A stretch of DNA of 64,000 nt, taken from assembly GCA_001417715.1 (NCBI GenBank), contig BBRT01000327.1:1-64000 (forward strand), in the 5' to 3' direction. Position 1 is the first letter of the stretch, and each line of letters opens with the position of its first letter. This stretch comes from Candidatus Symbiothrix dinenymphae (GTDB lineage: Bacteria > Bacteroidota > Bacteroidia > Bacteroidales > Azobacteroidaceae). Both the position numbers and the translations under genes were made by a program. Below are positions 1 through 64,000 of this stretch, in pieces. The notes beneath the pieces are model-generated. The model saw only the letters and a list, made by a program, of their open reading frames with translations, made no database searches and was not told where the DNA came from.

Positions 1-83
1 ACCATACGGCTAATCAACACGCCGTCAAAGGAATGTAAACTCGCTAATGATTCATTTTTTAATTACGCTAAACTTAAAGAAAA
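1..83. other. Left edge, no gene seen
   Basis: AT-rich non-coding stretch leading into the first gene. No ORF tail, hairpin or clear promoter box could be recognised here. Confidence 0.5.
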
Positions 84-1610
84 ATGAGAAATATAAGTAG
101 AATCACATTTTTGGTATTTATCACTGTTTGGCTTTGCGGATGTACGCAGCCACAGGTATCAGATTCGCTTCCACGCAGTGTACCTGAAAAAGAAGGCATG
201 GCGTCGGAGGGAATCCTCCAATTTGTTGAGGCGATAGAACAAAGCGGACAGGAATGGCACAGTTTTGTGCTGTTGCGTCATGGAAAAGTTGTTGCAGAAG
301 CTTGGTGGAATCCCTATCGGCCGGATTTAAAACAGACCATTTATTCTACCAGTAAAACATTCACCTCAACTGCGATAGGTTTTGCCGTCAGCGAAAAACT
401 GCTTACTGTGGACGATAAAGTGATTTCATTTTTTCCGGATTTACTGCCCGATTCGATAAGTCCCAATCTGGCAGAAATGAGAGTGAAGCATTTGTTGAGT
501 ATGACAACGGGACAATATCCCGAACCGCTCAATATTACCACGGGCGACCAATGGGTAAAGAACTTTTTAGCCGCGCCGATACCGAACCAACCGGGTACAA
601 AATTTCTATACAACTCAACGGCTACTTATATGTTGTCGGCTATCATCCAAAAAGTTTCCGGACAAAGACTGGTGGATTTTCTGAAGCCCCGTTTGTTTGA
701 ACCGTTGGCAATCAAAGACGCAGACTGGGAAATTTGTCCGCAAGGCATCAACACCGGCGGATGGGGATTGAGAATTCATACGGAAGATATGGCGAAATTG
801 GGACAACTTTATTTGCAAAAAGGAAAATGGAACGGCAAGCAGTTACTCCCGGAAGCCTGGATTGCAGAAGCTACAACGGCTAAAATAAATCAGAAACCCG
901 ACATCACACCCGAACAAAGGGAGCACGACGATCGGGCGCAAGGCTATTGCTACCAGATTTGGCGTTGCCAACACAATGCTTTCCGTGGCGATGGCGCTTT
1001 CGGACAATACATTATCGTGATGCCCGAACAGGATGCAGTGTTGGCTGTACAAGCCAATGCTTACGATATGCAAAAGGAAATTAACTTTGTGTGGGATTAT
1101 CTTTTACCCGCTATGCACAAGGATACGCTCCCGGAAAACAAACAGCAGGCAACAGCATTGAAGCAAAAACTAAAGACATTGGCAATTCTTCCGGCAAAAG
1201 GTATCTATCAGCAGGAAACCGGTTTTAATCTGAAGACAAACTACACTTTGAACGACAATGCCCAACAACTGAAAAACATGTCGATACAAATGATAGGAGA
1301 TACATGTTCGCTGATTTTCAACGATTTACAATTCGATTTCGGTGAAGAAACCTGGTTGGCCGGTGAAACCACAAAGCCTTGTCCCAACTTGATTCAGTCT
1401 CCGTCGGCGTACCGAGAATTTCCACCCTTTAAGGTTTTTGGTAGTTACCATTGGCAAGATGACCAGACCTTGACATTCATTTTGCGGTACATCGAAAGTC
1501 CCCATTTTGAAACAATGAATTGTAAGTTTGATGGCGACAAGGTACAAATTACGTATAAAAACAGCCTGAACAACCAAACAACACAAATAGAGGGAGGCAG
1601 AATAAAATAA
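84..1610 (+). CDS. Serine hydrolase (class C beta-lactamase-like) lipoprotein
   Basis: A 508-residue protein with a lipoprotein signal peptide (LCGC, Cys20), so probably membrane-anchored and facing the periplasm or surface. The beta-lactamase/PBP-like fold is indicated by S-T-S-K at residues 88-91 (SxxK nucleophile and lysine) and by a FLYNS motif near residue 178 in the position of the YxN motif. About 150 C-terminal residues follow the hydrolase core and may be a separate beta-rich domain. Members of this family include esterases, peptidases and beta-lactamases, so the substrate cannot be assigned. It stands alone ahead of the SusC/SusD operon, separated by 350 bp with two strong hairpins. 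Confidence 0.85.
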   Translation: MRNISRITFLVFITVWLCGCTQPQVSDSLPRSVPEKEGMASEGILQFVEAIEQSGQEWHSFVLLRHGKVVAEAWWNPYRPDLKQTIYSTSKTFTSTAIGFAVSEKLLTVDDKVISFFPDLLPDSISPNLAEMRVKHLLSMTTGQYPEPLNITTGDQWVKNFLAAPIPNQPGTKFLYNSTATYMLSAIIQKVSGQRLVDFLKPRLFEPLAIKDADWEICPQGINTGGWGLRIHTEDMAKLGQLYLQKGKWNGKQLLPEAWIAEATTAKINQKPDITPEQREHDDRAQGYCYQIWRCQHNAFRGDGAFGQYIIVMPEQDAVLAVQANAYDMQKEINFVWDYLLPAMHKDTLPENKQQATALKQKLKTLAILPAKGIYQQETGFNLKTNYTLNDNAQQLKNMSIQMIGDTCSLIFNDLQFDFGEETWLAGETTKPCPNLIQSPSAYREFPPFKVFGSYHWQDDQTLTFILRYIESPHFETMNCKFDGDKVQITYKNSLNNQTTQIEGGRIK

Positions 1611-1689
1611 TGGGTTAAGAATATAATACGCACACATGAACAGTTGCGAAACATGGGGCTGAATTAGCATAGCCGGTGGTGGCGCGAAA

Positions 1690-1722
1690 AAACCTGTTAG
1701 GTCTTCGAGACCTAACAGGTTT
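1690..1722. terminator. 15-bp perfect hairpin, terminator-like or dispersed repeat
   Basis: Perfect inverted repeat: arms AAACCTGTTAGGTCT (1690-1704) and AGACCTAACAGGTTT (1708-1722) around a 3-nt loop. It lies 80 bp after the hydrolase stop codon and ends in TTT, so it could terminate transcription. It could equally be a dispersed palindrome. Confidence 0.6.
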
Positions 1723-1747
1723 GATGATTGACCCTGGAGGCATGCCC

Positions 1748-1796
1748 CAGCCCGAACCGTCATTGCGGACTTGACCCGCAATGACGGTTCGGGCTG
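1748..1796. repeat. 21-bp perfect inverted repeat containing the GTCATTGCGG palindrome
   Basis: Perfect 21-bp arms at 1748-1768 and 1776-1796 around a 7-nt loop. The core, GTCATTGCGG...CCGCAATGAC, belongs to the same palindrome family found at 23.8, 25.0, 47.4, 52.5 and 59.2 kb. Here it is intergenic. The interval 1611-1961 otherwise holds only the hairpin at 1690 and the susC promoter. Confidence 0.8.
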
Positions 1797-1870
1797 AAAG
1801 CCCCGCAATGACGATAACAACGAAATTAACAAACTTTAACATTTTAAAGTGTTAAAGTTTAGAAAATCCA

Positions 1871-1900
1871 TTGTCATTTCAAAAACATTCTTTACCTTTG
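1871..1900 (+). promoter_or_regulatory. Bacteroidota-type promoter of the susC operon
   Basis: TTG at 1871-1873 and TACCTTTG at 1893-1900, separated by 19 bp, fit the TTG-N19-TAnnTTTG pattern of Bacteroidota promoters. The leader to the ATG at 1962 is about 55 nt. Confidence 0.7.
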
Positions 1901-1961
1901 CCGCCGGATTGTCATGGTGGCAGTTCATAACAAATTTTGTTAAACATTAAAAATAAAATTT

Positions 1962-4900
1962 ATGAAGAAAAAGTGTAAAAACAAAAAGTTTGCAAACTTC
2001 GCAAAAATTTTGCTTCTAAGCAGCATTCTCTTGGGGGGGGAGGGCGCAAAACATTCGCGCTGAGGCACCGCAGGAGGCGTTGCAAGTGACAAATGCTTCG
2101 GCACGGACAAAGACCGTTACCGGTTTCGTGTACGATGAAACCGGGGATGGAATGCCCGGAGTCAACATCACCATCAAAGGGAGCACTCGTGGAGTGGCTA
2201 CCGACTTGGATGGTTCGTTCAAAATAGACGTTTCGCCGACGGATGTTTTGGATGTTACGTTTTTGGGGTATGACCTCTACTCCGTGGAGGTGGGCGACAA
2301 GACGAGTCTTGTGATTCCGCTCAAGCCCAAGTCGAATGAGTTGGACGAAGTGACTGTGGTTGCTTTCGGCAAGCAGAAGAAGAGCAGTGTGATTGCCTCC
2401 ATTGAGACAATCAAAGCCTCCGACCTCAGGGTGCCCGCGTCCAACATGACCTCTGCTTTTGCAGGGAAGATTCCGGGAGTTATCTCCTACCAGACAACGG
2501 GTGAGCCGGGTGCCGACAATGCCAAGTTCTTTGTGCGCGGCGTTACCACTTTCGGCTACAAAACAGACCCGTTGATTCTTATTGACGGCTTTGAGGCGAC
2601 CACCGACGACCTCGCCCGTATGCAACCCGACGACATTGAGAGTTTCTCTGTGTTGAAAGACGCTTCGGCAACCGTGCTCTACGGTGCACGAGGTGCTAAT
2701 GGTATCATTTTGGTATCCACCAAGTCGGGACGTGAGGGTACTGTAAAAATCAATGCGCGTGTGGATGTAAATGTGACTACGCCTACACAAATGCCTGAAC
2801 TGATGGATGGGGTGGACTATATGCGTTTGAGTAATCAAACACAGCTGTCTCGCAACCCCAATGCGACGCCAAAGTACAGCGAACAGAAAATCTATGCCAC
2901 CGCTCGGGGAGAAAATCCGATGATTTATCCCAATGTTAATTGGTACGATGCGCTGTTCAACCGGCAGACCACCAATACCAAAGCCAATCTGAACGTTTCA
3001 GGTGGTGGCACGGTGGCTACCTATTATGTTGCCGCAGGATACGAGAACGAAACAGGGTTGCTGAAAGTGGAAGGTAGGAACAATTACAACAACAATATTG
3101 ATATCAATCGGTTCCACCTGCGGAGTAATGTCATTTTCAAACTGACCTCAACCACCACATTGGACACCCGTATTCAGGGACGGTTCGAAAAATATACCGG
3201 TCCATACACTACTAGTCCAGACGAGACTGCAGCAAGTGAGATATTCAAAACGGTGATGAATACCAATCCGGTGGATTTTCCCGCTGTATATGAGCCGGAC
3301 GAAGCCAATCGCTACACGAGGCACACTCTGTTCGGAAGTGTTTTGAGGGGTAGCACCCCCCGAGACAATCCTTATGCCCAAATGGTGAAAGGATATGAAA
3401 ATCGGGACGAAAGTACGCTCACCACACAGGCGACACTGTTGCAGGATTTGGGCATGCTTACCGAAGGATTAAAATTTCAGGCAAAAGTTTCTGCCAATGT
3501 ATGGGGGCGTTCTTCCGCTAAACGTACGATACTGCCATATTACTATTCGGTGAATACCTACGACCCGATTACGAATCAATATACTTTGCTGGGTCTCAAC
3601 CCTACCGCCGGGCGAGCCTATCTTGGCGACGTGGACGGCAAACGTGATGCCACTACCCATTACTATTACGAAGGACGGCTGAACTGGGACCGCCAATTCG
3701 GCAACCACTCCGTAGGAGCGATGGTTGTGGGTCTGGCGGAGGAAAATTTGCTGACCAGCGGCATATCAGGCACCATCTATGAATCGTTGCCCGAAAGGAA
3801 TGCGGGTATTTCCGGCAGGGCTACATACGATTACGATAATCGTTATTTTGCCGAATTTGCATTTGGTTACAATGGTTCCGAAAAGTTCACAGGGGATAAA
3901 AAATTCGGATTTTTCCCCTCCATAGGTGCCGGTTGGTTGGCTTCCAATGAAGCGTTTTGGGAGTCGATGAAAGAAGCTGTCAGTTTGTTGAAACTGAAAT
4001 TTACTTACGGACAGGTGGGCAATGACGCCATCGCCGAACGGAAAGAAAGATTCTTTTTCCTGTCGAATATTGCCCTGAGCGGCAGTCCATACAGGTGGGG
4101 TTCTTCGTTCGGCAATACATACAACGGATATAGCATCGCCCGTTATGCCAATCCCGACATTACCTGGGAGGTTTCCACGAAATACAATCTTGGGCTGGAA
4201 TTGGGCTTTTTCAAAGGCGAAGACTTAAAATTGCAGGTAGATATATTCCGCGATAACCGGAGCAACATCTATTTGGACAGAGAAAATCTCCCTGCATCAG
4301 CAGGTCTGGAAGTAGTGGTGAAAGGCAATGTCGGCGAAGTACAATCGCAGGGAATTGACGGTTCCATCGACTATCAGCACTTTTTCAACAAGGATTTCTG
4401 GCTCACCGGACGGGGCAACTTGACGTATGCCGTCAATAAATACCTTAAATTGGATGAGCCGAATTACAAGGACGAATATCGAAGTCACGTGGGGCGCAAC
4501 ATCAATCAACTTTATGGTTATGCTGCCGAAAGGCTCTTTGTGGATTTGAATGAAATACGCAATTCGCCCGAACAGTCCGTTGGAGCAGCAAGCATAGTAG
4601 AGGCGGGCGACATCAAATATAGCGACATTAACGGTGATGGCAAAGTAGATACTGACGACATGATTCCCCTCGGTTTCCCCTCGGTGCCGGAAATTCAATA
4701 CGGTTTCGGACTGTCGGCAGGGTTCAAGAAATTTGATTTTTCCTTCTTCTTTCAAGGGAATGCAAGGGTTTCATTTTTCATTGACCCCAGTGCCATTTCA
4801 CCGTTCTACAACGACCGCGGTGCGCTTTCCTTCATAGGAGAAAATTCATGGACGGAAACCAATCCCAATGTCCATGCTGCCTGGCCCCGCTTGGCAATGG

Positions 4901-5157
4901 ATCAAATTCCCAATAATACGGTTTCGTCCACCTGGTGGCTGCGCGATGGCTCGTTCCTGCGCTTGAAGTCAATAGAACTCGGCTATAACTTTCCGGCAAT
5001 AGCAAAAATCAAGCTGCAAGGTTGCCGACTATACTTCAGTGCCGAAAATCTGGCTACGTTCAGTGCATTCAAATTGTGGGACCCTGAACTCGGCGGCAAC
5101 GGACTTGGCTATCCGCTTAACAGGAGGTTTAACGTGGGATTGCAACTATCCTTTTAA
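1962..5157 (+). CDS. SusC/RagA family TonB-linked outer membrane protein (frameshift at G8 tract)
   Basis: SusC-type porin that moves oligomers, usually glycans, across the outer membrane with a SusD lipoprotein. The continuous frame is open only from TTG 2080. The natural ATG at 1962 starts a typical signal peptide (MKKKCKNKKFANFAKILLLS) that runs into G8 at 2033-2040 and stops at TGA 2061. With seven Gs the frame reads on as LLGGRAQNIRAEAP into the body, including a plausible peptidase cleavage site. After that come a carboxypeptidase-like regulatory domain (VTGFVYDETGDGMPGVNI), a TonB-box-like VTVVAFG segment, a plug (LKDASATVLYGARGANGIILV) and a barrel ending in Phe. The body is intact, so this is a slippage-controlled gene, a recent mutation or a sequencing error. 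It is first in an operon with SusD and two lipoproteins. Confidence 0.9.
2033..2040 (+). repeat. G8 homopolymer in the susC signal peptide
   Basis: Eight consecutive Gs, followed by AGGG, in the signal-peptide codons. Seven or ten Gs would join the ATG at 1962 to the long frame. Eight put it out of frame. Confidence 0.85.
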
Positions 5158-5182
5158 TTAATAATTTAAAAATATCAGAAAT

Positions 5183-7231
5183 ATGAAATCATATAGAAAA
5201 TTTATTCGTAGAGACGTGGCGCGCCACGTCTGTACATTCATTGTCGCCGCGATGTTCATTTTCCCGGCGTGCTCGGATTATTTAGACATTGTTCCCGACA
5301 ATACATTGACGTTGGACGATGTTTTCACAGTGAGGAAAGATGCGTATAATGCATTGGCAAAGGTGTATTACTATATGCCACCTGATGCAAGCTGGCACTA
5401 CACTTCATGGGTACTCGGAGATGAATACCTGTTGCCAACCGTTTTGGACAACCGAGCTGATTGCGAGCTGTACCAGCAGGTAACGCGAGGTATGAACACT
5501 GCCACGCTTCCCATCATGAGTTACTGGTCAGGCATGGCAATACCTACTACTACTAACGCCGCACCAAGCTTATACCAGGCAATTAACAGCATCTATGTCT
5601 TTTTGTCCAATATTGACAAGGTGCGCGATATGGAGGATTCGGAAAAAAAAGACTGGAAAGCGCAGGCGAAATTCATGCTCGGCTATTACAATTTCCTCCT
5701 GGTGCGGCAAACGGGTCCTATTGTGCTGAAAAAGAGCGAAACAACGCCAACCGCCTCCGATGACGAACTCTATCCGCACCGTGCCACAATAGACGAATGT
5801 TTTGATTTTATCCTCCAGTGTATGACTGAGGCCATCCCCGATTTGGAAGAACAACGGGTTGGAGCTGATTTGGGACAGATTGACCGTATAGGTGCTACCG
5901 CCATTAAGGCAAGAGTGCTTATTTACAGGGCAAGTCCGTTTTACAATGGCAATAGCGAGTTTTACAGCGATTTTACCAATCACAACGGTGAGTACTTTTT
6001 CCCGCAAACGTATGACAAGGAGAAGTGGAAAGATGCCATTGATGCCATAGATGCGGCTATCAATTTGGCAAAACTAAACGGGAAGGATTTATATACTTGC
6101 AACAGAGCGGCCTATGTCTACGACCGGGAAGATTTTAGGCTACAACCTGCCAGAATGAAGACATTGTACGATTTACGCATGATAATTGCTGACCCATGGA
6201 ACGAGGAACTGCTCTGGGGACAATCGCAATACCTTACGTCGTGGGGTAGCCTGGGTACTTGGAGTTTTGTATTAGTAGGTGGTACCCAAATAGCATTGCC
6301 TGCCGGTCGAACATATACACCTCCCGGAGCTGAGACCGGATTTAACAACGGAGCCTTTAACAATGTAAGCGGCACTTATAATGCGCTGGAACGATTTTAT
6401 ACGAAGAACGGGCTTCCGATAGATGATGACCTAACCTTTAACCAATCATCCATGTTCACCCTAACAACAACTCCGCTGGATGATGGCTCCGGTGCGTATG
6501 AAGCCGTCCGTGGTTATCTACAGCCGAACGCGGAAACACTGGAAATGTATCTGAATCGCGAACCGCGTTTCTATGCCAATTTGGGTATCACCGGTGGCTG
6601 GTGGCGTTCGCACGGTACTCGTATCCCAACCTCGTTTTACCTCGGTGAACCCGGAAATGAGTGGAACGTCGCCCAACTCACCCCAACTGAGCGACGTTTT
6701 GAGGCCGGAATAGGCGTTCAAAAATTAGTTCATCCCGAAACAACTACGGGAGACGATGGACGATGGATAAAAACGCCCCTTCCCATTATACGGTTGGCAG
6801 ACCTGTACCTGATGCGGGCTGAGGCATGGAACGAGTATGAGGGACCCTCTCAAAAAGTGTATGACGACATCAACCTCGTGCGCAGAAGAGCGGGCATAGA
6901 TGATGTGCAAACAACATGGAGCAATGCAGCAGTAGCCCGAACGGTGGGCAAACACACAACACCGGATGGCTTGCGCGAAATCATCCTGCAGGAAAGAGGT
7001 GTTGAGCTGGCTTTCGAAGGACAGCGTTTTTGGGACATGTACCGCCACAAAAGAGCACACAACGAATTTTCGGACCCCATCATGGGATGGAACAATATAG
7101 GCACCGGTGCAACATTCTTCCAACTCGCACCGAGACAGATAAGGTCGTTTACCATCAGGGACTATTTGTGGCCAATTGCTACCAAGGAAATGAATACCAA
7201 TGCAAATCTTATTCAAAATCCGGGATGGTGA
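5183..7231 (+). CDS. SusD/RagB family nutrient-binding lipoprotein
   Basis: A 682-residue surface lipoprotein, the usual substrate-binding lid of a SusC porin. It begins 25 bp after susC. The lipobox FPAC puts the lipidated Cys at residue 30, and the mature start SDYLDIVPDNT is typical of SusD. The C-terminal SusD signature PIIRLADLYLMRAEAWNEYE and a final NPGW motif support the family. It is on the long side for SusD. The signal peptide is unusual: its N-region (RRDVARHVCT) is encoded by a perfect 20-bp palindrome that looks like an inserted dispersed repeat. The ligand cannot be read from sequence, but the DUF5000 and DUF4998 neighbours suggest a complex glycan. Confidence 0.93.
   Translation: MKSYRKFIRRDVARHVCTFIVAAMFIFPACSDYLDIVPDNTLTLDDVFTVRKDAYNALAKVYYYMPPDASWHYTSWVLGDEYLLPTVLDNRADCELYQQVTRGMNTATLPIMSYWSGMAIPTTTNAAPSLYQAINSIYVFLSNIDKVRDMEDSEKKDWKAQAKFMLGYYNFLLVRQTGPIVLKKSETTPTASDDELYPHRATIDECFDFILQCMTEAIPDLEEQRVGADLGQIDRIGATAIKARVLIYRASPFYNGNSEFYSDFTNHNGEYFFPQTYDKEKWKDAIDAIDAAINLAKLNGKDLYTCNRAAYVYDREDFRLQPARMKTLYDLRMIIADPWNEELLWGQSQYLTSWGSLGTWSFVLVGGTQIALPAGRTYTPPGAETGFNNGAFNNVSGTYNALERFYTKNGLPIDDDLTFNQSSMFTLTTTPLDDGSGAYEAVRGYLQPNAETLEMYLNREPRFYANLGITGGWWRSHGTRIPTSFYLGEPGNEWNVAQLTPTERRFEAGIGVQKLVHPETTTGDDGRWIKTPLPIIRLADLYLMRAEAWNEYEGPSQKVYDDINLVRRRAGIDDVQTTWSNAAVARTVGKHTTPDGLREIILQERGVELAFEGQRFWDMYRHKRAHNEFSDPIMGWNNIGTGATFFQLAPRQIRSFTIRDYLWPIATKEMNTNANLIQNPGW
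5212..5231. repeat. Perfect 20-bp palindrome within the SusD signal peptide
   Basis: AGACGTGGCGCGCCACGTCT is self-complementary. It sits inside the coding region and supplies the arginine-rich N-region of the signal peptide. Confidence 0.75.
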
Positions 7232-7286
7232 ATTTAGAGTTTAGTTATTAGAGTTTAGAGTTTAGAAATTTAAAAATAGAAAAGAT

Positions 7287-8573
7287 ATGAAAAAGTTTAA
7301 AGAAATAGCAAAGACAGCTCTTTTGATGCTGTTTGTAGTCGCGGGCTTTTATGCCTGCCAGGAGTCGGACAGGCTCACTATCGGCTCGGACGATGGTGTT
7401 GCGCCCGGACCACCCACAGTGACAGGTAGATTGCCGCTCAACGGTGGTGTAAGGTTCTATTATCAAGTTCCTTCCAACAGCGACCTGCTGAGTATTGACG
7501 CCGAATATACAGCCGCCAACGGCGATGTAAGACGCTTCTCAGCCTCTTATTTCATCGATTCGTTGGACGTTTTAGGGATGACGGGTGAACAAACTGTCCA
7601 GCTGTATGCTGTGGACAGGGCTGGAAACAAATCAACTCCCGTTTCGGAAAATGTGGTCCCGTTAAAATCGACTGTTTCACAGGTTTTTGATTCCATATCC
7701 CTAAAACCGGGGTTTGGCGCACTGTTAGTGTACTGGAAAAATCTAAATCTACCGGCGGAACGGGTAAATGTGTATGTGACACTCAACTATACGTTGCAAG
7801 GTGCCGCTCGCGAAACGAACATAGTGTTTACCTCCAACTATGCCAGTGACCAAAGAGTTATCCGGCTGGCCGACATTGCCTCAGTTGATGTGAACGTATA
7901 TGTGGGAGACAGATTTGGTAATGCGTCGGCATCGCTCAACAAACAGTTTGCACTGATGCAGGACGTGGCGATTCCCAAAAAAGATTGGGTACTGCCTGAA
8001 CCAAATGATACCATTGGAGGTATCCCTATGATGTTCGGAAACGGTATTGAGGGTAAAAACCGTTATGTAATAGACGGAATTGTTGACTATGGTCGCTCTA
8101 TCAACTATCTGAAAACAAACAATTTGGGTCGTACCGGACAAACTGCAGACGGGAACGCGCCATGGAACTTCATCATTGATTTGGGCGACACCTACGAATT
8201 GAGCCGTATCGTTACCCATCAGTTCCATCTGGGCAACGCCGAGCATCCCGAATTGGACAGGGCAAACTATTATGCGGGCGGGAACGTAAACACTTACAAT
8301 ATGTATGTGTGGACAGGTGCCGGAGACCCGACGCAGCAGCCATGGAACGAGGCCGGATGGGAATTTGTCAGGCGACATACAATTCCTGTTCCGGTCGGGC
8401 TAAGCAATGCCGAAATGTCCCGACAGGGACATGAGGGCGATGAAGCACTCATGTATCCGGATGACCCGCGTTACACACCACCGACCCGTTGGTTCAGGTA
8501 CGAGGCACTCACCGCTTTTTCCGGTAATCCAACTAATCTTTCGGAAATAACCCTGTATGCTAAAAAAAAGTGA
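7287..8573 (+). CDS. DUF4959/DUF5000-type surface lipoprotein of the SusC/D operon
   Basis: A 428-residue lipoprotein (lipobox FYAC, Cys24). The N-terminal half has two Ig/fibronectin-like stretches (AVDRAGNKSTP, YVGDRFGNAS) like DUF4959/DUF5126. The C-terminal 150 residues (WNFIIDLGDTYELSRIVTHQ to LSEITLYAKKK) resemble the DUF5000 / F5/8-type-C discoidin fold, a likely carbohydrate-binding module. Such proteins commonly follow SusD and are thought to be surface glycan-binding proteins. It is third in the operon, 55 bp after susD. No catalytic motif is visible. Confidence 0.8.
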   Translation: MKKFKEIAKTALLMLFVVAGFYACQESDRLTIGSDDGVAPGPPTVTGRLPLNGGVRFYYQVPSNSDLLSIDAEYTAANGDVRRFSASYFIDSLDVLGMTGEQTVQLYAVDRAGNKSTPVSENVVPLKSTVSQVFDSISLKPGFGALLVYWKNLNLPAERVNVYVTLNYTLQGAARETNIVFTSNYASDQRVIRLADIASVDVNVYVGDRFGNASASLNKQFALMQDVAIPKKDWVLPEPNDTIGGIPMMFGNGIEGKNRYVIDGIVDYGRSINYLKTNNLGRTGQTADGNAPWNFIIDLGDTYELSRIVTHQFHLGNAEHPELDRANYYAGGNVNTYNMYVWTGAGDPTQQPWNEAGWEFVRRHTIPVPVGLSNAEMSRQGHEGDEALMYPDDPRYTPPTRWFRYEALTAFSGNPTNLSEITLYAKKK

Positions 8574-8610
8574 GTCAATAATGTAAAACAATAATTAAAA
8601 ATAAAAGAAC

Positions 8611-9303
8611 ATGAAACGAATAGCAATTTTTGTTTTTGGAGCCATATTATTAGGCTCATGTAGCGATATGGGCGACTCTGTTAAAGATTACGTGACAGAA
8701 GAAACCGTATATCCGGGCAGATTCGATAAGGCGGTCGCAACAACCGGTTACGAGAATGTGGAAATAGACCTGTTGAACGCGGGACGCATTTTGTCGAGCG
8801 AAATATATTTGGGTAAAGCCAAGAAGACCGTTATTGAATATGGCGATCAGCAGGAGGTGAGAGACAGTCTCTGCTCGTGGGTAAAAATCACCGGTCTTAC
8901 GCAACCGGTAACCTACAAGTTCATCATCTATTCCATGGATGAGGACGGTAACAAGTCTTTGACGAGGGAAGTGCTTCGGGCACCTTTTACCGCCGCCGAC
9001 AAGAAACTTTTAGTTATCCCTGCTCCGCTCATAGAGCATCTCGGTGGTGGTGACGTAAAGGTAGAATGGAATCAGAATATAACTTCCATGTCCCTGACCT
9101 ATCTCGACAAATTGGTTTATTCCGTCGGTCGAGGCGGTGCGCAAGTCACGCTTGACGGTACTACGCAACAGCCCTCATTCATAGAGAATGTTGCAGTCGG
9201 CGATACTCTACACATGCAGTACCGCGTGATACCGAAAGTAAGCAATGTGCAAATCATAGACACAATATGGTTAGAGCGCGCATTGGTTATTCCCCCATTG
9301 TGA
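8611..9303 (+). CDS. DUF4998 domain lipoprotein
   Basis: A 230-residue lipoprotein (LGSC, Cys17) ending the SusC/D operon. An Ig-like repeat pattern (YPGRFDKAVATTGYENVEIDL; YKFIIYSMDEDGNKS) is typical of DUF4998 proteins, which accompany DUF4959/DUF5000 proteins in polysaccharide-utilisation-type loci. A role as an accessory glycan-binding surface protein is inferred from position only. No enzyme motif is seen, and no glycoside hydrolase is encoded in this operon within the window. Confidence 0.75.
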   Translation: MKRIAIFVFGAILLGSCSDMGDSVKDYVTEETVYPGRFDKAVATTGYENVEIDLLNAGRILSSEIYLGKAKKTVIEYGDQQEVRDSLCSWVKITGLTQPVTYKFIIYSMDEDGNKSLTREVLRAPFTAADKKLLVIPAPLIEHLGGGDVKVEWNQNITSMSLTYLDKLVYSVGRGGAQVTLDGTTQQPSFIENVAVGDTLHMQYRVIPKVSNVQIIDTIWLERALVIPPL

Positions 9304-9325
9304 AAGCATGGGGCGCATGATGATG

Positions 9326-9355
9326 TTAGGGGCGCACCGGTGTGTGCGCCCCTAA
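9326..9355. terminator. Hairpin between convergent genes
   Basis: Perfect 12-bp arms TTAGGGGCGCAC and GTGCGCCCCTAA around 6 nt, between the plus-strand lipoprotein and the minus-strand YgiQ gene. Probably a bidirectional terminator. Confidence 0.65.
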
Positions 9356-9379
9356 TTATTGTTGAATACAGGCTGTAAA

Positions 9380-11104
9380 TCATTTTTTATGCCAAAAAAA
9401 ATACTGCCGCTGCCGCAATTTTTCCTCTTTGCTGCGAGCTGTGAAGACCGGTTGGAGGGTGTATGGATGCACGCCTGAGTAAAAAATCTCGGTGGCGAGT
9501 GTCATTGGCGTGGGGGTGAAATCTTGCACCTGTTCGAGGTGAAAATTCAATTTTTTGGTGATTTCCGACAGTTCTGACATGGCTTTTTCGGTTGATGCGG
9601 GGTGCGAACTCATGAAATAGGGGAGCAACTGCTGATTGAGATTTTCGTCTTTGTTGATGCGGTCGAAGATTTTTTTGAACCGGAGGAACTGCTCAAACGG
9701 CGGCTTGCGGATGCAGTTAAGCACCTCTGCGTCTGTATGTTCGGGGGCTACTTTGAGGCGACCGGAAACATGCCGGACAATCAGTTCGCGGGTGTAGTCG
9801 CGGGCAGCCTTGCTCAACTCGCCGTCATCATACTGATTAACCAGCAAATCATAGCGCACACCACTGCCGATGAACGATTTTTTGACTCCGGGCAGCTTGT
9901 CAACAGCTTGGTAGAGTTCCAGCAGCGGGCGGTGGTCGGCATTCAGATTGTTGCAGATTTTGGGAAAAATGCACGATGGCTTTTTGCATTTTTCGCAGAT
10001 GTTCAGGTCGCTCCCGTGCATCGCGTACATATTGGCAGACGGACCTCCCAAATCACTCAGATAGCCCTTAAAATCAGTCATTTGCGTTACCGCTTTCACC
10101 TCTTTGAGGATGGATTCCTGCGAGCGCGAAGCAATAAATTTGCCCTGATGGGCAGAAATTGTACAAAAAGCGCAACCCCCAAAACAGCCCCGATGGATAG
10201 TCACCGAATGGCGAATCATCTCATAAGCCGGAATGCGCTTGTCCTTATATTTGGGGTGCGGCAATCGCGTGTAGGGCAGGTCGTAGCAGGCATCCATTTC
10301 AGCAGTGGTCATCGGCGGATAGGGCGGATTGACCACAACAACTTGATTGCCTGTTGGTTGGAGCAATTGCATCGCGTGCATCGAATTAGACTCTTCCTCG
10401 ATGGTTTTGAAGTTTTGCGCCTGCTTTTTCTTGTCTTTCAGGCATTCCTCGTAAGAAAACAAAAGCCCCCCAGCCCCCTCAGGGAGATTTAAAGGGCGTA
10501 CAAATGCAGTTTGTGGAATGTCCGTCAATTCCCCAACCACTTTGCCGTGCTGCAACTCCTCCGCAATCCTGACAATCGCCTTTTCGCCCGCACCATAAAC
10601 CAGCAAATCGGCTTTGGACGGCACGAGAATGCTCGGCAACAACTTGTCCTGCCAATAATCGTAATGCGACAGCCGCCGAAGCGAAGCCTCAATGCCGCCA
10701 ACAATGACCGGCACGTCCGGAAAAAGTTCCTTCAAAATAGTGGAATACACGATTGTAGGATAGTCAGGGCGCATATCAATCCGCGCATCGGGCGTGTAGG
10801 CATCGTCCGACCGCAGGCGTTTGTTGGCGGTGTATTTGTTAATCATCGAGTCCATCGCACCCGCCGAAATGCCGAAAAAGAGGCGCGGTCGTCCAAGTTT
10901 TTTGAAGTCGCGCAGGTCGTCGCGCCAATTGGGTTGCGGCACAATCGCCACTTTCAACCCCTGTGCCTCAAGCGTCCGCCCAATCACAGCCGCCCCAAAG
11001 GCAGGATGGTCAATGTAGGCATCGCCCGAAAACAGAATCACATCCAACTCGTCCCAGCCGCGCTGTTCAACCTCTTTTTTAGTAGTGGGCAGAAAATTTG
11101 TCAT
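9380..11104 (-). CDS. YgiQ family radical SAM protein
   Basis: A 574-residue protein of the YgiQ family. The radical-SAM 4Fe-4S signature CFGGCAFC follows RG near residue 310, with the expected TISAHQGKFI continuation. The N-terminal part (DVILFSGDAYIDHPAFGAAVIGR) is a typical B12-binding-like YgiQ domain, and a second cysteine cluster (CEKCKKPSCIFPKIC) is present. The reaction is not established for the family. A proline/glycine-rich segment, LNLPEGAGGLL, is encoded by a C-rich run at about 10465-10500 that resembles a dispersed repeat and may be a small in-frame insertion. The gene is divergent from ychF. Confidence 0.9.
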   Translation of the reverse strand: MTNFLPTTKKEVEQRGWDELDVILFSGDAYIDHPAFGAAVIGRTLEAQGLKVAIVPQPNWRDDLRDFKKLGRPRLFFGISAGAMDSMINKYTANKRLRSDDAYTPDARIDMRPDYPTIVYSTILKELFPDVPVIVGGIEASLRRLSHYDYWQDKLLPSILVPSKADLLVYGAGEKAIVRIAEELQHGKVVGELTDIPQTAFVRPLNLPEGAGGLLFSYEECLKDKKKQAQNFKTIEEESNSMHAMQLLQPTGNQVVVVNPPYPPMTTAEMDACYDLPYTRLPHPKYKDKRIPAYEMIRHSVTIHRGCFGGCAFCTISAHQGKFIASRSQESILKEVKAVTQMTDFKGYLSDLGGPSANMYAMHGSDLNICEKCKKPSCIFPKICNNLNADHRPLLELYQAVDKLPGVKKSFIGSGVRYDLLVNQYDDGELSKAARDYTRELIVRHVSGRLKVAPEHTDAEVLNCIRKPPFEQFLRFKKIFDRINKDENLNQQLLPYFMSSHPASTEKAMSELSEITKKLNFHLEQVQDFTPTPMTLATEIFYSGVHPYTLQPVFTARSKEEKLRQRQYFFWHKK

Positions 11105-11122
11105 TTTTTATCTAATATGTTG

Positions 11123-11130
11123 CAAAGATA
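11123..11130 (-). promoter_or_regulatory. Promoter box of the YgiQ gene
   Basis: TATCTTTG on the minus strand, 19 bp before the ATG at 11104. It is divergent from the ychF box 33 bp away. Confidence 0.6.
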
Positions 11131-11162
11131 CAAATATATTTTTATCTTCCGCGAATTATCGT

Positions 11163-11170
11163 TACCTTTG
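11163..11170 (+). promoter_or_regulatory. Promoter box of ychF
   Basis: TACCTTTG, 26 bp before the ATG at 11196. It rules out the longer upstream reading frame as the start, because the -7 box would then be coding. Confidence 0.65.
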
Positions 11171-11195
11171 CAGCAAATTTTATAACAACAGCAAA

Positions 11196-12296
11196 ATGTC
11201 ATTACAATGTGGTATCGTGGGGCTTCCGAATGTCGGGAAATCGACCCTTTTCAATTGCTTGTCGAATGCGAAAGCGCAGGCGGCGAATTTTCCTTTTTGT
11301 ACGATTGAGCCTAATATGGGCGTGATTGTGGTGCCCGATGAGCGGCTCAATGTGTTGAGCGATTTGCTCCAATCGCAAAAAATGGTGCCCACTACGGTTG
11401 AGATTGTCGATATTGCCGGCCTGGTCAAGGGTGCCAGCAAAGGCGAAGGGTTGGGCAACAAATTTTTGGCGAATATCCGCGAAACGGATGCCATTTTGCA
11501 CGTCCTCCGGTGCTTCGACGACGACAATGTGACCCATGTGGACGGTTCAATTGACCCCATCCGCGATAAGGAAATCATTGATTATGAACTGCAAATCAAG
11601 GACTTGGAATCGGTTGAGTCGCGCCTGACACGCACTCAAAAACAGGCGGCAACGGGCGACAAGCAGGCTAAAATCCAGTGCGACTTGCTTTTGCGCTACA
11701 AAGAGGCATTGGAACGCGGCAAAGCCGCGCGCACCGTGCAGTTGCTCAATAAGGACGAAGAAAAAGCCGCCAAAGATATGTTTTTATTGACGAATAAGCC
11801 CGTCCTGTATGTCTGCAACGTGGATGAAGCCTCCGCCGTGAAGGGCAACAAATATGTAGAGCAAGTGCGCGAAGCCATCAAGGAGGAGGGTGCCGACTTG
11901 CTGATAGTGGCTGCAAAAATCGAATCCGAAATCGCCGAGTTTGAAACCTGCGAAGAGCGCGAGATGTTCCTTAGTGAATTAGGCTTGCAAGAATCCGGCG
12001 TAAACCGCTTAATCAAAGCCGCTTACAAACTCCTGAACTTGGAAACATTCCTCACCGCAGGACCATTGGAAGTACACGCCTGGACGTATCTCAAAGGCAG
12101 CAAAGCCCCCCAGTGCGCAGGAATTATACACACCGACTTTGAGAAGGGTTTTATTCGCGCCGAAGTCATCAAATATGCCGATTATGTCCACTACGGTTCC
12201 GAAAACGCCGTCAAAGAGGCGGGCAAAATGGCGGTGGAAGGCAAAGAATATTTGGTGCAAGACGGTGATATTATGCACTTTAGGTTTGCAAATTGA
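11196..12296 (+). CDS. ychF: Redox-regulated P-loop ATPase YchF
   Basis: A 366-residue OBG-family protein, the usual YchF length. The start at 11196 ([17 protein letters not shown]) places the P-loop at residues 8-16. G2/G3 motifs [10 protein letters not shown] and DIAGLVKGA follow. NVDE replaces the GTPase NKxD motif, which in YchF gives ATP rather than GTP preference. The C-terminal TGS domain ([20 protein letters not shown]) is complete. YchF binds ribosomes and is linked to stress responses. The rarA start codon follows the stop by one base, so the two genes are probably co-transcribed. Confidence 0.96.
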
Positions 12297-12297
12297 G

Positions 12298-13557
12298 ATG
12301 AATAAGCCATTAGCAGAACGGATGCGACCCCAGTCGCTCGACGACTATGTTGGTCAGCAGCAATTAGTTGGCGAGGAGAGTGTGCTGCGTAAGATGATTA
12401 CGTCCGGCAACATTCAGTCGTTCATCCTTTGGGGACCGCCGGGGGTGGGCAAAACCACGCTGGCAAAAATCATTTCCACACAGCTTGATATTCCGTTTTA
12501 TACGCTGAGTGCCGTTAATTCGGGTGTGAAAGACGTGCGCGACATTATTGACAAGGTCAAAAGTTCGGCGTTTTTCAACAATGTGCGCCCCATCCTTTTT
12601 ATCGACGAAATTCACCGTTTCAGCAAGTCGCAGCAGGATTCGCTGCTCGCCGCGGTGGAAAACGGCACCGTCACGCTGATTGGTGCGACCACCGAAAATC
12701 CCTCGTTTGAAGTCATCCGCCCCCTCCTGTCGCGGTGTCAGGTGTATGTGCTAAAAAGCCTCGAAGAGGCTGATTTGCTGGCTCTTATGAACAAAGTGTT
12801 GGCAGACGATGTGGAATTGAAACAGAAGCAGATTGAGGTCAAAGAAACGGCTGCACTATTGCGCTTTGCAGGTGGCGATGCCCGTAAACTGCTGAATATA
12901 TTGGAGTTAGTAGTCAGCGCGGAGGATGGCGACAAAATCGTAATCACAGACGAGAAAGTCATTGACCGCCTGCAAGAAAATCCTGCCGCCTACGACAAAG
13001 GCGGCGAGATGCACTACGACATCATCTCGGCATTCATCAAATCGGTGCGCGGCAGCGATGCAGACGGGGCTGTGTATTGGCTGGCGCGCATGGTGGCAGG
13101 CGGCGAAGACCCTAAATTCATCGCGCGGCGGCTCGTGATTTTGGCTTCGGAAGACATCGGGTTGGCAAATCCCAACGCCCTGTTGCTGGCAAACGCCTGT
13201 TTCGATGCCATTCACAAAATTGGCTGGCCCGAAAGTCGCATCATCCTGGCAGAAACGACCGTCTATCTCGCCAACTGCCCCAAAAGCAATTCGGCATATA
13301 TGGCAATCGAAGGCGCACTGGCAGAGGTGCAACAATCCGGCGACCTCCCCGTCCCCCTGCACCTGCGCAACGCCCCCACCCAACTGATGAAAGAGTTGAA
13401 CTACTCCAAAGGCTACAAATACGCCCACGACTACGAAAACAACTATGTGAAACAAGATTTCCTGCCCCCCGAAATCAAGCACAAAACGTTTTGGACAGCC
13501 CAGAATAACCCGCAGGAGCAGAAGATGGCGGAGCATTTGAGAGGGTTGAAAAAATAG
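12298..13557 (+). CDS. rarA: Replication-associated recombination protein A (RarA/MgsA)
   Basis: A 419-residue AAA+ ATPase related to clamp loaders that acts at stalled replication forks. Motifs include the N-terminal PLAERMRPQSLDDYVGQ, Walker A GPPGVGKTTLAK, Walker B LFIDEIHRFSKSQQD and sensor 1 GATTENPSFE. The MgsA C-terminal region (DAVYWLARM-like DADGAVYWLARMVAGGEDPK, LASEDIGLANP) is complete. ATG 12298 was chosen because it is the first ATG after the ychF stop and gives the usual family N-terminus. It overlaps nothing and is two bases from ychF. Confidence 0.96.
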   Translation: MNKPLAERMRPQSLDDYVGQQQLVGEESVLRKMITSGNIQSFILWGPPGVGKTTLAKIISTQLDIPFYTLSAVNSGVKDVRDIIDKVKSSAFFNNVRPILFIDEIHRFSKSQQDSLLAAVENGTVTLIGATTENPSFEVIRPLLSRCQVYVLKSLEEADLLALMNKVLADDVELKQKQIEVKETAALLRFAGGDARKLLNILELVVSAEDGDKIVITDEKVIDRLQENPAAYDKGGEMHYDIISAFIKSVRGSDADGAVYWLARMVAGGEDPKFIARRLVILASEDIGLANPNALLLANACFDAIHKIGWPESRIILAETTVYLANCPKSNSAYMAIEGALAEVQQSGDLPVPLHLRNAPTQLMKELNYSKGYKYAHDYENNYVKQDFLPPEIKHKTFWTAQNNPQEQKMAEHLRGLKK

Positions 13558-13586
13558 CATGATAAAAAATACAAATCACAATAAAA

Positions 13587-15443
13587 ATGGAAAAATCAAA
13601 TAGTATCAACAAACGGGAGGATACAGTCAACGAGCCCTCCAAAAAAGAGATTGTGACATTCAACAATAAGAATTTCCCTTTCTTATTGTTGGGCGTGTGT
13701 TTTATCCTGTTCCACTTGTTCCTGTCTTTTAGCCCTAATGTGACACGAGGTTGGGGGCTGAACTACATCCGGTTTTGGGAAACTCCCATCGTCATAGCAT
13801 TTTATGGCATCCTTGTGGCGGTGCTTATTCCTGCCGTCAACCAATGTATCGTAAATTTTTTTACAGGACTTAGCCAAATGAAAATTATTGCCTTTGCAGG
13901 CAAGTATAAATATGCGCTGTTTGCTCTCCTTGCCATTGGTGCCGGACTGATATTTCATGCGGTACAAGTGAAGTACGTTTTTTTGGGTGATGAGAAGTGG
14001 CGACCTATTGATATTGAAGAAGGGACATATATCCCCACCGAACACTATACAATGCTGACATTCAGGTTTTTTTATGATTGGCTACATACAAGTTTCAATT
14101 ATACTGCGGTACAAACAGTTCGGATTATTTCCTACATTGCCGGTGGCGCATTTGTCTTTATTCAGCTGCTTATAGCTGATGCGCTCGGAAAAACTTTTTT
14201 GAAAAAATTAGCTTATTTTGTGCTATCAACATGTTCGCTGACTGCGCTAATGAACTTTTGCGGATATATAGAAATATATGCATTTGCGTTGGTTTTGCTA
14301 CCCCTTTACCTCTACTTCTCTATCGTGTTTTTGCAAACAAAAGATGATAATAAGATGTGGAATATTATGCGTAATATTATCTGCCTTGCAATACTGCTCT
14401 TTATATCTATTCAGATGCATTATCTGCTTGCCACTATGTTGCCATCGCTGTTTTTGTTATTTTACGGAAGTATTCTTTGGAAAGACCCTTATTTTAGAGA
14501 TAAAAAGACTTTTTATTTGGTTGCGATTTCAGCACTACTCATAATTTATATTGCTTATATGAAGGTAGGGCATGATTTTTATCCTTTACATGGTGGTGAA
14601 CAAAACTTCATGACCATGTTCTCAATGGCACACTTCACCGAATTTATCAATTCGCAACTGCTTGGTGGTGGGCTTATATTTGCCGTATGGCTCGCTGTTA
14701 TGCTGTTTTACGCCTTTAATAAAATAAAGTTCGACATGTTGCACGGGGTTCTGTGTGTTGCTTCTGTATCAATAACAGGTCTCATGTTTGTCTTTAAGTT
14801 GATTCGGGGCAGCGGCGATTGGGATATTTTTTCATTTGCAGCAATAGTACAAAGCGCAACTGTTGCCTTTTTTGTGTTGGATTTACACCAAAGAAAGATA
14901 GTGAAAAACATCAAATATGGTGTCTGTATGATGTCTGTTTTTGCTATTATGCACACTTCTTTTTGGATTGCCACCAATCATACCGACAAGTCCATTGGGT
15001 GGTTAGAGAAAGCGTTTGCTACCGACCCTGCCGAATATTATAAAACAACGTTCTGCAACGAATGTCAACTATATTATCTATTTGCGGAAAACAATCTCAT
15101 GGAGAAAAATCTGTATTGGCAGAAACTGTCATACAAAAATCATCCCAACGACAATACCATTGCATACTACTATGCCAACAAGATGGTGATAGTGGGTGAA
15201 ATAGACGAGGCTATCAGAGTATTTGAAGAACTAACAGTCAAAAGCCCTGTCTATGGTGCGCCTTATGGGCGATTGGTTACTCTTTATGCAGATACTGAAA
15301 ATGACGAAGCCGTTTACAAGACACTTCTGCGAATGAAAACTCAGTACGAAATCAACCCCCAAGCATTTACGGCAACTCTGCCGCAAAATGAAATAGATGC
15401 ATACTTCAATATGCTGGAGCAGATGCAAGAAGAAGAAGAATAG
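13587..15443 (+). CDS. Polytopic membrane protein with C-terminal TPR-like region
   Basis: A 618-residue protein, not confidently recognised. About ten hydrophobic segments span residues 30-470 (for example FPFLLLGVCFILFHLFLSF and YALFALLAIGAGLIFHAV). They are followed by a soluble, helical C-terminus of about 130 residues with a TPR-like repeat (NTIAYYYANKMVIVGEIDEAIRVFEEL). A loop after the third or fourth membrane segment contains FLGDEKW. The overall plan resembles GT-C-type glycosyltransferases or O-antigen-type membrane proteins, but no catalytic signature is certain. It follows rarA by 29 bp. Confidence 0.6.
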   Translation: MEKSNSINKREDTVNEPSKKEIVTFNNKNFPFLLLGVCFILFHLFLSFSPNVTRGWGLNYIRFWETPIVIAFYGILVAVLIPAVNQCIVNFFTGLSQMKIIAFAGKYKYALFALLAIGAGLIFHAVQVKYVFLGDEKWRPIDIEEGTYIPTEHYTMLTFRFFYDWLHTSFNYTAVQTVRIISYIAGGAFVFIQLLIADALGKTFLKKLAYFVLSTCSLTALMNFCGYIEIYAFALVLLPLYLYFSIVFLQTKDDNKMWNIMRNIICLAILLFISIQMHYLLATMLPSLFLLFYGSILWKDPYFRDKKTFYLVAISALLIIYIAYMKVGHDFYPLHGGEQNFMTMFSMAHFTEFINSQLLGGGLIFAVWLAVMLFYAFNKIKFDMLHGVLCVASVSITGLMFVFKLIRGSGDWDIFSFAAIVQSATVAFFVLDLHQRKIVKNIKYGVCMMSVFAIMHTSFWIATNHTDKSIGWLEKAFATDPAEYYKTTFCNECQLYYLFAENNLMEKNLYWQKLSYKNHPNDNTIAYYYANKMVIVGEIDEAIRVFEELTVKSPVYGAPYGRLVTLYADTENDEAVYKTLLRMKTQYEINPQAFTATLPQNEIDAYFNMLEQMQEEEE

Positions 15444-16119
15444 AAACATCTTTCAGCCATGCAATATCCATGCCACCCGTTGAGCCAGATAAGTGCATCG
15501 GTAGGCTAAATCTTTTTTTCAGGTGCTATTATTTCGCAAACGGTGCCTTGTACCGCAGAGACAAATATACATAGCCTTTTATCCCGTAGGGATTATAGCT
15601 CGGTAGAAAAGCCAATCCTCACCTCCACCCTGCATCCCGTAGGGATGCTGGCAGTGTAGCGACATTGCGCTTGTTCGGGCTGAAAGCCCAGCATATCCCA
15701 GCCCAACGCATCGCGTTGGGAAAATGATGATGAATGATTGTGTTCGCCCTGAAAGGGCAATATAATGATATAATGCCCTTTCAGGGCGAAAATCCCACAA
15801 AACACATTAACCCAACGCGATTTAACCCAACGCGATGCGTTGGGCTGGGATATGTTGCCCTTTCAGGGCGAAAACGAGGAGGGGGGAGGTGCCATCTACC
15901 CCGCACTGCGCTATCGCTTGTACGGGGTTATCAAAATTTAACGCCTTCCGGCGTAGCATACAGGCTTAAAGGAAAATTTGTCGTGCACCCGTTCGACACT
16001 TGTTTCTTCTTTTTGCATCAACTTTTATCCCGGACAGCAATATATTGCGATACAAGAAGGTGCTTTCGGGAACTGCCTTTTTGAAAATTTTTTCAACCTT
16101 TGCAAGCAGGGTTATTTTT
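15444..16119. repeat. Gene-free stretch filled with short palindromic repeats
   Basis: No credible gene. The stretch is built from several palindrome families. ATCCCGTAGGGAT occurs at about 15580 and 15633. CCCAACGCATCGCGTTGGG is at 15702-15720 and its inverse at 15826-15844. A near-perfect 48-bp inverted repeat made of CGCCCTGAAAGGGC arms is at 15743-15790. A TACCCCGCACTGCGC / GTACGGGGTTATC module at about 15897-15930 recurs at 25.4 and 40.1-40.3 kb. Confidence 0.75.
15743..15790. repeat. 48-bp inverted repeat (CGCCCTGAAAGGGC family)
   Basis: The arms read TTCGCCCTGAAAGGGCAATA and the reverse complement, meeting at ATGAT. Each arm contains its own smaller palindrome (GCCCTGAAAGGGC). Confidence 0.75.
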
Positions 16120-17253
16120 TTAAGAGGAACTTTTTTGTTTTCCATTTTGTAAAATGTTTAATTGTTCATTTAGTGCTCGTTCTATCACTTTATCCATATC
16201 ATAATACTTATACTCTGCCAATCGTCCGCCGAATATTACATTTGATTCTTGACCGGCTAACAGTTTATATTTTTCGTACAATACTGTATTAGCAGCATCG
16301 TTGATGGGATAGTAGGGGTCATCGCCTTGTTGCCACATGGCTGGATATTCGTAGGTTATCACCGTGTCGGGCTGCTTGCCAAACTCAAAATGCTTGTGTT
16401 CAATAATGCGGGTATAAGGTACGGCTGCATCGGTGTAATTCATTACCGCATTGCCCTGAAAATTAGCAATCCCCCTGAGCAGTTGGTGGTCAAAACGCAA
16501 ACTGCGATAACCCAAACTGCCGTAGCAATAATCAAAGTAGGCATCAATAGAGCCTGTGTAAACCACCTTGTTTGCTTTGTTCAAATATTCTTTTCTGTTC
16601 AACAAAAAATCTTGCCCTAATTGTACCTCAATGCCTTCGAGCAACTTATCAAACAAGCGCGTGTAGCCGCCTATCGGTATTCCTTGATAGGGGTCGTTGA
16701 AGTAGTTGTTGTCGTAGGTAAATCGAAACGGCAGACGGTGGATAACAAATGCAGGTATCTCAGTTGCCTTTACGCCCCACTGTTTTTCAGAATAACCCTT
16801 GATAAGTTTTTCGTAAATATCTTTTCCACCCAGCACCAATGCTTGTTCTTCGAGATTGGCGGGGTTGGTAATGTTGGCAAACTCTTTTTTCTGCTCTTCT
16901 ATTTTTGCCTTTGCCTCTGCGGGCGTGCGCACCTTCCACAAGCGGTAAAACGTATTCATATTGAAAGGCAGATTGTACAACTCGCCTTTATAGTTGGCAA
17001 TGGGCGAATTGACATAATGATTAAAAGGCACAAGTGCATTCACATAATCCCACACCATTTTGTTGGAGGTATGAAAAATGTGTGCACCATATTGTTGCAC
17101 GTTAATTCCATTCACCGCCTCAGTGTAAGCATTGCCGCCGATGTGGTTGCGTTTGTCTATCACCAAGCATTTGTAGCCACGCTTGCCTGCTTCGTGCGCA
17201 AATACAGCACCATAGAAGCCGGCACCAACAATTATGTAATCATATTTACTCAT
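16120..17253 (-). CDS. glf: UDP-galactopyranose mutase
   Basis: A 377-residue FAD flavoenzyme interconverting UDP-galactopyranose and UDP-galactofuranose for surface polysaccharide synthesis. The N-terminal FAD-binding motif is YDYIIVGAGFYGAVFAHEA, followed by IDKRNHIGGNAYTE and the UGM-specific YGAHIFHTS. ELYNLPFNMNTFY, AVPYTRIIEHKHFE and the C-terminal GRLAEYKYYDMD are all typical. The length matches the family. It is a single gene read from its own promoter at 17339-17346. No other cell-surface polysaccharide genes lie next to it. Confidence 0.96.
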   Translation of the reverse strand: MSKYDYIIVGAGFYGAVFAHEAGKRGYKCLVIDKRNHIGGNAYTEAVNGINVQQYGAHIFHTSNKMVWDYVNALVPFNHYVNSPIANYKGELYNLPFNMNTFYRLWKVRTPAEAKAKIEEQKKEFANITNPANLEEQALVLGGKDIYEKLIKGYSEKQWGVKATEIPAFVIHRLPFRFTYDNNYFNDPYQGIPIGGYTRLFDKLLEGIEVQLGQDFLLNRKEYLNKANKVVYTGSIDAYFDYCYGSLGYRSLRFDHQLLRGIANFQGNAVMNYTDAAVPYTRIIEHKHFEFGKQPDTVITYEYPAMWQQGDDPYYPINDAANTVLYEKYKLLAGQESNVIFGGRLAEYKYYDMDKVIERALNEQLNILQNGKQKSSS

Positions 17254-17338
17254 TTAGATGCTCGTAACTGCCCCAAAATATCAAAATACTGATTTGCCAA
17301 TTCACCACCTTGTTAATGTGAAGCGATATTTATTGGCG

Positions 17339-17346
17339 CAAAGGTA
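17339..17346 (-). promoter_or_regulatory. Promoter box of glf
   Basis: TACCTTTG on the minus strand, about 85 bp upstream of the glf ATG, giving an 80-nt leader. Confidence 0.6.
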
Positions 17347-17425
17347 CAAATTATTTGTCAACTTAATATGGATTGACACCAAATATATTGCAAAAATAAA
17401 ATTTCAATTTAATTTATTGCAACTA

Positions 17426-18208
17426 TTAACTTCTGGCTGCAACAATCCGCGTTTGCAGCTCCTCAGCAGAGATGTTTTCGGTTAAAGCGCCGTCTTGAGC
17501 TACTGAAATGGCTCCTGTTTCTTCGGACACGATAATCACGAGGGCGTCCGATTCTTCCGACAAGCCGATTGCCGAGCGGTGACGCAGTCCGAAGTGGGGG
17601 GCGATGTCCTGACGTTGCGACACGGGCAGGATGCAGGATGCCGCCTTGATTTGGTTGCCGACAATGACCATTGCACCATCGTGTAGCGGACTGTTTTTGA
17701 AAAATATGGTTGTAATTAGCAGTTCGGTCACATCGGCATTGATTTCTTCGCCGGTTTCGACGAATTTTTCCAGCGAAACATCCCGTTGAATAGCTATCAA
17801 CGCACCTTCGTTGCGCTTTGCCATATCCATGGACGCCATCACAATCGGCATCGCAAACGATAGATTGCCCGCCATCGAGCCTTTTGTTTGGGGTTTAAAC
17901 AGGTCAAAAAATTTCTTGAATGCTTTGTGTGACCCCACCGCTTGCAGCAAGGCACGAATTTCTTTTTGAAACACAACGACCAGCAAAATGAACCCACCTC
18001 TTACCAATTCATCCAGAATGGTACCCATCAAACGCATATCCAACACTTGCGAAATGATAAGCCACAACGCAATAAAAGCCAACACACCAAAAAAAATAGT
18101 GGTCGTACCCGTTTTTCTCATCAATCGGTACAACTGGTAGAGAAAAAACGCAACTAAGAGTATGTCAACGGCATCCTTGATGCCAAAATGCGATAATATA
18201 TTGCTCAT
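17426..18208 (-). CDS. cdaA: Diadenylate cyclase CdaA (c-di-AMP synthase)
   Basis: A 260-residue membrane enzyme joining two ATP into c-di-AMP. Two or three N-terminal hydrophobic helices (DILLVAFFLYQLY; TIFFGVLAFIALWLIIS; GGFILLVVVFQKEI) precede the DAC domain. The active-site DGA motif is LHDGAMVIV and the RHR motif is GLRHRSAIGLSEESDALVII. The start was set at ATG 18208. The in-frame TTG nine bases upstream lies inside the TACTTTTG promoter box and would not be transcribed. No YbbR partner gene is adjacent, unlike in Firmicutes. Confidence 0.95.
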   Translation of the reverse strand: MSNILSHFGIKDAVDILLVAFFLYQLYRLMRKTGTTTIFFGVLAFIALWLIISQVLDMRLMGTILDELVRGGFILLVVVFQKEIRALLQAVGSHKAFKKFFDLFKPQTKGSMAGNLSFAMPIVMASMDMAKRNEGALIAIQRDVSLEKFVETGEEINADVTELLITTIFFKNSPLHDGAMVIVGNQIKAASCILPVSQRQDIAPHFGLRHRSAIGLSEESDALVIIVSEETGAISVAQDGALTENISAEELQTRIVAARS

Positions 18209-18214
18209 GGGGTG

Positions 18215-18222
18215 CAAAAGTA
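18215..18222 (-). promoter_or_regulatory. Promoter box of cdaA with a very short leader
   Basis: TACTTTTG on the minus strand, only 6 bp before the ATG at 18208. The transcript would be leaderless or nearly so. Confidence 0.55.
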
Positions 18223-18256
18223 CACATTTTTTTGCAAAAACAAGCGTTTTTGATAA

Positions 18257-18667
18257 TTACTGTTTTTCTTTTCTTCCAAATCTTAAAAAAGATTGAACAA
18301 CGACAAATACGCCCACACTTCCAAACACGGTTCCTGCAATTTCTTTTCCTAACCAGATAAACAAACCGCTAAGAACAAATATTGCTATAGCTAACGAGAA
18401 AGCAAGCCAAAGTGAGGTTTGGGCAATATTAATTTCCTTATGAGCGAGCCTCATCTGTTCTGTATTAAAATTCAATCGGGTGTCTTGCTCTTTTTCAGAC
18501 CGTTGCAGTATCCATTCTATTATCAATGGATTTATCTCCTTCAATTTTGACAATTCTTCAGCACTTGGAAGCAAATTGTCATCCACAATAGTCTGTTGCT
18601 CTATTATGCCATGTTTGCTATTCGCTATTGCCCTTGTGTTCTGTTGTTGCGTTCCCATTTTAGACAT
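18257..18667 (-). CDS. DUF2335 family small membrane protein
   Basis: A 136-residue protein with a charged N-terminal half (LIIEWILQRSEKEQDTRLNFN) and two C-terminal membrane helices (SLWLAFSLAIAIFVLSGLFI; IAGTVFGSVGVFVVVQSFL). This plan, including the EKEQ-type motif before the helices, fits DUF2335, a phage- and accessory-associated family of unknown function. Its start overlaps the end of the upstream small gene by 8 bp, so the two are translationally coupled. Confidence 0.65.
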   Translation of the reverse strand: MSKMGTQQQNTRAIANSKHGIIEQQTIVDDNLLPSAEELSKLKEINPLIIEWILQRSEKEQDTRLNFNTEQMRLAHKEINIAQTSLWLAFSLAIAIFVLSGLFIWLGKEIAGTVFGSVGVFVVVQSFLRFGRKEKQ

Positions 18668-18860
18668 TCATTTTCATTTTTGCCTCATTTACAGAAACAC
18701 AAAAATCACCCAACAAATTAGCAACATCGCCACGAATATTCTTTTTATCATTTTCTGAACCAATAAAAGTCAAGTTATAGCTATCAGAAAAAATACCGTT
18801 ACGATAAGGAACCCCGTAGCGTATGAATATGCCTTGCATCCCCTTAATTATTTCTTTCAT
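18660..18860 (-). CDS. Small protein upstream of the DUF2335 gene, unknown
   Basis: A 66-residue protein, MKEIIKGMQGIFIRYGVPYR to the end. It is not recognised: no signal peptide, membrane segment or known motif is seen. ATG 18860 was chosen because the upstream TTG overlaps the TACCTTTG promoter box at 18894-18901. Overlap with the DUF2335 gene suggests a two-gene unit. Confidence 0.55.
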   Translation of the reverse strand: MKEIIKGMQGIFIRYGVPYRNGIFSDSYNLTFIGSENDKKNIRGDVANLLGDFCVSVNEAKMKMNV

Positions 18861-18893
18861 ATCATTGTCATTTAAATCAATTTTTCCGTGCCG

Positions 18894-18901
18894 CAAAGGT
18901 A
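18894..18901 (-). promoter_or_regulatory. Promoter box of the DUF2335 pair
   Basis: TACCTTTG on the minus strand, 33 bp before ATG 18860. It sits directly against the folP stop codon (folP ends at 18909). Confidence 0.6.
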
Positions 18902-18908
18902 CGAAAAA

Positions 18909-19754
18909 TTAATTAATTTCTATTGAGCTACCGCCTCCTACGCTGTACAATTTTGCCGTTTGCACGGCTTCTTTCACATCGTGGACGCGGATGATGTTTG
19001 CGCCCTTTGTCAGGGCGTACATATTTAGGGCTGTGGTGCCGTTCAATGCCTCTTCTGTGGTGATTTCAAGCACTTCTCTTATCATTGTTTTGCGTGAAAA
19101 GCCGACCAATACGGGCATTTCAAATACGGCGAATTGCTCTAAATGTTTCAACACCTCGTAGTTTTGCGGCGTTGTTTTGCTGAATCCGAAGCCGGGGTCA
19201 ATCCAGATGTCGTTCACCCCTTTTTGATTGAGATTGGCTACTTTTTCGGCAAAATATTTCAGAATGTCGGGCATTAGTTTGTCGTATTGCGTGTGCTCCA
19301 TCATCGTTTGAGGCGTTCCCTGACTATGCATGATGCAATACGGCACTTGCAGGTCGGCTACGGTGTCAAACATTTTTGCATCCAGTGCGCCGGCGGCAAT
19401 GTCGTTGATGATGGCGGCTCCAAATTTTTCTACACACTCGCGAGCCACCTCTGCGCGAAACGTGTCAATGGAAACAATTGCTTCGGGGGCTTCTCTGAAC
19501 AGGATTTTCAAGCCAAAGCGCAACCGCTGCATTTCTTCTTCCGGACTGACGAAAACAGCATTGGGGCGCGATGAATAGCCTCCTGCGTCTATCATATCCG
19601 CCCCTTCGTCCAGAATTTGCACCACACGTTGGGCAATTTCTTTTTCGGTCTGCTTGCGACTTCCTAAAAAAAATGAATCCGGCGTGATGTTCAGTATCCC
19701 CATCACTTTTGGGGTACTGAAATTCATTAATGTGCCTTTTAGATTGCTTGTCAT
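18909..19754 (-). CDS. folP: Dihydropteroate synthase
   Basis: A 281-residue TIM-barrel enzyme of folate synthesis that condenses pABA with a hydroxymethyl-dihydropterin pyrophosphate. Signature motifs are VMGILNITPDSFF, DMIDAGGYSSRPNA (the GGxSTRPxA-type pterin site, here with SSRP), IVSIDTFRAEVA, INDIAAG, DIWIDPGFGFSKT and VLVGFSRKTMI. All are intact. The gene starts 13 bp after tRNA-Ser on the same strand, so both may come from one transcript driven by the box at 19880. Confidence 0.95.
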   Translation of the reverse strand: MTSNLKGTLMNFSTPKVMGILNITPDSFFLGSRKQTEKEIAQRVVQILDEGADMIDAGGYSSRPNAVFVSPEEEMQRLRFGLKILFREAPEAIVSIDTFRAEVARECVEKFGAAIINDIAAGALDAKMFDTVADLQVPYCIMHSQGTPQTMMEHTQYDKLMPDILKYFAEKVANLNQKGVNDIWIDPGFGFSKTTPQNYEVLKHLEQFAVFEMPVLVGFSRKTMIREVLEITTEEALNGTTALNMYALTKGANIIRVHDVKEAVQTAKLYSVGGGSSIEIN

Positions 19755-19767
19755 CAGGTTGTGATTG

Positions 19768-19854
19768 CGGAAGCGACGAGATTCGAACTCGTGGACCGGT
19801 TTCCCGATCGGCAGTTTAGCAAACTGCTGGTTTCAGCCACTCACCCACACTTCC
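19768..19854 (-). tRNA. tRNA-Ser (anticodon GCT)
   Basis: An 87-nt type II tRNA. The acceptor arms GGAAGTG and CGCTTCC pair with one G-T wobble. The anticodon arm GCAGT-TTGCTAA-ACTGC displays GCT, reading AGC/AGT serine codons. A long variable arm (CGATCGGGAAACCGGT region) and the T-loop GTTCGAATC are present. CCA is not encoded. Confidence 0.95.
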
Positions 19855-19879
19855 AAAACTATTTTTGCGAATTGCGGCG

Positions 19880-19887
19880 CAAAGGTA
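19880..19887 (-). promoter_or_regulatory. Promoter box for tRNA-Ser (and possibly folP)
   Basis: TACCTTTG on the minus strand, 25 bp before the tRNA 5' end. Confidence 0.6.
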
Positions 19888-19950
19888 CGAAAAAGTTATG
19901 AGTTATGAATTATGAATTATGTTTTTTTTTATGTTTTGGAAGAAAATGTT

Positions 19951-19958
19951 TACCTTTG
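19951..19958 (+). promoter_or_regulatory. Promoter box of mltG
   Basis: TACCTTTG, 18 bp before ATG 19976. It shows that the upstream in-frame ATGs belong to promoter DNA. Confidence 0.6.
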
Positions 19959-19975
19959 CCGAAATTTTTTTCAAA

Positions 19976-21013
19976 ATGACAAAGAAAAATATACTAATTG
20001 GTGCAGGTATCCTGCTGGTTATCGGGCTTGTATTGCTTGTGAGAAGTGTGATTTTTTCGATTCAAATACGTTCTGCGGCGTTTGACATCGACAAGCCGCA
20101 ATACATATATATTGACAACGCGAAAGATTACGACCGGTTGCTGGTGCAATTGAACTCCGTGGGGCACCTCAAAAATGAAAAACACTTCAAGAAAGTGTCT
20201 GAACGGATGAAATATCCCTCGCGGATGAAATCCGGATGCTACAAAATTGAACCAAAAATGTCGTATTTGGAGGCTGTACAGCGATTTCGGAACGGTGAGC
20301 AAACCCCGATAAAAGTAACTTTTAACAATATGCGACTGAAAAGTGATTTTGTGGAACGCATCAGCAGTCAATTCCTGTTTTCGACCGAAGAACTCTTAGC
20401 TTTGCTGAACGACACCGCTTTCACGGCAGAATTGGGCTTCGATACCACCACCGTTCTCACCCTGTTTATCCCCAACACGTATGAGTTTTTTTGGAATATC
20501 CCCGCAAAAGGTTTCGTGGAACGCATGAAAAAAGAATATGACCGCTTTTGGACACCGCAACGCTTGGAAAAAGCGGCTGAAATTCCGCTCTCGCCGACAG
20601 AAGTGTCCATCCTCGCCTCCATCGTGGAAGAAGAAACCGCCAATCGCGCAGAATATCCCATCGTGGCGGGGCTATACATCAATCGTTTGCGACGCGGCAT
20701 CGCTTTACAAGCCGACCCGACCGTGAAATTTGCAGTCGGAGATGTGAGTTTGCGCCGCATTTTGAACAAACACCTGAAAGTGAAATCGCCTTACAACACC
20801 TACCTGCACAAGGGATTACCCCCCGGACCGATTCGCTTACCCGGCATTGGAGGTATTGACGGGGTGCTGAATTATGCGCGGCACACCTATTTATATATGT
20901 GTGCCCAAGAGGATTTTTCGGGCAGGCACAATTTTGCAGTCAGGCTGGCGGAGCATAACCGCAACGCCCGCAAATATCAAGCCGCCCTGAATAAATTAAA
21001 AATCACCAAATAA
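19976..21013 (+). CDS. mltG: Endolytic transglycosylase MltG (YceG-like)
   Basis: A 345-residue single-pass inner membrane protein that cleaves nascent peptidoglycan strands. The start MTKKNILIGAGILLVIGLV gives a membrane helix at residues 5-27. The catalytic-site motif ILASIVEEETANRAEYP contains the expected glutamate, followed by VAGLYINRL, LQADPTVKFA and SPYNTYLHKGLPPGPIRLPG, all family hallmarks. The length is typical. It is followed after 69 bp by tamL, which has its own promoter box. Confidence 0.94.
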   Translation: MTKKNILIGAGILLVIGLVLLVRSVIFSIQIRSAAFDIDKPQYIYIDNAKDYDRLLVQLNSVGHLKNEKHFKKVSERMKYPSRMKSGCYKIEPKMSYLEAVQRFRNGEQTPIKVTFNNMRLKSDFVERISSQFLFSTEELLALLNDTAFTAELGFDTTTVLTLFIPNTYEFFWNIPAKGFVERMKKEYDRFWTPQRLEKAAEIPLSPTEVSILASIVEEETANRAEYPIVAGLYINRLRRGIALQADPTVKFAVGDVSLRRILNKHLKVKSPYNTYLHKGLPPGPIRLPGIGGIDGVLNYARHTYLYMCAQEDFSGRHNFAVRLAEHNRNARKYQAALNKLKITK

Positions 21014-21066
21014 TCTTACCCCGTGTTAATACCCTGTACGCGGTTTTTTTTTACGCAAAAAATGAC

Positions 21067-21074
21067 TATCTTTG
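21067..21074 (+). promoter_or_regulatory. Promoter box of tamL
   Basis: TATCTTTG, 8 bp before ATG 21083, giving a very short leader. Confidence 0.55.
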
Positions 21075-21082
21075 CGTCCGTT

Positions 21083-23404
21083 ATGCGCAAGTTACTTTAC
21101 AAAATTCTGTTTCTCATCGTTTTGACGGGCTGTTATGCGTGCAGCCCCACTAAGTTTGTGCCCGAAGGTGAATATCTTTTGAATAAGGTGAAAATTGTGT
21201 CGGATGTGCCCGAATACAGTACTATTGAACTTAACCCGCATTTGAGCCAACGTACTAATTACAAGATGTTTGGACTTAACCGGACGATGCTTCAAGTGTA
21301 TAGTTTGTCCGGCAAAAAACATCCTAACCGCTGGTACAACAGGACTTTGCGAAAAATTGGCGAACCGCCCATCATTTTTGATTCGACGGAGGTGGTGAAG
21401 ACCACTGCCGAGTTTGAACGGCTCCTGGTCAATGCGGGATATATCAATGCAGAAGTGAGCTCTGAGGTGCGTCTGCGCAAGAAAAAAGCGGAGGTCACCT
21501 ACAAAGTGGTGGGCAACACACCTTACCGTATTCGCAATTACGAAATACGAATTACGAATCACGGGGATTCTGCTATTGTCGGGGAAACGCCTACTTTGCC
21601 ACTGCCGCCCCAATGGGAACCGACTGTTAAAACGGGGGATTTGTTTAATCGCGGGCGGCTGGATGTGGCGCGCGGGCTGTTTACTACTGCCTTGCGCGGG
21701 CAGGGCTATTATGCGTTTTCCAAGGACAATATCATGTTTGATGCGGACAGTGCGCTGGGAGTTGCCAATATGGTGGATTTAAAGTTGAAATTGCGTGAAT
21801 TGCCGCGTGTGGCTGCCGACAGTGCCAAAAATACTTACTTCCCGTTCAAAAAATATTATTTCGACGAGGTGTCTATTTACCTTGATTACGACCCCCTGAC
21901 GATGTTGAGTGTTGCCGACTACCCCAAAAAGGACTGTATCGAAGGCACCGGCTACACCATTTATCACTTGGGAAAAAAGCCTTCCATACGTTCTAAAACG
22001 CTGATGAACAACACATTTATCACGCAGGGGGAACTCTATTCGCAGTTGCAGGAAGAGCGGACGTACTCCGCTTTTTCCACTTTGTCCGCTTTGAGCAATG
22101 TCCACATCCAGTTTAACGAAAAAATGCGCAACGACTCGCTGTTTTTGGATGCTACCCTGCTCACGATGCCTACGCGCAAACAAGGCGTGTCGTTTTCGGT
22201 GGAAGGTACCAACACGACCGGCGATTTGGGCGTGGCTTCGACCGCCAATTACACCCATCGCAACCTGTTTCGCGGCTCCGAGATGCTGAATTTTGGCGTG
22301 CGGGGAGGGTATGAAACGATGACGAATTTTTCCAACCCTTACTGGGAATTGGGCACGGAGCTGTCGCTGCATTTTCCGAAATTCATGCTGCCGTTTTCCA
22401 CAAACAAATTGGCGCGGCGGGTGAAAACTTCAACCGAATTCTCAGTGCTTTACAACTATCAAACACGCCCCGAATATGATAGAACGCTGCTTTCGGGGAG
22501 GGTCGGCTATCTGTGGCAAAAGCGCACCAAGTTTGCTTCTTCGCATCGGTTTGATTTGATTAATCTCGACTATGTGCGCCTGCCACGCATCGACGGCACT
22601 TTTTTGAAAAATTTGCCGCCCAGCGCAAAATATTTTGGCTACACCGACCAATTTATTGTCAGCATGGACTATTCTTTTCTTAAATCCACCATAGACCCGT
22701 CTATCAGGCAGCGCGATGCCTATTCGTTGCGCTTTTCCATCGAGTCGTCCGGCAACGTGCTGTCGGGATTGAGTAAGTTGCTGAATGTCAAAAAAAGCGC
22801 AGAAGGCTCCTACGAGTTGTTTGAAACCTATTTTGCACAATTCCTGAAGGCGGATTTTGATTTTTCAAAAACCATCGTGATTGACCCCCAAAATAGCGTG
22901 GCATGGCGTATAGGGGCAGGTATTGGCTTGCCGTATGGCAATTCAAACATACTGCCGTTTGAAAAACGCTACTATTCGGGCGGTGCCAACAGTGTGAGGG
23001 CATGGTCGGTGCGCGAACTGGGTCCGGGAGGCTACGTTTCCAACGACTCCACCACGTTTTTTAATCAGTCGGGCGACATCAAACTCGACCTGAACATCGA
23101 ATATCGCACACGCTTTTTCTGGAAATTGGAAGTGGCCGCCTTCGTCGATGCCGGCAATATCTGGACAATCAAAGCCTACGAAGGGCAAGAGGAAGGACAG
23201 TTCAAATTCAACCGCTTCTATGAGCAAATAGCTGTGGGATACGGACTTGGCTTGCGCTTAGACTTAGGCTATTTCCTAATCCGCCTCGACGCCGGCGAAA
23301 AAGCCTACAACCCCGCCAAACAAGGCAAAGACCGCTTAGCTATTCTACATCCCAATTTCGGCGACAATTTCGCATGGCACATCGCTGTGGGGTATCCTTT
23401 TTAA
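21083..23404 (+). CDS. TamL-type BamA/TamA family outer membrane lipoprotein
   Basis: A 773-residue protein. POTRA-like repeats (EVSSEVRLRKKKAEVTYKVV; GQGYYAFSKDNIMF) are followed by a C-terminal Omp85 barrel ending HIAVGYPF. The Omp85 lid-lock motif region is GGANSVRAWSVRELGPG. The signal peptide carries two possible lipoboxes (LTGC, Cys17; CYAC, Cys20), as in TamL, the lipidated TamA of Bacteroidota thought to work with TamB in outer membrane biogenesis. No tamB is in the window. The start was chosen after the promoter box. One POTRA junction reads RNYEIRITNHGDS from a near-repetitive AATTACGA stretch at 21536-21560 and may be a repeat insertion. Confidence 0.88.
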   Translation: MRKLLYKILFLIVLTGCYACSPTKFVPEGEYLLNKVKIVSDVPEYSTIELNPHLSQRTNYKMFGLNRTMLQVYSLSGKKHPNRWYNRTLRKIGEPPIIFDSTEVVKTTAEFERLLVNAGYINAEVSSEVRLRKKKAEVTYKVVGNTPYRIRNYEIRITNHGDSAIVGETPTLPLPPQWEPTVKTGDLFNRGRLDVARGLFTTALRGQGYYAFSKDNIMFDADSALGVANMVDLKLKLRELPRVAADSAKNTYFPFKKYYFDEVSIYLDYDPLTMLSVADYPKKDCIEGTGYTIYHLGKKPSIRSKTLMNNTFITQGELYSQLQEERTYSAFSTLSALSNVHIQFNEKMRNDSLFLDATLLTMPTRKQGVSFSVEGTNTTGDLGVASTANYTHRNLFRGSEMLNFGVRGGYETMTNFSNPYWELGTELSLHFPKFMLPFSTNKLARRVKTSTEFSVLYNYQTRPEYDRTLLSGRVGYLWQKRTKFASSHRFDLINLDYVRLPRIDGTFLKNLPPSAKYFGYTDQFIVSMDYSFLKSTIDPSIRQRDAYSLRFSIESSGNVLSGLSKLLNVKKSAEGSYELFETYFAQFLKADFDFSKTIVIDPQNSVAWRIGAGIGLPYGNSNILPFEKRYYSGGANSVRAWSVRELGPGGYVSNDSTTFFNQSGDIKLDLNIEYRTRFFWKLEVAAFVDAGNIWTIKAYEGQEEGQFKFNRFYEQIAVGYGLGLRLDLGYFLIRLDAGEKAYNPAKQGKDRLAILHPNFGDNFAWHIAVGYPF

Positions 23405-23457
23405 AATTGTTATGATGATTAGAACGAATAATTATGCGGGCATTCAAAAAAATATAG

Positions 23458-23465
23458 TAACTTTG
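23458..23465 (+). promoter_or_regulatory. Promoter box of the ABC-F gene
   Basis: TAACTTTG, 28 bp before ATG 23494. Confidence 0.6.
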
Positions 23466-23493
23466 CGGCACTATCATATATAAGTTTTTGAAA

Positions 23494-25380
23494 ATGGCTA
23501 CTCCCAACCTGCAAGTCAATAATCTCACCAAGTCGTTTGGCGATTTGGTGCTGTTTGAGAATGTTTCATTCGGCATTGCTGAACGCCACCGCATTGGGCT
23601 GATTGCGAAAAATGGTGCGGGGAAGACTACGCTGCTGAATATTCTGTCCGGCAAAGAAGGCTGCGACGGCGGCGAAATCGTGCTTAGAAGTGGTTTGCGC
23701 GTGGGTTATTTGGAGCAGCATCCGAAGTATCCGGCGGGGACTTCGGTGATGGAGGCTTGTTTGGGACATTCCTATTATGGGCGGGGGGGTGCGGGTCAAG
23801 CCCGCAATGACGATGATGATGACGATGATGGTGGTGATGGCAATGCCGATGATGGTGACGCTGTATTGTTGGCAAAGCAAATTCTCACCAAATTTAAAAT
23901 CAGTGACCTTAATCAGCGGACAGAGGAGCTGTCGGGCGGGCAATTGAAGCGTGTAGCTCTTGCTGCCGTTCTCATCACAAAGCCCGACTTGCTGATTTTG
24001 GATGAGCCGACCAACCATCTTGACCTTGCACTGATTGAGTGGTTGGAAGATTATCTGTCGCGCGGCACCTATTCGCTACTGATGGTGACGCATGACCGTT
24101 ATTTTTTAGACCGCGTTTGCAACGAAATTATTGAAATCGAAAACCGCCAAATCTACTCATACAAAGGTAACTACAACTACTATCTCGAAAAGCGACAGGA
24201 ACGCCTCGAAACGATGGGCATGGAACGCGAACGGGCGCAAAACCTCTTTCGCAAGGAGTTGGAATGGATGCGCCGCCAACCCCAAGCGCGCGCCACAAAA
24301 GCCAAAGCACGCATCGACTCGTTCCACGATTTGGAGGAAAAACTGAAACAAAATCGCACTTCCGGCGATGTGCAGTTGGGCGTGAAAGCCTCCTACATAG
24401 GCAACAAAATTTTTGAAGCCGAACATGTGTCCAAACGCTTTGGCGACATCAAAATAGTGGAAGATTTCAACTACATCTTCTCACGCTACGAAAAATTAGG
24501 CATTATCGGCAACAACGGCACGGGCAAATCCACATTCATCAAAATGCTCATAGGCGCGGAACAGCCCGATTCGGGGCGGTTTGACGTGGGCGAAACGGTC
24601 AAATTCGGCTATTACAGTCAGGATGGCTTGCAATTTGACGACCGCATGAAAGTCATCGACGTGGTGCAAAACATCGCCGAAGTCATCGACCTGGGCGATG
24701 GCAAGCAACTCACCGCCGCACAATTTCTGCAACATTTCCTCTTCACGCCCGACAAGCAGCACAGCCTTGTGCACACACTCAGCGGAGGCGAACGCCGCCG
24801 CCTCTACCTCTGCACGGTGCTCATCAAAAATCCCAATTTCCTCGTCTTGGACGAACCCACCAACGACCTCGACATCATCACCCTGAACGTGCTGGAAGAC
24901 TACCTCGCCACATTCAAAGGCTGCGTCATAGTGGTGTCGCACGACCGCTATTTCATGGACAAAGTGGTTGACCACCTCCTCGTTTTCAAAGGGCAAGCCA
25001 AAATTCAAGACTTCCCCGGCAATTACACGCAATACCGCTGTCATTGCGGGCTTGACCCGCAATCTCCTGTAAAAGAATCGAATGCAGAACAAAAGAGCAA
25101 TGCTGAACGGGGGATTGCGGGTCAAGCCCGCAATGACAAAAAGGCAAGTACAAAAGCCAAATTAACCTTCAGCGAGCGGCGCGAGTTGGAGGCATTAGAC
25201 CGGGAAATACCAGCCTTGGAAGCCGAACAGAAGGCATTAGAGCAAGAATTATCCACCGGCACACTCGCCAACGATGCGCTACTGCAAAAATCGCAACGCA
25301 TCCAAAAAATCATCGAAATGCTGGACGAAAAATCCATGCGGTGGCTGGAGCTGTCGGAGAAAGATTGTGATAAATTTTAA
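23494..25380 (+). CDS. ABC-F family ATPase with in-frame palindrome insertions
   Basis: A 628-residue soluble protein with two ABC domains, of the ribosome-associated ABC-F class (Uup-like). Walker A motifs are AKNGAGKTTLL and GNNGTGKSTFIK, signatures LSGGQLKR and LSGGERRRLYL, and Walker B LLILDEPTNHLD and LVLDEPTNDLD. The C-terminus is a short coiled coil (ERRELEALDREIPALEAEQK). Two segments do not belong to the family. Residues about 98-125 (GAGQARND, then Asp/Gly-rich) come from a palindrome plus a GAT-rich microsatellite. Residues about 516-549 (CGLDPQSP ... GIAGQARND) come from a 100-bp inverted-repeat element. Both keep the frame and lie outside the nucleotide-binding motifs. Confidence 0.92.
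   Translation: MATPNLQVNNLTKSFGDLVLFENVSFGIAERHRIGLIAKNGAGKTTLLNILSGKEGCDGGEIVLRSGLRVGYLEQHPKYPAGTSVMEACLGHSYYGRGGAGQARNDDDDDDDGGDGNADDGDAVLLAKQILTKFKISDLNQRTEELSGGQLKRVALAAVLITKPDLLILDEPTNHLDLALIEWLEDYLSRGTYSLLMVTHDRYFLDRVCNEIIEIENRQIYSYKGNYNYYLEKRQERLETMGMERERAQNLFRKELEWMRRQPQARATKAKARIDSFHDLEEKLKQNRTSGDVQLGVKASYIGNKIFEAEHVSKRFGDIKIVEDFNYIFSRYEKLGIIGNNGTGKSTFIKMLIGAEQPDSGRFDVGETVKFGYYSQDGLQFDDRMKVIDVVQNIAEVIDLGDGKQLTAAQFLQHFLFTPDKQHSLVHTLSGGERRRLYLCTVLIKNPNFLVLDEPTNDLDIITLNVLEDYLATFKGCVIVVSHDRYFMDKVVDHLLVFKGQAKIQDFPGNYTQYRCHCGLDPQSPVKESNAEQKSNAERGIAGQARNDKKASTKAKLTFSERRELEALDREIPALEAEQKALEQELSTGTLANDALLQKSQRIQKIIEMLDEKSMRWLELSEKDCDKF
23788..23865 (+). repeat. Palindrome plus GAT-rich microsatellite inside the ABC-F gene
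   Basis: GCGGGTCAAGCCCGCAATGA at 23791-23810 is the same family as the intergenic palindromes. It is followed by imperfect GAT/GAC/GGT triplets coding for Asp/Gly. It is in frame with the host gene. Confidence 0.8.
25039..25138. repeat. 100-bp composite inverted repeat inside the ABC-F gene
   Basis: Perfect 26-bp arms: 25039-25064, beginning TGTCATTGCGGGCTTGACCC, and its reverse complement at 25113-25138, with a 48-bp loop. Each arm is itself a palindrome. The same two-arm design is intergenic at 59205-59284. The element is read through in frame. Confidence 0.88.
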
Positions 25381-25415
25381 CCTGCATTGCGCAAAATCAG
25401 TTTTACAGTGACCAA

Positions 25416-25520
25416 CTACCCCTGTGTGGGGTACAATTTCGATAACCCCGCACAAACGATAGCGCAGGGCGGGGTAAAGTGCTCTCCTCCCCTTTCGGGC
25501 TGAAAGCCCACCATATCCTC
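25416..25520. repeat. Short palindromic repeats after the ABC-F gene
   Basis: TACCCCTGTGTGGGGTA and the downstream ATTTCGATAACCCCGCAC / GCGGGGTAAAG module match the repeats at 15.9 kb and 40.06-40.31 kb. A TTTCGGGCTGAAAGCCCA hairpin follows. No gene lies between 25381 and 25520. Confidence 0.65.
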
Positions 25521-26342
25521 TCAACGCAGCCTTTTCCGACTTTCCACCTCTTGCAACACACTCATTTGCTGGATGGCTATTTGGTTTAGTTTCACCAGAC
25601 GCTCGCTTTGCGCCAGCCCGTCATCAATGAGTACGGCATTGATATTTTCCATGTTAGAGAGGCAAATCAGCTCGTTGATTGTGGCATAATCGCGCATATT
25701 TCCCTGCAAATCGGGATTGGCATCGCGCCATTGCTTAGCTGTGATGCCAAACATCGCCACATTAAGCACATCGGCTTCGCTGGCATAAATAAAATTTAGT
25801 TGCTGACCCGTAAGTTCTTGTGGTATAAGATGTTGAGCAATAGCATGCGTATGAATGTGGTAGTTGATTTTGGAAAGTTCGCGCTTTGCCGACCAGCCCA
25901 ATGCTTTTTGTTCATCTTCTTTGAGGCGTTGAAATTCTTGAATGAGGTAGAACTTAAATTCGGGACTTATCCACGAAGCAAATTCAAACGCTATGTCCTT
26001 GTGCGCAAAAGTGCCACTGTCATAGCGACCGGGTTTGGATATAATTCCGATGGCATTTGTTTTTTCAATCCATTGTTTAACTGTCATTACAAAGCTCTGG
26101 CTTCCACTTTCACTTTTAATGTTACCGAATTCGGTAACATTAAAAACAGGATTGTTAATTGTTTCCCAAATTCCCATAAAATCAATCGTATAACGAGTTC
26201 TTAGCCAATGGGCAATGACAAGTCCCGTTGCTTCTGCGTTTTTGAACTTCGCCATATCGGTCAGCGAGATGTAATCACTTTTTTGGTGCGAAAGCAGGAT
26301 AACTTCCGTACCTTGCACACTAATGGTTTCCTTTTTCTTCAT
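25521..26342 (-). CDS. KilA-N domain protein
   Basis: A 273-residue protein with an N-terminal KilA-N DNA-binding domain: SDYISLTDMAKFKNAEATG, IAHWLRTRYTIDFMGIWE, and GRYDSGTFAHKDIAFEFASWISPEFKFYLIQEFQRLK. The C-terminal half (QLNFIYASEADVLNVAMFGITAKQWR) is common to bacterial KilA-N proteins. The family comes from phages and mobile elements, and its cellular role in bacteria is unclear. It is a single gene read from its own promoter at 26375, next to a terminal-repeat remnant at 26464. Confidence 0.88.
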   Translation of the reverse strand: MKKKETISVQGTEVILLSHQKSDYISLTDMAKFKNAEATGLVIAHWLRTRYTIDFMGIWETINNPVFNVTEFGNIKSESGSQSFVMTVKQWIEKTNAIGIISKPGRYDSGTFAHKDIAFEFASWISPEFKFYLIQEFQRLKEDEQKALGWSAKRELSKINYHIHTHAIAQHLIPQELTGQQLNFIYASEADVLNVAMFGITAKQWRDANPDLQGNMRDYATINELICLSNMENINAVLIDDGLAQSERLVKLNQIAIQQMSVLQEVESRKRLR

Positions 26343-26374
26343 GATGTTCTTTCTTTTATTAAAATTTTACGGTG

Positions 26375-26382
26375 CAAAGGTA
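26375..26382 (-). promoter_or_regulatory. Promoter box of the KilA-N gene
   Basis: TACCTTTG on the minus strand, about 32 bp before ATG 26342. Confidence 0.6.
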
Positions 26383-26463
26383 AAACATTTTTCTTGATTT
26401 GGCAATTTTTTTCGAAAATCATATTTTTATTTTCACAATTAGTTTGCGATGATTACTGATTTT

Positions 26464-26545
26464 CAGGGCAACTGCATCAAATTTATGATGACAAGGAAGA
26501 CCGTAGGTCTTCAATCTACCCCATACGGGGTAACAGACGGAAGCA
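26464..26545. mobile_element. Single end of the CAGGGCAACCGC terminal-repeat family (remnant)
   Basis: CAGGGCAACTGCATCAAATT, then GACCGTAGGTCTTCAATCTACC, is nearly the left end of the 338-bp element at 40006. No matching right end lies before yifB, so it is a one-ended remnant. Confidence 0.6.
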
Positions 26546-26567
26546 AAATCGGCGGCGGTTCAGACAA

Positions 26568-28109
26568 TCACATCTCCGCCCAATTCTCCCTATCCAAATT
26601 GCGATACCCAATTGCTTCTGCGATGTGGTGTGAGAGCACATTTTCGGCATCTTCCAAATCGGCGATAGTGCGGGCTACGCGCAGGATGCGGTCGTAGGCG
26701 CGGGCGGAGAGGTTGAGGCGTTCCATTGCGATTTTCAATTGTGCCAAGCCTGCGACATCGGGTTGGGCGTGTTTGTGCAGTAGTCGCGTGTGCATTTGTG
26801 CGTTGCAATAGATGCCCGGGGCGTTGGCAAAACGGGCTTCTTGCACTTGTCTGGCGCGGATGACACGCTCTCTAATGTCGTGGCTCGACTCTGCCGGGCG
26901 CGTGTCCGAAATGGCCTCGAAAGGCACCGGCACAATCTCTATTTGAATGTCGATGCGGTCTAAGAGCGGTCCGGAGAGGCGATGCAGGTATTTTTGCACC
27001 TCGTAGGGCTTGCAGACACACTCTTTGTTGGGGTTGTTGAAATGCCCGCACGGACAGGGGTTCATTGAGGCTACCAGCATAAAGCCTGCCGGATATTCCA
27101 CCGTGAATTTGGAGCGCGAGATAGTGATTTTGCGGTCTTCCAACGGCTGTCGGAGAACTTCCAGCACCGATTTTTGAAACTCGGCTATCTCGTCTAAAAA
27201 CAGCACGCCATTGTGCGCCAGACTGATTTCGCCGGGCTGCGGATACGAACCTCCGCCCACCATCGCCACGCTCGAAATGGTGTGGTGCGGACTTCTGAAC
27301 GGTCGCGCCGCTATGAGCGACCCGTTGTGATTGATTTTTCCGGCAACCGAATGAATTTTGGTCGTTTCCAAACTCTCGCTCAGCGACAGAGGCGGCAAAA
27401 TGGACGGGATACGCTTCGCCAACATACTTTTGCCGGCTCCCGGCGCACCCACGAACAGCAAATTGTGACCTCCGGCGCACGCCACCTCCAACGCACGCTT
27501 CACCTGTTCCTGACCCTTTACCTCCGAAAAATCCCACTCGGCAACCGCCTGATTAGCATAAAATTCGGCTCGCGGGTCAACAACGACACGCTCCAATGTC
27601 TTTTCTTCGTTGAAAAATTGGATGACGTCGATGATGTTTTCCGCGCCATAGACTTCCAACCCTGCCACCACCGCCGCCTCGCGGGCATTCATCTTGGGCA
27701 AAATCACCCCTTTGAAACCCTCTTCTTTTGCCTTAATCGCAATCGAAAGTACACCGCGCACGGGTTTGAGCTGCCCGTCGAGCGACAATTCGCCCATCAT
27801 CAGGTAGTCGCTCACGCGGTCGGCTTTGATTTTTTCCGAACCCGCCAAAATGCCGATGGCTAACGGCAAATCATAGCCGGCACCCTCCTTGTGGATGTCC
27901 GCTGGTGCCATATTCACCACAATTTGCGTGCGAGGAAACCGCATCGCGTTGAACTCCAACGCCGATGTGATGCGCTCATGCGACTCTTTGATACTGATGT
28001 CGGGCAAGCCGACAAGAAAAAACTTGATTCCCTTAGTACAATTGACTTCAATCGTAATAATCTGAGCGTTAACGCCCTGCAGCGCAGCTGCATAAATTTT
28101 GACTAACAT
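26568..28109 (-). CDS. YifB/ComM family Mg-chelatase-like AAA+ ATPase
   Basis: A 513-residue protein with three parts: an N-terminal Lon-protease-like ChlI domain (VKIYAAALQGVNAQIITIEVN), a central AAA+ domain (Walker A GAPGAGKSMLAKR, Walker B NGVLFLDEIAEF) and a C-terminal Mg-chelatase domain (LNLSARAYDRILRVARTIADL). CPCGHFNNPNKECVC in the AAA domain is typical of the family. ComM orthologues act as branch-migration helicases during natural transformation. Whether that holds here is unknown. No promoter box was found close to the ATG at 28109. Confidence 0.94.
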   Translation of the reverse strand: MLVKIYAAALQGVNAQIITIEVNCTKGIKFFLVGLPDISIKESHERITSALEFNAMRFPRTQIVVNMAPADIHKEGAGYDLPLAIGILAGSEKIKADRVSDYLMMGELSLDGQLKPVRGVLSIAIKAKEEGFKGVILPKMNAREAAVVAGLEVYGAENIIDVIQFFNEEKTLERVVVDPRAEFYANQAVAEWDFSEVKGQEQVKRALEVACAGGHNLLFVGAPGAGKSMLAKRIPSILPPLSLSESLETTKIHSVAGKINHNGSLIAARPFRSPHHTISSVAMVGGGSYPQPGEISLAHNGVLFLDEIAEFQKSVLEVLRQPLEDRKITISRSKFTVEYPAGFMLVASMNPCPCGHFNNPNKECVCKPYEVQKYLHRLSGPLLDRIDIQIEIVPVPFEAISDTRPAESSHDIRERVIRARQVQEARFANAPGIYCNAQMHTRLLHKHAQPDVAGLAQLKIAMERLNLSARAYDRILRVARTIADLEDAENVLSHHIAEAIGYRNLDRENWAEM

Positions 28110-28241
28110 AAATCTGTTACCGGTTTATAGTCAACAGTTACCAATTACCGGTTGCCAATTTTCAATTTTGGGCGGTCTGTGTTGGTTACTAATCAACTTT
28201 TGTTAATAATTCAAAAAACTCTAATTTCTAAAAAAAACTTT

Positions 28242-28811
28242 TCAACGGGTTACTAACCGTGCATACAACCAATTTTCTCTGGCAGGACTTTGTATCAGCC
28301 TCAAATATTCGTCCAAGAGATTGGGCGGTATATTGTCCTTCATATAATCTTGTATCACCACCAAACTGGCTATTGATGCCGGGTTGGCTTTCACAAATTC
28401 CTCTGCATCAACCAGTAGCGTTTCTATTGGCGTGTCTTTATGATTTTGTTTAAAATCCGTCAGCAATTCGTTGGTGGCATTGCCACAAATTAAAATCTGT
28501 TCGGGGTCGTTGACATCGCCCTGTAGCGTGATTTTGTCACCATTTTTTGCCCAAGCCGTCACCCAATTAGAGCCTTTTTCAAAGTAAATAACCACCGATT
28601 GGATGTTTTTGGATGAGGCAGAGAACATGAATTTACCGCCTTTGATGGTCGCCGTATCAACTTGCGGGTTGCTGTCGTGCCAAGTCACAAAGCACACCAC
28701 CGGAGAGGTTGTACCTTTCACATCGCCCTCAATGACAAACTGTTGCGGCTCTTTGTTGCACGCCAACAATCCGATACAGAGCAGAATAATATGTATATAC
28801 TTCGTTTTCAT
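28242..28811 (-). CDS. DUF4369 domain lipoprotein without thioredoxin domain
   Basis: A 189-residue lipoprotein (LLAC, Cys18 from ATG 28811). The N-terminal half (FVIEGDVKGTTSPVVCFVTW, ATIKGGKFMFSASSKN) fits DUF4369, the domain usually fused to a TlpA-like thioredoxin in Bacteroidota. Here the protein ends without any CxxC thioredoxin domain, so it is a stand-alone or shortened form. It has its own promoter at 28827-28834, divergent from lysS. Confidence 0.7.
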   Translation of the reverse strand: MKTKYIHIILLCIGLLACNKEPQQFVIEGDVKGTTSPVVCFVTWHDSNPQVDTATIKGGKFMFSASSKNIQSVVIYFEKGSNWVTAWAKNGDKITLQGDVNDPEQILICGNATNELLTDFKQNHKDTPIETLLVDAEEFVKANPASIASLVVIQDYMKDNIPPNLLDEYLRLIQSPARENWLYARLVTR

Positions 28812-28826
28812 TGTCAATAACGGGGG

Positions 28827-28834
28827 CAAAGGTA
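28827..28834 (-). promoter_or_regulatory. Promoter box of the DUF4369 gene
   Basis: TACCTTTG on the minus strand, 15 bp before ATG 28811. It supports that start over the in-frame codon at 28829. Confidence 0.6.
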
Positions 28835-28879
28835 CGCATTTATTTTAATAAATCCTAACAGATTCATAAAAATTTTTTA

Positions 28880-28887
28880 TACCTTTG
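28880..28887 (+). promoter_or_regulatory. Promoter box of lysS
   Basis: TACCTTTG, 24 bp before ATG 28912. Confidence 0.65.
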
Positions 28888-28911
28888 CAGTTCGATTATA
28901 GATGATATAGT

Positions 28912-30429
28912 ATGAATATACCCGATTTGAGCGAACAGGAACTATTTCGCCGCCAGAGTTTGGACGAACTCCGCACGAGGGGCATAGACCCCTACCCTGC
29001 GGAAGAATTTCCCGTAACTGCCTATTCCACAGAGATTAAGGCAATGTTTCAGGACGATGCGCCGCACCGTGAGGTGTCCATCGCCGGACGGATTATGAGC
29101 CGCCGCATCATGGGCAAAGCCTCGTTTGTGGAGTTGCAGGATTCTGAGGGGCGCATCCAATTGTATATCAGCCGCGACGATATTTGCCCCGATGAGGAAG
29201 ACAAAGACCTGTATAATATGGTGTTCAAAAAATTGCTCGACATTGGCGATTTTGTGGGCATCAAGGGCTATGTTTTTCGCACGCAGATGGGCGAAATTTC
29301 GGTGCACGTGAGCGGTTTAACGGTGCTGTCGAAGTCCCTGCGCCCGCTTCCGATTGTGAAATACAAGGACGGCGTGGCTTACGATGCCTTTGAAGACCCC
29401 GAAATGCGCTACCGTCAGCGGTATGTCGATTTGATTGTCAATGAGGGCATTAAAGACATTTTCCTCAAGCGGACACGGATTTTCAATGCGATGCGCCAAT
29501 TTTTCAACGACAAAGGCTACATCGAGGTGGATACCCCTGTGCTGCAAAGCATTCCGGGCGGTGCTTCGGCGCGTCCGTTCATCACCCACCACAATGCGCT
29601 GGATATTCCACTCTATTTGCGCATTGCCAACGAGCTGTATCTCAAGCGGTTAATAGTCGGCGGATTTGAAGGCGTCTATGAATTTTCGCGCAATTTCCGC
29701 AACGAGGGCATGGACAGGTCGCACAATCCGGAATTTACCTGCATGGAAATTTACGTTGCTTTCAAGGACTACAATTGGATGATGCGCTTCACGGAACAGA
29801 TGCTCGAAAAAATCTGTCTGGACGTGCTCGGAACCACCGAAGTAACGGTCGGCGACCAACAAATCAGCTTCAAAGCACCCTACAAGCGCATCACAATGGT
29901 GGATGCGATTAAGGAAAACACCGGCATCGACATCGCCGGCATGAACGAAGACCAATTGCGCGAAGTGTGCCGCACACTCCACATCGAACAGGATAAAACG
30001 ATGGGCAAAGGCAAACTGATTGACGAGATTTTCGGCGAAAAATGCGAGGCTAACTACATTCAGCCAACGTTTATCACGGATTATCCGAAAGAAATGTCGC
30101 CGCTCACGAAAAAACATCGCAGCAACCCCGAACTCACCGAACGCTTCGAGTTGATGGTCAACGGCAAGGAATTGGCAAACGCCTACTCCGAACTCAACGA
30201 CCCCATCGACCAGCGCGAACGCTTCGAGGAGCAACTCAAACTCTCCGAAAAGGGCGACGACGAAGCGATGTTTATCGACCAGGATTTCCTCCGCGCGTTG
30301 GAATACGGAATGCCCCCCACATCGGGCATGGGCATCGGTATGGACAGGCTGGTGATGCTTCTAACGGGGCAAACCTCCATTCAAGAGGTGTTGTTATTTC
30401 CACAAATGAAACCTGAGCAAAAAATATAA
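28912..30429 (+). CDS. lysS: Lysine--tRNA ligase (class II)
   Basis: A 505-residue class II aminoacyl-tRNA synthetase that charges tRNA-Lys. The N-terminal OB-fold anticodon-binding domain ([23 protein letters not shown]) is followed by the catalytic core. Motif 2 is [15 protein letters not shown] and motif 3 [26 protein letters not shown]. The length is close to the bacterial norm, shorter than Bacteroides LysS, which carries a C-terminal extension. gpsA begins 4 bp after the stop, so they form an operon. Confidence 0.96.
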
Positions 30430-30433
30430 AGTT

Positions 30434-31429
30434 ATGAATATACCGGGGAAAATAGCAGTCATGGGAGGCGGCAGCTGGGCTACCGCTATCGCAAAAATCG
30501 TGTCCGGCACGCAAGCCAAGTTCAATTGGTATATGCGTCGCCCCGAACAAATTGAGGATTTTAAGGCTCTCGGGCACAATCCGTCCTATTTGACAGGTGT
30601 CAAGTTTGATTTAAACAACATTTATTTCACTTACGACATCAACGAGGTGGTGGAAAACAGCGATATGCTGGTTTTTGCCACGCCGTCGCCGTTCCTCAAA
30701 CAGCACCTGCAAAAATTGAATGCCTCGTTGCGCGACAAGGTGATACTGTCGGCAATCAAGGGCATTGTGCCGGACGAAAACATGATAACTTCGGAATATT
30801 TCACGAAGTTTCACCAGGTGCAGCCGGAAAACATGATTGTGCTCGGCGGTCCGTGTCACGCAGAGGAAGTGGCTCTCGAACGGCTTTCTTACCTCACCTT
30901 TGCAAGCATCAACGAGGCACACGCGCAGGCGGTGGCGAATGCGTTTAACACCCGCTTCATCAATACCACCTCCACGACCGATGTGATTGGCTTGGAATAT
31001 GCCTCCGTGTTGAAAAACGTGTATGCCATCGTGTCCGGAATGTGCCACGGATTGAAATATGGCGACAATTTTCAGGCAATTTTCATCTGCAACGCCATCG
31101 AAGAAATGGAGCGATTTATCCACACCGTAAGCCCCAAAAATCGCCATATCTACACTTCAGCCTATCTGGGCGACATTCTCGTAACGTCCTACTCCCGCTA
31201 CAGCCGCAACCGCATTTTCGGCACGATGATTGGCAAGGGCTACACCGTGAAAACCGCCCAACTTGAGATGGAAATGATTGCTGAGGGCTATTACGGCACC
31301 AAATGTATCAAAGAAATCAACGAAAAATATCAGGTAGATATGCCCATTTTGGACACGGTTTATTCCATCCTTTACGAGGGAGTATCGGCTGTAACAGCCA
31401 TTCACAAATTGACAGAAACATTTAAATAA
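30434..31429 (+). CDS. gpsA: NAD(P)-dependent glycerol-3-phosphate dehydrogenase
   Basis: A 331-residue cytosolic enzyme reducing dihydroxyacetone phosphate to sn-glycerol 3-phosphate for phospholipid synthesis. The Rossmann motif is AVMGGGSWATAIAKIV. The family motifs LVFATPSPFLKQHL, SAIKGI, LGGPCHAEEVA, GLEYASVLKNVYAIVSGM and the C-terminal MPILDTVYSILYEG are present. The length is normal. It is second in the lysS operon, 11 bp from the permease gene. Confidence 0.95.
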   Translation: MNIPGKIAVMGGGSWATAIAKIVSGTQAKFNWYMRRPEQIEDFKALGHNPSYLTGVKFDLNNIYFTYDINEVVENSDMLVFATPSPFLKQHLQKLNASLRDKVILSAIKGIVPDENMITSEYFTKFHQVQPENMIVLGGPCHAEEVALERLSYLTFASINEAHAQAVANAFNTRFINTTSTTDVIGLEYASVLKNVYAIVSGMCHGLKYGDNFQAIFICNAIEEMERFIHTVSPKNRHIYTSAYLGDILVTSYSRYSRNRIFGTMIGKGYTVKTAQLEMEMIAEGYYGTKCIKEINEKYQVDMPILDTVYSILYEGVSAVTAIHKLTETFK

Positions 31430-31440
31430 TTTAAAATAAA

Positions 31441-32670
31441 ATGCTCAAATTACGCTTAATCATCGCCCAATTTCTCCAGTTTTTCATCTGGGGAAGTTGG
31501 CTTATTTCGTTTGGAGGCTACCTGTATAGCATCGGGACGGCACCTATGGACATCGCGGCTGTCTATGCGCTGGCGGGCTTTGCTTCGCTTATCACGCCCG
31601 GCATCATCGGCATCATTGCCGACAAATGGCTCAACAGCGAGCGGCTCTACGGCATTTGCCACCTCATCGGTGCCGTCGCACTGTTTTTTGCCGCGCAAAC
31701 CATTGCCTACGGACAACTTTTTCCGCTGATGGCTGTGTATTTGGCGGTGTTTATGCCAACCATTTCGCTCAGTTATTCGCTCAGTTACAGCCTGTTACAC
31801 AAATCAGGCTTCGACACGGACAAAACCTTCCCGCCCATTCGCAGTTGGGGCACCATCGGCTTCATAGTCGCCATGTGGGCGGTGAATTTGCTCGATTGGA
31901 CGTTCAGTGCCAATCAGTTATTGCTCGCGGCGGGTGCTTCGGCTCTGCTGGGGCTTTATGCTTTCACACTTCCGGTTTCTCCACCAATGCGTTCAAAGGG
32001 CACATTGGCGTGGAAAAGTGCCTTTGGCATTGATGCGTTGGCATTGTTTAAGCAGCGACAGATGCGTATTTTCTTCCTGTTTGCAGTGTTGATTGGCGTG
32101 TGCTTGCAAATCACCAATGCGTGGGGAACGCCCTTTTTGGAGCATTTTCGCGCCGGTTATCCCGATTCGTTCACGGTGAAATATCCCTTACTCATATCGT
32201 CGATTTCGCAAATTTCAGAGGCTCTGTTTATTTTGGCAATCCCGTTTGTGTTGCGCAAATATGGCATTAAGACAATTATGCTGATGAGTATCGGCGCGTG
32301 GGCATTGCGATTCGGCTTTTTTGGTGTTGGCGATGCGGGCACGGGCTTTGTGTGGCTACTGCTCTCGATGGTAGTATATGGTATGGCGTTCGATTTTTTC
32401 AACATAGCAGGTTCGCTCTTCATTGAACGTGAAGCCCCTGAACCCATCCGAGCCAGCGCGCAAGGCTTGTGGATGATGGCTTCAATGGGCGTCGGCGCAG
32501 TTGTGGGGCAGTTTGCCGCCGCTTCGGTGGTCGGTTTTTTCACTGTCGATGGCGTGCAGGCTTGGTCGGCTATTTGGCTCACCTTCACCGCTTATGCGGC
32601 AGTAGTGGGAGTGTTGTTTGCGCTGTTTTTTCACCCTCAAAATAGCAGGAGAAATGGAAACAAAAATTAG
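31441..32670 (+). CDS. MFS nucleoside permease-like transporter
   Basis: A 409-residue protein with about 12 membrane helices. It resembles the nucleoside:H+ symporter (NupG/XapB) branch of the major facilitator superfamily: LRLIIAQFLQFFIWGSWLISFGGYL at the N-terminus, a GIIGIIADKWLNSERLYG loop and YSLLHKSGFD. The substrate is probably a nucleoside, inferred from the family. It overlaps the next gene by 17 bp. Confidence 0.85.
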   Translation: MLKLRLIIAQFLQFFIWGSWLISFGGYLYSIGTAPMDIAAVYALAGFASLITPGIIGIIADKWLNSERLYGICHLIGAVALFFAAQTIAYGQLFPLMAVYLAVFMPTISLSYSLSYSLLHKSGFDTDKTFPPIRSWGTIGFIVAMWAVNLLDWTFSANQLLLAAGASALLGLYAFTLPVSPPMRSKGTLAWKSAFGIDALALFKQRQMRIFFLFAVLIGVCLQITNAWGTPFLEHFRAGYPDSFTVKYPLLISSISQISEALFILAIPFVLRKYGIKTIMLMSIGAWALRFGFFGVGDAGTGFVWLLLSMVVYGMAFDFFNIAGSLFIEREAPEPIRASAQGLWMMASMGVGAVVGQFAAASVVGFFTVDGVQAWSAIWLTFTAYAAVVGVLFALFFHPQNSRRNGNKN

Positions 32671-33343
32671 AACTAACTATCTGCGCCCCTTTGATGTGCT
32701 TGATATTGTGCTCACTTTGCTCATTGCATATCAATATATTAGCTTTTGGTTGTTCCCCTCTGCGGCGGATGTTGGCATTATTTATAGTTTTGTCATCCTT
32801 ATTGTGTTTGAGTTTATCATGGTTCATTCGGGTGTTTTTATGGCCGTTATGCCGTTAAAATATGTTCTTTTCCTGTTTTTTCCGATTTATGGGCTTTTTG
32901 CGTGGGCGTTCAATACGATGATAGAAGACAACACCATTCTTTGGCTCTATTTGATAGTGGTGCTGAACAGGGTGCGCTTTGCATTTGCCAACAAAAACGA
33001 TGAAGAAACAAAGAACAGAGCCATCGGCACATCCATATACGCCGTACTCATTTATTTCTTTTTAGTAATGTTTGCTGCCATTGCAGCATCCTGGATCCCG
33101 GCATTTGGATTGTCCACACCATTCTTGGATGCAGCCGGTTATTATTCCATAGCAGACGCCGGCGGCATTTTCACCGATATGCCGGAAACAGCCATGTTCG
33201 TAGGCACATTTTATTACCTGTTTCTATCCGCATTCAGCATCCTGCTGCTGGTTCGCCCCTATTATTTGGCAAAAAAAAGACGCAATAATGATGGACATAA
33301 AAATAGAGCAGTCGTGGAAAACGCAGCTGGCGGAGGAGTTTGA
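32654..33343 (+). CDS. Small polytopic membrane protein, unknown
   Basis: A 229-residue protein with five or six hydrophobic segments ([72 protein letters not shown]) and a basic tail. No known motif was recognised. The start [10 protein letters not shown] overlaps the permease 3' end by 17 bp, and the 3' end overlaps ung by 56 bp, so it is embedded in the lysS-yigZ operon. Confidence 0.6.
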
Positions 33344-33953
33344 GAAATCGTATTTTGCTGATTTGGTGCAGTTTGTGAAGCAGGAATGTGCCTCGCAAAC
33401 AGTCTATCCGCCCGGCAAATTGATTTTTAATGCGTTCAATCAAACCCCTTTTGAGCAGGTGAAAGTGGTGATTTTGGGGCAAGACCCCTATCACGAGCCC
33501 GGGCAGGCGCATGGGTTGTGCTTTTCGGTGAATGATGGTGTGGCTTTGCCGCCCTCGTTGCACAATATATATAAGGAGTTGCGGGATGATTTGGGCATTA
33601 CACCTCCCTTTTCGGGCAATTTGGAACGCTGGGCGCGGCAGGGCGTGCTGTTGCTCAACGCCACGCTGACCGTTCGCGCGCATCTGGCAGGGTCGCATCA
33701 AAACAAAGGTTGGGAAACTTTTACCGATGCCGTCATTCGCCGCATTGCCGAACAAAAAGAGCGGGTCGTATTCATCCTCTGGGGGGCGTATGCTCAGAAA
33801 AAAGGCGCGTTTATCGACCCCAACAAGCACCTGATTTTGAAGTCGGCGCATCCCTCGCCGCTATCCGTTTTTCGCGGCTTTTTCGGCAGCAAACCATTCA
33901 GCCAAACCAATGCCTACCTGCAATCAACAGGACAGCAGCCGATTAACTGGTAA
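33288..33953 (+). CDS. ung: Uracil-DNA glycosylase
   Basis: A 221-residue family 1 UDG that removes uracil from DNA. The catalytic water-activating motif [21 protein letters not shown] and the C-terminal minor-groove loop AHPSPLS are intact, as is LLLNATLTV. It starts at tandem ATGs (33288/33291) inside the preceding gene, a 56-bp overlap. yigZ follows after 2 bp. Confidence 0.96.
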
Positions 33954-33955
33954 CG

Positions 33956-34531
33956 ATGGATGAATACAAAACCATAGCAGCACCCGCCGAAGGCACTTTC
34001 ACGGAGCAGCGAAGCAAGTTTTTGGCGTTCGCCATGCCCGTGCAAACAGCAGAGCAGGCACGGGAATGCGTAGCCGACTGTCGCAAAAAATATTACGATG
34101 CACGACACGTCTGCTGGGCGTATGTGCTGGGAGCCGACCGCACAGAATTTCGAGCAAATGACGATGGCGAACCCTCCTCCACAGCCGGAAAACCCATTTT
34201 GGGCGTCATCAACTCCAACGAACTGACGGACATCCTGATACTCGTGGTGCGCTACTTCGGCGGCGTAAAATTAGGCACCGGCGGACTGATTGCAGCCTAC
34301 CGAGCAGCAGCCCAAGCCGCAATAGCCAACGCCCAAGTCATCACAAAAACAGCAGAAGAAACCATCACCATCACATTCGACTACGAACAACTCAACAGCG
34401 TGATGCGCATCGTAAAAGATGAGCAACTGCAAATCCTCAGTCAAAATTTCGATACTGTGTGTGAGATGACACTGCGTGTGCCTCGGAGTGGTGTTGAAGA
34501 TTTGAAAAAACAAGTGGGCAAGTTCAATTAG
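33956..34531 (+). CDS. YigZ/IMPACT family protein
   Basis: A 191-residue protein of the YigZ (UPF0029) family. The N-terminal IMPACT domain has the signatures DARHVCWAYVLG, NDDGEPSSTAGKPIL and ILVVRYFGGVKLGTGGLIAAYR. The short C-terminal ferredoxin-like DUF1949 domain (ITFDYEQLNSVMRIV) is present. The molecular function is not settled, with links to translation and stress. It is the last gene of the lysS operon. Confidence 0.92.
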   Translation: MDEYKTIAAPAEGTFTEQRSKFLAFAMPVQTAEQARECVADCRKKYYDARHVCWAYVLGADRTEFRANDDGEPSSTAGKPILGVINSNELTDILILVVRYFGGVKLGTGGLIAAYRAAAQAAIANAQVITKTAEETITITFDYEQLNSVMRIVKDEQLQILSQNFDTVCEMTLRVPRSGVEDLKKQVGKFN

Positions 34532-34597
34532 TAACTGCGAAAAATCGCTATGTATGTACAACATAAAAAAATGTTTGGAAAATACAAAAATAGTTGC

Positions 34598-34605
34598 TAC
34601 CTTTG
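34598..34605 (+). promoter_or_regulatory. Promoter box upstream of the first GLPGLI gene
   Basis: TACCTTTG. About 70 bp around it (34576-34640) is nearly identical to the promoter and start region at 40363-40425 of the thioredoxin-like gene, including the GCAGCGTAA stretch just after the box. Confidence 0.65.
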
Positions 34606-34623
34606 CAGCGTAAATTTTTAGAA

Positions 34624-34801
34624 GATAAAAAAGACATTGAATAACGGTTTAGAAAACCATTTCTTGTGCAACAGCTTCTTCTTCAAGCAACAGAAGTGCT
34701 AATTTCAACTTGGGATTATCTGGCGGTCATTCTACCTCCGGAAATAATTGCTACTGGGAAGGAGAAATAGGCTATATGGATGGGGTTCATCACAAATTTA
34801 T
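34624..34801 (+). pseudogene. Possible remnant of a short gene before the GLPGLI gene
   Basis: The region matches the start of the 40411 gene (GAAGATGAAAAAGACATTGA), but the ATG is ATA here. After a frame change, an open stretch reads SSSSNRSANFNLGLSGGHST and on to CYWEGEIGYMDG, ending just before the GLPGLI start. It looks like a decayed short exported-peptide gene. No homologue was recognised, so this is tentative. Confidence 0.3.
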
Positions 34802-34807
34802 AAAAAT

Positions 34808-35653
34808 ATGAAACATATACTATTATTCGTTTTTATTTGTGTTATTTCTTCCGAAGTAAATGCTACGAAGCCTTGGCCTCCTTATCCAAGAGATGTTTCA
34901 AATATGGTAACCGTTGATTCGGGAAATATTAGGATATGGTATGCGCTAAATGCTGTGGATATTCATAAAGCCGAAACGTATGACGATTTACAACGTTTGG
35001 AAATAGGTACACATTTATCGAAATATTTCAGCCATTTTGTCTATAACTCCGATTCGTTGTGTACCAATTGGAGAAATAAACATCCAACGGCGCGAAGTGC
35101 GCCTATGAGAATGGGGAATGGAGGGAAAGATGGCGCATGGTCGGAATATTATTTTTCCGAATATTACAAGGATTTTTCTAAAAACACACTTACTGAATAT
35201 GCTCGTATGCCAATGCGAATTTCAGATTATCAGTATTCCGAAGATATTCCTGTACAGAATTGGGAAATTCAGCAAGATACCTTAACTATAGCCGGTTATC
35301 TGTGTCAAAAAGCCATATCTCGATTTAGAGGGAGAGATTATATTGCGTGGTTTACTGTGGATATTCCAATCAATAACGGACCGTGGAAATTTAGTGGATT
35401 GCCCGGTTTAATTCTGAAAGTATATGATAAAGATAATCAAAAGATATTTGAATGTATAAAAATTGAAATATATAAGGAAAAATATCCAATAAAAATGTAT
35501 AACTATAAAAATTATGGAAAAATAGAGCGTAAAAAATTATTGGAATTACAGAAAAAAAACCATGAAGATTATTATACCGTGGCAGGTATGATAGTTACAA
35601 GTGGTAATCAACCACACGAAAAGATTCTTTATTACCCTTTAGAATTGGAATAA
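34808..35653 (+). CDS. GLPGLI family exported protein (copy 1)
   Basis: A 281-residue protein with signal peptide MKHILLFVFICVISSEVNA. It contains the family-defining motif (WKFSGLPGLILKVYD), preceded by the shared DYIAWFTVDIPINNGPW. The function of the family is unknown. It is found in Bacteroidota next to TonB-type barrels, as here. ATG 34808 was chosen because it begins the signal peptide. A close paralogue lies at 36465, and a HEPN/MNT cassette separates the two copies. Confidence 0.88.
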   Translation: MKHILLFVFICVISSEVNATKPWPPYPRDVSNMVTVDSGNIRIWYALNAVDIHKAETYDDLQRLEIGTHLSKYFSHFVYNSDSLCTNWRNKHPTARSAPMRMGNGGKDGAWSEYYFSEYYKDFSKNTLTEYARMPMRISDYQYSEDIPVQNWEIQQDTLTIAGYLCQKAISRFRGRDYIAWFTVDIPINNGPWKFSGLPGLILKVYDKDNQKIFECIKIEIYKEKYPIKMYNYKNYGKIERKKLLELQKKNHEDYYTVAGMIVTSGNQPHEKILYYPLELE

Positions 35654-35660
35654 AAATATT
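35652..35660. repeat. Left target-site copy of the HEPN/MNT cassette
   Basis: AAAAATATT abuts CAGGG at 35661. The right flank, 36448-36456, is AAAAATATA, 8 of 9 identical. Confidence 0.5.
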
Positions 35661-35694
35661 CAGGGCAACCGCATCAAAATTCATAACTATTTAC

Positions 35695-35702
35695 TACCTT
35701 TG
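35695..35702 (+). promoter_or_regulatory. Promoter box of the HEPN/MNT pair
   Basis: TACCTTTG, 26 bp before ATG 35729 and inside the cassette, so the pair brings its own promoter. Confidence 0.65.
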
Positions 35703-35728
35703 CACTCATAAATATAAATAAAAACAAT

Positions 35729-36130
35729 ATGGCAACACCCATCATTAACGCCGATAAAATTGCAAAGCATTGGGCAGACACGTCCGATGACGACTTTGTA
35801 ACTATGGAGGCGATGCTTGCAACTAAGCAGTACAATTGGGCACTGTTTCTCGGACATATCGTCATTGAAAAACTGCTCAAGGCATATTATGTGAAAGTAA
35901 AATGCCAACACGCGCCGCTGTCGCACAATCTTTTGCATCTTGCTCAAGACAGCAGTTTGATACTCACCAAGGAACAAAAAATATCACTTGCAAAAATTAC
36001 AAATTTCAATATCAACGCACGGTATGATGACTATAAACGCGATTTTTATACTATGTGCACCGCCGAATTTACGGCAGAATGGTCAGAACGAATAAAACAA
36101 CTACGGCTATGGATAAAAGAGATGCTATAA
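35729..36130 (+). CDS. HEPN domain protein (toxin of HEPN/MNT pair)
   Basis: A 133-residue all-helical protein. Its core (FVTMEAMLATKQYNWALFLGHIVIEKLLKAYYVK, then KCQHAPLSHNLLHLAQ) matches the HEPN domain, whose members are often RNases acting as toxins. The histidine-bearing APLSHNLLHL segment is in the usual place. It overlaps the MNT gene by 22 bp, the standard arrangement of HEPN/MNT toxin-antitoxin modules. Activity is inferred from family. Confidence 0.88.
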   Translation: MATPIINADKIAKHWADTSDDDFVTMEAMLATKQYNWALFLGHIVIEKLLKAYYVKVKCQHAPLSHNLLHLAQDSSLILTKEQKISLAKITNFNINARYDDYKRDFYTMCTAEFTAEWSERIKQLRLWIKEML

Positions 36131-36420
36131 ACATAGCGCAGCGGTTTGCGCAAATGGTGCAGGCGCAGTATGGCGCGGCACGGTTCATTCTTTTTGGTTC
36201 TTATGCTAAAGGCAATTTTCACAAGGATAGCGATATTGACCTCGCCATCATTTTTGATAACTGTGATAATGTCTTTGACAGAGATGTTGAACTTATGGTT
36301 ATGGGATGTGATGTGGATTGGCGCATAGAGCCGCATTCGTTCCGCAAAAGCGAATTTGTGGCTGATGACCCACTCGCATACGAGGTGATGAAATATGGTC
36401 GCGAAATAATATATGAATAA
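36109..36420 (+). CDS. Minimal nucleotidyltransferase (MNT antitoxin)
   Basis: A 103-residue protein starting MDKRDAINIAQ. The nucleotidyltransferase motif is FILFGSYAKGNFHKDSDIDL, giving GS and DxD metal ligands, with a third acidic residue expected near DVDWRIE. In known HEPN/MNT modules the MNT partner neutralises HEPN by AMPylating it. Here that is inferred. The longer frame upstream overlaps the HEPN gene and was not used. Confidence 0.88.
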   Translation: MDKRDAINIAQRFAQMVQAQYGAARFILFGSYAKGNFHKDSDIDLAIIFDNCDNVFDRDVELMVMGCDVDWRIEPHSFRKSEFVADDPLAYEVMKYGREIIYE

Positions 36421-36464
36421 TCGCTGAATTTTGATGCGGTTGCCCTAAAAAATATATTATCAAC

Positions 36465-37307
36465 ATGAGAAAATTATACACTATTGCGCTCGCTTTTATT
36501 TTAGTTCCGGTGGAATTGAACGCTCAATGGACTTTCCAAATCAAAGTTCCAAGACCTGTTTCCATTCTAACAGTTGTGGATTCCGGAAATGTCAAAATAA
36601 GATATGTTTTGAATAAACTAAAAGATGAATCCGGTAAGAGTGATGATATACATGTTCTGGAAATAGGAAAAAATACGTCAAAGTATTATAGTTGCAATGC
36701 TTTTGAAGAGGATTCTATGAGTATTAATTTAAAAAAACAACCAATTTTGGGAGGGAGCACAAAATTCACAAGGAATATTACTCAAGCCAATAAATATTTT
36801 TGGTCGGAATATTATAAAGACCATGCGCAAAATATGCTTACTGAATATGCCTATATGCCTGGGGCTATGCCTAACTATCAATATTCCGAAAAAATTCCTG
36901 TTCAAGATTGGACACTGCAAGACGATACTTTAACGGTGCATGGCTATCTGTGCCAAAAAGCAACTTGCTCGTTTCGTGGCAGAAATTATATAGCATGGTT
37001 CTGTACAGATATTCCAATCAATAATGGTCCATGGAAATTCGGAGGTTTGCCGGGGTTGATATTGAAAGTGTATGACGAACGCAACGATTACGATTTTGAA
37101 TGTATCAATATCGAAAATCACAAAACTAAATTTCTAATTACAAGTTATGATTATCGCGACTATGGGAAAATAAAAAGGGAAAAACTCTTAAAATTGTGGG
37201 AAGATATTTTTGACCATTATTGGCAACTTACTAATTCGCAAATAATTGCAACTTCAGGTAACGGAGAGTTTGAAAAATTGCCGTATAATCCGATAGAGTT
37301 AAAATAG
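36465..37307 (+). CDS. GLPGLI family exported protein (copy 2)
   Basis: A 280-residue paralogue of the 34808 gene. The signal peptide is MRKLYTIALAFILVPVELNA. The core YSEKIPVQDWTLQDDTLTV, RNYIAWFCTDIPINNGPW and FGGLPGLILKVYDE matches copy 1 nearly residue for residue. It is followed after 14 bp by the TonB-type barrel gene, which suggests co-transcription and a shared envelope role of unknown nature. Confidence 0.88.
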   Translation: MRKLYTIALAFILVPVELNAQWTFQIKVPRPVSILTVVDSGNVKIRYVLNKLKDESGKSDDIHVLEIGKNTSKYYSCNAFEEDSMSINLKKQPILGGSTKFTRNITQANKYFWSEYYKDHAQNMLTEYAYMPGAMPNYQYSEKIPVQDWTLQDDTLTVHGYLCQKATCSFRGRNYIAWFCTDIPINNGPWKFGGLPGLILKVYDERNDYDFECINIENHKTKFLITSYDYRDYGKIKREKLLKLWEDIFDHYWQLTNSQIIATSGNGEFEKLPYNPIELK

Positions 37308-37321
37308 AAAGGCATATTATT

Positions 37322-39970
37322 ATGAAACAAATACGATTTTTAACTGTTGTTTTTATCCTCTTTCCTTTTTTCGCATCGGCGCAGACTGTTGTTAATGGTT
37401 CTGTGAAAAACAAAAAAGGCGAGCCGCTCTCTGTGAACGTGATGGTGCAGGCAAAGGGCAGTTTCGCTATTGCCGGATTTACAACTATTGATGCACAGGG
37501 CAATTATTCTTTAATCTACAAGGGCACAGCCGACAGTATCACGCTGACTGCCTCCGGAGTGAATATCGGCAAACACAGCCAAACGGTTGCCAACAGGAGC
37601 CAGCGAGTGGATTTTGTGATTGACGAAAAAGCCTTGGAATTGAAAGAAGTGGTGGTAATCCCAATCAAAATAAAACAAACGGGCGACACGATAAACTATT
37701 CGGTCAATGCCTACACCGACCAAAACGACCGTGTTATCGGCGATGTATTGAAAAAACTATCCGGCATTGATGTCAAGCCAAGCGGGGGCATATCCTACAA
37801 TGGCAGAGATATTAACAAATTTTATGTGGAAGATATGGATTTGTTGCAGGGACGTTATGGCATCGCCATCAAAAATATAGCGGCAAAAGATGTTGCCACC
37901 GTGCAGGTGCTGGAAAATCATCAGCCCATCAAAGCGTTGCGCAATAAACTTCCCTCTGCTGATGCTGCAATCAACCTCAAACTGAAAGAAAGCGCGAAGG
38001 GAACGCTGGCGATTACCGGACTTGCGGGTGCCGGTTATGAACCCTTGATGTGGAACGCCGAACTGGTGTCGATGTATTTTGCCAAAAAGAAGCAAAACAT
38101 GAGCACTTACAAAAGTAATAATTCCGGCGATGATGTTGCTTCGGAATTTAGAACCCACTACGATTATGAGCGGGTGTATGTAGATGGCGGCAGTCCGCTG
38201 TATATCCAATCGCCGAGCACACCGCCCGTTGCACAAAAACGCTACCTTTACAACAATTCCCATGCCGTTACTACCAACCACCTGATTAAGTTCAACGAAG
38301 ATTTGGAACTCACCACCAGTGCTATTTATTACAACGACCGTATCGAACGAGAGGGCTATTCGCGCAACGAGCAGTATCTTCCGGGCGACAGCACACTTGC
38401 CATAGAAGAGCGGATAAACTCCAAAAGCAAAATACACAATGCCGAAATTGCCTTGCGCCTCAATACTAATGCCAAGGATTATTATCTCAACAATGCTTTC
38501 AACTTGACCGGAAGTTGGAATGACGACAGCGGACTGGGAATCACCCGCAGCAATGCCGGTGATTTGAATGAGACAATTTCGCAACACCTCGACAAACCCG
38601 CTTTCTCAATCGACAATACTCTTTCAGTGATTAAAAATATCAAAAACAATTCATTCAAAATCTATTTTTCAACGGGCTATTGGCATCGTCCGCATACCTT
38701 AACCGTAGCTCCGGCAAACTACCTGGGTGATGGCAATTTTGCCGCACTTGCGCAAGATGTGTTATCACGGGATTTTGCGTCGGTTTTGCGACTTTCTTAC
38801 GGCTTGAAACGGGGCTATTTCAATTTGGAGTATGACGTTTGGGGACGTGCAGACCTCCGAAATATGAATACGGAATTGCATGGCGAGGACGTGAATGGCA
38901 ATTTGATTGCTGCACACGATTCGCTGAAAAACAACCTTTGGTATAACAACTATCAGGCAGGCATCACCCAAAGTTATAGTTACAACAATGGACGGTTCAA
39001 AGCAAGTATAGGACTGCCCTTGACCTGTTATATACTAACAATAGACGACCGCATTCCCAAGACATTCACAAAATATAACAAGTGGATTATCAATCCCTCC
39101 ATTTCAGCAAGTTATGATTTTAATTCAGAAATAATTGTTTCTACGGGAGCAAATTTTGGGCGTTCGTTTGGCGACATGAATTCTGCCTACTCCGGTTTCA
39201 TTATGCACGGCTACCGCAGTTTGCTGCGCAATACCGTCGACAGGCTATTTGAATCCCGTTCAGGAGGAGCCGAGGCATCTGTCAGATACAGAAATGTGTT
39301 CGAGGCGCTGTTTCTCAATGTCGGAGTAACCTATAATCGTTCTTGGAAAAATTTGCTCTATGGGTTTGACTATCAAGGAATAATGAATGTGAAAACAACC
39401 ATCGACCAACCAACGGAATCAGAGAATTATGGTGTGAGTTTCAATGCGAGTAAGGGATTGGGGTTTTGGTCGGCAACCGTGCGCGCTTCCGGCGGCTATA
39501 ATGAGGGTAGAGGCGAGTTGCTGATTCAAGATGAAATCCTTAATTACCGTTCACAAGGCTATAATGCGGGTGCCGGCGCGAGTTTTAATCCGGTTTCTTT
39601 TTTAGGGTTCAGTTATTCGTTTGCGTGGAACCGGAGCAAAAGTTATACTGTTGAACGCCCCGAACGCTTCCCGCCGATAAAGGGAACATCGCAGAACGCT
39701 CAAATCAACATTTTCCCATTTAAAGCACTGACAATCAATCTCAATGCCGAACATCAGTATAACAGTGCCGCAAGCACCCGCTATACCACATTTGCCGATG
39801 CCGGAATCAAATATAAGCAAAAAACACTGGATTTGGAATTGGCGTTCAACAACCTGTTCAACGCCAAACAGTATATTTCGGCATCATACAGCGATATAAG
39901 CACTTATTATTACAGTTATAATTTACGTCCGGCAAGCGTGCTGTTGAAAGTGCGGTTTAAACTTAAATAA
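37322..39970 (+). CDS. TonB-dependent receptor-like outer membrane barrel
   Basis: An 882-residue outer membrane protein with signal peptide MKQIRFLTVVFILFPFFASA. A carboxypeptidase-regulatory-like domain (VVNGSVKNKKGEPLSVNVMV) spans residues about 24-110 and a plug-like region (VIGDVLKKLSGIDVKPSGGISYNGRDI) about 135-230. The rest is beta-rich with alternating aromatic residues and ends RPASVLLKVRFKLK. The ligand is unknown. Proteins of this type regularly sit next to GLPGLI genes. Confidence 0.85.
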   Translation: MKQIRFLTVVFILFPFFASAQTVVNGSVKNKKGEPLSVNVMVQAKGSFAIAGFTTIDAQGNYSLIYKGTADSITLTASGVNIGKHSQTVANRSQRVDFVIDEKALELKEVVVIPIKIKQTGDTINYSVNAYTDQNDRVIGDVLKKLSGIDVKPSGGISYNGRDINKFYVEDMDLLQGRYGIAIKNIAAKDVATVQVLENHQPIKALRNKLPSADAAINLKLKESAKGTLAITGLAGAGYEPLMWNAELVSMYFAKKKQNMSTYKSNNSGDDVASEFRTHYDYERVYVDGGSPLYIQSPSTPPVAQKRYLYNNSHAVTTNHLIKFNEDLELTTSAIYYNDRIEREGYSRNEQYLPGDSTLAIEERINSKSKIHNAEIALRLNTNAKDYYLNNAFNLTGSWNDDSGLGITRSNAGDLNETISQHLDKPAFSIDNTLSVIKNIKNNSFKIYFSTGYWHRPHTLTVAPANYLGDGNFAALAQDVLSRDFASVLRLSYGLKRGYFNLEYDVWGRADLRNMNTELHGEDVNGNLIAAHDSLKNNLWYNNYQAGITQSYSYNNGRFKASIGLPLTCYILTIDDRIPKTFTKYNKWIINPSISASYDFNSEIIVSTGANFGRSFGDMNSAYSGFIMHGYRSLLRNTVDRLFESRSGGAEASVRYRNVFEALFLNVGVTYNRSWKNLLYGFDYQGIMNVKTTIDQPTESENYGVSFNASKGLGFWSATVRASGGYNEGRGELLIQDEILNYRSQGYNAGAGASFNPVSFLGFSYSFAWNRSKSYTVERPERFPPIKGTSQNAQINIFPFKALTINLNAEHQYNSAASTRYTTFADAGIKYKQKTLDLELAFNNLFNAKQYISASYSDISTYYYSYNLRPASVLLKVRFKLK

Positions 39971-39996
39971 AAAAAATGAAACAAGATATGGAAACA

Positions 39997-40005
39997 AATG
40001 ATTAT
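39997..40005. repeat. Left target-site duplication of the 338-bp element
   Basis: AATGATTAT at 39997-40005 is exactly repeated at 40344-40352 on the other side of the element. Confidence 0.8.
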
Positions 40006-40343
40006 CAGGGCAACCGCACCAAATTTATGATGATAAGAAAGACCGTAAGGTCTTCAATCTACCCCGTATGGGGTACAATTTCGATAACCCCGTACAAGCG
40101 ATAGCGCAGTGCGGGGTAGATGGCACCACCTCCTCCCAGCAACCCCGTAGTGGGTTGAACTCTTTGTGGATATGTCATTTAATGAAAAGAGGTTTTGGCA
40201 AGACGAATAAATTCAACCCACTACGGGGTTGCAGAGAAAAGGAGATGCCTTACCCCGCACTGCGCTTCGCTTGTACGGGGTTATCGAAATTGTACCCCAT
40301 ACGGGGTAACTGGTCACCGTAAAATTTTGATGCGGTTGCCCTG
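40006..40343. mobile_element. 338-bp non-coding element with the same terminal repeats
   Basis: The ends are CAGGGCAACCGCACCAAATT and AATTTTGATGCGGTTGCCCT (plus G), flanked by the perfect 9-bp repeat AATGATTAT. It holds no gene. Inside are two inverted copies of a TACCCCGTATGGGGTA / ATTTCGATAACCCCGTAC module (about 40060-40120 and 40250-40308) around AACCCCGTAGTGGGTTGAA hairpin arms. It fills most of the gap between the barrel gene and the thioredoxin-like gene. Confidence 0.85.
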
Positions 40344-40385
40344 AATGATTATTGGTTTTCTTGGAAATTACAAAAATAGTCGCTA

Positions 40386-40393
40386 ACTTTGCA
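40386..40393 (+). promoter_or_regulatory. Promoter box of the thioredoxin-like gene
   Basis: TAACTTTG, 17 bp before ATG 40411. It sits within the segment duplicated from, or to, 34576-34640. Confidence 0.6.
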
Positions 40394-40410
40394 GCGTAAG
40401 TTTTTAGAAG

Positions 40411-41592
40411 ATGAAAAAGACATTGAAAAAAACAATATTATTCATCTGCGCTGTATTAGCGTTCAGTGCTTGCCAAAAGCAAGCAGAAACACAAGAGACA
40501 AGCAATTACAAATTGGTTGTTACGTTGGAGAATGCTCCATTTGATTCTTTAACTCTTCGCGCTGCTGCGGAGGGGAAGTTTATCAACTTCACAGTCAAAG
40601 GTGAGAAAAGAGATAAATTTACTTGGAAATTCACTATTCCTGATAGCATTGTGGATATTGCGTCCGGTTTTAATTTGACCGTTGCCAGATATGATACTGT
40701 TAGCAAGTCTGCCAGAATGGTGTTCTTTACAGAAAATAACATCTCTTTGGGACATCTGGGTGTAGAGGATAGAGAAAATTATATCCATGCTCAATATTTA
40801 GGGCAGACCGTATTTCCTAACGAATACATCTTTGATATAAATTTTGTTACATTAGGAACCCTGATAAAAGAAAATTTTAGATTGATACTTCAAGATGACT
40901 GTTCAGACATTACAGTGCGGGTTCAGTCTCCATACTTTAGTGGCTTTGTACGTCCCAATTTTACTGTTGACCTTGAAAAAGAGTTTTATGATGAATGTTT
41001 GTCCCAATATGTGGAACGGGCAAAAAAATATCCCGATTCAAGGTATTTTATAATCAGTTTATCAGAGACCGTGAATTTTTATAAGTCGAATGCAGACATA
41101 AGAAAAATTTATGATTGCTTGTCAGACAAGCACAAGAACACCAAGTGGGGGCGAAATATTGAATACTATCTCTTTGAAAAATTTGAAAACACGTCATTGC
41201 CAACTTTATACTGGACGGCAACAGAAAAAGTCGTGCAAGATAGTTCAAAATACAATTTGCTGATTTTCACGGCATCTTGGTGCGGACCTTGTAATGAAGA
41301 AATCCCTATCCTTAAAGAAATTTATCATGATTTGAACGAAAAAATGATTATGACCTATATTTCTATTGATGAAGAAGAAACAGTATTTGCTTTTCAAAAA
41401 CTGATGCGAAAAAAAGAGATACCCTGGCGTGCGTTATTAGCAGTTGAGGATATTCGCAAAATTAGAGATATGTATATGGTCGCAGCGATTCCTCAAGGAG
41501 TGTTGGTTTACCCCGGCGGCGAAAAGATGGAAGTGATTGAGGTTAGGGATGATGCAGAGAGGAAAAGGTTGTATTCGTTGTGTGGAAAATGA
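40411..41592 (+). CDS. Thioredoxin-like (TlpA-type) lipoprotein
   Basis: A 393-residue lipoprotein (FSAC, Cys21). The N-terminal half (YKLVVTLENAPFDSLTLRAAA) is DUF4369-like. The C-terminal third is a thioredoxin fold with active site FTASWCGPCNEEIPILKEIY near residue 290 and a cis-proline at VAAIPQGVL. It is expected to face the periplasm and handle thiol-disulfide exchange for envelope proteins, but the substrate is unknown. It is followed by a second thioredoxin-like gene. Confidence 0.85.
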   Translation: MKKTLKKTILFICAVLAFSACQKQAETQETSNYKLVVTLENAPFDSLTLRAAAEGKFINFTVKGEKRDKFTWKFTIPDSIVDIASGFNLTVARYDTVSKSARMVFFTENNISLGHLGVEDRENYIHAQYLGQTVFPNEYIFDINFVTLGTLIKENFRLILQDDCSDITVRVQSPYFSGFVRPNFTVDLEKEFYDECLSQYVERAKKYPDSRYFIISLSETVNFYKSNADIRKIYDCLSDKHKNTKWGRNIEYYLFEKFENTSLPTLYWTATEKVVQDSSKYNLLIFTASWCGPCNEEIPILKEIYHDLNEKMIMTYISIDEEETVFAFQKLMRKKEIPWRALLAVEDIRKIRDMYMVAAIPQGVLVYPGGEKMEVIEVRDDAERKRLYSLCGK

Positions 41593-41635
41593 TTGAAAAA
41601 TTGTTGTAGGACAAATAAAATAAAGTAGTGTATGA
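41587..41635 (+). repeat. Duplicated gene-end segment, copy 1
   Basis: About 49 bp matching 43110-43158, which is the end of the second thioredoxin-like gene plus its 3' flank. Here the coded tail MIEKLL is interrupted by TAG and then DK-stop. It marks a past duplication of the gene end. Confidence 0.7.
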
Positions 41636-41701
41636 AAACATTAAAAAAAATGTACAGTTAGTATTAGAAATGATTTTTTCACAAATAACAATAATAACGT
41701 T

Positions 41702-43141
41702 ATGAATAAACTTTGCAAACACTTGCTCGTTTTTAGTTATGCTGTCTTAGCATTATCTTGTTATCGGGAAACTGCTTCTACAGGGCAGGCAACGCTTTCC
41801 GGTAAAATTGTCGGCTCTGTTCCGTCCGGACAGACATCTGTTATGGTAGCTTTTCCAATTCCTGTTTTTAATGAAACGGTAGAATATGAAACCCTATTAA
41901 AGGAAGATGGAAGTTTTTCTATTTCGGTTCCAGTATTTTTCCCAACTTATGCACAGATGGTTGTTGGTAGCAAGGAATATGCGGGAACCCTATTGCTATC
42001 GCCCGATAAAGACACCAAAATTGAAGTGTCTTTTAATGAATCTGCGGAAATCCAAGTCAAGATTATTGAAGGCAACGGATTAACGCCCGACGAGATGGCT
42101 AAATTGAATGAGGTGTTCATGAATGGCTACCAATCTTACTTAAAAACATGTGCGGATGTTGAAGCCAATCTTCAGTCTGATACACTTCCTGAAGATTATC
42201 GGGAATCTATTTTAAAACTGAGAGAAACCTATTTATCCAATATCGAAGGGATGGACAATCTACCGAAAAATTTGAGAACATTGGTATATAATTCGTTGCC
42301 AAGTGGTGGAAGTTTATTGTTTGATTATGGCGATAGAAAGCCCAATTTATCATATTTTTCTTTTCTTCGACTTCTTGATTTGAATAACCCTCCTCTTAAT
42401 TCTCATATCGTTTATCCCACTATCTCAAAATCTATACTGTCCAATAAAGTTTTGAATATTCCCCGATTAGAAGATAAATCAGTTGAGGATTGGTTAAACG
42501 AGGTTAAGCCCATTATGTCCGATTTGCTTGGATTCGATATCGGCTTGTTTTACGATGTGTTAACGTTTCATGCTTTTTTAAAACAGTTAGACGATGCTGC
42601 AACGCCATTATCAGACAAACAGAAAAGTAATATTCAAGCATATTTCAAGAATCCTACATTTGTTGAATACCTATTTGCAGCAAGTGAAAAAGTGAAAAAT
42701 CAATTTCTTTCATTGTCAAAAATAATCAATACAACGCCTCAAGTGGCTAAAGAAAAGTTGATGGATGCGATTATTTCAAAATATAAAGGCAAAGTGGTTT
42801 TAGTTGATTTTTGGGCAACATGGTGTCAGCCTTGCATTATGGCGATGCGTGAAATAGAACCGATTAAACAAGATATGAGAGATAAGAACATCGCTTTTGT
42901 CTATATTGCCGACCCTTCTTCTCCCATTGATGAGTTTGAAAAACGTGTCAAAAAAATCAGCGGAGAACATTATTTTCTGACAGAAGAAGAATCAAAATAT
43001 TTGTTTAAAAGCATTGATTCAAATAGCATTCCAACTTATCTTTTATACGATGCTAATGGTGTATTGAAAAATAAATCTATCGGATTTTCAGGAGTCGAGG
43101 CGATGCGAAAAATGATTGAAGAATTGTTGCCGGACAAATAA
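41702..43141 (+). CDS. Thioredoxin-like (TlpA-type) lipoprotein, second
   Basis: A 479-residue lipoprotein (LSC, Cys20). The N-terminal region is beta-rich (GKIVGSVPSGQTSVMVAFPI) and the middle helical. The C-terminal thioredoxin domain has active site LVDFWATWCQPCIMAMREIEPI near residue 375 and cis-proline SNSIPTYLLYDANG. It is related to, but not a close copy of, the 40411 protein. Its last 30 bp and 3' flank also occur at 41587. Envelope redox function is inferred. Confidence 0.85.
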   Translation: MNKLCKHLLVFSYAVLALSCYRETASTGQATLSGKIVGSVPSGQTSVMVAFPIPVFNETVEYETLLKEDGSFSISVPVFFPTYAQMVVGSKEYAGTLLLSPDKDTKIEVSFNESAEIQVKIIEGNGLTPDEMAKLNEVFMNGYQSYLKTCADVEANLQSDTLPEDYRESILKLRETYLSNIEGMDNLPKNLRTLVYNSLPSGGSLLFDYGDRKPNLSYFSFLRLLDLNNPPLNSHIVYPTISKSILSNKVLNIPRLEDKSVEDWLNEVKPIMSDLLGFDIGLFYDVLTFHAFLKQLDDAATPLSDKQKSNIQAYFKNPTFVEYLFAASEKVKNQFLSLSKIINTTPQVAKEKLMDAIISKYKGKVVLVDFWATWCQPCIMAMREIEPIKQDMRDKNIAFVYIADPSSPIDEFEKRVKKISGEHYFLTEEESKYLFKSIDSNSIPTYLLYDANGVLKNKSIGFSGVEAMRKMIEELLPDK

Positions 43142-43158
43142 AATAAAGTAGTGTATGA
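43110..43158 (+). repeat. Duplicated gene-end segment, copy 2
   Basis: The end of the thioredoxin-like gene plus AATAAAGTAGTGTATGA. It matches 41587-41635 with three or four mismatches. Confidence 0.7.
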
Positions 43159-43419
43159 TAACTTATAACAAAGAAACCCCCATACTTCTTCTTGCCTAAT
43201 GATGGTATTGAAAATATCACATCGCTTTTTAATGAAATCCAACCTCTTGAAGTCCGACGCTTATATTTGGCTTGTGATTATTCGGCATTGAATGATGATG
43301 CGAAAAAGCAGATAAAGGCAATAATAGCAGACGTAAACTGGGATTGTCAAGTTAATACAATGTATAATAAAACCAATTTAGGATATGATAAAACCATGCT
43401 AAAAGCCGTTAAACCCTAA
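43155..43419 (+). pseudogene. Glycosyltransferase family 2-like fragment, frameshifted and truncated
   Basis: ATG 43155 reads MITYNKETPILLLA and then meets a stop. One frame over, the protein continues NDGIENITSLFNEI, RRLYLACDYSALNDDAKKQI and NWDCQVNTMYNKTNLGYDK. This is the N-terminal pattern of small GT2-like transferases (TPILLLxYNRP ... NLGCG). The frame stops where a MITE-like element begins at 43412. Only about 85 residues remain, without the catalytic DxD region. Confidence 0.6.
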
Positions 43420-43579
43420 CTCCGCCGGAATTAGGTGGCTATTTCCCTTAATTCCTTTAATATAAGTGCTTTAGTGTAAAATCATAGCCCACCTATTTAG
43501 GTGGCCTATAAAAATCACTAAAATGTTGCTTATCAATGAATAAAACAATTGACTACCTAAATTAAGCGGAGTTAGGGTA
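43412..43579. mobile_element. 168-bp MITE-like element in the glycosyltransferase remnant
   Basis: The terminal inverted repeats are ACCCTAACTCCGC-cggAATTAGGT at the left and ACCCTAACTCCGC-ttaATTTAGGT at the right. The interior is AT-rich and non-coding. A possible TA target duplication lies at 43410-43411 and 43580-43581. The interval 43580-43821 shows no gene, only one of the 51-bp repeats. Confidence 0.65.
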
Positions 43580-43720
43580 TAAATGCGGTAATGAGGTTAG
43601 TGTGTAGGAGGCATTCTGTGCTTGCTACTAAGGTTGTTTTGTTGAGAAAATTAGGTGAAAATGAGGTTTAAGAGCCATCTTGCGGCAAGTTTTCATTTAC
43701 CCACATCAAACATTATGAGC

Positions 43721-43771
43721 TTTTTTTATCTTGGTCATCTTGAAAATTTTATTAAAATCAAGGTTCAGACA
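43721..43771 (+). repeat. 51-bp direct repeat, copy 1, flanking VapBC
   Basis: TTTTTTTATCTTGGTCATCT ... AAATCAAGGTTCAGACA. It matches 44450-44500 at 50 of 51 positions. Confidence 0.85.
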
Positions 43772-43821
43772 AAAAAAATGAGCAACGTATCCTCCCTTTT
43801 TCAAAATGAAATGTTTTGTAT

Positions 43822-44199
43822 TTACCAATCATACGGGTTTGCCAATTTTAGCCCATTGATTCTTCTAAAATCGGGAATGTTGTGGGTTAGCAATACCAGC
43901 CCATTTTCTAATGCTGTTGCGGCAATAATAGCATCCGGCAGTTTTATTTTATACAATCTACGAATTTCTATCGTTTTAAAGATAACAAACTTGTTGATAT
44001 CCAAAATAGTAGCCGCATCAACAAAGGATTCAATTTGTGGGGGCACAATCGAAAAGCCTAATAACTCAATTTGGGTAATAGCAGAGATAATTGGGTCGTC
44101 ATCAAGAATTTCCGCAACCCGATGAGCACTGATAGGAGTAAGCCTTTGTTGGGAAAAATCAATAATAACGTTGGTATCAATCAGATATTTCTGTTCCAT
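43822..44199 (-). CDS. PIN domain toxin (VapC-like)
   Basis: A 125-residue PIN-domain protein, a probable metal-dependent RNase toxin. The conserved acidic residues are at Asp8 (LIDTNVIIDF), Glu44 or so (AITQIELLGF), Asp88 or so (KLPDAIIAATA) and Asp106 or so (THNIPDFRRI). Its start overlaps the end of the upstream antitoxin gene by 19 bp, as in type II toxin-antitoxin operons. Confidence 0.92.
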   Translation of the reverse strand: MEQKYLIDTNVIIDFSQQRLTPISAHRVAEILDDDPIISAITQIELLGFSIVPPQIESFVDAATILDINKFVIFKTIEIRRLYKIKLPDAIIAATALENGLVLLTHNIPDFRRINGLKLANPYDW

Positions 44200-44399
44200 T
44201 CGCCTCGCATTTGTTCCAATTCACGGTACATGATTTCCGCTTGCGCCGAAGTGATAGAGCCTGCCAATTGTTCCGATATTTTGGTGCGTGGTGTTGCTTT
44301 TTTGTTGCTGTGAACAATAACCAACAAATTCATATCTTCCAAATTTTTCAGCAGATTAATCGTTTGCTTATCTTTAAGCCCAACTGTTAATGTGTCCAT
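44181..44399 (-). CDS. VapB-like antitoxin
   Basis: A 72-residue protein, MDTLTVGLKDKQTINLLKNL to the end. Its size, charge and position upstream of and overlapping the PIN gene identify it as the antitoxin. The N-terminal strand-helix (TLTVGLKDKQTINLLKNLED) suggests a ribbon-helix-helix-like or DUF2281-type fold, not certain. ATG 44399 is used because the longer frame begins inside the TACCTTTG box. Confidence 0.75.
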   Translation of the reverse strand: MDTLTVGLKDKQTINLLKNLEDMNLLVIVHSNKKATPRTKISEQLAGSITSAQAEIMYRELEQMRGEWNRNI

Positions 44400-44417
44400 A
44401 ATTGTTATTTTTTGCCG

Positions 44418-44425
44418 CAAAGGTA
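44418..44425 (-). promoter_or_regulatory. Promoter box of the VapBC-like pair
   Basis: TACCTTTG on the minus strand, 18 bp before ATG 44399. Confidence 0.6.
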
Positions 44426-44449
44426 CGCTTTTTGTTCCAAATACACAAT

Positions 44450-44500
44450 TTTTTTTATCTTGGTCATCTTGAAAATTTTGTTAAAATCAAGGTTCAGACA
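44450..44500 (+). repeat. 51-bp direct repeat, copy 2, flanking VapBC
   Basis: Same orientation as the copy at 43721-43771, with a single mismatch. It ends one base before the metA stop codon (44502). Confidence 0.85.
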
Positions 44501-44501
44501 A

Positions 44502-45299
44502 TCAGGATGCGTCCATCATACTCAACCAATTGCTAAACAACCGAATAGCATTTTCGCGCCATTGAAAAGCAATGCCATTCTTGGGGTCATTCCCGATGTA
44601 GTAATTGACGGGCATCGCGATGGGTAAGCCTTTGTTCAAATCCCTATGATATTCGGTGTGAAGCGTGTTTGAGGCATATTCGGAATGTCCGGTGATGAAA
44701 ATGTCGCGCCCCCCATGAGCCGTCACAATGTGTACGCCCGACTCGGCGGACTCGGTCAGCAAGGTCAGTTCGGGAACTTTCAAAATATCCGCTTTGCGAA
44801 TTTCCGTATGCCGACTGTGCGGCGCATAAAACTCACTGCCAAAGCCACTTACCAATGGCGCGAAGGCATCATTTACCTGATGTTTGAAGACTCCAAACAT
44901 TTTTTGCCCCAACGGATATTTCGGAATACCATAAAAGTGGTAAAGAGCCGCCTGAGCCGCCCAACAGATGTATAACCGGCTTGGAATATGGTCGCGAGCC
45001 CAATCCATGATTTGTCGCAACTCATCCCAATAGGTAACATCCTCGTATTCAATCTGTTCCACCGGTGCTCCGGTAATAATCAGCCCGTCATAAGGCGTAT
45101 CGCGCACATCTTCAAAATGCTTGTAAAGGGCATCTAAATGCTCTTTAGGCGTGTTTTTGCAAACATGATTTTTGATTTTCAGCCAATCAATCTCGACCGG
45201 TATCGGGCTATGGGCAAAAATGCGCAAAAAATCAGCCTCTGTCGCCTGTTTGAGCGGCATCAGATTGAGAATAGCGATGTGTAAGGTGCGTTGTGACAT
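44502..45299 (-). CDS. metA: MetA family homoserine O-acyltransferase, probably acetyltransferase
   Basis: A 265-residue MetA-family enzyme activating homoserine for methionine synthesis. The catalytic cysteine is in YICWAAQAALYHFYGIPKYP. The His and Glu of the triad are in FITGHSEYASNTLHTEY, which has HSEY where most have HPEY. GAPVEQIEYEDVTYW has Glu at the position (111 in E. coli and B. cereus numbering) that in studied enzymes selects acetyl-CoA. Gly there selects succinyl-CoA. The protein lacks about 35 N-terminal residues of E. coli MetA, and a promoter box at 45318 leaves no room for them. Confidence 0.88.
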   Translation of the reverse strand: MSQRTLHIAILNLMPLKQATEADFLRIFAHSPIPVEIDWLKIKNHVCKNTPKEHLDALYKHFEDVRDTPYDGLIITGAPVEQIEYEDVTYWDELRQIMDWARDHIPSRLYICWAAQAALYHFYGIPKYPLGQKMFGVFKHQVNDAFAPLVSGFGSEFYAPHSRHTEIRKADILKVPELTLLTESAESGVHIVTAHGGRDIFITGHSEYASNTLHTEYHRDLNKGLPIAMPVNYYIGNDPKNGIAFQWRENAIRLFSNWLSMMDAS

Positions 45300-45317
45300 G
45301 AAAAACTAATTGTGTTG

Positions 45318-45325
45318 CAAAAGTA
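45318..45325 (-). promoter_or_regulatory. Promoter box of metA
   Basis: TACTTTTG on the minus strand, 18 bp before ATG 45299. No SAM riboswitch-like structure is seen in this short leader. Confidence 0.55.
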
Positions 45326-45330
45326 CACAA

Positions 45331-46758
45331 TTATTTCGTACTATGGAAAAACAAATCGTCCATCACCACTTCCGACTGAATATTTCCCCAATATTGGTTG
45401 TGCCGCACGCCGTTGGTCGTAATCATGGTGATATGAATGGTTTTGCGCGTTTTCGTTTCTTCTCTGAATGCACCGCGTTTTTTGCGTAGCACCTCATCGT
45501 ACTGTTTGTCGATAATAAACTCATCCTCAGCGTATTTCATTTCGCAAAGGTTGATAACCCTGTCGTTGCGCTCTATGAGGAGGTCGATTTGCGCTGCATT
45601 TTCCTTGTCGTTGCTGCGCCACGAAGCCGTTTTTGTTGATACACCGAAAATGCCAAGTTTTTGCTTTATTTGCGGTAAATGTGCCAAACAAACCTGCTCA
45701 AAGGCGTAACCACTCCATGCGCGCCGACGAGCATTGTCAATGGCATTTGTCCAAAAATGCGAGTCATCAAACGTATTGGTTTTCAGAAAATTGAAATAGA
45801 AAAGCGAATAAAAATCTATCAATTGATAAAGCGAATGCTGCTCTTTTTTGCCAAAACTTTGATAACGACGGATAAAATCGCACTGCTCCAATTCGTTGAG
45901 CATATCTGTTAAACCGCCACCATTGGATATTTTGGTCAAGTCAATGATTTCTTCGCGCGTTAATCCCTTTGTCTTTGTGCTTAATGCATCCACAATTTTC
46001 AAGTGGTTTGTGTAGTTTTTAAACAAAGAAGCATAAAGGAAAGCAAATTCGTTTTTCAGCGGGGCATCCTCTTTATATAACAGATTATCAATATTTTGCG
46101 ACACGCTCAACCCTTTTTCAAACATTTCGAGATAATAGGGGATTCCGCCAAAAATCATATAGGCATCGATGATTGATTTGCGGTCTAAAGGAATTTTTTT
46201 GTGTGTAAAAAAATCCTCACATTCGCCCAACGAGAACGGTGAAATGTGCATACGGCGCGTAACACGATTGTACAAACCGCCCTTATCGTTAAGCAGTTTA
46301 TCAATTATCCACGAAGTAGCCGACCCGCAGGCTATCAGCAAAATATCGCTACGCCCCGAAGCCCAAGTGTTCCAAAAAAAATCAACAGCTGTCAAAAAAC
46401 CCGAACGAGCGGTATCAAACCACGGTAATTCGTCTATAAAAACCACTTTTTTGCCGCGTTTGCCCGAATGTTCAAGCAAATGAATTAGCTGCCGAAAAGC
46501 ATCCATCCACGACTTGAGAGGTGGATAGGGCATTTTTCCGTAAAAAGAGAGAGCAGCATTAAAATTTCCCAATTGCTCACGTTTAGTGGCTTTTTTCAAT
46601 CCGCTGATATAAAACGAAAAATCCTGATTAAAATATTCTTTAATCAAAAATGTTTTGCCCACGCGCCGCCGTCCATACAACACAAGAAATTCCGATTTTT
46701 TGGACTCAACTAATTGCTGTATATCTGTTTGTTCCTGTTTCCGACCAAGTAATGCCAT
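45331..46758 (-). CDS. AAA ATPase with C-terminal nuclease-like domain (paralogue 1)
   Basis: A 475-residue protein of the ATPase_2/DUF234 type. Walker A is FLVLYGRRRVGKTFLIKEYF (about residues 28-47) and Walker B KVVFIDELPWFD. The sensor-like LIACGSATSWIIDKLL and the arginine-rich NRVTRRMHISPFSLGE follow. A winged-helix-like middle (LTREEIIDLTKISNGGGLTDML) leads to the C-terminal AQIDLLIERNDRVINLCEMKY. That motif, D...ExK, is the PD-(D/E)XK nuclease pattern. Function is unknown. A paralogue lies at 52668, and a palindromic array starts 12 bp upstream of this gene's promoter box. Confidence 0.85.
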   Translation of the reverse strand: MALLGRKQEQTDIQQLVESKKSEFLVLYGRRRVGKTFLIKEYFNQDFSFYISGLKKATKREQLGNFNAALSFYGKMPYPPLKSWMDAFRQLIHLLEHSGKRGKKVVFIDELPWFDTARSGFLTAVDFFWNTWASGRSDILLIACGSATSWIIDKLLNDKGGLYNRVTRRMHISPFSLGECEDFFTHKKIPLDRKSIIDAYMIFGGIPYYLEMFEKGLSVSQNIDNLLYKEDAPLKNEFAFLYASLFKNYTNHLKIVDALSTKTKGLTREEIIDLTKISNGGGLTDMLNELEQCDFIRRYQSFGKKEQHSLYQLIDFYSLFYFNFLKTNTFDDSHFWTNAIDNARRRAWSGYAFEQVCLAHLPQIKQKLGIFGVSTKTASWRSNDKENAAQIDLLIERNDRVINLCEMKYAEDEFIIDKQYDEVLRKKRGAFREETKTRKTIHITMITTNGVRHNQYWGNIQSEVVMDDLFFHSTK

Positions 46759-46782
46759 AGATTATTATTTTATATTCGGCTG

Positions 46783-46790
46783 CAAAGGTA
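46783..46790 (-). promoter_or_regulatory. Promoter box of AAA ATPase 1
   Basis: TACCTTTG on the minus strand, 24 bp before ATG 46758. The expected -33 position (about 46810-46814) falls inside the first unit of array A. Confidence 0.6.
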
Positions 46791-46801
46791 CAAAAAAATA
46801 T

Positions 46802-47035
46802 TAGTTTAAGCGAAATATCCGATTATATAGTTCGCTTAAACTCATAAAAAATACGAGTTTAAGCGAATTATAATGTTCTATACTTCGCTTAAACTCATAA
46901 AAAATATGATTTTAAGCGAACTATAATGTTCTATAGTTCGCTTAAACTCATAAAAAAATATGAGTTTAAGCGAACTATAATGTTTTATAGTTCGCTTAAA
47001 CTCATAAAAAATGCGAGTTTAAGCGAACTATAGAA
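46802..47035. repeat. Array A: tandem 42-bp palindromes upstream of AAA ATPase 1
   Basis: Four palindromic units (46802-46843, 46855-46896, 46908-46949, 46962-47003) and a half unit from 47015, spaced by 11-12 bp of ATAAAAAATAC-like sequence. The period is 53-54 bp. The arms GAGTTTAAGCGAACTATA and reverse complement enclose ATGTTC. The outer units are more degenerate than the inner ones. The spacers are conserved, so this is not CRISPR. Confidence 0.9.
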
Positions 47036-47108
47036 CATGACAAGCCGAATTTAACAAAGTTTAACACAAAATGGCTGACAACAATGAATGTTGTTTAAAA
47101 ATAATATC

Positions 47109-47116
47109 TACCTTTG
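47109..47116 (+). promoter_or_regulatory. Promoter box of the TPP-regulated receptor gene
   Basis: TACCTTTG, just before the riboswitch, which starts 8 bp later. Confidence 0.65.
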
Positions 47117-47124
47117 CGCCCGAT

Positions 47125-47202
47125 ATCTTTAGGGGTGCCCATACGGGCTGAGATCATACCCTTTGAACCTGAACAGGTTAGCACCTGCGGAGGGACGAAG
47201 AT
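47125..47202 (+). ncRNA. TPP riboswitch (THI box)
   Basis: Conserved THI-box segments are GGGGTGCCC, GGGCTGAGATCATACCC, TTTGAACCTGAACAGGTTAG and CACCTGCGGAGGGA. The closing stem pairs ATCTT (47125-47129) with AAGAT (47198-47202). It precedes a TonB-dependent receptor, so binding of thiamine pyrophosphate probably shuts the receptor off. Palindromes at 47213-47233 and 47291-47313 in the rest of the leader could act in the expression platform. Confidence 0.93.
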
Positions 47203-47338
47203 TTATTTATAGACATTGCGGGTTTGACCCGAAATCATACGATAAATAAAAACATTTCTCACAATTCCCCTTTTTTATAAACAACAGCGTGTCATTGCGG
47301 GCGCGATTCGCAATACACGCATAAAAATTATTTATTTT

Positions 47339-49633
47339 ATGAAAAAGGTTTTTTTTCAGAGTTTCTTGGTTTTAGGTGCAGGCATGGTGTCTGCACAAGA
47401 GATTGCGGGTCAAGCCCGCAATGACAGTGATGGTGCGGGCATGGTGCTCGCACAGGGGATTGCGGGTCAAGTCCGCAATGACAGCGATGATGCAGGGTTT
47501 GCCCGCAGTGACATTAGCTTGCACGAGGTGGAGGTGGTGGCTTCGCGAGCCGGTGAGAAAACGCCGGTGGCTTATTCCAATATGGATAAGCAGGCAATTG
47601 AGGCGGCGAATTTTGGGCAGGACATTCCGTTTCTGCTGTTGCTTACGCCCTCTGTCATAGCAACTTCCGATGCCGGCACGGGCATTGGCTACACGGGGTT
47701 TCGCATTCGCGGCACGGATGCCAACCGCATCAACATCACAAGTAATGGCATTCCGCTCAACGATTCGGAGTCGCACGGCGTGTTTTGGGTGAACATGCCC
47801 GACTTCGCCTCCTCGTTGCAGGATTTGCAGGTGCAGCGCGGTGTGGGCACGTCCACTAATGGTGCAGGGGCGTTTGGGGCGAGTATTAACATGAAAACAG
47901 AGAATGTGCCGCTGAAATCCTACGGCGAATTTGACGGCGGGTTGGGGTCATTCAACACCCAAAAGGCGACTTTCAAGTTGGGCACAGGCATTCTCAACGA
48001 CCATTGGGCATTTGACGGGCGGCTTTCGTCGATTACTTCTGACGGATTTATTGACCGTGCGGCGGTTGATTTGAAGTCCTATTTTGCGCAGGGGGCGTAT
48101 TTTAACGACCATTCGCTGGTGAAATTTATCACGTTTGGCGGCAAAGAAAAGACCTACCATGCTTGGGATGGCGTGTCGGATTACAAGTTGGCAGAAGGCA
48201 ATCGCACCTACAATCCTTCGGGTTATATGGGTGAAGACGCGGATGGCAACGAACTTTTTTATGCCAATCAGACCGATAATTATGAGCAAACGCATTATCA
48301 GTTAAGCCTTTTGCAACGCTTAAATTTGAATTTGAATTTGAATGTAGCATTGCATTACACCAAAGGGCAAGGCTATTACGAAGAATACAAGGACAACAGA
48401 GCATTGGAAGAATATGGTCTTCAAGCAGGGGAAAGTGACTTGATTCGTGAAAAATGGCTCGACAATGATTTCTACGGCGGTATTTTCTCATTGGATTACA
48501 TCCAAAATAAGTGGAATGTGTCGTTGGGTGGTGGCGCAAATAAATACGAGGGCAATCATTTTGGCTATGTGAAATGGGTGAAAGATTATACCGGAGATGC
48601 AGATTTTCAACCTAATCACGAATATTATCGCAGCACCGGCGACAAAACCGATGCCAACATTTATTTGAAAGCCAATTATCAACTGACCAACGAATTAAGT
48701 CTTTACGGCGATGCACAATACCGCTATATTGATTATCAAATTCAAGGGAAAAACGATGTCTGGGATTGGAATATTGGGGAAATGCAAAATTTAAATGTAC
48801 ATGATAAGTTCAATTTTTTCAATCCCAAAGTCGGTTTGTTTTACCAAATAAATAAGGAGAATAACGTGTATGCTTCTTTTGCGATTGCCAACCGTGAGCC
48901 GAATCGCAACAACTATACTAATGCCAATATTAACGAAATTCCCAAACCGGAACGCTTGCAGGATTATGAATTAGGCTATAAATTCAATAATCGCACTTTC
49001 TCCGCCGGAGTCAATTTATATTATATGGACTACAAAGACCAATTGGTTTTGACAGGCAAAGTGAACGAAATCGGCGAGCCGCTGACATCGAATGTACCGG
49101 AGAGTTACCGCATGGGTGCAGAACTCGTATTGGGCGCGCGCATTACCTCCTGGTTGAAATGGAACGGCAATTTAACGCTTAGCAGCAATGAAATCAAAAG
49201 CTATACCGAGTATATCGATGAATACGATGAAAATTGGGAATGGATGCGTCAGGTCGAAAATGCGTTGGGAACGACTCCGATTGCGTTTTCGCCCAATGTA
49301 ACCGCCGGAAGTTTGTTTGCCGTGTCTTTGAAAAATTGGGACGGCGGATTGCAATCCAATTTTGTGGGCAAACAATATATTGACAACACCGGAAGCGATG
49401 CCCGCAGTTTGGATGCCTATTTTGTCAATAATCTCCGATTGGGCTATACATTCCACTTGAAAGGTGTTAAGTCATTGGCATTGAACGTATTAGTAAATAA
49501 TTTATTCAATGCCCAATATGAAAGCAATGCGTGGGTTTATTCGTCTTACCAACAAGGAACGCGAAATGAAGACTTCGGCTATTTCCCGCAGGCAGGCACA
49601 AATTTCATGGCAAATGTGGTGGTGAAATTTTAA
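47339..49633 (+). CDS. TonB-dependent receptor, predicted thiamine-compound uptake
   Basis: A 764-residue outer membrane receptor. The plug region is FLLLLTPSVIATSDAGTGIG, YTGFRIRGTDANRINITSNG and VQRGVGTSTNGAGAFGASIN. The barrel ends in FMANVVVKF. The upstream TPP riboswitch predicts control by thiamine, as for the thiamine-regulated receptors of Bacteroidota, so the cargo is probably thiamine or a precursor. The N-terminus is odd. After signal peptide MKKVFFQSFLVLGAGMVSA, a 57-bp unit is duplicated (47375-47431, 47432-47488), giving GAGMVSAQEIAGQARNDSD and GAGMVLAQGIAGQVRNDSD. Both copies contain the GIAGQARND palindrome and a possible signal-peptidase site. Confidence 0.9.
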   Translation: MKKVFFQSFLVLGAGMVSAQEIAGQARNDSDGAGMVLAQGIAGQVRNDSDDAGFARSDISLHEVEVVASRAGEKTPVAYSNMDKQAIEAANFGQDIPFLLLLTPSVIATSDAGTGIGYTGFRIRGTDANRINITSNGIPLNDSESHGVFWVNMPDFASSLQDLQVQRGVGTSTNGAGAFGASINMKTENVPLKSYGEFDGGLGSFNTQKATFKLGTGILNDHWAFDGRLSSITSDGFIDRAAVDLKSYFAQGAYFNDHSLVKFITFGGKEKTYHAWDGVSDYKLAEGNRTYNPSGYMGEDADGNELFYANQTDNYEQTHYQLSLLQRLNLNLNLNVALHYTKGQGYYEEYKDNRALEEYGLQAGESDLIREKWLDNDFYGGIFSLDYIQNKWNVSLGGGANKYEGNHFGYVKWVKDYTGDADFQPNHEYYRSTGDKTDANIYLKANYQLTNELSLYGDAQYRYIDYQIQGKNDVWDWNIGEMQNLNVHDKFNFFNPKVGLFYQINKENNVYASFAIANREPNRNNYTNANINEIPKPERLQDYELGYKFNNRTFSAGVNLYYMDYKDQLVLTGKVNEIGEPLTSNVPESYRMGAELVLGARITSWLKWNGNLTLSSNEIKSYTEYIDEYDENWEWMRQVENALGTTPIAFSPNVTAGSLFAVSLKNWDGGLQSNFVGKQYIDNTGSDARSLDAYFVNNLRLGYTFHLKGVKSLALNVLVNNLFNAQYESNAWVYSSYQQGTRNEDFGYFPQAGTNFMANVVVKF
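47375..47488 (+). repeat. 57-bp coding tandem duplication with palindromes
   Basis: Two 57-bp copies, each holding GATTGCGGGTCAAGCCCGCA (second copy AAGTCCGC), inside the receptor gene. A third, decayed copy follows (GCAGGGTTTGCCCGCAGTGA at 47492-47511). Confidence 0.85.
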
Positions 49634-49658
49634 TTGGGGCGTTCTGCCGACGATTTTT

Positions 49659-52202
49659 TTACCCTCCACATTTGGAGTGTCCGCACGAAGTGCATTTCAG
49701 GCAACCCTCGGCATAGACGAGGGTTGCTTGACCGCAGCTGGGGCATTTTCTGCCGCGGGCTTCGGTGCCTTCGAGGACGTACTTTTTCAGGGCACGTTCC
49801 ACCCCGTTTTTCCATGTGTTGATGGACTCGTTGTTGAGTTCCAAGCCTTGTACGAGTTTGATGACTTGGTCCACAGGCATCGCGTAGCGCAACACGCCAG
49901 AAAGCAATTTGGCATAGTTCCAAAATTCGGGGTCGAATTTTCCGTCCAAACCTTCAATGGTGGTCTTGTAGCCGCGTTTGTTGGCGTATTGGAAGTCGTA
50001 ATGTTTTTTGTCCTGTGCGTCCACGCTTTTGATAATCGTGCCTTTTTCAATATTTTTGGGGATGTAGATGCCATCGTCTTCATCGTACAGTCCGGTAAAG
50101 ATTTCATACGGACGACCGTTGAGCAGCCCCACAAAGGCAATCCATTTCTCGCGGTTGTTCTGAAAACGCACAATTTCTGCCTCCAATTCGCGGGGACGTT
50201 TCGCCACAATTACGGGTGGTTCGTAACATTCGCAATCTTGCTCCTCTTTTTTTGCTTCGGTAGCCAACAAAACGCCGCTTCGAGAGCCATCGCGATAGAC
50301 GGTGCAACCTTTGCAGCCCGATTTCCATGCCTCTATATAGAGTTGATTGACAAGCGATTCCTCTGCCTCATTCGGCAGGTTGATGGTAACACTTATCGAA
50401 TGGTCGACCCATTTTTGCACGCGCCCCTGCATCTTCACTTTTTGCATCCAGTCCACATCATTGGACGTAGCTTTGTAGTAGGGGGATTTTGCAATCAGTT
50501 CGTCAAGTTCCTCTTGGGAATATTTTTTTGCCGCCGGATAGCCATTGGCAATCATCCAATCAACAAATTTGTGGTGAAACACGATATATTCTTCCCACGC
50601 ATCGCCCACTTCATCCACAAAATCCACTTTCGAGGACACATCGTTGGGATTGACCTTCCGGCGGCGTTTGTAAACCGGCAAAAAGACCGGCTCAATGCCC
50701 GACGTGGTCTGTGTCATCAGCGAGGTAGTGCCTGTGGGCGCAATCGTCAAACAGGCAATGTTGCGGCGACCATATTTCTCCATATCAGCCACCAATTGCG
50801 GGTCGGCTTCGCGCAGACGGGCGATGAAAGGGTTGTTTTGTTCGCGCGTTGCCTCATAAATCTCAAACGCACCACGCTCACGAGCCAATTTCACCGATGA
50901 ACCGTAGGCAGCCAAGGCGATGGCTTTTTGCACCTCTTCGGCAACATCCGTAGCCTCCGGCGTGCCGTAACGAAGTCCCAGAGCGGCTATCATATCACCC
51001 TCTGCGGTGATGCCGACACCTGTGCGGCGACCTTGCAGGGTCTTGCGGCGGATTTTTTCCCACAGCAACCCTTCGGCGTGCTTCACTTCGTCCGATTCGG
51101 GGTCGCTGTCTATTTTTGCAATAATTGTATCAATTTTTTCTATCTCCAAGTCGATAATATCGTCCATAATTCGTTGAGCCAGAGCCACATGCTCTTTGAA
51201 CATCTTGAAATCAAATTTAGCCTCTTTGGTAAACGGTTTTTTCACATAAGAATACAAATTGATTGCCAACAGTCGGCAACTGTCATACGGACACAACGGA
51301 ATTTCCCCGCAAGGGTTGGTTGAAACGGTTTTAAAGCCCAAATCGGCATAGCAGTCGGGCAACGATTCCTTGAGAATGGTGTCCCAAAACAGCACTCCCG
51401 GCTCGGCAGATTTCCACGCATTGTGGATAATTTTGCCCCACAGCGCACCGGCATCAATCTCGGTAGTGAAAGTTGGTGAGGTGCTGTCCACAGGATATTG
51501 TTGTTTGAACAATTCGTTTTCAACCACCGCTTTCATAAAATCATCGGTGATTTTGACGGATACATTGGCTCCGGTCACTTTGCCTTCTACCAATTTAGCA
51601 TCTATAAACGACTCGACATCAGGGTGTTTGATGGAAACGCTCAACATCAACGCCCCGCGGCGACCATCCTGAGCCACTTCGCGCGTGGAGTTGGAATACC
51701 GCTCCATAAATGGCACCAAACCGGTGGAAGTCAATGCGGAATTTTTGACCGGCGAACCTTTGGGGCGGATGTGCGAAAGGTCGTGCCCCACGCCGCCGCG
51801 CCGTTTCATCAGTTGCACTTGCTCCTCGTCAATCTTAATGATGGCACCGTAGGAATCCGCCAGCCCGTCAATGCCAATCACAAAGCAATTGGAGAGCGAC
51901 CCAATCTGGTGATTGTTGCCAATACCGGTCATCGGGCTGCCCTGCGGGATGATGTATTTAAAATGGTCGAGCAAGTCAAACAGTTCCTGCTCCGTCAGCG
52001 GGTTAGGATACTTCGCTTCAACACGGGCAATCTCACTCGCCAAACGGAGGTGCATCTCCGCCGGTGTTTTCTCAAAAATGCCACCAAAGCCATCCTTTAA
52101 TGCGTATTTGTTCAAAAAAACTTTGGCGGCTAATTCATCGCCATTAAAATAATCCAATGAAGCCTGAAATGCTTCATCAAAAGTATAACCTTTTGCCTTC
52201 AC
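49659..52202 (-). CDS. nrdJ: Adenosylcobalamin-dependent (class II) ribonucleotide reductase
   Basis: A protein of about 847 residues reducing ribonucleotides with B12 as radical source. Motifs include QGSPMTGIGNNHQIGSLSNC, KRRGGVGHDLSHIRPKGSPV, REVAQDGRRGALMLS, active-site STNPCGEIPLCPYDSCRL and PTGTTSLMTQTTSGIEPVF. The C-terminal zinc-ribbon-like CPSCGQ ... CLKCTSCG carries the redox cysteines. The start is uncertain. The first TTG (52271) overlaps the promoter box, so GTG 52202 (VKAKGYTFDEAF) is preferred. It follows an A-rich stretch and matches related proteins. The gene is convergent with the receptor gene, 25 bp apart. Confidence 0.94.
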   Translation of the reverse strand: MKAKGYTFDEAFQASLDYFNGDELAAKVFLNKYALKDGFGGIFEKTPAEMHLRLASEIARVEAKYPNPLTEQELFDLLDHFKYIIPQGSPMTGIGNNHQIGSLSNCFVIGIDGLADSYGAIIKIDEEQVQLMKRRGGVGHDLSHIRPKGSPVKNSALTSTGLVPFMERYSNSTREVAQDGRRGALMLSVSIKHPDVESFIDAKLVEGKVTGANVSVKITDDFMKAVVENELFKQQYPVDSTSPTFTTEIDAGALWGKIIHNAWKSAEPGVLFWDTILKESLPDCYADLGFKTVSTNPCGEIPLCPYDSCRLLAINLYSYVKKPFTKEAKFDFKMFKEHVALAQRIMDDIIDLEIEKIDTIIAKIDSDPESDEVKHAEGLLWEKIRRKTLQGRRTGVGITAEGDMIAALGLRYGTPEATDVAEEVQKAIALAAYGSSVKLARERGAFEIYEATREQNNPFIARLREADPQLVADMEKYGRRNIACLTIAPTGTTSLMTQTTSGIEPVFLPVYKRRRKVNPNDVSSKVDFVDEVGDAWEEYIVFHHKFVDWMIANGYPAAKKYSQEELDELIAKSPYYKATSNDVDWMQKVKMQGRVQKWVDHSISVTINLPNEAEESLVNQLYIEAWKSGCKGCTVYRDGSRSGVLLATEAKKEEQDCECYEPPVIVAKRPRELEAEIVRFQNNREKWIAFVGLLNGRPYEIFTGLYDEDDGIYIPKNIEKGTIIKSVDAQDKKHYDFQYANKRGYKTTIEGLDGKFDPEFWNYAKLLSGVLRYAMPVDQVIKLVQGLELNNESINTWKNGVERALKKYVLEGTEARGRKCPSCGQATLVYAEGCLKCTSCGHSKCGG

Positions 52203-52268
52203 GTCGTTTATTTTTATTTTTATTTTAAAATTTGAAATTCTATAATTGTTGTCAAAAGTTTGACACTG

Positions 52269-52276
52269 CAAAAGTA
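52269..52276 (-). promoter_or_regulatory. Promoter box of nrdJ
   Basis: TACTTTTG on the minus strand, 66 bp before GTG 52202. No cobalamin riboswitch is recognisable in this leader. Confidence 0.6.
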
Positions 52277-52510
52277 GGTATATATATTAAATCTACCAAA
52301 TTTTTTAATAATTATTTTTCATTTTGTTGATAAGTTTTCCAAAATAAAAATTAACTGTTTGATTTTCAATTATTTAATTTTTTAGTGAAATAAAAAAAAT
52401 CTCCAAAATGAAAATCGAGGATTGAAGTGAGGCTAAATTATTTTGGTATCAACCGTAAATTATATGCACAACAAAGGATTGCGGGTCAAGCCCGCAATGA
52501 CAGACTTTTT
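52277..52510. other. AT-rich gap with one GCGGGTCAAGCCCGC palindrome
   Basis: No gene is seen. One copy of the dispersed palindrome (GGATTGCGGGTCAAGCCCGC and flank, 52477-52502) lies just before array B. Confidence 0.6.
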
Positions 52511-52656
52511 AATCAGCCGTAAGTAGGTAAAAATAGTGAGTTATGGCTGATTATAAATCTATAATCAGCCGTAAGTGGGTAAAAATAGTGAGTTACGGCT
52601 GATTATAAATCTATAATCAGCCGTAAGTGGGCAAAAATAGTGAGTTACGGCTGATT
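52511..52656. repeat. Array B: three 42-bp palindromic units downstream of AAA ATPase 2
   Basis: Units start at 52511, 52563 and 52615 with an exact 52-bp period. Each has 12-bp arms AATCAGCCGTAA / TTACGGCTGATT around GTGGGTAAAAATAGTGAG, plus a 10-bp spacer ATAAATCTAT. The last unit ends 11 bp before the ATPase stop codon region (52668). Same units and orientation as array C. Confidence 0.93.
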
Positions 52657-52667
52657 ATAGAATTATA

Positions 52668-54086
52668 TTAACGGAATAAGTCTTTGAGTTTCAGCTCTTT
52701 TTGCACCATTTCGGAATATTTGTTTTGTTTTACTCCAAAAGTAGTAAGCATCAATAAATGAACGGCTTTTCGCGTGCGGGTTTCATCTTTGAACGCAAAA
52801 ATCTTGTTACGCAGGTTTGCGTCGTAGTCTTTGGTGATGGCAAATTCTTTTCCCGCAAATTTTATCTCTACGAGGTTGATGATTCCGTCTTTTCGGTTGA
52901 TTACCAAATCGATTTGAGCGGCGGGGCTTGACGTTTCGCTACGCCACGTAGAAACAGACGCCTGAATGCCCGCAATGCCCAGTGCTTGCTTGATTTCTGC
53001 CGTGTGCAACAAAGCCAGCAGTTCAAAGGCTAAGCCCACCCAAGTGTTGTGCAGCGGCGTGTCTAACGAATTTGCCCAAAAATGCTCATCGTTATACTCG
53101 TTTTTAGCGATAAATTTGAAATAAAACAGCGTGAAAGGGTCGATAAGTTGATAAAGCATATCGCGTTTTTTTCGATTGAAAGTGCCGTATTTTCTGATAA
53201 AACCGCAATATTCAAGATTTTGCAGAATTTTTGTCAGTGTGCCGCCGGCCTTGATTTTTGCTGTTTCCTCTATTTCGCTGCGAGTCAATCCCTTACCTTT
53301 TTTGCCCAATGCTTCCACTAATTTAATATATTCTTCCGATTTGTTAAACAGTGCCGCGTAAAGGTTGTTAAATTCGTTTCGGAGTTCCCCTTTGGGCATA
53401 AAAAACAGATTATCAATATTTTGTGCCAAGCTCAACCCTTTTTTTATTTTACTTAAATAGAATGGAATACCTCCCATAATCATGTAGTATTCAGCAATTT
53501 GCGTACGGCTCAATTCAATTTTTTTTGCCTTGAAATACATTTCACATTCCAATAAAGTAAACGGTTTGAGAAAAATGCTTGCCGTAAGACGATTATGCAG
53601 TCCGCCGTGGTTGTTGAGTAAGTTGTTGATAATCCAGGAAGTAGCAGAGCCACAAGCAATCAGCACAATATCTTTGCGCGCCGAAGCCCAAGCGTTCCAA
53701 AAATGTTCCAAAGCCGGAAGAAAATCGGAGCGTGGCGTATCCATCCAAGGCATTTCATCGAAAAACAAAATTTTCCGTTTTTGCGGACTGCGTTCCACAA
53801 AATCAATAAGTTGCGCAAACGCCTCCAGCCAATTCCCGGCGGGTTTCAAGCTTTCGCCGCTTGCTTTGTTCAAAGTCAGCGTAAAATTCAGCAACTGACT
53901 TTTGGTTTTGGATTTTGCCAATCCTGAAATTTCAAACACAAATTGGTCGGTAACCGTTTCGCGAACGAGAAATGTTTTTCCCACACGCCTCCTGCCGTAA
54001 ACTGCCACAAATTCCGATATCTCGGATTGTAAAATATCTTGCAGTGCTTGCTGTTCCGTATCCCTGCCAATGATATTACTTTTCAT
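52668..54086 (-). CDS. AAA ATPase with C-terminal nuclease-like domain (paralogue 2)
   Basis: A 472-residue paralogue of the 45331 protein with the same plan. Walker A is FVAVYGRRRVGKTFLVRETV and Walker B KILFFDEMPWMD. VLIACGSATSWIINNLLNNH follows, then a winged-helix-like LTRSEIEETAKIKAGGTLTKI and the C-terminal AQIDLVINRKDGIINLVEIKF with D...ExK. It is flanked on both sides by arrays of the same palindrome (B downstream, C upstream), and its promoter is embedded in a degenerate unit of array C. The gene and arrays look like one cassette. The biochemical role is unknown. Confidence 0.85.
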   Translation of the reverse strand: MKSNIIGRDTEQQALQDILQSEISEFVAVYGRRRVGKTFLVRETVTDQFVFEISGLAKSKTKSQLLNFTLTLNKASGESLKPAGNWLEAFAQLIDFVERSPQKRKILFFDEMPWMDTPRSDFLPALEHFWNAWASARKDIVLIACGSATSWIINNLLNNHGGLHNRLTASIFLKPFTLLECEMYFKAKKIELSRTQIAEYYMIMGGIPFYLSKIKKGLSLAQNIDNLFFMPKGELRNEFNNLYAALFNKSEEYIKLVEALGKKGKGLTRSEIEETAKIKAGGTLTKILQNLEYCGFIRKYGTFNRKKRDMLYQLIDPFTLFYFKFIAKNEYNDEHFWANSLDTPLHNTWVGLAFELLALLHTAEIKQALGIAGIQASVSTWRSETSSPAAQIDLVINRKDGIINLVEIKFAGKEFAITKDYDANLRNKIFAFKDETRTRKAVHLLMLTTFGVKQNKYSEMVQKELKLKDLFR

Positions 54087-54109
54087 ATTTCAACCATTTA
54101 TCGAATCAT

Positions 54110-54359
54110 AATCAGCCGCAAAGGTATAAAAAAGTTACGATATTTCAAAATATAAATCTATAATCAGCCGTAAGTGGGTAAAAATAGTGAGTTATGGCTG
54201 ATTATAAATCTATAATCAGCCGTAAGTGGGTAAAAATAGTGAGTTACGGCTGATTATAAATCTATAATCAGCCGTAAGTGGGTAAAAATAGTGAGTTACG
54301 GCTGATTATAAATCTATAATCAGCCGTAAGTGGGTAAAAATAGTAAGTTATGGCTGATT
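54110..54359. repeat. Array C: four full and one degenerate 42-bp palindromic units upstream of AAA ATPase 2
   Basis: Full units start at 54162, 54214, 54266 and 54318, and a degenerate unit at 54110 keeps the 52-bp period. The unit and 10-bp spacer are identical to array B. The degenerate unit keeps AATCAGCCG and TTACGA at its ends but has an altered interior that carries the ATPase promoter. Confidence 0.93.
54119..54149 (-). promoter_or_regulatory. Promoter of AAA ATPase 2 inside a repeat unit
   Basis: On the minus strand, TTTG (54149-54146), a 19-bp spacer and TACCTTTG (54126-54119). This is a full match to the Bacteroidota promoter pattern, and it lies wholly within the array unit at 54110-54151. 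Confidence 0.7.
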
Positions 54360-54466
54360 TCAAGATAAAAAGTGCTATGTTGCCTGAGCCTGCGTAATCA
54401 AACAACATAGAATCACAAATAAGATTAATTTTTGTATATAACGGTATTCATTTCAAAAAAAATATG

Positions 54467-54474
54467 TAACTTTG
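54467..54474 (+). promoter_or_regulatory. Promoter box of the AsmA-like gene
   Basis: TAACTTTG, 22 bp before ATG 54497. Between 54360 and 54466 nothing else is seen. Confidence 0.6.
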
Positions 54475-54496
54475 CAGCGAAAAAAAAAATACAAAT

Positions 54497-57274
54497 ATGA
54501 AAGAGATTAAAGTGTTGAATCCTCGTGCTAAAAAGCCACTGCTGTGGTGCTTGGGGGGTGTTGTGCTGCTTTTTGCGGTGCTGTTGGTTTTGCCGTTTGC
54601 TTTTAGTGGCAAAATAGTTGAGGTGGCGAAGAAACAAATCAATGAAATGCTGAATGCACAGGTTGATTTTGAGAAAATTTCGCTCAGTTTTATCCGCGAT
54701 TTTCCGAATGCGTCGGTTGGCATTAAGAACATTCGTGTGATTGGAGTGGATGAGTTTCAGCAGGATACGCTGTTTTCCGGCAAGGAAATCCGCGTGGTAG
54801 TCAATTTGATGAGCCTGTTTTCGGACAGCGGCTACGAAGTGCGCGAAATTCGCCTCGACCGACCATATATATATGCCCACATTTTGCCCGATGGCAAAGT
54901 CAATTGGGACATTATGAAGTCCGATTCCACCAAAGTGAAAGAAGAGGAGCCGGAAGGCACCACTACGATGAGTTTTCGCCTGCAACTGCGCGACTTTACT
55001 ATTAAAGATGCCAACATTGTGTATTGGGACGAAAAAGGCAAGACGAAAGCCGAAATTCTCGGTTTGAATCACCACACGGAAGGCGATTTTTCTGCCTCCA
55101 CATCGCTTATCGAAACCGCAACGTCCATTCAATCCATCACTGTTGGCTTGGGCGGTGTCAATTACCTGTCGAAAGCCAGTTTTGAGTTCAATGTGGATGT
55201 GGAAGCCGATTTGGACAGTATGCGGTTTGTGGTCAGCAAAAATTATATTCGCCTCAATGATATGGCTTTAGCACTCGATGGTTGGGTGGATTTGCTGGAA
55301 CCCGAAGGAATGGATATGGATTTGACGTTGAACACCGAAAAAATACAGTTCAAATCTATCCTCTCAATGGTTCCTGCCCTCTATGCGAAAGATTTTGACG
55401 GGTTGAAAGCCAAGGGGAGTGTCACGCTCAACGCTGCCGTCAAAGGGCGAATGGTGGGCGAAACGTACCCGGCTTTTAACGTGAAATTGGCGGTGGCTGA
55501 CGGTCAGTTCCAATATCCGGCATTGCCCAAAAGCGTGGATGCCATCAATATTGACATTAAGGCGAGCAGTCCTGGAGGCAGTTTAGACCGCACGGTGGTG
55601 GATGTTTCGCGTTTTTCGCTCAGTCTGGGCAAAAATCCGTTTGCTATTCAGGCACGTTTGGCAACGCCGATTTCTGACCCTGATTTTTCGGTGAAAGCCA
55701 ACGGCAAATTGGACCTGGGCATGGTGAAAGATTTTTATCCGCTTGGCGACGACCTCAAATTGAACGGTGTGTTCACGGCAGACCTCTCTGCAAGCGGTCG
55801 GATGTCGTACGTCAAGAACAATCAGTATCAGAAATTCAACTTTGCCGGTAATCTCGGTTTGAGCAATTTGTTGTTGAAACTTGCCGGATTTAAAGATGAT
55901 ATAGCTATTTCACAGGCCGGTTTTGTGTTCAACAATCGCTACGCCGATTTGTCAACGGGACAAATAAAAATCGGGCGCAACGATGTGGCTTTGCGCGGCA
56001 AATTGGAAAATTATGTTGCCTACGCGCTACTCGAAAACGAATCGCTGAAAGGACAGTTGGATGTTTCTTCTAACTATCTGAATTTGAACGACTTCATGTC
56101 CGATACGCCTGAAGAAAAGAAGCCCGAAGAAGCATCTACAGAGCCGATGACGGTCATTGAAATTCCGAAAAATATTGATGCGGCGTTGAATGCCAATTTC
56201 AAAGAATTGATATTCGGTCAAATGCAATTCAAGGATGCCAGGGGGGCGTTGCGCGCAGCCAATGGTGAGTTGAAAATCAACAACTTGAGCCTGCTGGCAT
56301 TTGGCGGCAGTATGAAAGTGAGCGGAGTGTATAGCACGGTTGACCCCAAAGTGCCGAAAGCCAATTTGAACCTCAATATCAACGAGATAGAGTTCACGCA
56401 GATATTCAAGCAGGTGGAAACATTGCAAAAAGTTGCACCGATTTTTGAAAGCGCAACAGGCAGAGGCTCAATAGATTTTGCACTCAGAACAACCTTGCTG
56501 GGCGATATGTCGCCGGATTTGAAAACTTTGTATGCCAAAGGAAAACTCACCAGCAAATCGGTGGGGTTGCACGATGTGTCCGCCCTCAACTCGTTGGCAG
56601 ATGCGCTGAAACGCCCCGACTTGAAGTCGCTGTCGCTGAAAAACGTGTCAATCGCCTTTGAACTCATCGACGGTCGGTTGCACACCGAGCCGTTCGACAT
56701 CAATGTAGCCGACACAAAACTGACGCTCGGCGGCTCTTCGGGCTTAGACCAAACGCTTGATTACAAGGGAAATGTGCAACTGCCGGACAACCTTGGTCTG
56801 GGCAAACTGTCGAAAGTGGGTGTAAGCATCGGCGGCACATTCTCCAGCCCAAAAGTGAAAGTGGATGTGTTGAACACACTGAAAGACATAGTGGACGATG
56901 CAAAAGCCAAAGTAACGGAAGAGGTGAACAAGCAGGTTGACAAAGCAAAGGCAGAAGTAACACAAAAGGTTGACGAAGCCAAGGCAAAAGCGGATGCCGA
57001 ACTGCAAAAAAAGCGTGGAGAAGCCGTAGCAGCCGCCCGCGCCCAAGGCGACAAATTACAAGCAGAAGCCCAAAAAGCCGGCGACAAATTAGTGGAAGAA
57101 GCCCGCAAGCAAAGCGAATCCATGGTCAGCAAAGCAAGCAACCCCATAGCCAAAAAAGCAGCACAAGTGGCAGGCGACAAATTGGTGAAGGAAGCCCAGA
57201 GCAAGTCAGACGGCTTAAAAAAGAATGCACAGCAAGAATCGGAAAAGTTGGTGAAACAGGCTGAGCAGTTGTAA
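54497..57274 (+). CDS. AsmA family protein with C-terminal coiled coil
   Basis: A 925-residue protein. An N-terminal membrane helix (LWCLGGVVLLFAVLLVLPFAF, residues about 15-36) anchors a long periplasmic AsmA/DUF748-like region (EVAKKQINEMLNAQVDFEKI, FPNASVGIKNIRVIG, LNLNINEIEFTQIFKQV) of the bridge-like lipid-transport type. The last 130 residues are an Ala/Lys/Glu-rich coiled coil (VTEEVNKQVDKAKAEVTQKV). AsmA-like proteins are thought to move phospholipids between the membranes. This one is too short for TamB and lacks the DUF490 end. The gene is monocistronic or leads into korA after 71 bp. Confidence 0.85.
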   Translation: MKEIKVLNPRAKKPLLWCLGGVVLLFAVLLVLPFAFSGKIVEVAKKQINEMLNAQVDFEKISLSFIRDFPNASVGIKNIRVIGVDEFQQDTLFSGKEIRVVVNLMSLFSDSGYEVREIRLDRPYIYAHILPDGKVNWDIMKSDSTKVKEEEPEGTTTMSFRLQLRDFTIKDANIVYWDEKGKTKAEILGLNHHTEGDFSASTSLIETATSIQSITVGLGGVNYLSKASFEFNVDVEADLDSMRFVVSKNYIRLNDMALALDGWVDLLEPEGMDMDLTLNTEKIQFKSILSMVPALYAKDFDGLKAKGSVTLNAAVKGRMVGETYPAFNVKLAVADGQFQYPALPKSVDAINIDIKASSPGGSLDRTVVDVSRFSLSLGKNPFAIQARLATPISDPDFSVKANGKLDLGMVKDFYPLGDDLKLNGVFTADLSASGRMSYVKNNQYQKFNFAGNLGLSNLLLKLAGFKDDIAISQAGFVFNNRYADLSTGQIKIGRNDVALRGKLENYVAYALLENESLKGQLDVSSNYLNLNDFMSDTPEEKKPEEASTEPMTVIEIPKNIDAALNANFKELIFGQMQFKDARGALRAANGELKINNLSLLAFGGSMKVSGVYSTVDPKVPKANLNLNINEIEFTQIFKQVETLQKVAPIFESATGRGSIDFALRTTLLGDMSPDLKTLYAKGKLTSKSVGLHDVSALNSLADALKRPDLKSLSLKNVSIAFELIDGRLHTEPFDINVADTKLTLGGSSGLDQTLDYKGNVQLPDNLGLGKLSKVGVSIGGTFSSPKVKVDVLNTLKDIVDDAKAKVTEEVNKQVDKAKAEVTQKVDEAKAKADAELQKKRGEAVAAARAQGDKLQAEAQKAGDKLVEEARKQSESMVSKASNPIAKKAAQVAGDKLVKEAQSKSDGLKKNAQQESEKLVKQAEQL

Positions 57275-57345
57275 AAAACATAATTGTATTTCAAATTTAC
57301 TTTGTTCTTTTGCGGCGAGTTTTTGAAATAGAAAATGAGTACTAA

Positions 57346-59196
57346 ATGGCACAGGAAACTAAAATTAAAGAATTAGACCGCGTGGTGGTGCGCTTCTCGG
57401 GCGACTCCGGCGATGGGATGCAGTTGGTGGGGACGATGTTTTCCAACCTTTCTGCGGAGTTGGGCAACGAAATCATCACTTTTCCCGACTATCCGGCTGA
57501 AATTCGAGCCCCTCACGGCACGCTGAGCGGGGTTTCGGGGTTTCAGATGCAGTTGGGCGCAAAGGAGGTGTTCACCCCCGGCGACAAGGCGGACGTGCTC
57601 ATCGCGATGAACCCCGCCGCGCTGAAAGTGAATGCACAGTTCCTCAAAAGGGATTCGGTGGTCATCATCGACACCGATTCGTTCGCAAAAGTGGACTTGG
57701 AAAAAGCCCTTTTCACGACCGACGACCCGTTCAAGGAATTGGGTCTCCACTCGGTGCAAGTGGTGGCGGCAAGCATCACGCAGATGTGTAAAGACTGCTT
57801 GGAAGACATTGTCGGCAACAAACAAGCCCTCAAAAACCGCAACATCTTTGCGCTGGGGCTGGTCTGCTGGCTGTTTAATCGCCCCATCGAGATTGTGGAA
57901 AAACTGCTGTCCGAAAAGTTCAAGAAGAAACCGGATGCCTTGAAAGCAAGTTTGGCAGTGTTGCAGGCGGGTTTCAACTACGGGCATAACATCCACGCAA
58001 GCGTTTCGACCTATCGCATCGAAACGAAACCTCAAAAGAAAGGTTTTTATATCGACGTAAACGGCAACAAGGCAACGGCTTACGGCTTGATTGCCGCCGC
58101 CGAAAAAGCAGGGTTGCAACTATTTTTAGGCTCGTATCCCATCACGCCGGCAACAGATGTGATGCAAGAACTCACCGCGCGTAAAGAGTTGGGAGTCAAG
58201 GTGATGCAGACCGAAGACGAAATTGCCGGTATCTGCACCGCCATCGGAGCCGCGTTTGCAGGCAGCCTCGCCGCCACGAACACCTCCGGACCGGGTTTGG
58301 CTCTCAAAAGCGAAGCCATCGGCTTGGCGGTGATTGCCGAAATTCCCTTGGTGATTGTGGATGTGCAACGCGCCGGTCCTTCCACCGGTATGCCCACCAA
58401 AAGCGAGCAAACCGACCTGCTGCAAGCCCTCTACGGACGCAACGGCGAAAGCCCCGCCGTGGTGATGGCTGCCCTCTCGCCGACCGACTGTTTCGACTCG
58501 GCTTATTGGGCAGCAAAAATCGCGCTGGAGCATCTCACCCCCGTTATCTTGCTCACTGATGGCTACATAGCCAACGGCTCGTCCGCCTGGCACATCCCTG
58601 ATTTGGCAGAATATCCCGACATAAAACCGCCCTACGTGAAGCCCGAACAGCTCGCCCAAAATTGGCAAGCCTACACGCGCGACGCGAAAACGGACGTGCG
58701 CTATTGGGCAATTCCGGGCACAGAAGGCTTTATGCACCGCATCGGAGGCTTGGAAAAGGACTACGACAAAGGCTCCATTGCGACCGACCCCGACAACCAC
58801 CAAAAAATGGTGCAGGTGCGTCAGGCAAAAGTCGATAAAATCGCCGACGTGCTACCACCTCAGGAAGTACTGGGCGACAAGGATGCCGACACGCTGGTTG
58901 TGGGTTGGGGTGGCACCTGCGGACACCTCTCCGAAGCCGTTGCCGACGTGCGCAAAACCGGCAAAAAAGTGGCATTCACGCACTTCCGCTACATCAACCC
59001 GCTACCGAAAAACACGGAGGAAATTCTCAGGAAGTACAAAAAGGTGCTGGTCATAGAACAGAATTTGGGACAATTCGCAGGCTACCTGCGCTCCAAAATC
59101 GGCGGCTTCAACCCTTACCAGTTCAATCGCGTGAAGGGGCAGCCGTTCATCGTAACCCGCCTTGTAGAGGAGATTATTAAAATAATTGAAAAATAA
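57346..59196 (+). CDS. korA: 2-oxoacid:ferredoxin oxidoreductase alpha subunit (KorA type)
   Basis: A 616-residue protein fusing the gamma domain (VVVRFSGDSGDGMQLVGTMF to about residue 190) to the alpha/pyrimidine domain (ITPATDVMQELTARKELG, GICTAIGAAFAGSLAATNTSGPG, PLVIVDVQRAGPSTGMPTKSEQ). This two-subunit KorAB layout usually oxidises 2-oxoglutarate to succinyl-CoA and reduces ferredoxin. Other 2-oxoacids are possible. korB follows after 104 bp that hold an 80-bp palindromic element. Confidence 0.93.
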   Translation: MAQETKIKELDRVVVRFSGDSGDGMQLVGTMFSNLSAELGNEIITFPDYPAEIRAPHGTLSGVSGFQMQLGAKEVFTPGDKADVLIAMNPAALKVNAQFLKRDSVVIIDTDSFAKVDLEKALFTTDDPFKELGLHSVQVVAASITQMCKDCLEDIVGNKQALKNRNIFALGLVCWLFNRPIEIVEKLLSEKFKKKPDALKASLAVLQAGFNYGHNIHASVSTYRIETKPQKKGFYIDVNGNKATAYGLIAAAEKAGLQLFLGSYPITPATDVMQELTARKELGVKVMQTEDEIAGICTAIGAAFAGSLAATNTSGPGLALKSEAIGLAVIAEIPLVIVDVQRAGPSTGMPTKSEQTDLLQALYGRNGESPAVVMAALSPTDCFDSAYWAAKIALEHLTPVILLTDGYIANGSSAWHIPDLAEYPDIKPPYVKPEQLAQNWQAYTRDAKTDVRYWAIPGTEGFMHRIGGLEKDYDKGSIATDPDNHQKMVQVRQAKVDKIADVLPPQEVLGDKDADTLVVGWGGTCGHLSEAVADVRKTGKKVAFTHFRYINPLPKNTEEILRKYKKVLVIEQNLGQFAGYLRSKIGGFNPYQFNRVKGQPFIVTRLVEEIIKIIEK

Positions 59197-59204
59197 TACA
59201 TATC

Positions 59205-59284
59205 TGTCATTGCGGGCTTGACCCGCAATCCCCTCCAAAGGGGTGCTCTCTTTCAGGGGATTGCGGGTCAAGCCCGCAATGACA
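59205..59284. repeat. 80-bp composite palindromic element between korA and korB
   Basis: Perfect 30-bp inverted arms (59205-59234 and 59255-59284), each containing ATTGCGGGCTTGACCCGCAA, around a 20-bp loop. As RNA it would form a very stable hairpin within the korAB transcript. It has the same design as the element inside the ABC-F gene at 25039-25138. Confidence 0.92.
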
Positions 59285-59300
59285 AAAAAAAATATATAGT

Positions 59301-60308
59301 ATGAATAGTTACGAAGCAAAAGATTTCAAAAGCACTCAATTAGTGCGCTGGTGCCCCGGATGCGGCGATTTTGGCGTGTTGAGCAGCCTGCATAAGGCGA
59401 TGGCAACCTTGGGCGTGGCACCTCACAATACCGCCGTGATTTCCGGTATCGGCTGTTCGTCGCGCTTGCCCTATTATATGAACACCTACGGGTTTCACAC
59501 CATCCACGGGCGCGGTGCAGCCATTGCGACCGGCACGAAAGTGGCTAATCCGAAGTTGTCCGTTTGGCTCGCAACGGGCGATGGCGACTGTCTGGCAATC
59601 GGCGGCAACCATTTTATTCACGCGGTGCGGCGCAATGTGGACATCAATATCTTGTTGATGAACAATAAGATATATGGTTTAACAAAAGGGCAATATTCCC
59701 CCACCTCGGCACGCGGATTTGTATCCAAATCATCGCCCTACGGCACGGTGGAAGACCCTTTTCGTCCGGCAGAGTTGGCAATCGGGGCGCGCGGCAAATT
59801 TTTCGCCCGCATCATCGACACCGATGTGAAAAACGCTCCTGACATCCTTGTGGCGGCTGCCAAACACAAAGGCACATCTGTAATAGAGGTCATCCTCAAC
59901 TGTGTGATTTACAACGACGGCATCAACGAATCCATCGTCAACAGGGACGTGCGTGCCGACAAGACCATCACGCTCAAGCACGGCGAAAAAATGCGCTTCG
60001 GCAAAGACAACAACCGCGGCATCGTGCAAGACGGCTTCAACCTGAAAGCCGTAACCATCGGCGAAGGTGGACACACGCTCGACAAGGTGCTGGTGCACGA
60101 TGCAAAGACCGTTGACCCCACCCTGCACCTGAAATTGGCACTGATGGACGGCGGCGAACTCCCTGTCGCATTGGGAATTATCCGCGACGTGGAAGCCCCC
60201 ACCTACGATGCCGAAATGGAAAAGCAAATCGCCGATGTGCAAGCTAAAAAGCCGTCACGCAAGTTGCGCGACTACCTTTTGACGCTGGATACTTGGGAGG
60301 TGAAATAA
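59301..60308 (+). CDS. korB: 2-oxoacid:ferredoxin oxidoreductase beta subunit (KorB type)
   Basis: A 335-residue TPP-binding subunit that pairs with KorA. LVRWCPGCGDFGVLSSLHKA, GIGCSSRLPYYMNTYGFHTIHGRG and the TPP/Mg motif ATGDGDCLAIGGNH (GDG...N) are intact. MNNKIYGLTKGQYSPTS follows as in KorB/PorB. The C-terminus matches the family length. It is transcribed with korA unless the hairpin in the gap ends transcription. Confidence 0.95.
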   Translation: MNSYEAKDFKSTQLVRWCPGCGDFGVLSSLHKAMATLGVAPHNTAVISGIGCSSRLPYYMNTYGFHTIHGRGAAIATGTKVANPKLSVWLATGDGDCLAIGGNHFIHAVRRNVDINILLMNNKIYGLTKGQYSPTSARGFVSKSSPYGTVEDPFRPAELAIGARGKFFARIIDTDVKNAPDILVAAAKHKGTSVIEVILNCVIYNDGINESIVNRDVRADKTITLKHGEKMRFGKDNNRGIVQDGFNLKAVTIGEGGHTLDKVLVHDAKTVDPTLHLKLALMDGGELPVALGIIRDVEAPTYDAEMEKQIADVQAKKPSRKLRDYLLTLDTWEVK

Positions 60309-60380
60309 TTTTGTGAAATGGGAAAAGTAATTTTTTGTGAAAAATTATCAAAAATTTTTGTGAAGTTCGAAAAAAATACC

Positions 60381-60388
60381 TACTTTTG
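60381..60388 (+). promoter_or_regulatory. Promoter box of lpxD
   Basis: TACTTTTG, 26 bp before ATG 60415. Confidence 0.6.
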
Positions 60389-60414
60389 CAGGAATTTTAT
60401 CTAAATGTACAACA

Positions 60415-61482
60415 ATGGAGTTTAGCGCACAACAAATAGCATGTATTCTTGATGGCAAAATTGAGGGAAATGCTACGGCAAAGGTCAGCAATTTTTCTAA
60501 AATTGATGAAGGAAAAACGGGGACAATCACATTCCTGTCTAATCCTAAGTATGCTCACCATCTGTATGATACTCAGGCGAGTATCGCTTTGATTAATGAT
60601 GATTTCGTGCTCGAACAGCCCGTGCCTCAAAGTCTGACACTCATCCGCGTGCCCGACGCCTATTCTGCATTGGCGCGACTGTTGGAAATGGCAAGTCAGG
60701 AAAAGCCGCGCAAGCAAGGTATTGAGCAGCCGTCTTTCATTCATCCATCGGTGAAAATTGGTGTTGAACAGGCAGTCCCCACCGCCACGAATGTCTATAT
60801 CGGCGCATTTGCCTACATTGGCGAAAACGTCACGTTGGGCGAAAATGTGTCCATTTATCCCCAATCATACATTGGCGATAATGTTACAATCGGCTCAAAC
60901 ACAATGATTTATGCGGGCGTAAAAATATACGACGGCTGCGTTATCGGCAACAATTGCATCATTCACGCGGGAGCCGTCATCGGTTCAGATGGATTTGGCT
61001 TCGCAAAAGAGGGCGATTCGTTCAGAAAAATCCCGCAATTAGGCAACGTGGTGGTTGAAGACGATGTAGAAATCGGCGCAAATAGCACCATCGACCGTGC
61101 TGTGATGGATGTTACCGCCATCCGTAAAGGTGCAAAATTGGACAATCTGATACATATAGCGCATAATGTGGAAATTGGCGAAAACACCGCTATTGCAGCG
61201 CAAACAGGTATTGCCGGTTCAAGTAAAATAGGTAAAAACTGCCAATTGGGCGGACAAGTGGGCCTCGTAGGTCACCTCAAAATAGGAGACAACGTGAGCA
61301 TAGGAGCCAAATCGGCAGTCCTCGGCAGCATCAAAAACGACAGAAAAGTGCTCGGAATACCGGCGTTCGACCACATGAAATTCCTCCGCTCAAGCGTAAT
61401 CTTCCCAAAACTGCCGGAAATGTACGCCCAACTCGGAAAATTAGAAAAAGAAATCGAACGGTTGAAAAAACAATCGAATTAG
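60415..61482 (+). CDS. lpxD: UDP-3-O-acylglucosamine N-acyltransferase
   Basis: A 355-residue lipid A biosynthesis enzyme adding the N-linked hydroxyacyl chain to UDP-3-O-acyl-glucosamine. The N-terminal uridine-binding domain ([36 protein letters not shown]) leads into hexapeptide repeats (left-handed beta helix) from about residue 110. The catalytic histidine is in [19 protein letters not shown]. The C-terminal helix ([11 protein letters not shown]) is normal. The porD gene begins 1 bp after the stop. Confidence 0.95.
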
Positions 61483-61483
61483 G

Positions 61484-62380
61484 ATGCAAAAAAAACATTT
61501 CATATTGATATTGTTGTTACAGGCAACCATCGCGGTGCAGGCACAGGAACTGAACGCGCGGGTGGTGGTCAGTAGCGACCGCATTGAGGGCACCAACAAA
61601 AATGTGTTTGTTACGATGGAAAAGGCTTTGACACAGTTCATTAACGGTACCAAATGGGGGGCGATGATTATGGGAAGTAACGAAAAAATCGAATGTTCAT
61701 TTACGCTCAACATCCTGGAACGGGTGTCGGACAACAGTTTTAAAGCGGAATTGTCGGTGCAGTCGCGCCGCCCTGTTTACAATGCCTCCTACACCACCAC
61801 CTTGCTTAATTATCGGGAAAATATTGAGTTTGAGTATAATGAAAATGCGAATATTGAGCATCAGCAAAACAACCTCAGCAGCAATTTGGAGGCGGTGGTT
61901 TCATTTTATGCCAATCTGATTTTGGCTTTGGATTTTGACAGTTTTTCGCTTTTGGGCGGCGATGCTTTTTACCGCGAAGCCCAACACATTACCTCTATGG
62001 CACAATCGAATATGCAGTGGAACGGCTGGTCGGCATTTGACGACGAAAAAAGCAAAGGCACGATGATAAACGCCTATTTGGATGAGTCGATGAAGCCGTT
62101 GCGCGAGCTGCTTTATACCTTCCATCGCAACGGTTTGGACGAAATGGCGGCCAATCCCGAACAGGGACGAACAGCAATTCTCACCGCCTTGCCTGTCCTG
62201 AAAAACATGAAACAAGTGCGCTCATCCAGCCTCGTGTTGCAACAATTAGCAGATGCCAAATTAACCGAAATAGTGCTGATTGCCGAAAAAGCTACGAAAG
62301 ATGAGAAAAAAACAGCTTTCGAGTTACTGCGGGATGTTTACCCAAGTATGTCGCAACAGTTGGCTCCGCTGAAAAAATAG
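61484..62380 (+). CDS. porD: PorD-like (DUF4835) protein, type IX secretion-associated
   Basis: A 298-residue exported protein with signal peptide MQKKHFILILLLQATIAVQA. ELNARVVVSSDRIEGTNKNV, FINGTKWG, NIEFEYNENANIEHQQNNLSSNLEAVVSFYANLILALDFDSFS and HITSMAQSN fit DUF4835, the family of PorD associated with the type IX secretion system in Bacteroidota. No other T9SS gene is in the window. It is coupled to lpxD (1 bp) and followed after 4 bp by a small gene. Confidence 0.85.
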   Translation: MQKKHFILILLLQATIAVQAQELNARVVVSSDRIEGTNKNVFVTMEKALTQFINGTKWGAMIMGSNEKIECSFTLNILERVSDNSFKAELSVQSRRPVYNASYTTTLLNYRENIEFEYNENANIEHQQNNLSSNLEAVVSFYANLILALDFDSFSLLGGDAFYREAQHITSMAQSNMQWNGWSAFDDEKSKGTMINAYLDESMKPLRELLYTFHRNGLDEMAANPEQGRTAILTALPVLKNMKQVRSSSLVLQQLADAKLTEIVLIAEKATKDEKKTAFELLRDVYPSMSQQLAPLKK

Positions 62381-62384
62381 GAAT

Positions 62385-62594
62385 ATGAAAGCAACAGCAT
62401 TATACGACATGGCCTCTATGTTCAATTATTACGATTGGATAAATGTAACGAAATTTGCTAAAAGGGCACGGATAAATCCCTCGTTAATGCGCCAATACAA
62501 GACAAAGAAAGCGTACATATCCGAACGGCAAATAGGTAAAATTGAAAATACCTTGCATCAGTTAGGCAACGAAATGGCAACAATCAAACTTTGA
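62385..62594 (+). CDS. Small HTH-like protein
   Basis: A 69-residue protein. NVTKFAKRARINPSLMRQYK ... ISERQIGKIENTLHQLGNEM looks like the helix-turn-helix tail found in Bacteroidota HicB-like antitoxins and XRE-type regulators. No toxin partner is adjacent. It is the last gene of the lpxD-porD run and is convergent with the next gene. Confidence 0.6.
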   Translation: MKATALYDMASMFNYYDWINVTKFAKRARINPSLMRQYKTKKAYISERQIGKIENTLHQLGNEMATIKL

Positions 62595-62625
62595 TTTGAT
62601 TGCGGAATTCAACCAAGGGTTATTC

Positions 62626-64000
62626 CTATTCTGCCGTCAAATACTTGGTTCTTTGGCGTTTCTCTTTCACATTCTTCAAGAAACGCTCAATGACCTCATT
62701 AAGCAGTTCGGGCTTCATAGCGGCAGGACCGACACAGTCTTGATAGCCATCCGACAAACCTTGCGGAATGCCATACTCTTCGGCGGCAATCTTATTGCGG
62801 TCAGCTTTGCTGACAGGGTACCACAGGCAACTCATCAAACAATTGCGATAATTGTTGAGCATTTCCACAGGCCATAGACCCGGCTCTGCTGCGGTATCTT
62901 CGTAAGTGCCGTGCGACACCAAGGCGGTATGAGAAGTATTGCCAAGCCAAGACAGCCCAAGACAATCGGACGTAAAAAACGCAAGGTCGGGATTTATTTT
63001 TTGCCACGACTGAACAAGTCGCGTCAGTTCGGCGGCAAGATACATATATGCACGGTCGGCATAAGTACAATCATCCCCCACTTTTGTAACAACGCCAACA
63101 TGCGCGTTAAAAGTCTCGTCCCACACAAAGGCATCGACTTCCTTGCCAAATTCTTCGAGCAGTGCACGCAACGCATTGATAAACACCTGTCGCGTTTCAG
63201 GAAGCGACGGATTGAGTGTATATACTTTGCCAAGCCCCCATCCCGGTTGCCAAGCGGTTAGAAAGCCTTTGCTGTTTTCGTTTACGTTCACGGCAATCCA
63301 GTCCTGCCGAAATTCGGGCAGACCCGAATCGCGATTAAACCCGTCGGCATAGTAGAATGCAACACGAAATCCAAAATCTTTGGCATACCGAATACGCTTG
63401 TGCATCTCATCCAAAGTCATCGCATATTCCCGGCGCACACCCTGCTCCAATTCAACAATTTTCCATTCCTTGGAGATTTTTTTTGTCTCGAAATCGTACG
63501 CAAAGCCGCCTATATAGTCGTACCATCCGTGAAGATTGACGATGGCGTGCTTACGGTATTCAGCCGGAATAACCGAGGCTAATTTTTCGATATTCGCATA
63601 CCATCCTTTGCCGTTCTTGGAAAAATAGTCGTAATAGTTAAGATGAATTTCGTGTGTCCAAGCCGCTCCCGGTGCTATATCGGGAATAGTGTTGTAGAAA
63701 TTCGAGAGCATACCGTCGGCGTCCTTGTTGTGCAGCAGGAACGCGAACTTGCGCCGTTCCGATTTCAAAGGCATTTTAGAAGCCGTATATTTGTACGACA
63801 ATTTGATTTCTCCCTTATTGCCTGCCACCGTCCGGACGTTGAAATTCGCGCCGAAATAGGGGTCGGTAGCGACTGCTAATTGCTGCTTGCCGAGGTGTAC
63901 GTTCAAAGCAGGCAGAGCGAGCCTTTCGCCTTTGTCGGCAGAATTTGCGCCCATAAAGAAAAACGCTTCTTTCGAGGTGTCCCCGCTCAAAGGGTAGGTT
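62626..64000 (-). CDS. Glycoside-hydrolase-like protein, 5' end outside window
   Basis: At least 457 residues. The frame continues to the window edge (TYPL before SGDTSKEAFFF), so the N-terminus is missing. A beta-rich start (LNVHLGKQQLAVATDPYFGANFNVR) is followed by a TIM-barrel-like region (HAIVNLHGWYDYIGGFAYDF, KRIRYAKDFGFRVAFYYADG, VDAFVWDETFNAHVG, LAFFTSDCLG). D/E in VWDETF and the Asp in FFTSDC could be active-site acids. It resembles large alpha-galactosidase-like or uncharacterised GH proteins. The family was not pinned down. No signal peptide is visible because the start is missing. Confidence 0.55.
   Translation of the reverse strand, partial: TYPLSGDTSKEAFFFMGANSADKGERLALPALNVHLGKQQLAVATDPYFGANFNVRTVAGNKGEIKLSYKYTASKMPLKSERRKFAFLLHNKDADGMLSNFYNTIPDIAPGAAWTHEIHLNYYDYFSKNGKGWYANIEKLASVIPAEYRKHAIVNLHGWYDYIGGFAYDFETKKISKEWKIVELEQGVRREYAMTLDEMHKRIRYAKDFGFRVAFYYADGFNRDSGLPEFRQDWIAVNVNENSKGFLTAWQPGWGLGKVYTLNPSLPETRQVFINALRALLEEFGKEVDAFVWDETFNAHVGVVTKVGDDCTYADRAYMYLAAELTRLVQSWQKINPDLAFFTSDCLGLSWLGNTSHTALVSHGTYEDTAAEPGLWPVEMLNNYRNCLMSCLWYPVSKADRNKIAAEEYGIPQGLSDGYQDCVGPAAMKPELLNEVIERFLKNVKEKRQRTKYLTAE

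Follow-up and report, generated by a model that had tools for sequence, protein, structure and literature searches.

Palindromic arrays beside PDC-S27 ATPase-nuclease genes and their co-variation with winged-helix residues of the encoded proteins

Genes of the PDC-S27 family, coding for an AAA+ ATPase with a winged helix and a C-terminal PD-(D/E)XK domain, were found to be linked to palindromic arrays. By computation, the linkage of array and gene, the regular spacing of the half-sites, their co-variation with the winged helix, the movement of array and gene as a unit and the invariance of the catalytic residues were established. We consider it likely that the arrangement represents a horizontally mobile, self-repressing nuclease cassette which is held on its own array and perhaps serves in defence; the defence role as such and its trigger are speculative. 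The DNA analysed here, referred to as the window, comprises 64,000 nucleotides (positions 1-64,000 of the forward strand of contig BBRT01000327.1, assembly GCA_001417715.1) from Candidatus Symbiothrix dinenymphae.

In a first-pass annotation of the window, two paralogous ATPases had been described, each with a palindromic array, and both genes and three arrays were recovered by ORF search and TRF. ATPase 1 (45331-46758, minus strand, 475 amino acids) and ATPase 2 (52668-54086, minus strand, 472 amino acids) are 50% identical. Since both are encoded on the minus strand, the TRF spans 46793-47032 (period 53, 4.5 copies) and 54151-54359 (period 52, 4.0 copies) are upstream arrays. The array of ATPase 1, array A, consists of facing pairs of the half-site TATAGTTCGCTTAAACTC and extends over 46793-47044, as determined by TRF, half-site search and, for the outer edge, by reading of the sequence. 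For ATPase 2, the upstream array consists of four units of 52 bp, and a downstream array of three units of 52 bp was identified at 52510-52667 (TRF period 52, 3.0 copies), which ends at the stop codon. Both share the half-site TATAATCAGCCGTAACTC, and their positions relative to the minus-strand gene agree with the earlier placement. The same genome contains a third full-length paralogue, L002, which also has its own palindromic array. A CRISPR array was ruled out for the window arrays, the spacers being near-identical and not variable.

Both window proteins are matched by the Pfam family ATPase_2 (E-value of 5e-14 for ATPase 1), while a match to DUF234 was obtained for ATPase 1 only and lies below the cut-off. 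The PADLOC profile for PDC-S27 covers residues 2-470 of ATPase 1 (E-value of 6e-204) and residues 1-471 of ATPase 2 (2e-201), and this profile, PDLC04984, matched all 58 proteins of alignment A3. Across the 58 aligned homologues, the Walker residues and D393, E407 and K409 are invariant, in line with the Walker and C-terminal D...ExK motifs read in the first pass. The AlphaFold2 model of ATPase 2, with a mean pLDDT of 94.2, contains the strands and the helix of a nuclease core (residues 376-436 with D393, E407 and K409; 52779-52961, minus strand). The C-terminal domain is assigned to the PD-(D/E)XK fold on the basis of the motif, the secondary structure and the available excerpts of PMC12988326; a match to a nuclease domain was not obtained. 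From co-variation and model, the winged helix of ATPase 2 was placed at residues 250-314 (53145-53339, minus strand), with the recognition helix at 282-293 and the wing around 308.

Palindromes beside these genes are the rule in close homologues. With a criterion of a best inverted-repeat score of at least 11 within 250 bp upstream of the gene, a palindrome was identified in 64 of 74 named homologues, compared to 33 of 291 other ORFs of the same loci and 5 of 222 dinucleotide shuffles. The proportion was similar in held-out homologues (68 of 81) and in a further set (46 of 55), leaving 10, 13 and 9 genes, respectively, below the threshold; the converse case, in which most homologues would lack adjacent arrays, was thus not observed. 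Among 15 distant homologues of 24-28% identity, a single one, L306, exceeded the threshold, with a different-looking palindrome, and the start positions of L302-L309 in this set are estimated. Partial genes and L065 were excluded before counting; the named set was reduced from 80 loci to 77 (L111, L128 and L137 lack a usable start or stop) and to 74 by three loci with less than 250 bp upstream.

The half-sites lie 30-31 bp apart within a palindrome and mostly 21-23 bp apart between palindromes, and this alternation results in a period of 52-54 bp, or about three plus two helical turns. Half-sites were searched with a GC-anchored grammar, scored for AT-rich flanks and two inner A's, after removal of six duplicate proteins. 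From 105 later loci, two were too partial, and removal of proteins with at least 80% identity to the training set or to each other reduced the remaining 103 to 82. A correctly spaced half-site pair was identified in 77 of 127 and 37 of 82 genes, compared to 6 of 218 control ORFs, and a pair together with a period of 51-56 bp in 44 of 127 and 18 of 82 genes, compared to none of the 218 controls. By eye, many homologues have one or two units and no long array. A matching downstream palindrome was present in 61 of 203 genes and 15 of 200 controls.

The arrays are also positioned at the promoter. The element TAnnTTTG was identified at -60 to -10 in 158 of 207 family genes compared to 26 of 185 control ORFs. 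In the window it was read as TACCTTTG for both genes: that of ATPase 1 (46783-46790, minus strand) adjoins the last half-site of array A, and that of ATPase 2 lies at 54119-54126 (minus strand), where a half-site near the start of the gene (54110-54119) belongs to a degenerate promoter palindrome. A half-site lies no more than 70 bp from the start in 54 genes; in 28 of them TAnnTTTG follows this half-site within 45 bp, in 20 of the 28 at a distance of 20-21 bp. In many genes, the promoter lies within the last, degenerate palindrome unit. The operator overlaps or abuts its own promoter, as in autoregulated operator systems, and from this position the role of a regulator, one of several suggested initially, appears well supported. 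An invertible promoter was discarded as a candidate, since no more than about 31 bp separate the arms.

For the co-variation analysis, the 77 of 127 genes with a correctly spaced half-site pair served as the training set. Residue 280 and operator base +2 gave a Z of 17.8, with Asn paired to T in 17 of 17 genes, Asp to G in 15 of 18, Ser to C in 14 of 15 and Thr to C in 10 of 10. Residue 308 co-varied with base +4 (Z of 11.3), and base -1 with residues 283 (7.0) and 253 (6.2). The rule for residue 280 (N-T, D-G, S/T-C) was correct in 27 of 32 held-out genes of less than 80% identity to the training set, where about 12 were expected; T283-A held in 10 of 13, the 308 rule in 23 of 28 and the 286 rule in 4 of 6. 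The last rule is weak, and its D-C form is broken by the third paralogue L002. Because a GC-anchored half-site pair was present in 37 of the 82 held-out genes, the code was tested on fewer than half of them. When 377 protein columns were compared across 57 independent pairs, the top-ranking column was 280 for bases +2 and +3, 283 for -1, -2 and +6, and 308 for +4 and +7, while base +8 had its best column, 403, outside the winged helix. The uncorrected p-values were 1.9e-6 for residue 280, 4.3e-5 for 308 and 2.8e-4 for 283; after correction for 377 columns, 280 and 308 hold and 283 fails. In the confident model of ATPase 2, the co-varying residues map to the winged helix and its wing. With the exception of base +8, the repeat sequence thus co-varies with the winged helix, one of two domains for which this test had been suggested in the first pass. 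Since residue 280 predicts base +2 in held-out genes, it is very probable that each protein recognises the array beside its own gene, a conclusion from sequence comparison that is in line with the original proposal for the two window ATPases.

Two further expectations were not borne out. The five-letter operator word was identical in none of 44 within-genome pairs and in 29 of 1334 between-genome pairs; an insulation of paralogues by distinct words is not significant here, about one identical within-genome pair being expected. The recognition residues rank 55 to 338 of 472 protein columns by variability and are not among the most variable ones, so that a simple argument from hypervariability fails.

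The family is distributed patchily, being present in 19 of 58 relatives, 15 of 296 genomes of the phylum and 66 of 393 of the order (counts which include the own genome and were obtained with different thresholds). Up to eight matches, some of them partial, were identified in one genome, and members also occur in phage and plasmid records. Array and gene move together between genomes as a unit. In three same-genus pairs (ATPase 1/L037, L023/L036 and L055/L058), the homologous stretch comprises array and gene, breaks off at the outer palindrome or the stop codon or close to them, and is set in unrelated flanks. ATPase 1 and the L037 protein are 96.8% identical with flanks dissimilar on both sides, and the homologous segment of L023/L036 spans -131 to +73, with a palindrome at either end. 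These units of about 1.5-1.7 kb contain this gene alone. Domain and profile searches identified no known transposase or recombinase in them, and a separate antitoxin gene is absent from the one-gene unit, which therefore does not have the composition of a toxin-antitoxin system. The surroundings of the two window cassettes are not syntenic in G005 and G010, the nearest relatives, so that an empty site is not definable for them. At a site in genus g73 and at the L049 site, presence and absence at orthologous positions and decayed remnants were identified; a clean target-site duplication or junction of a full cassette was not found at these two sites.

The two window palindromes were also searched for in 38 genomes of one genus. 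They occur at six places beside an intact family gene, at two beside a broken one and at seven with no ATPase match within about 1.5 kb. Solo places are thus about as numerous as gene-linked ones, which speaks against an exclusive tie of the palindromes to such genes; the refuting case named in the first pass, arrays being as frequent away from these genes, is not cleanly dismissed. The solo palindromes are single ones and not arrays, and one of the seven is a weak match. One lies between two copies of a stretch of about 50 bp. Among the families listed for the 76 nearest neighbours of 38 loci, no clear defence-island signal was identified: the 25 of 47 PADLOC families listed each matched one neighbour, which points to few matching neighbours, and the 25 of 85 Pfam families listed are mainly housekeeping.

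In the mechanism that we favour, the cassette would comprise palindromic operators, a promoter in or beside their last unit and one gene for a STAND/ORC-like AAA+ ATPase with winged helix and PD-(D/E)XK domain, with a further palindrome after the stop codon in a minority of cassettes. The winged helix would bind the half-sites of its own array. Half-sites spaced by about three and two helical turns face the same side of the double helix, so that a multimer could assemble along the array, cover the promoter and thereby repress the gene that encodes it. Specificity would have diversified through changes at a small number of winged-helix residues, with matching changes at a small number of operator bases. 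The nuclease may be a weapon that stays on the array until this occupied state is perturbed, for example by a phage, and is then released or activated.

That the palindromes act as RNA hairpins, such as terminators, attenuators or small RNAs, and not as protein-binding sites is very improbable. The inverted repeats are perfect and some directly follow a stop codon, but in the window genes the array units lie upstream of the own promoter element, the period is about five helical turns and the sequence co-varies with the winged helix; at the gathering threshold, the sole Rfam match in 44000-55500 is a TPP riboswitch, outside the arrays. It is just as hard to credit that relatedness, or the way in which half-sites were searched, produced the co-variation itself as an artefact. 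The search presupposes the GC anchor and flank composition, and the shuffles behind the Z values do not respect the tree; however, the search is blind to the protein, other columns on the same tree score lower, and the rule for residue 280 holds in the held-out genes.

Greater weight is due to readings that differ in what the cassette does. The palindromes might be ends or action sites for self-mobility; the ATPase-nuclease would cut there and mobilise its own cassette in the manner of a one-gene transposon or homing element. The boundaries of homology in the three pairs, the orthologous sites with remnants and the solo palindromes, including the enclosed one, speak for this reading, which we nevertheless regard as rather unlikely given the lack of a clean duplication or junction for a full cassette and the low number of matching downstream palindromes. 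In addition, the most similar within-genome pair is 61% identical (64 pairs, 11 genomes), which argues against recent multiplication there, with the limitation that draft assemblies can hide near-identical copies. The arrays could also be plain operators of an ATPase-nuclease with a host function in repair or segregation, and no defensive or selfish role. The promoter position and the mainly housekeeping neighbours listed are consistent with this, whereas the patchy presence, the horizontal movement, the number of matches per genome and the phage and plasmid members make it unlikely. A one-gene selfish element is likewise a doubtful reading: the private array of the ORC/STAND-like ATPase-nuclease would be operator, self-identity mark and mobility site at once, and diversification of specificity by the winged-helix code would allow several elements to coexist in a genome without cross-talk.

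The self-repressing cassette favoured here can be compared with several known systems. Archaeal ORC1/Cdc6 and eukaryotic ORC likewise contain AAA+ and winged-helix domains, and ORC1/Cdc6 binds repeats beside its own gene. Foldseek searches retrieved ORC/Cdc6 structures, DNA-bound entries included, and ORC4 was matched by profile with an E-value of 0.016. In contrast to these proteins, the window family has an additional nuclease domain and a private array for each paralogue, and no evidence for a role of the arrays as replication origins was obtained in this comparison. The STAND/NLR ATPases, in which a nucleotide-binding domain and a winged helix form a switch with a role in immunity, were also retrieved by Foldseek (Apaf-1, CED-4, NRC4); the window family differs in that it appears to use its winged helix to read DNA, with a nuclease as presumed effector. 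The best solved relatives by profile are the Pyrococcus ATPase PABY2304 (2QEN, E-value of 2e-5, also the top Foldseek match) and 2FNA (2e-6). Their entry titles give no function; both proteins have about 350 amino acids, and the matches reach only as far as residue 297-299, short of the nuclease. TnsC of Tn6677 matches the AAA+ part (E-value of 3e-4), whereas the homology unit of the window family contains no transposase gene. For the AbiE toxin-antitoxin systems, we know of no comparable recognition code. According to the available excerpts of PMC7319586, the AbiE regulator represses its own operon via inverted repeats, a plan shared with the cassette. AbiE systems consist of two genes with a separate antitoxin instead of one gene.

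The arrangement had initially been regarded as an undescribed system. This does not apply to the proteins, which are common: PMC12988326 describes PDC-S27 as ATPase domains fused to PD-(D/E)XK, counts 3503 members among the archaeal genomes it examined and 4562 among the bacterial ones, and states that most such phage-defence candidates await experimental validation. It may apply to the arrays. Neither these nor a recognition code are mentioned in the excerpts of that paper available, and in the literature searched, part of it in excerpt, no description of arrays beside PDC-S27-type genes and none of a substrate of the proteins was found. The DNA probably bound by each PDC-S27 protein adjoins its own gene and is partly predictable from a few residues, and since the match of protein and DNA is partly readable from the sequence, an uncharacterised family becomes testable. 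The matched pairs of proteins and operators represent a natural library for winged-helix recognition and offer a direct entry to studies of binding, structure and activation of PDC-S27, and thereby a means of examining whether such nucleases guard the cell or serve their own transmission.

Two genes of the ATPase_2 family (ORF and Pfam assignment), both on the minus strand, encode ATPase 1 (45331-46758) and ATPase 2 (52668-54086), which share 50% identity on the protein level. Tandem repeat arrays are located at 46793-47032 (array A) and at 54151-54359, which is upstream of ATPase 1 and ATPase 2, respectively, since both genes read leftward. A further array at 52510-52667 directly follows the stop codon of ATPase 2. 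In the same genome, a third full-length paralogue (contig C13:2783-4192, 51% identical) is preceded by 3.3 units of 52 bp, of another sequence again, and followed by one unit; a fourth, distant match (25%) is devoid of such an array. Array A sits between ATPase 1 and a TPP riboswitch (Rfam RF00059, 47121-47213) ahead of a receptor-like ORF (47339-49633), which we take to be of the TonB type. Tandem copies of a dispersed REP-like repeat (attgcgggtcaagcccgcaatgacag) lie within the start of this ORF; the repeat occurs at 47375-47496 and 52477-52502, and at 60-89 of locus L160. The ORF at 43822-44199 appears PIN-domain-like and may, we presume, be half of a toxin-antitoxin pair.

In each half-site, one arm of a palindrome, GC is flanked on either side by two variable bases, with an AT-rich stretch outermost and an A-rich stretch innermost. 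The GC, the AT-rich flanks and the inner A's are partly built in, because the half-site search required GC and gave preference to AT-rich flanks and a pair of inner A's; it put no such constraint on the variable bases or on the spacing. Left and right half-sites of a palindrome are 30-31 bp apart (115 of the + to - spacings counted), the next palindrome follows mostly after 21-23 bp and less often after 28-29 bp, and half-sites on the same strand show a spacing peak at 52-54. At close to three, two and five turns of B-DNA, respectively, these spacings place the half-sites on one side of the helix. Half-site pairs spaced by 30-32 bp were detected in 77 of 127 and 37 of 82 genes, compared to 6 of 218 control ORFs. 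Of 207 genes, 158 have the element TAnnTTTG 10-60 bp ahead of the start codon (control ORFs: 26 of 185). In 54 genes a half-site lies at most 70 bp from the start; in 28 of these TAnnTTTG follows within 45 bp, at 20-21 bp in 20 of the 28. By eye, the promoter is frequently placed within the loop of a degenerate final palindrome. After the stop codon, a palindrome sharing an 8-mer with the gene's own upstream region was identified for 61 of 203 genes, compared to 15 of 200 when paired with the upstream region of another gene.

Counting the own genome each time, matches were present in 19 of 58 genomes of relatives (E 1e-40; up to eight per genome, some partial), 66 of 393 of the order (1e-70) and 15 of 296 of the phylum (1e-60). 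The named loci, the best 80 of at least 584 confirmed matches, are mainly from Bacteroidales; some further records are labelled Chitinophaga, Saprospiraceae, Treponema, Lachnospiraceae, Kiritimatiellae and others, and many are metagenome bins. The first-pass annotation had set as a check whether such genes adjoin palindromes, and on the upstream side this was borne out: an inverted-repeat score of at least 11 within 250 bp upstream of the start was obtained for 64 of 74 named homologues from these loci. Shuffled sequences gave 5 of 222, and the regions ahead of other ORFs in the same loci 33 of 291. Such a score was likewise reached by 46 of 55 genes from the initial sets, which have about six proteins in common with the 74, and by 68 of 81 in a held-out set collected later; among distant homologues it was 1 of 15. 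Family members on mobile records, in Wolbachia phage WO (L285) and Butyrivibrio plasmid pNP243 (L288), also have upstream palindromes. In genus g73, the gene 3' of the cassette (operator, promoter and ATPase gene) carries at its start TATCCGGATA-like palindromes of its own (L067, 2955-3060). Loci L086, L102, L113 and L141 encode proteins identical to those of L021, L025, L049 and L052.

An AlphaFold2 model from 58 sequences (mean pLDDT 94.2, pTM 0.91) contains a winged helix with helices 250-262, 269-276 and 282-293 and strands 297-300 and 311-314 (ATPase 2 numbering). Here, residues 280, 283 and 286 lie just ahead of or in the recognition helix, and 308 lies in the wing. Strands and a helix at 376-436 carry D393, E407 and K409, which, like the Walker residues, are invariant in 58 of 58 homologues. 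The top solved match in Foldseek was 2QEN, followed by STAND proteins (Apaf-1, CED-4, NRC4) and ORC/Cdc6; profile matches among PDB sequences include 2FNA, 2QEN, TnsC and ORC4.

Mutual information between half-site consensus and well-aligned protein columns was calculated for 77 genes (59.6 effective sequences). Residue 280 and base +2 reached a Z of 17.8 (next listed column 6.6), with pairings approaching a code: N-T in 17 of 17, D-G in 15 of 18, S-C in 14 of 15 and T-C in 10 of 10. Residue 308 co-varies with base +4 (Z 11.3; R-T 19/23, K-A 29/30) and also with +8 and +6, residues 283 and 253 co-vary with base -1, and residue 286 gave R-G in 14 of 17 and D-C in 4 of 5. ATPase 1 and ATPase 2 obey every rule applicable to them; the third paralogue obeys the 280 and 308 rules and is the sole exception to D286-C. 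For 82 held-out genes, all below 80% identity both among themselves and against the training set, a blind search returned a half-site pair in 37. Rule 280 was correct in 27 of 32, with about 12 expected from base frequencies there, T283-A in 10 of 13, rule 308 in 23 of 28, at a base where A is common (26 of 37), and rule 286 in just 4 of 6. As a control for relatedness, 377 columns were ranked for nine base positions over 57 non-overlapping closest pairs, identity being measured outside the winged helix. The top columns were 280 for +2 and +3, 283 for -1, -2 and +6, 308 for +4 and +7, 254 for -3 and 403 for +8, all within residues 250-314 except 403; the p values are uncorrected, and 280 and 308 hold after correction for 377 columns while 283 fails. 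Base +2 differs in 24 pairs, and residue 280 differs in 21 of these. Co-variation of repeat sequence with the winged helix, a check set by the first-pass annotation, was found in the 77 genes, the held-out genes and the 57 pairs.

A strict pairing of array and gene was only partly upheld. When a single unit of each window array was searched against 38 genomes of the genus, 15 places emerged, of which six adjoin an intact family gene and two a broken one (G004:C50, G005:C69). The remaining seven (G000:C278, G010:C90, G010:C64, G005:C90, G005:C47, G353:C6 and, weakly, G004:C17) are without an ATPase match in the locus, some contigs ending nearby and the G005:C90 copy being known from the search match alone; these solo palindromes, which could be remnants, additional targets or mobile ends, count against strict pairing. 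Solo ATPase 1 palindromes in two species (L011 1501-1545, G000:C278:7302-7346; L252 1501-1538, G010:C90) lie shortly past the end of a gene, presumably a type IX secretion cargo look-alike, with no ATPase match in the locus. At L268 (about 1450-1640, G010:C64), a solo ATPase 2-type palindrome lies between two copies of about 50 bp, which to our eye resemble the 3' end of der; an insertion that duplicated its target could have left this arrangement. At L251/L273 (G004:C50:7267-7442), a truncated ATPase 2-like cassette has an ATPase 1-type palindrome about 80 bp away, which is read as two specificities side by side.

Three roles were ranked. Binding of the ATPase to its own operator with self-repression is predicted as the likely one, with the co-variation and the promoter placement described here. 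Self-catalysed mobility of the cassette, ranked last, is possible. Movement between genomes, whatever its mechanism, is a matter apart from this ranking. Of 115 protein pairs with at least 62% identity, 25 are at least 85% identical, and 14 of these lack flank similarity on either side (blastn, E 1e-4); cross-genus pairs are weaker evidence of movement, because their flanks diverge anyway. The clearest pair, ATPase 1 and L037 from the window's genus, shows 96.8% protein identity and 95.6% DNA identity, compared to 82.7% for nrdJ DNA of the same two genomes, so the exchange of this cassette was recent. In this pair the homology reaches no further than the stop codon, and a downstream palindrome is lacking; the L023/L036 homology spans -131 to +73, bounded by the outer edge of one palindrome and the far end of the downstream one, and that of L055/L058 spans -61 to +39. 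In genus g73, which belongs to the same phylum, one site holds the cassette in G341 and G305, has it in decayed form in G374, G174 and G128, and lacks it in six others with both flanks aligning. A separate site is occupied in G019 and G001, with G004 lacking the cassette. No clean target duplication was seen at these compared sites. The closest pair inside any one genome is 61% identical (64 pairs, 11 genomes).

A defence role, with the nuclease kept in place on the array, is plausible and was ranked between the two. The PADLOC phage-defence candidate profile PDC-S27 matches ATPase 1 and ATPase 2 over their full length, as well as 58 of 58 aligned homologues. PMC12988326 describes PDC-S27 as a widespread fusion of an ATPase with PD-(D/E)XK and states that most candidates of this kind still await validation; PMC13356809 reports 2865 PDC-S27 in rumen genomes. 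Among the families listed for the 76 genes nearest to 38 loci (the first 25 in each of two lists), housekeeping functions prevail and defence families are few; the defence reading therefore draws on the family label, the patchy occurrence, the mobility and the nuclease rather than on defence islands. Among the titles and abstracts searched, none describing these arrays was found, the preprint behind the PDC families (bioRxiv 10.1101/2024.01.29.577857) lying outside this scope.

Self-repression, the reading ranked first, might extend beyond the family. Distant ATPase_2 homologues (24-28%; L303, L305, L306, L401, L402 and L404) show, by eye, short palindromes or repeats of other kinds at the start, L306 being the only one above the palindrome threshold, and on this account autoregulation may be more widespread in the superfamily.
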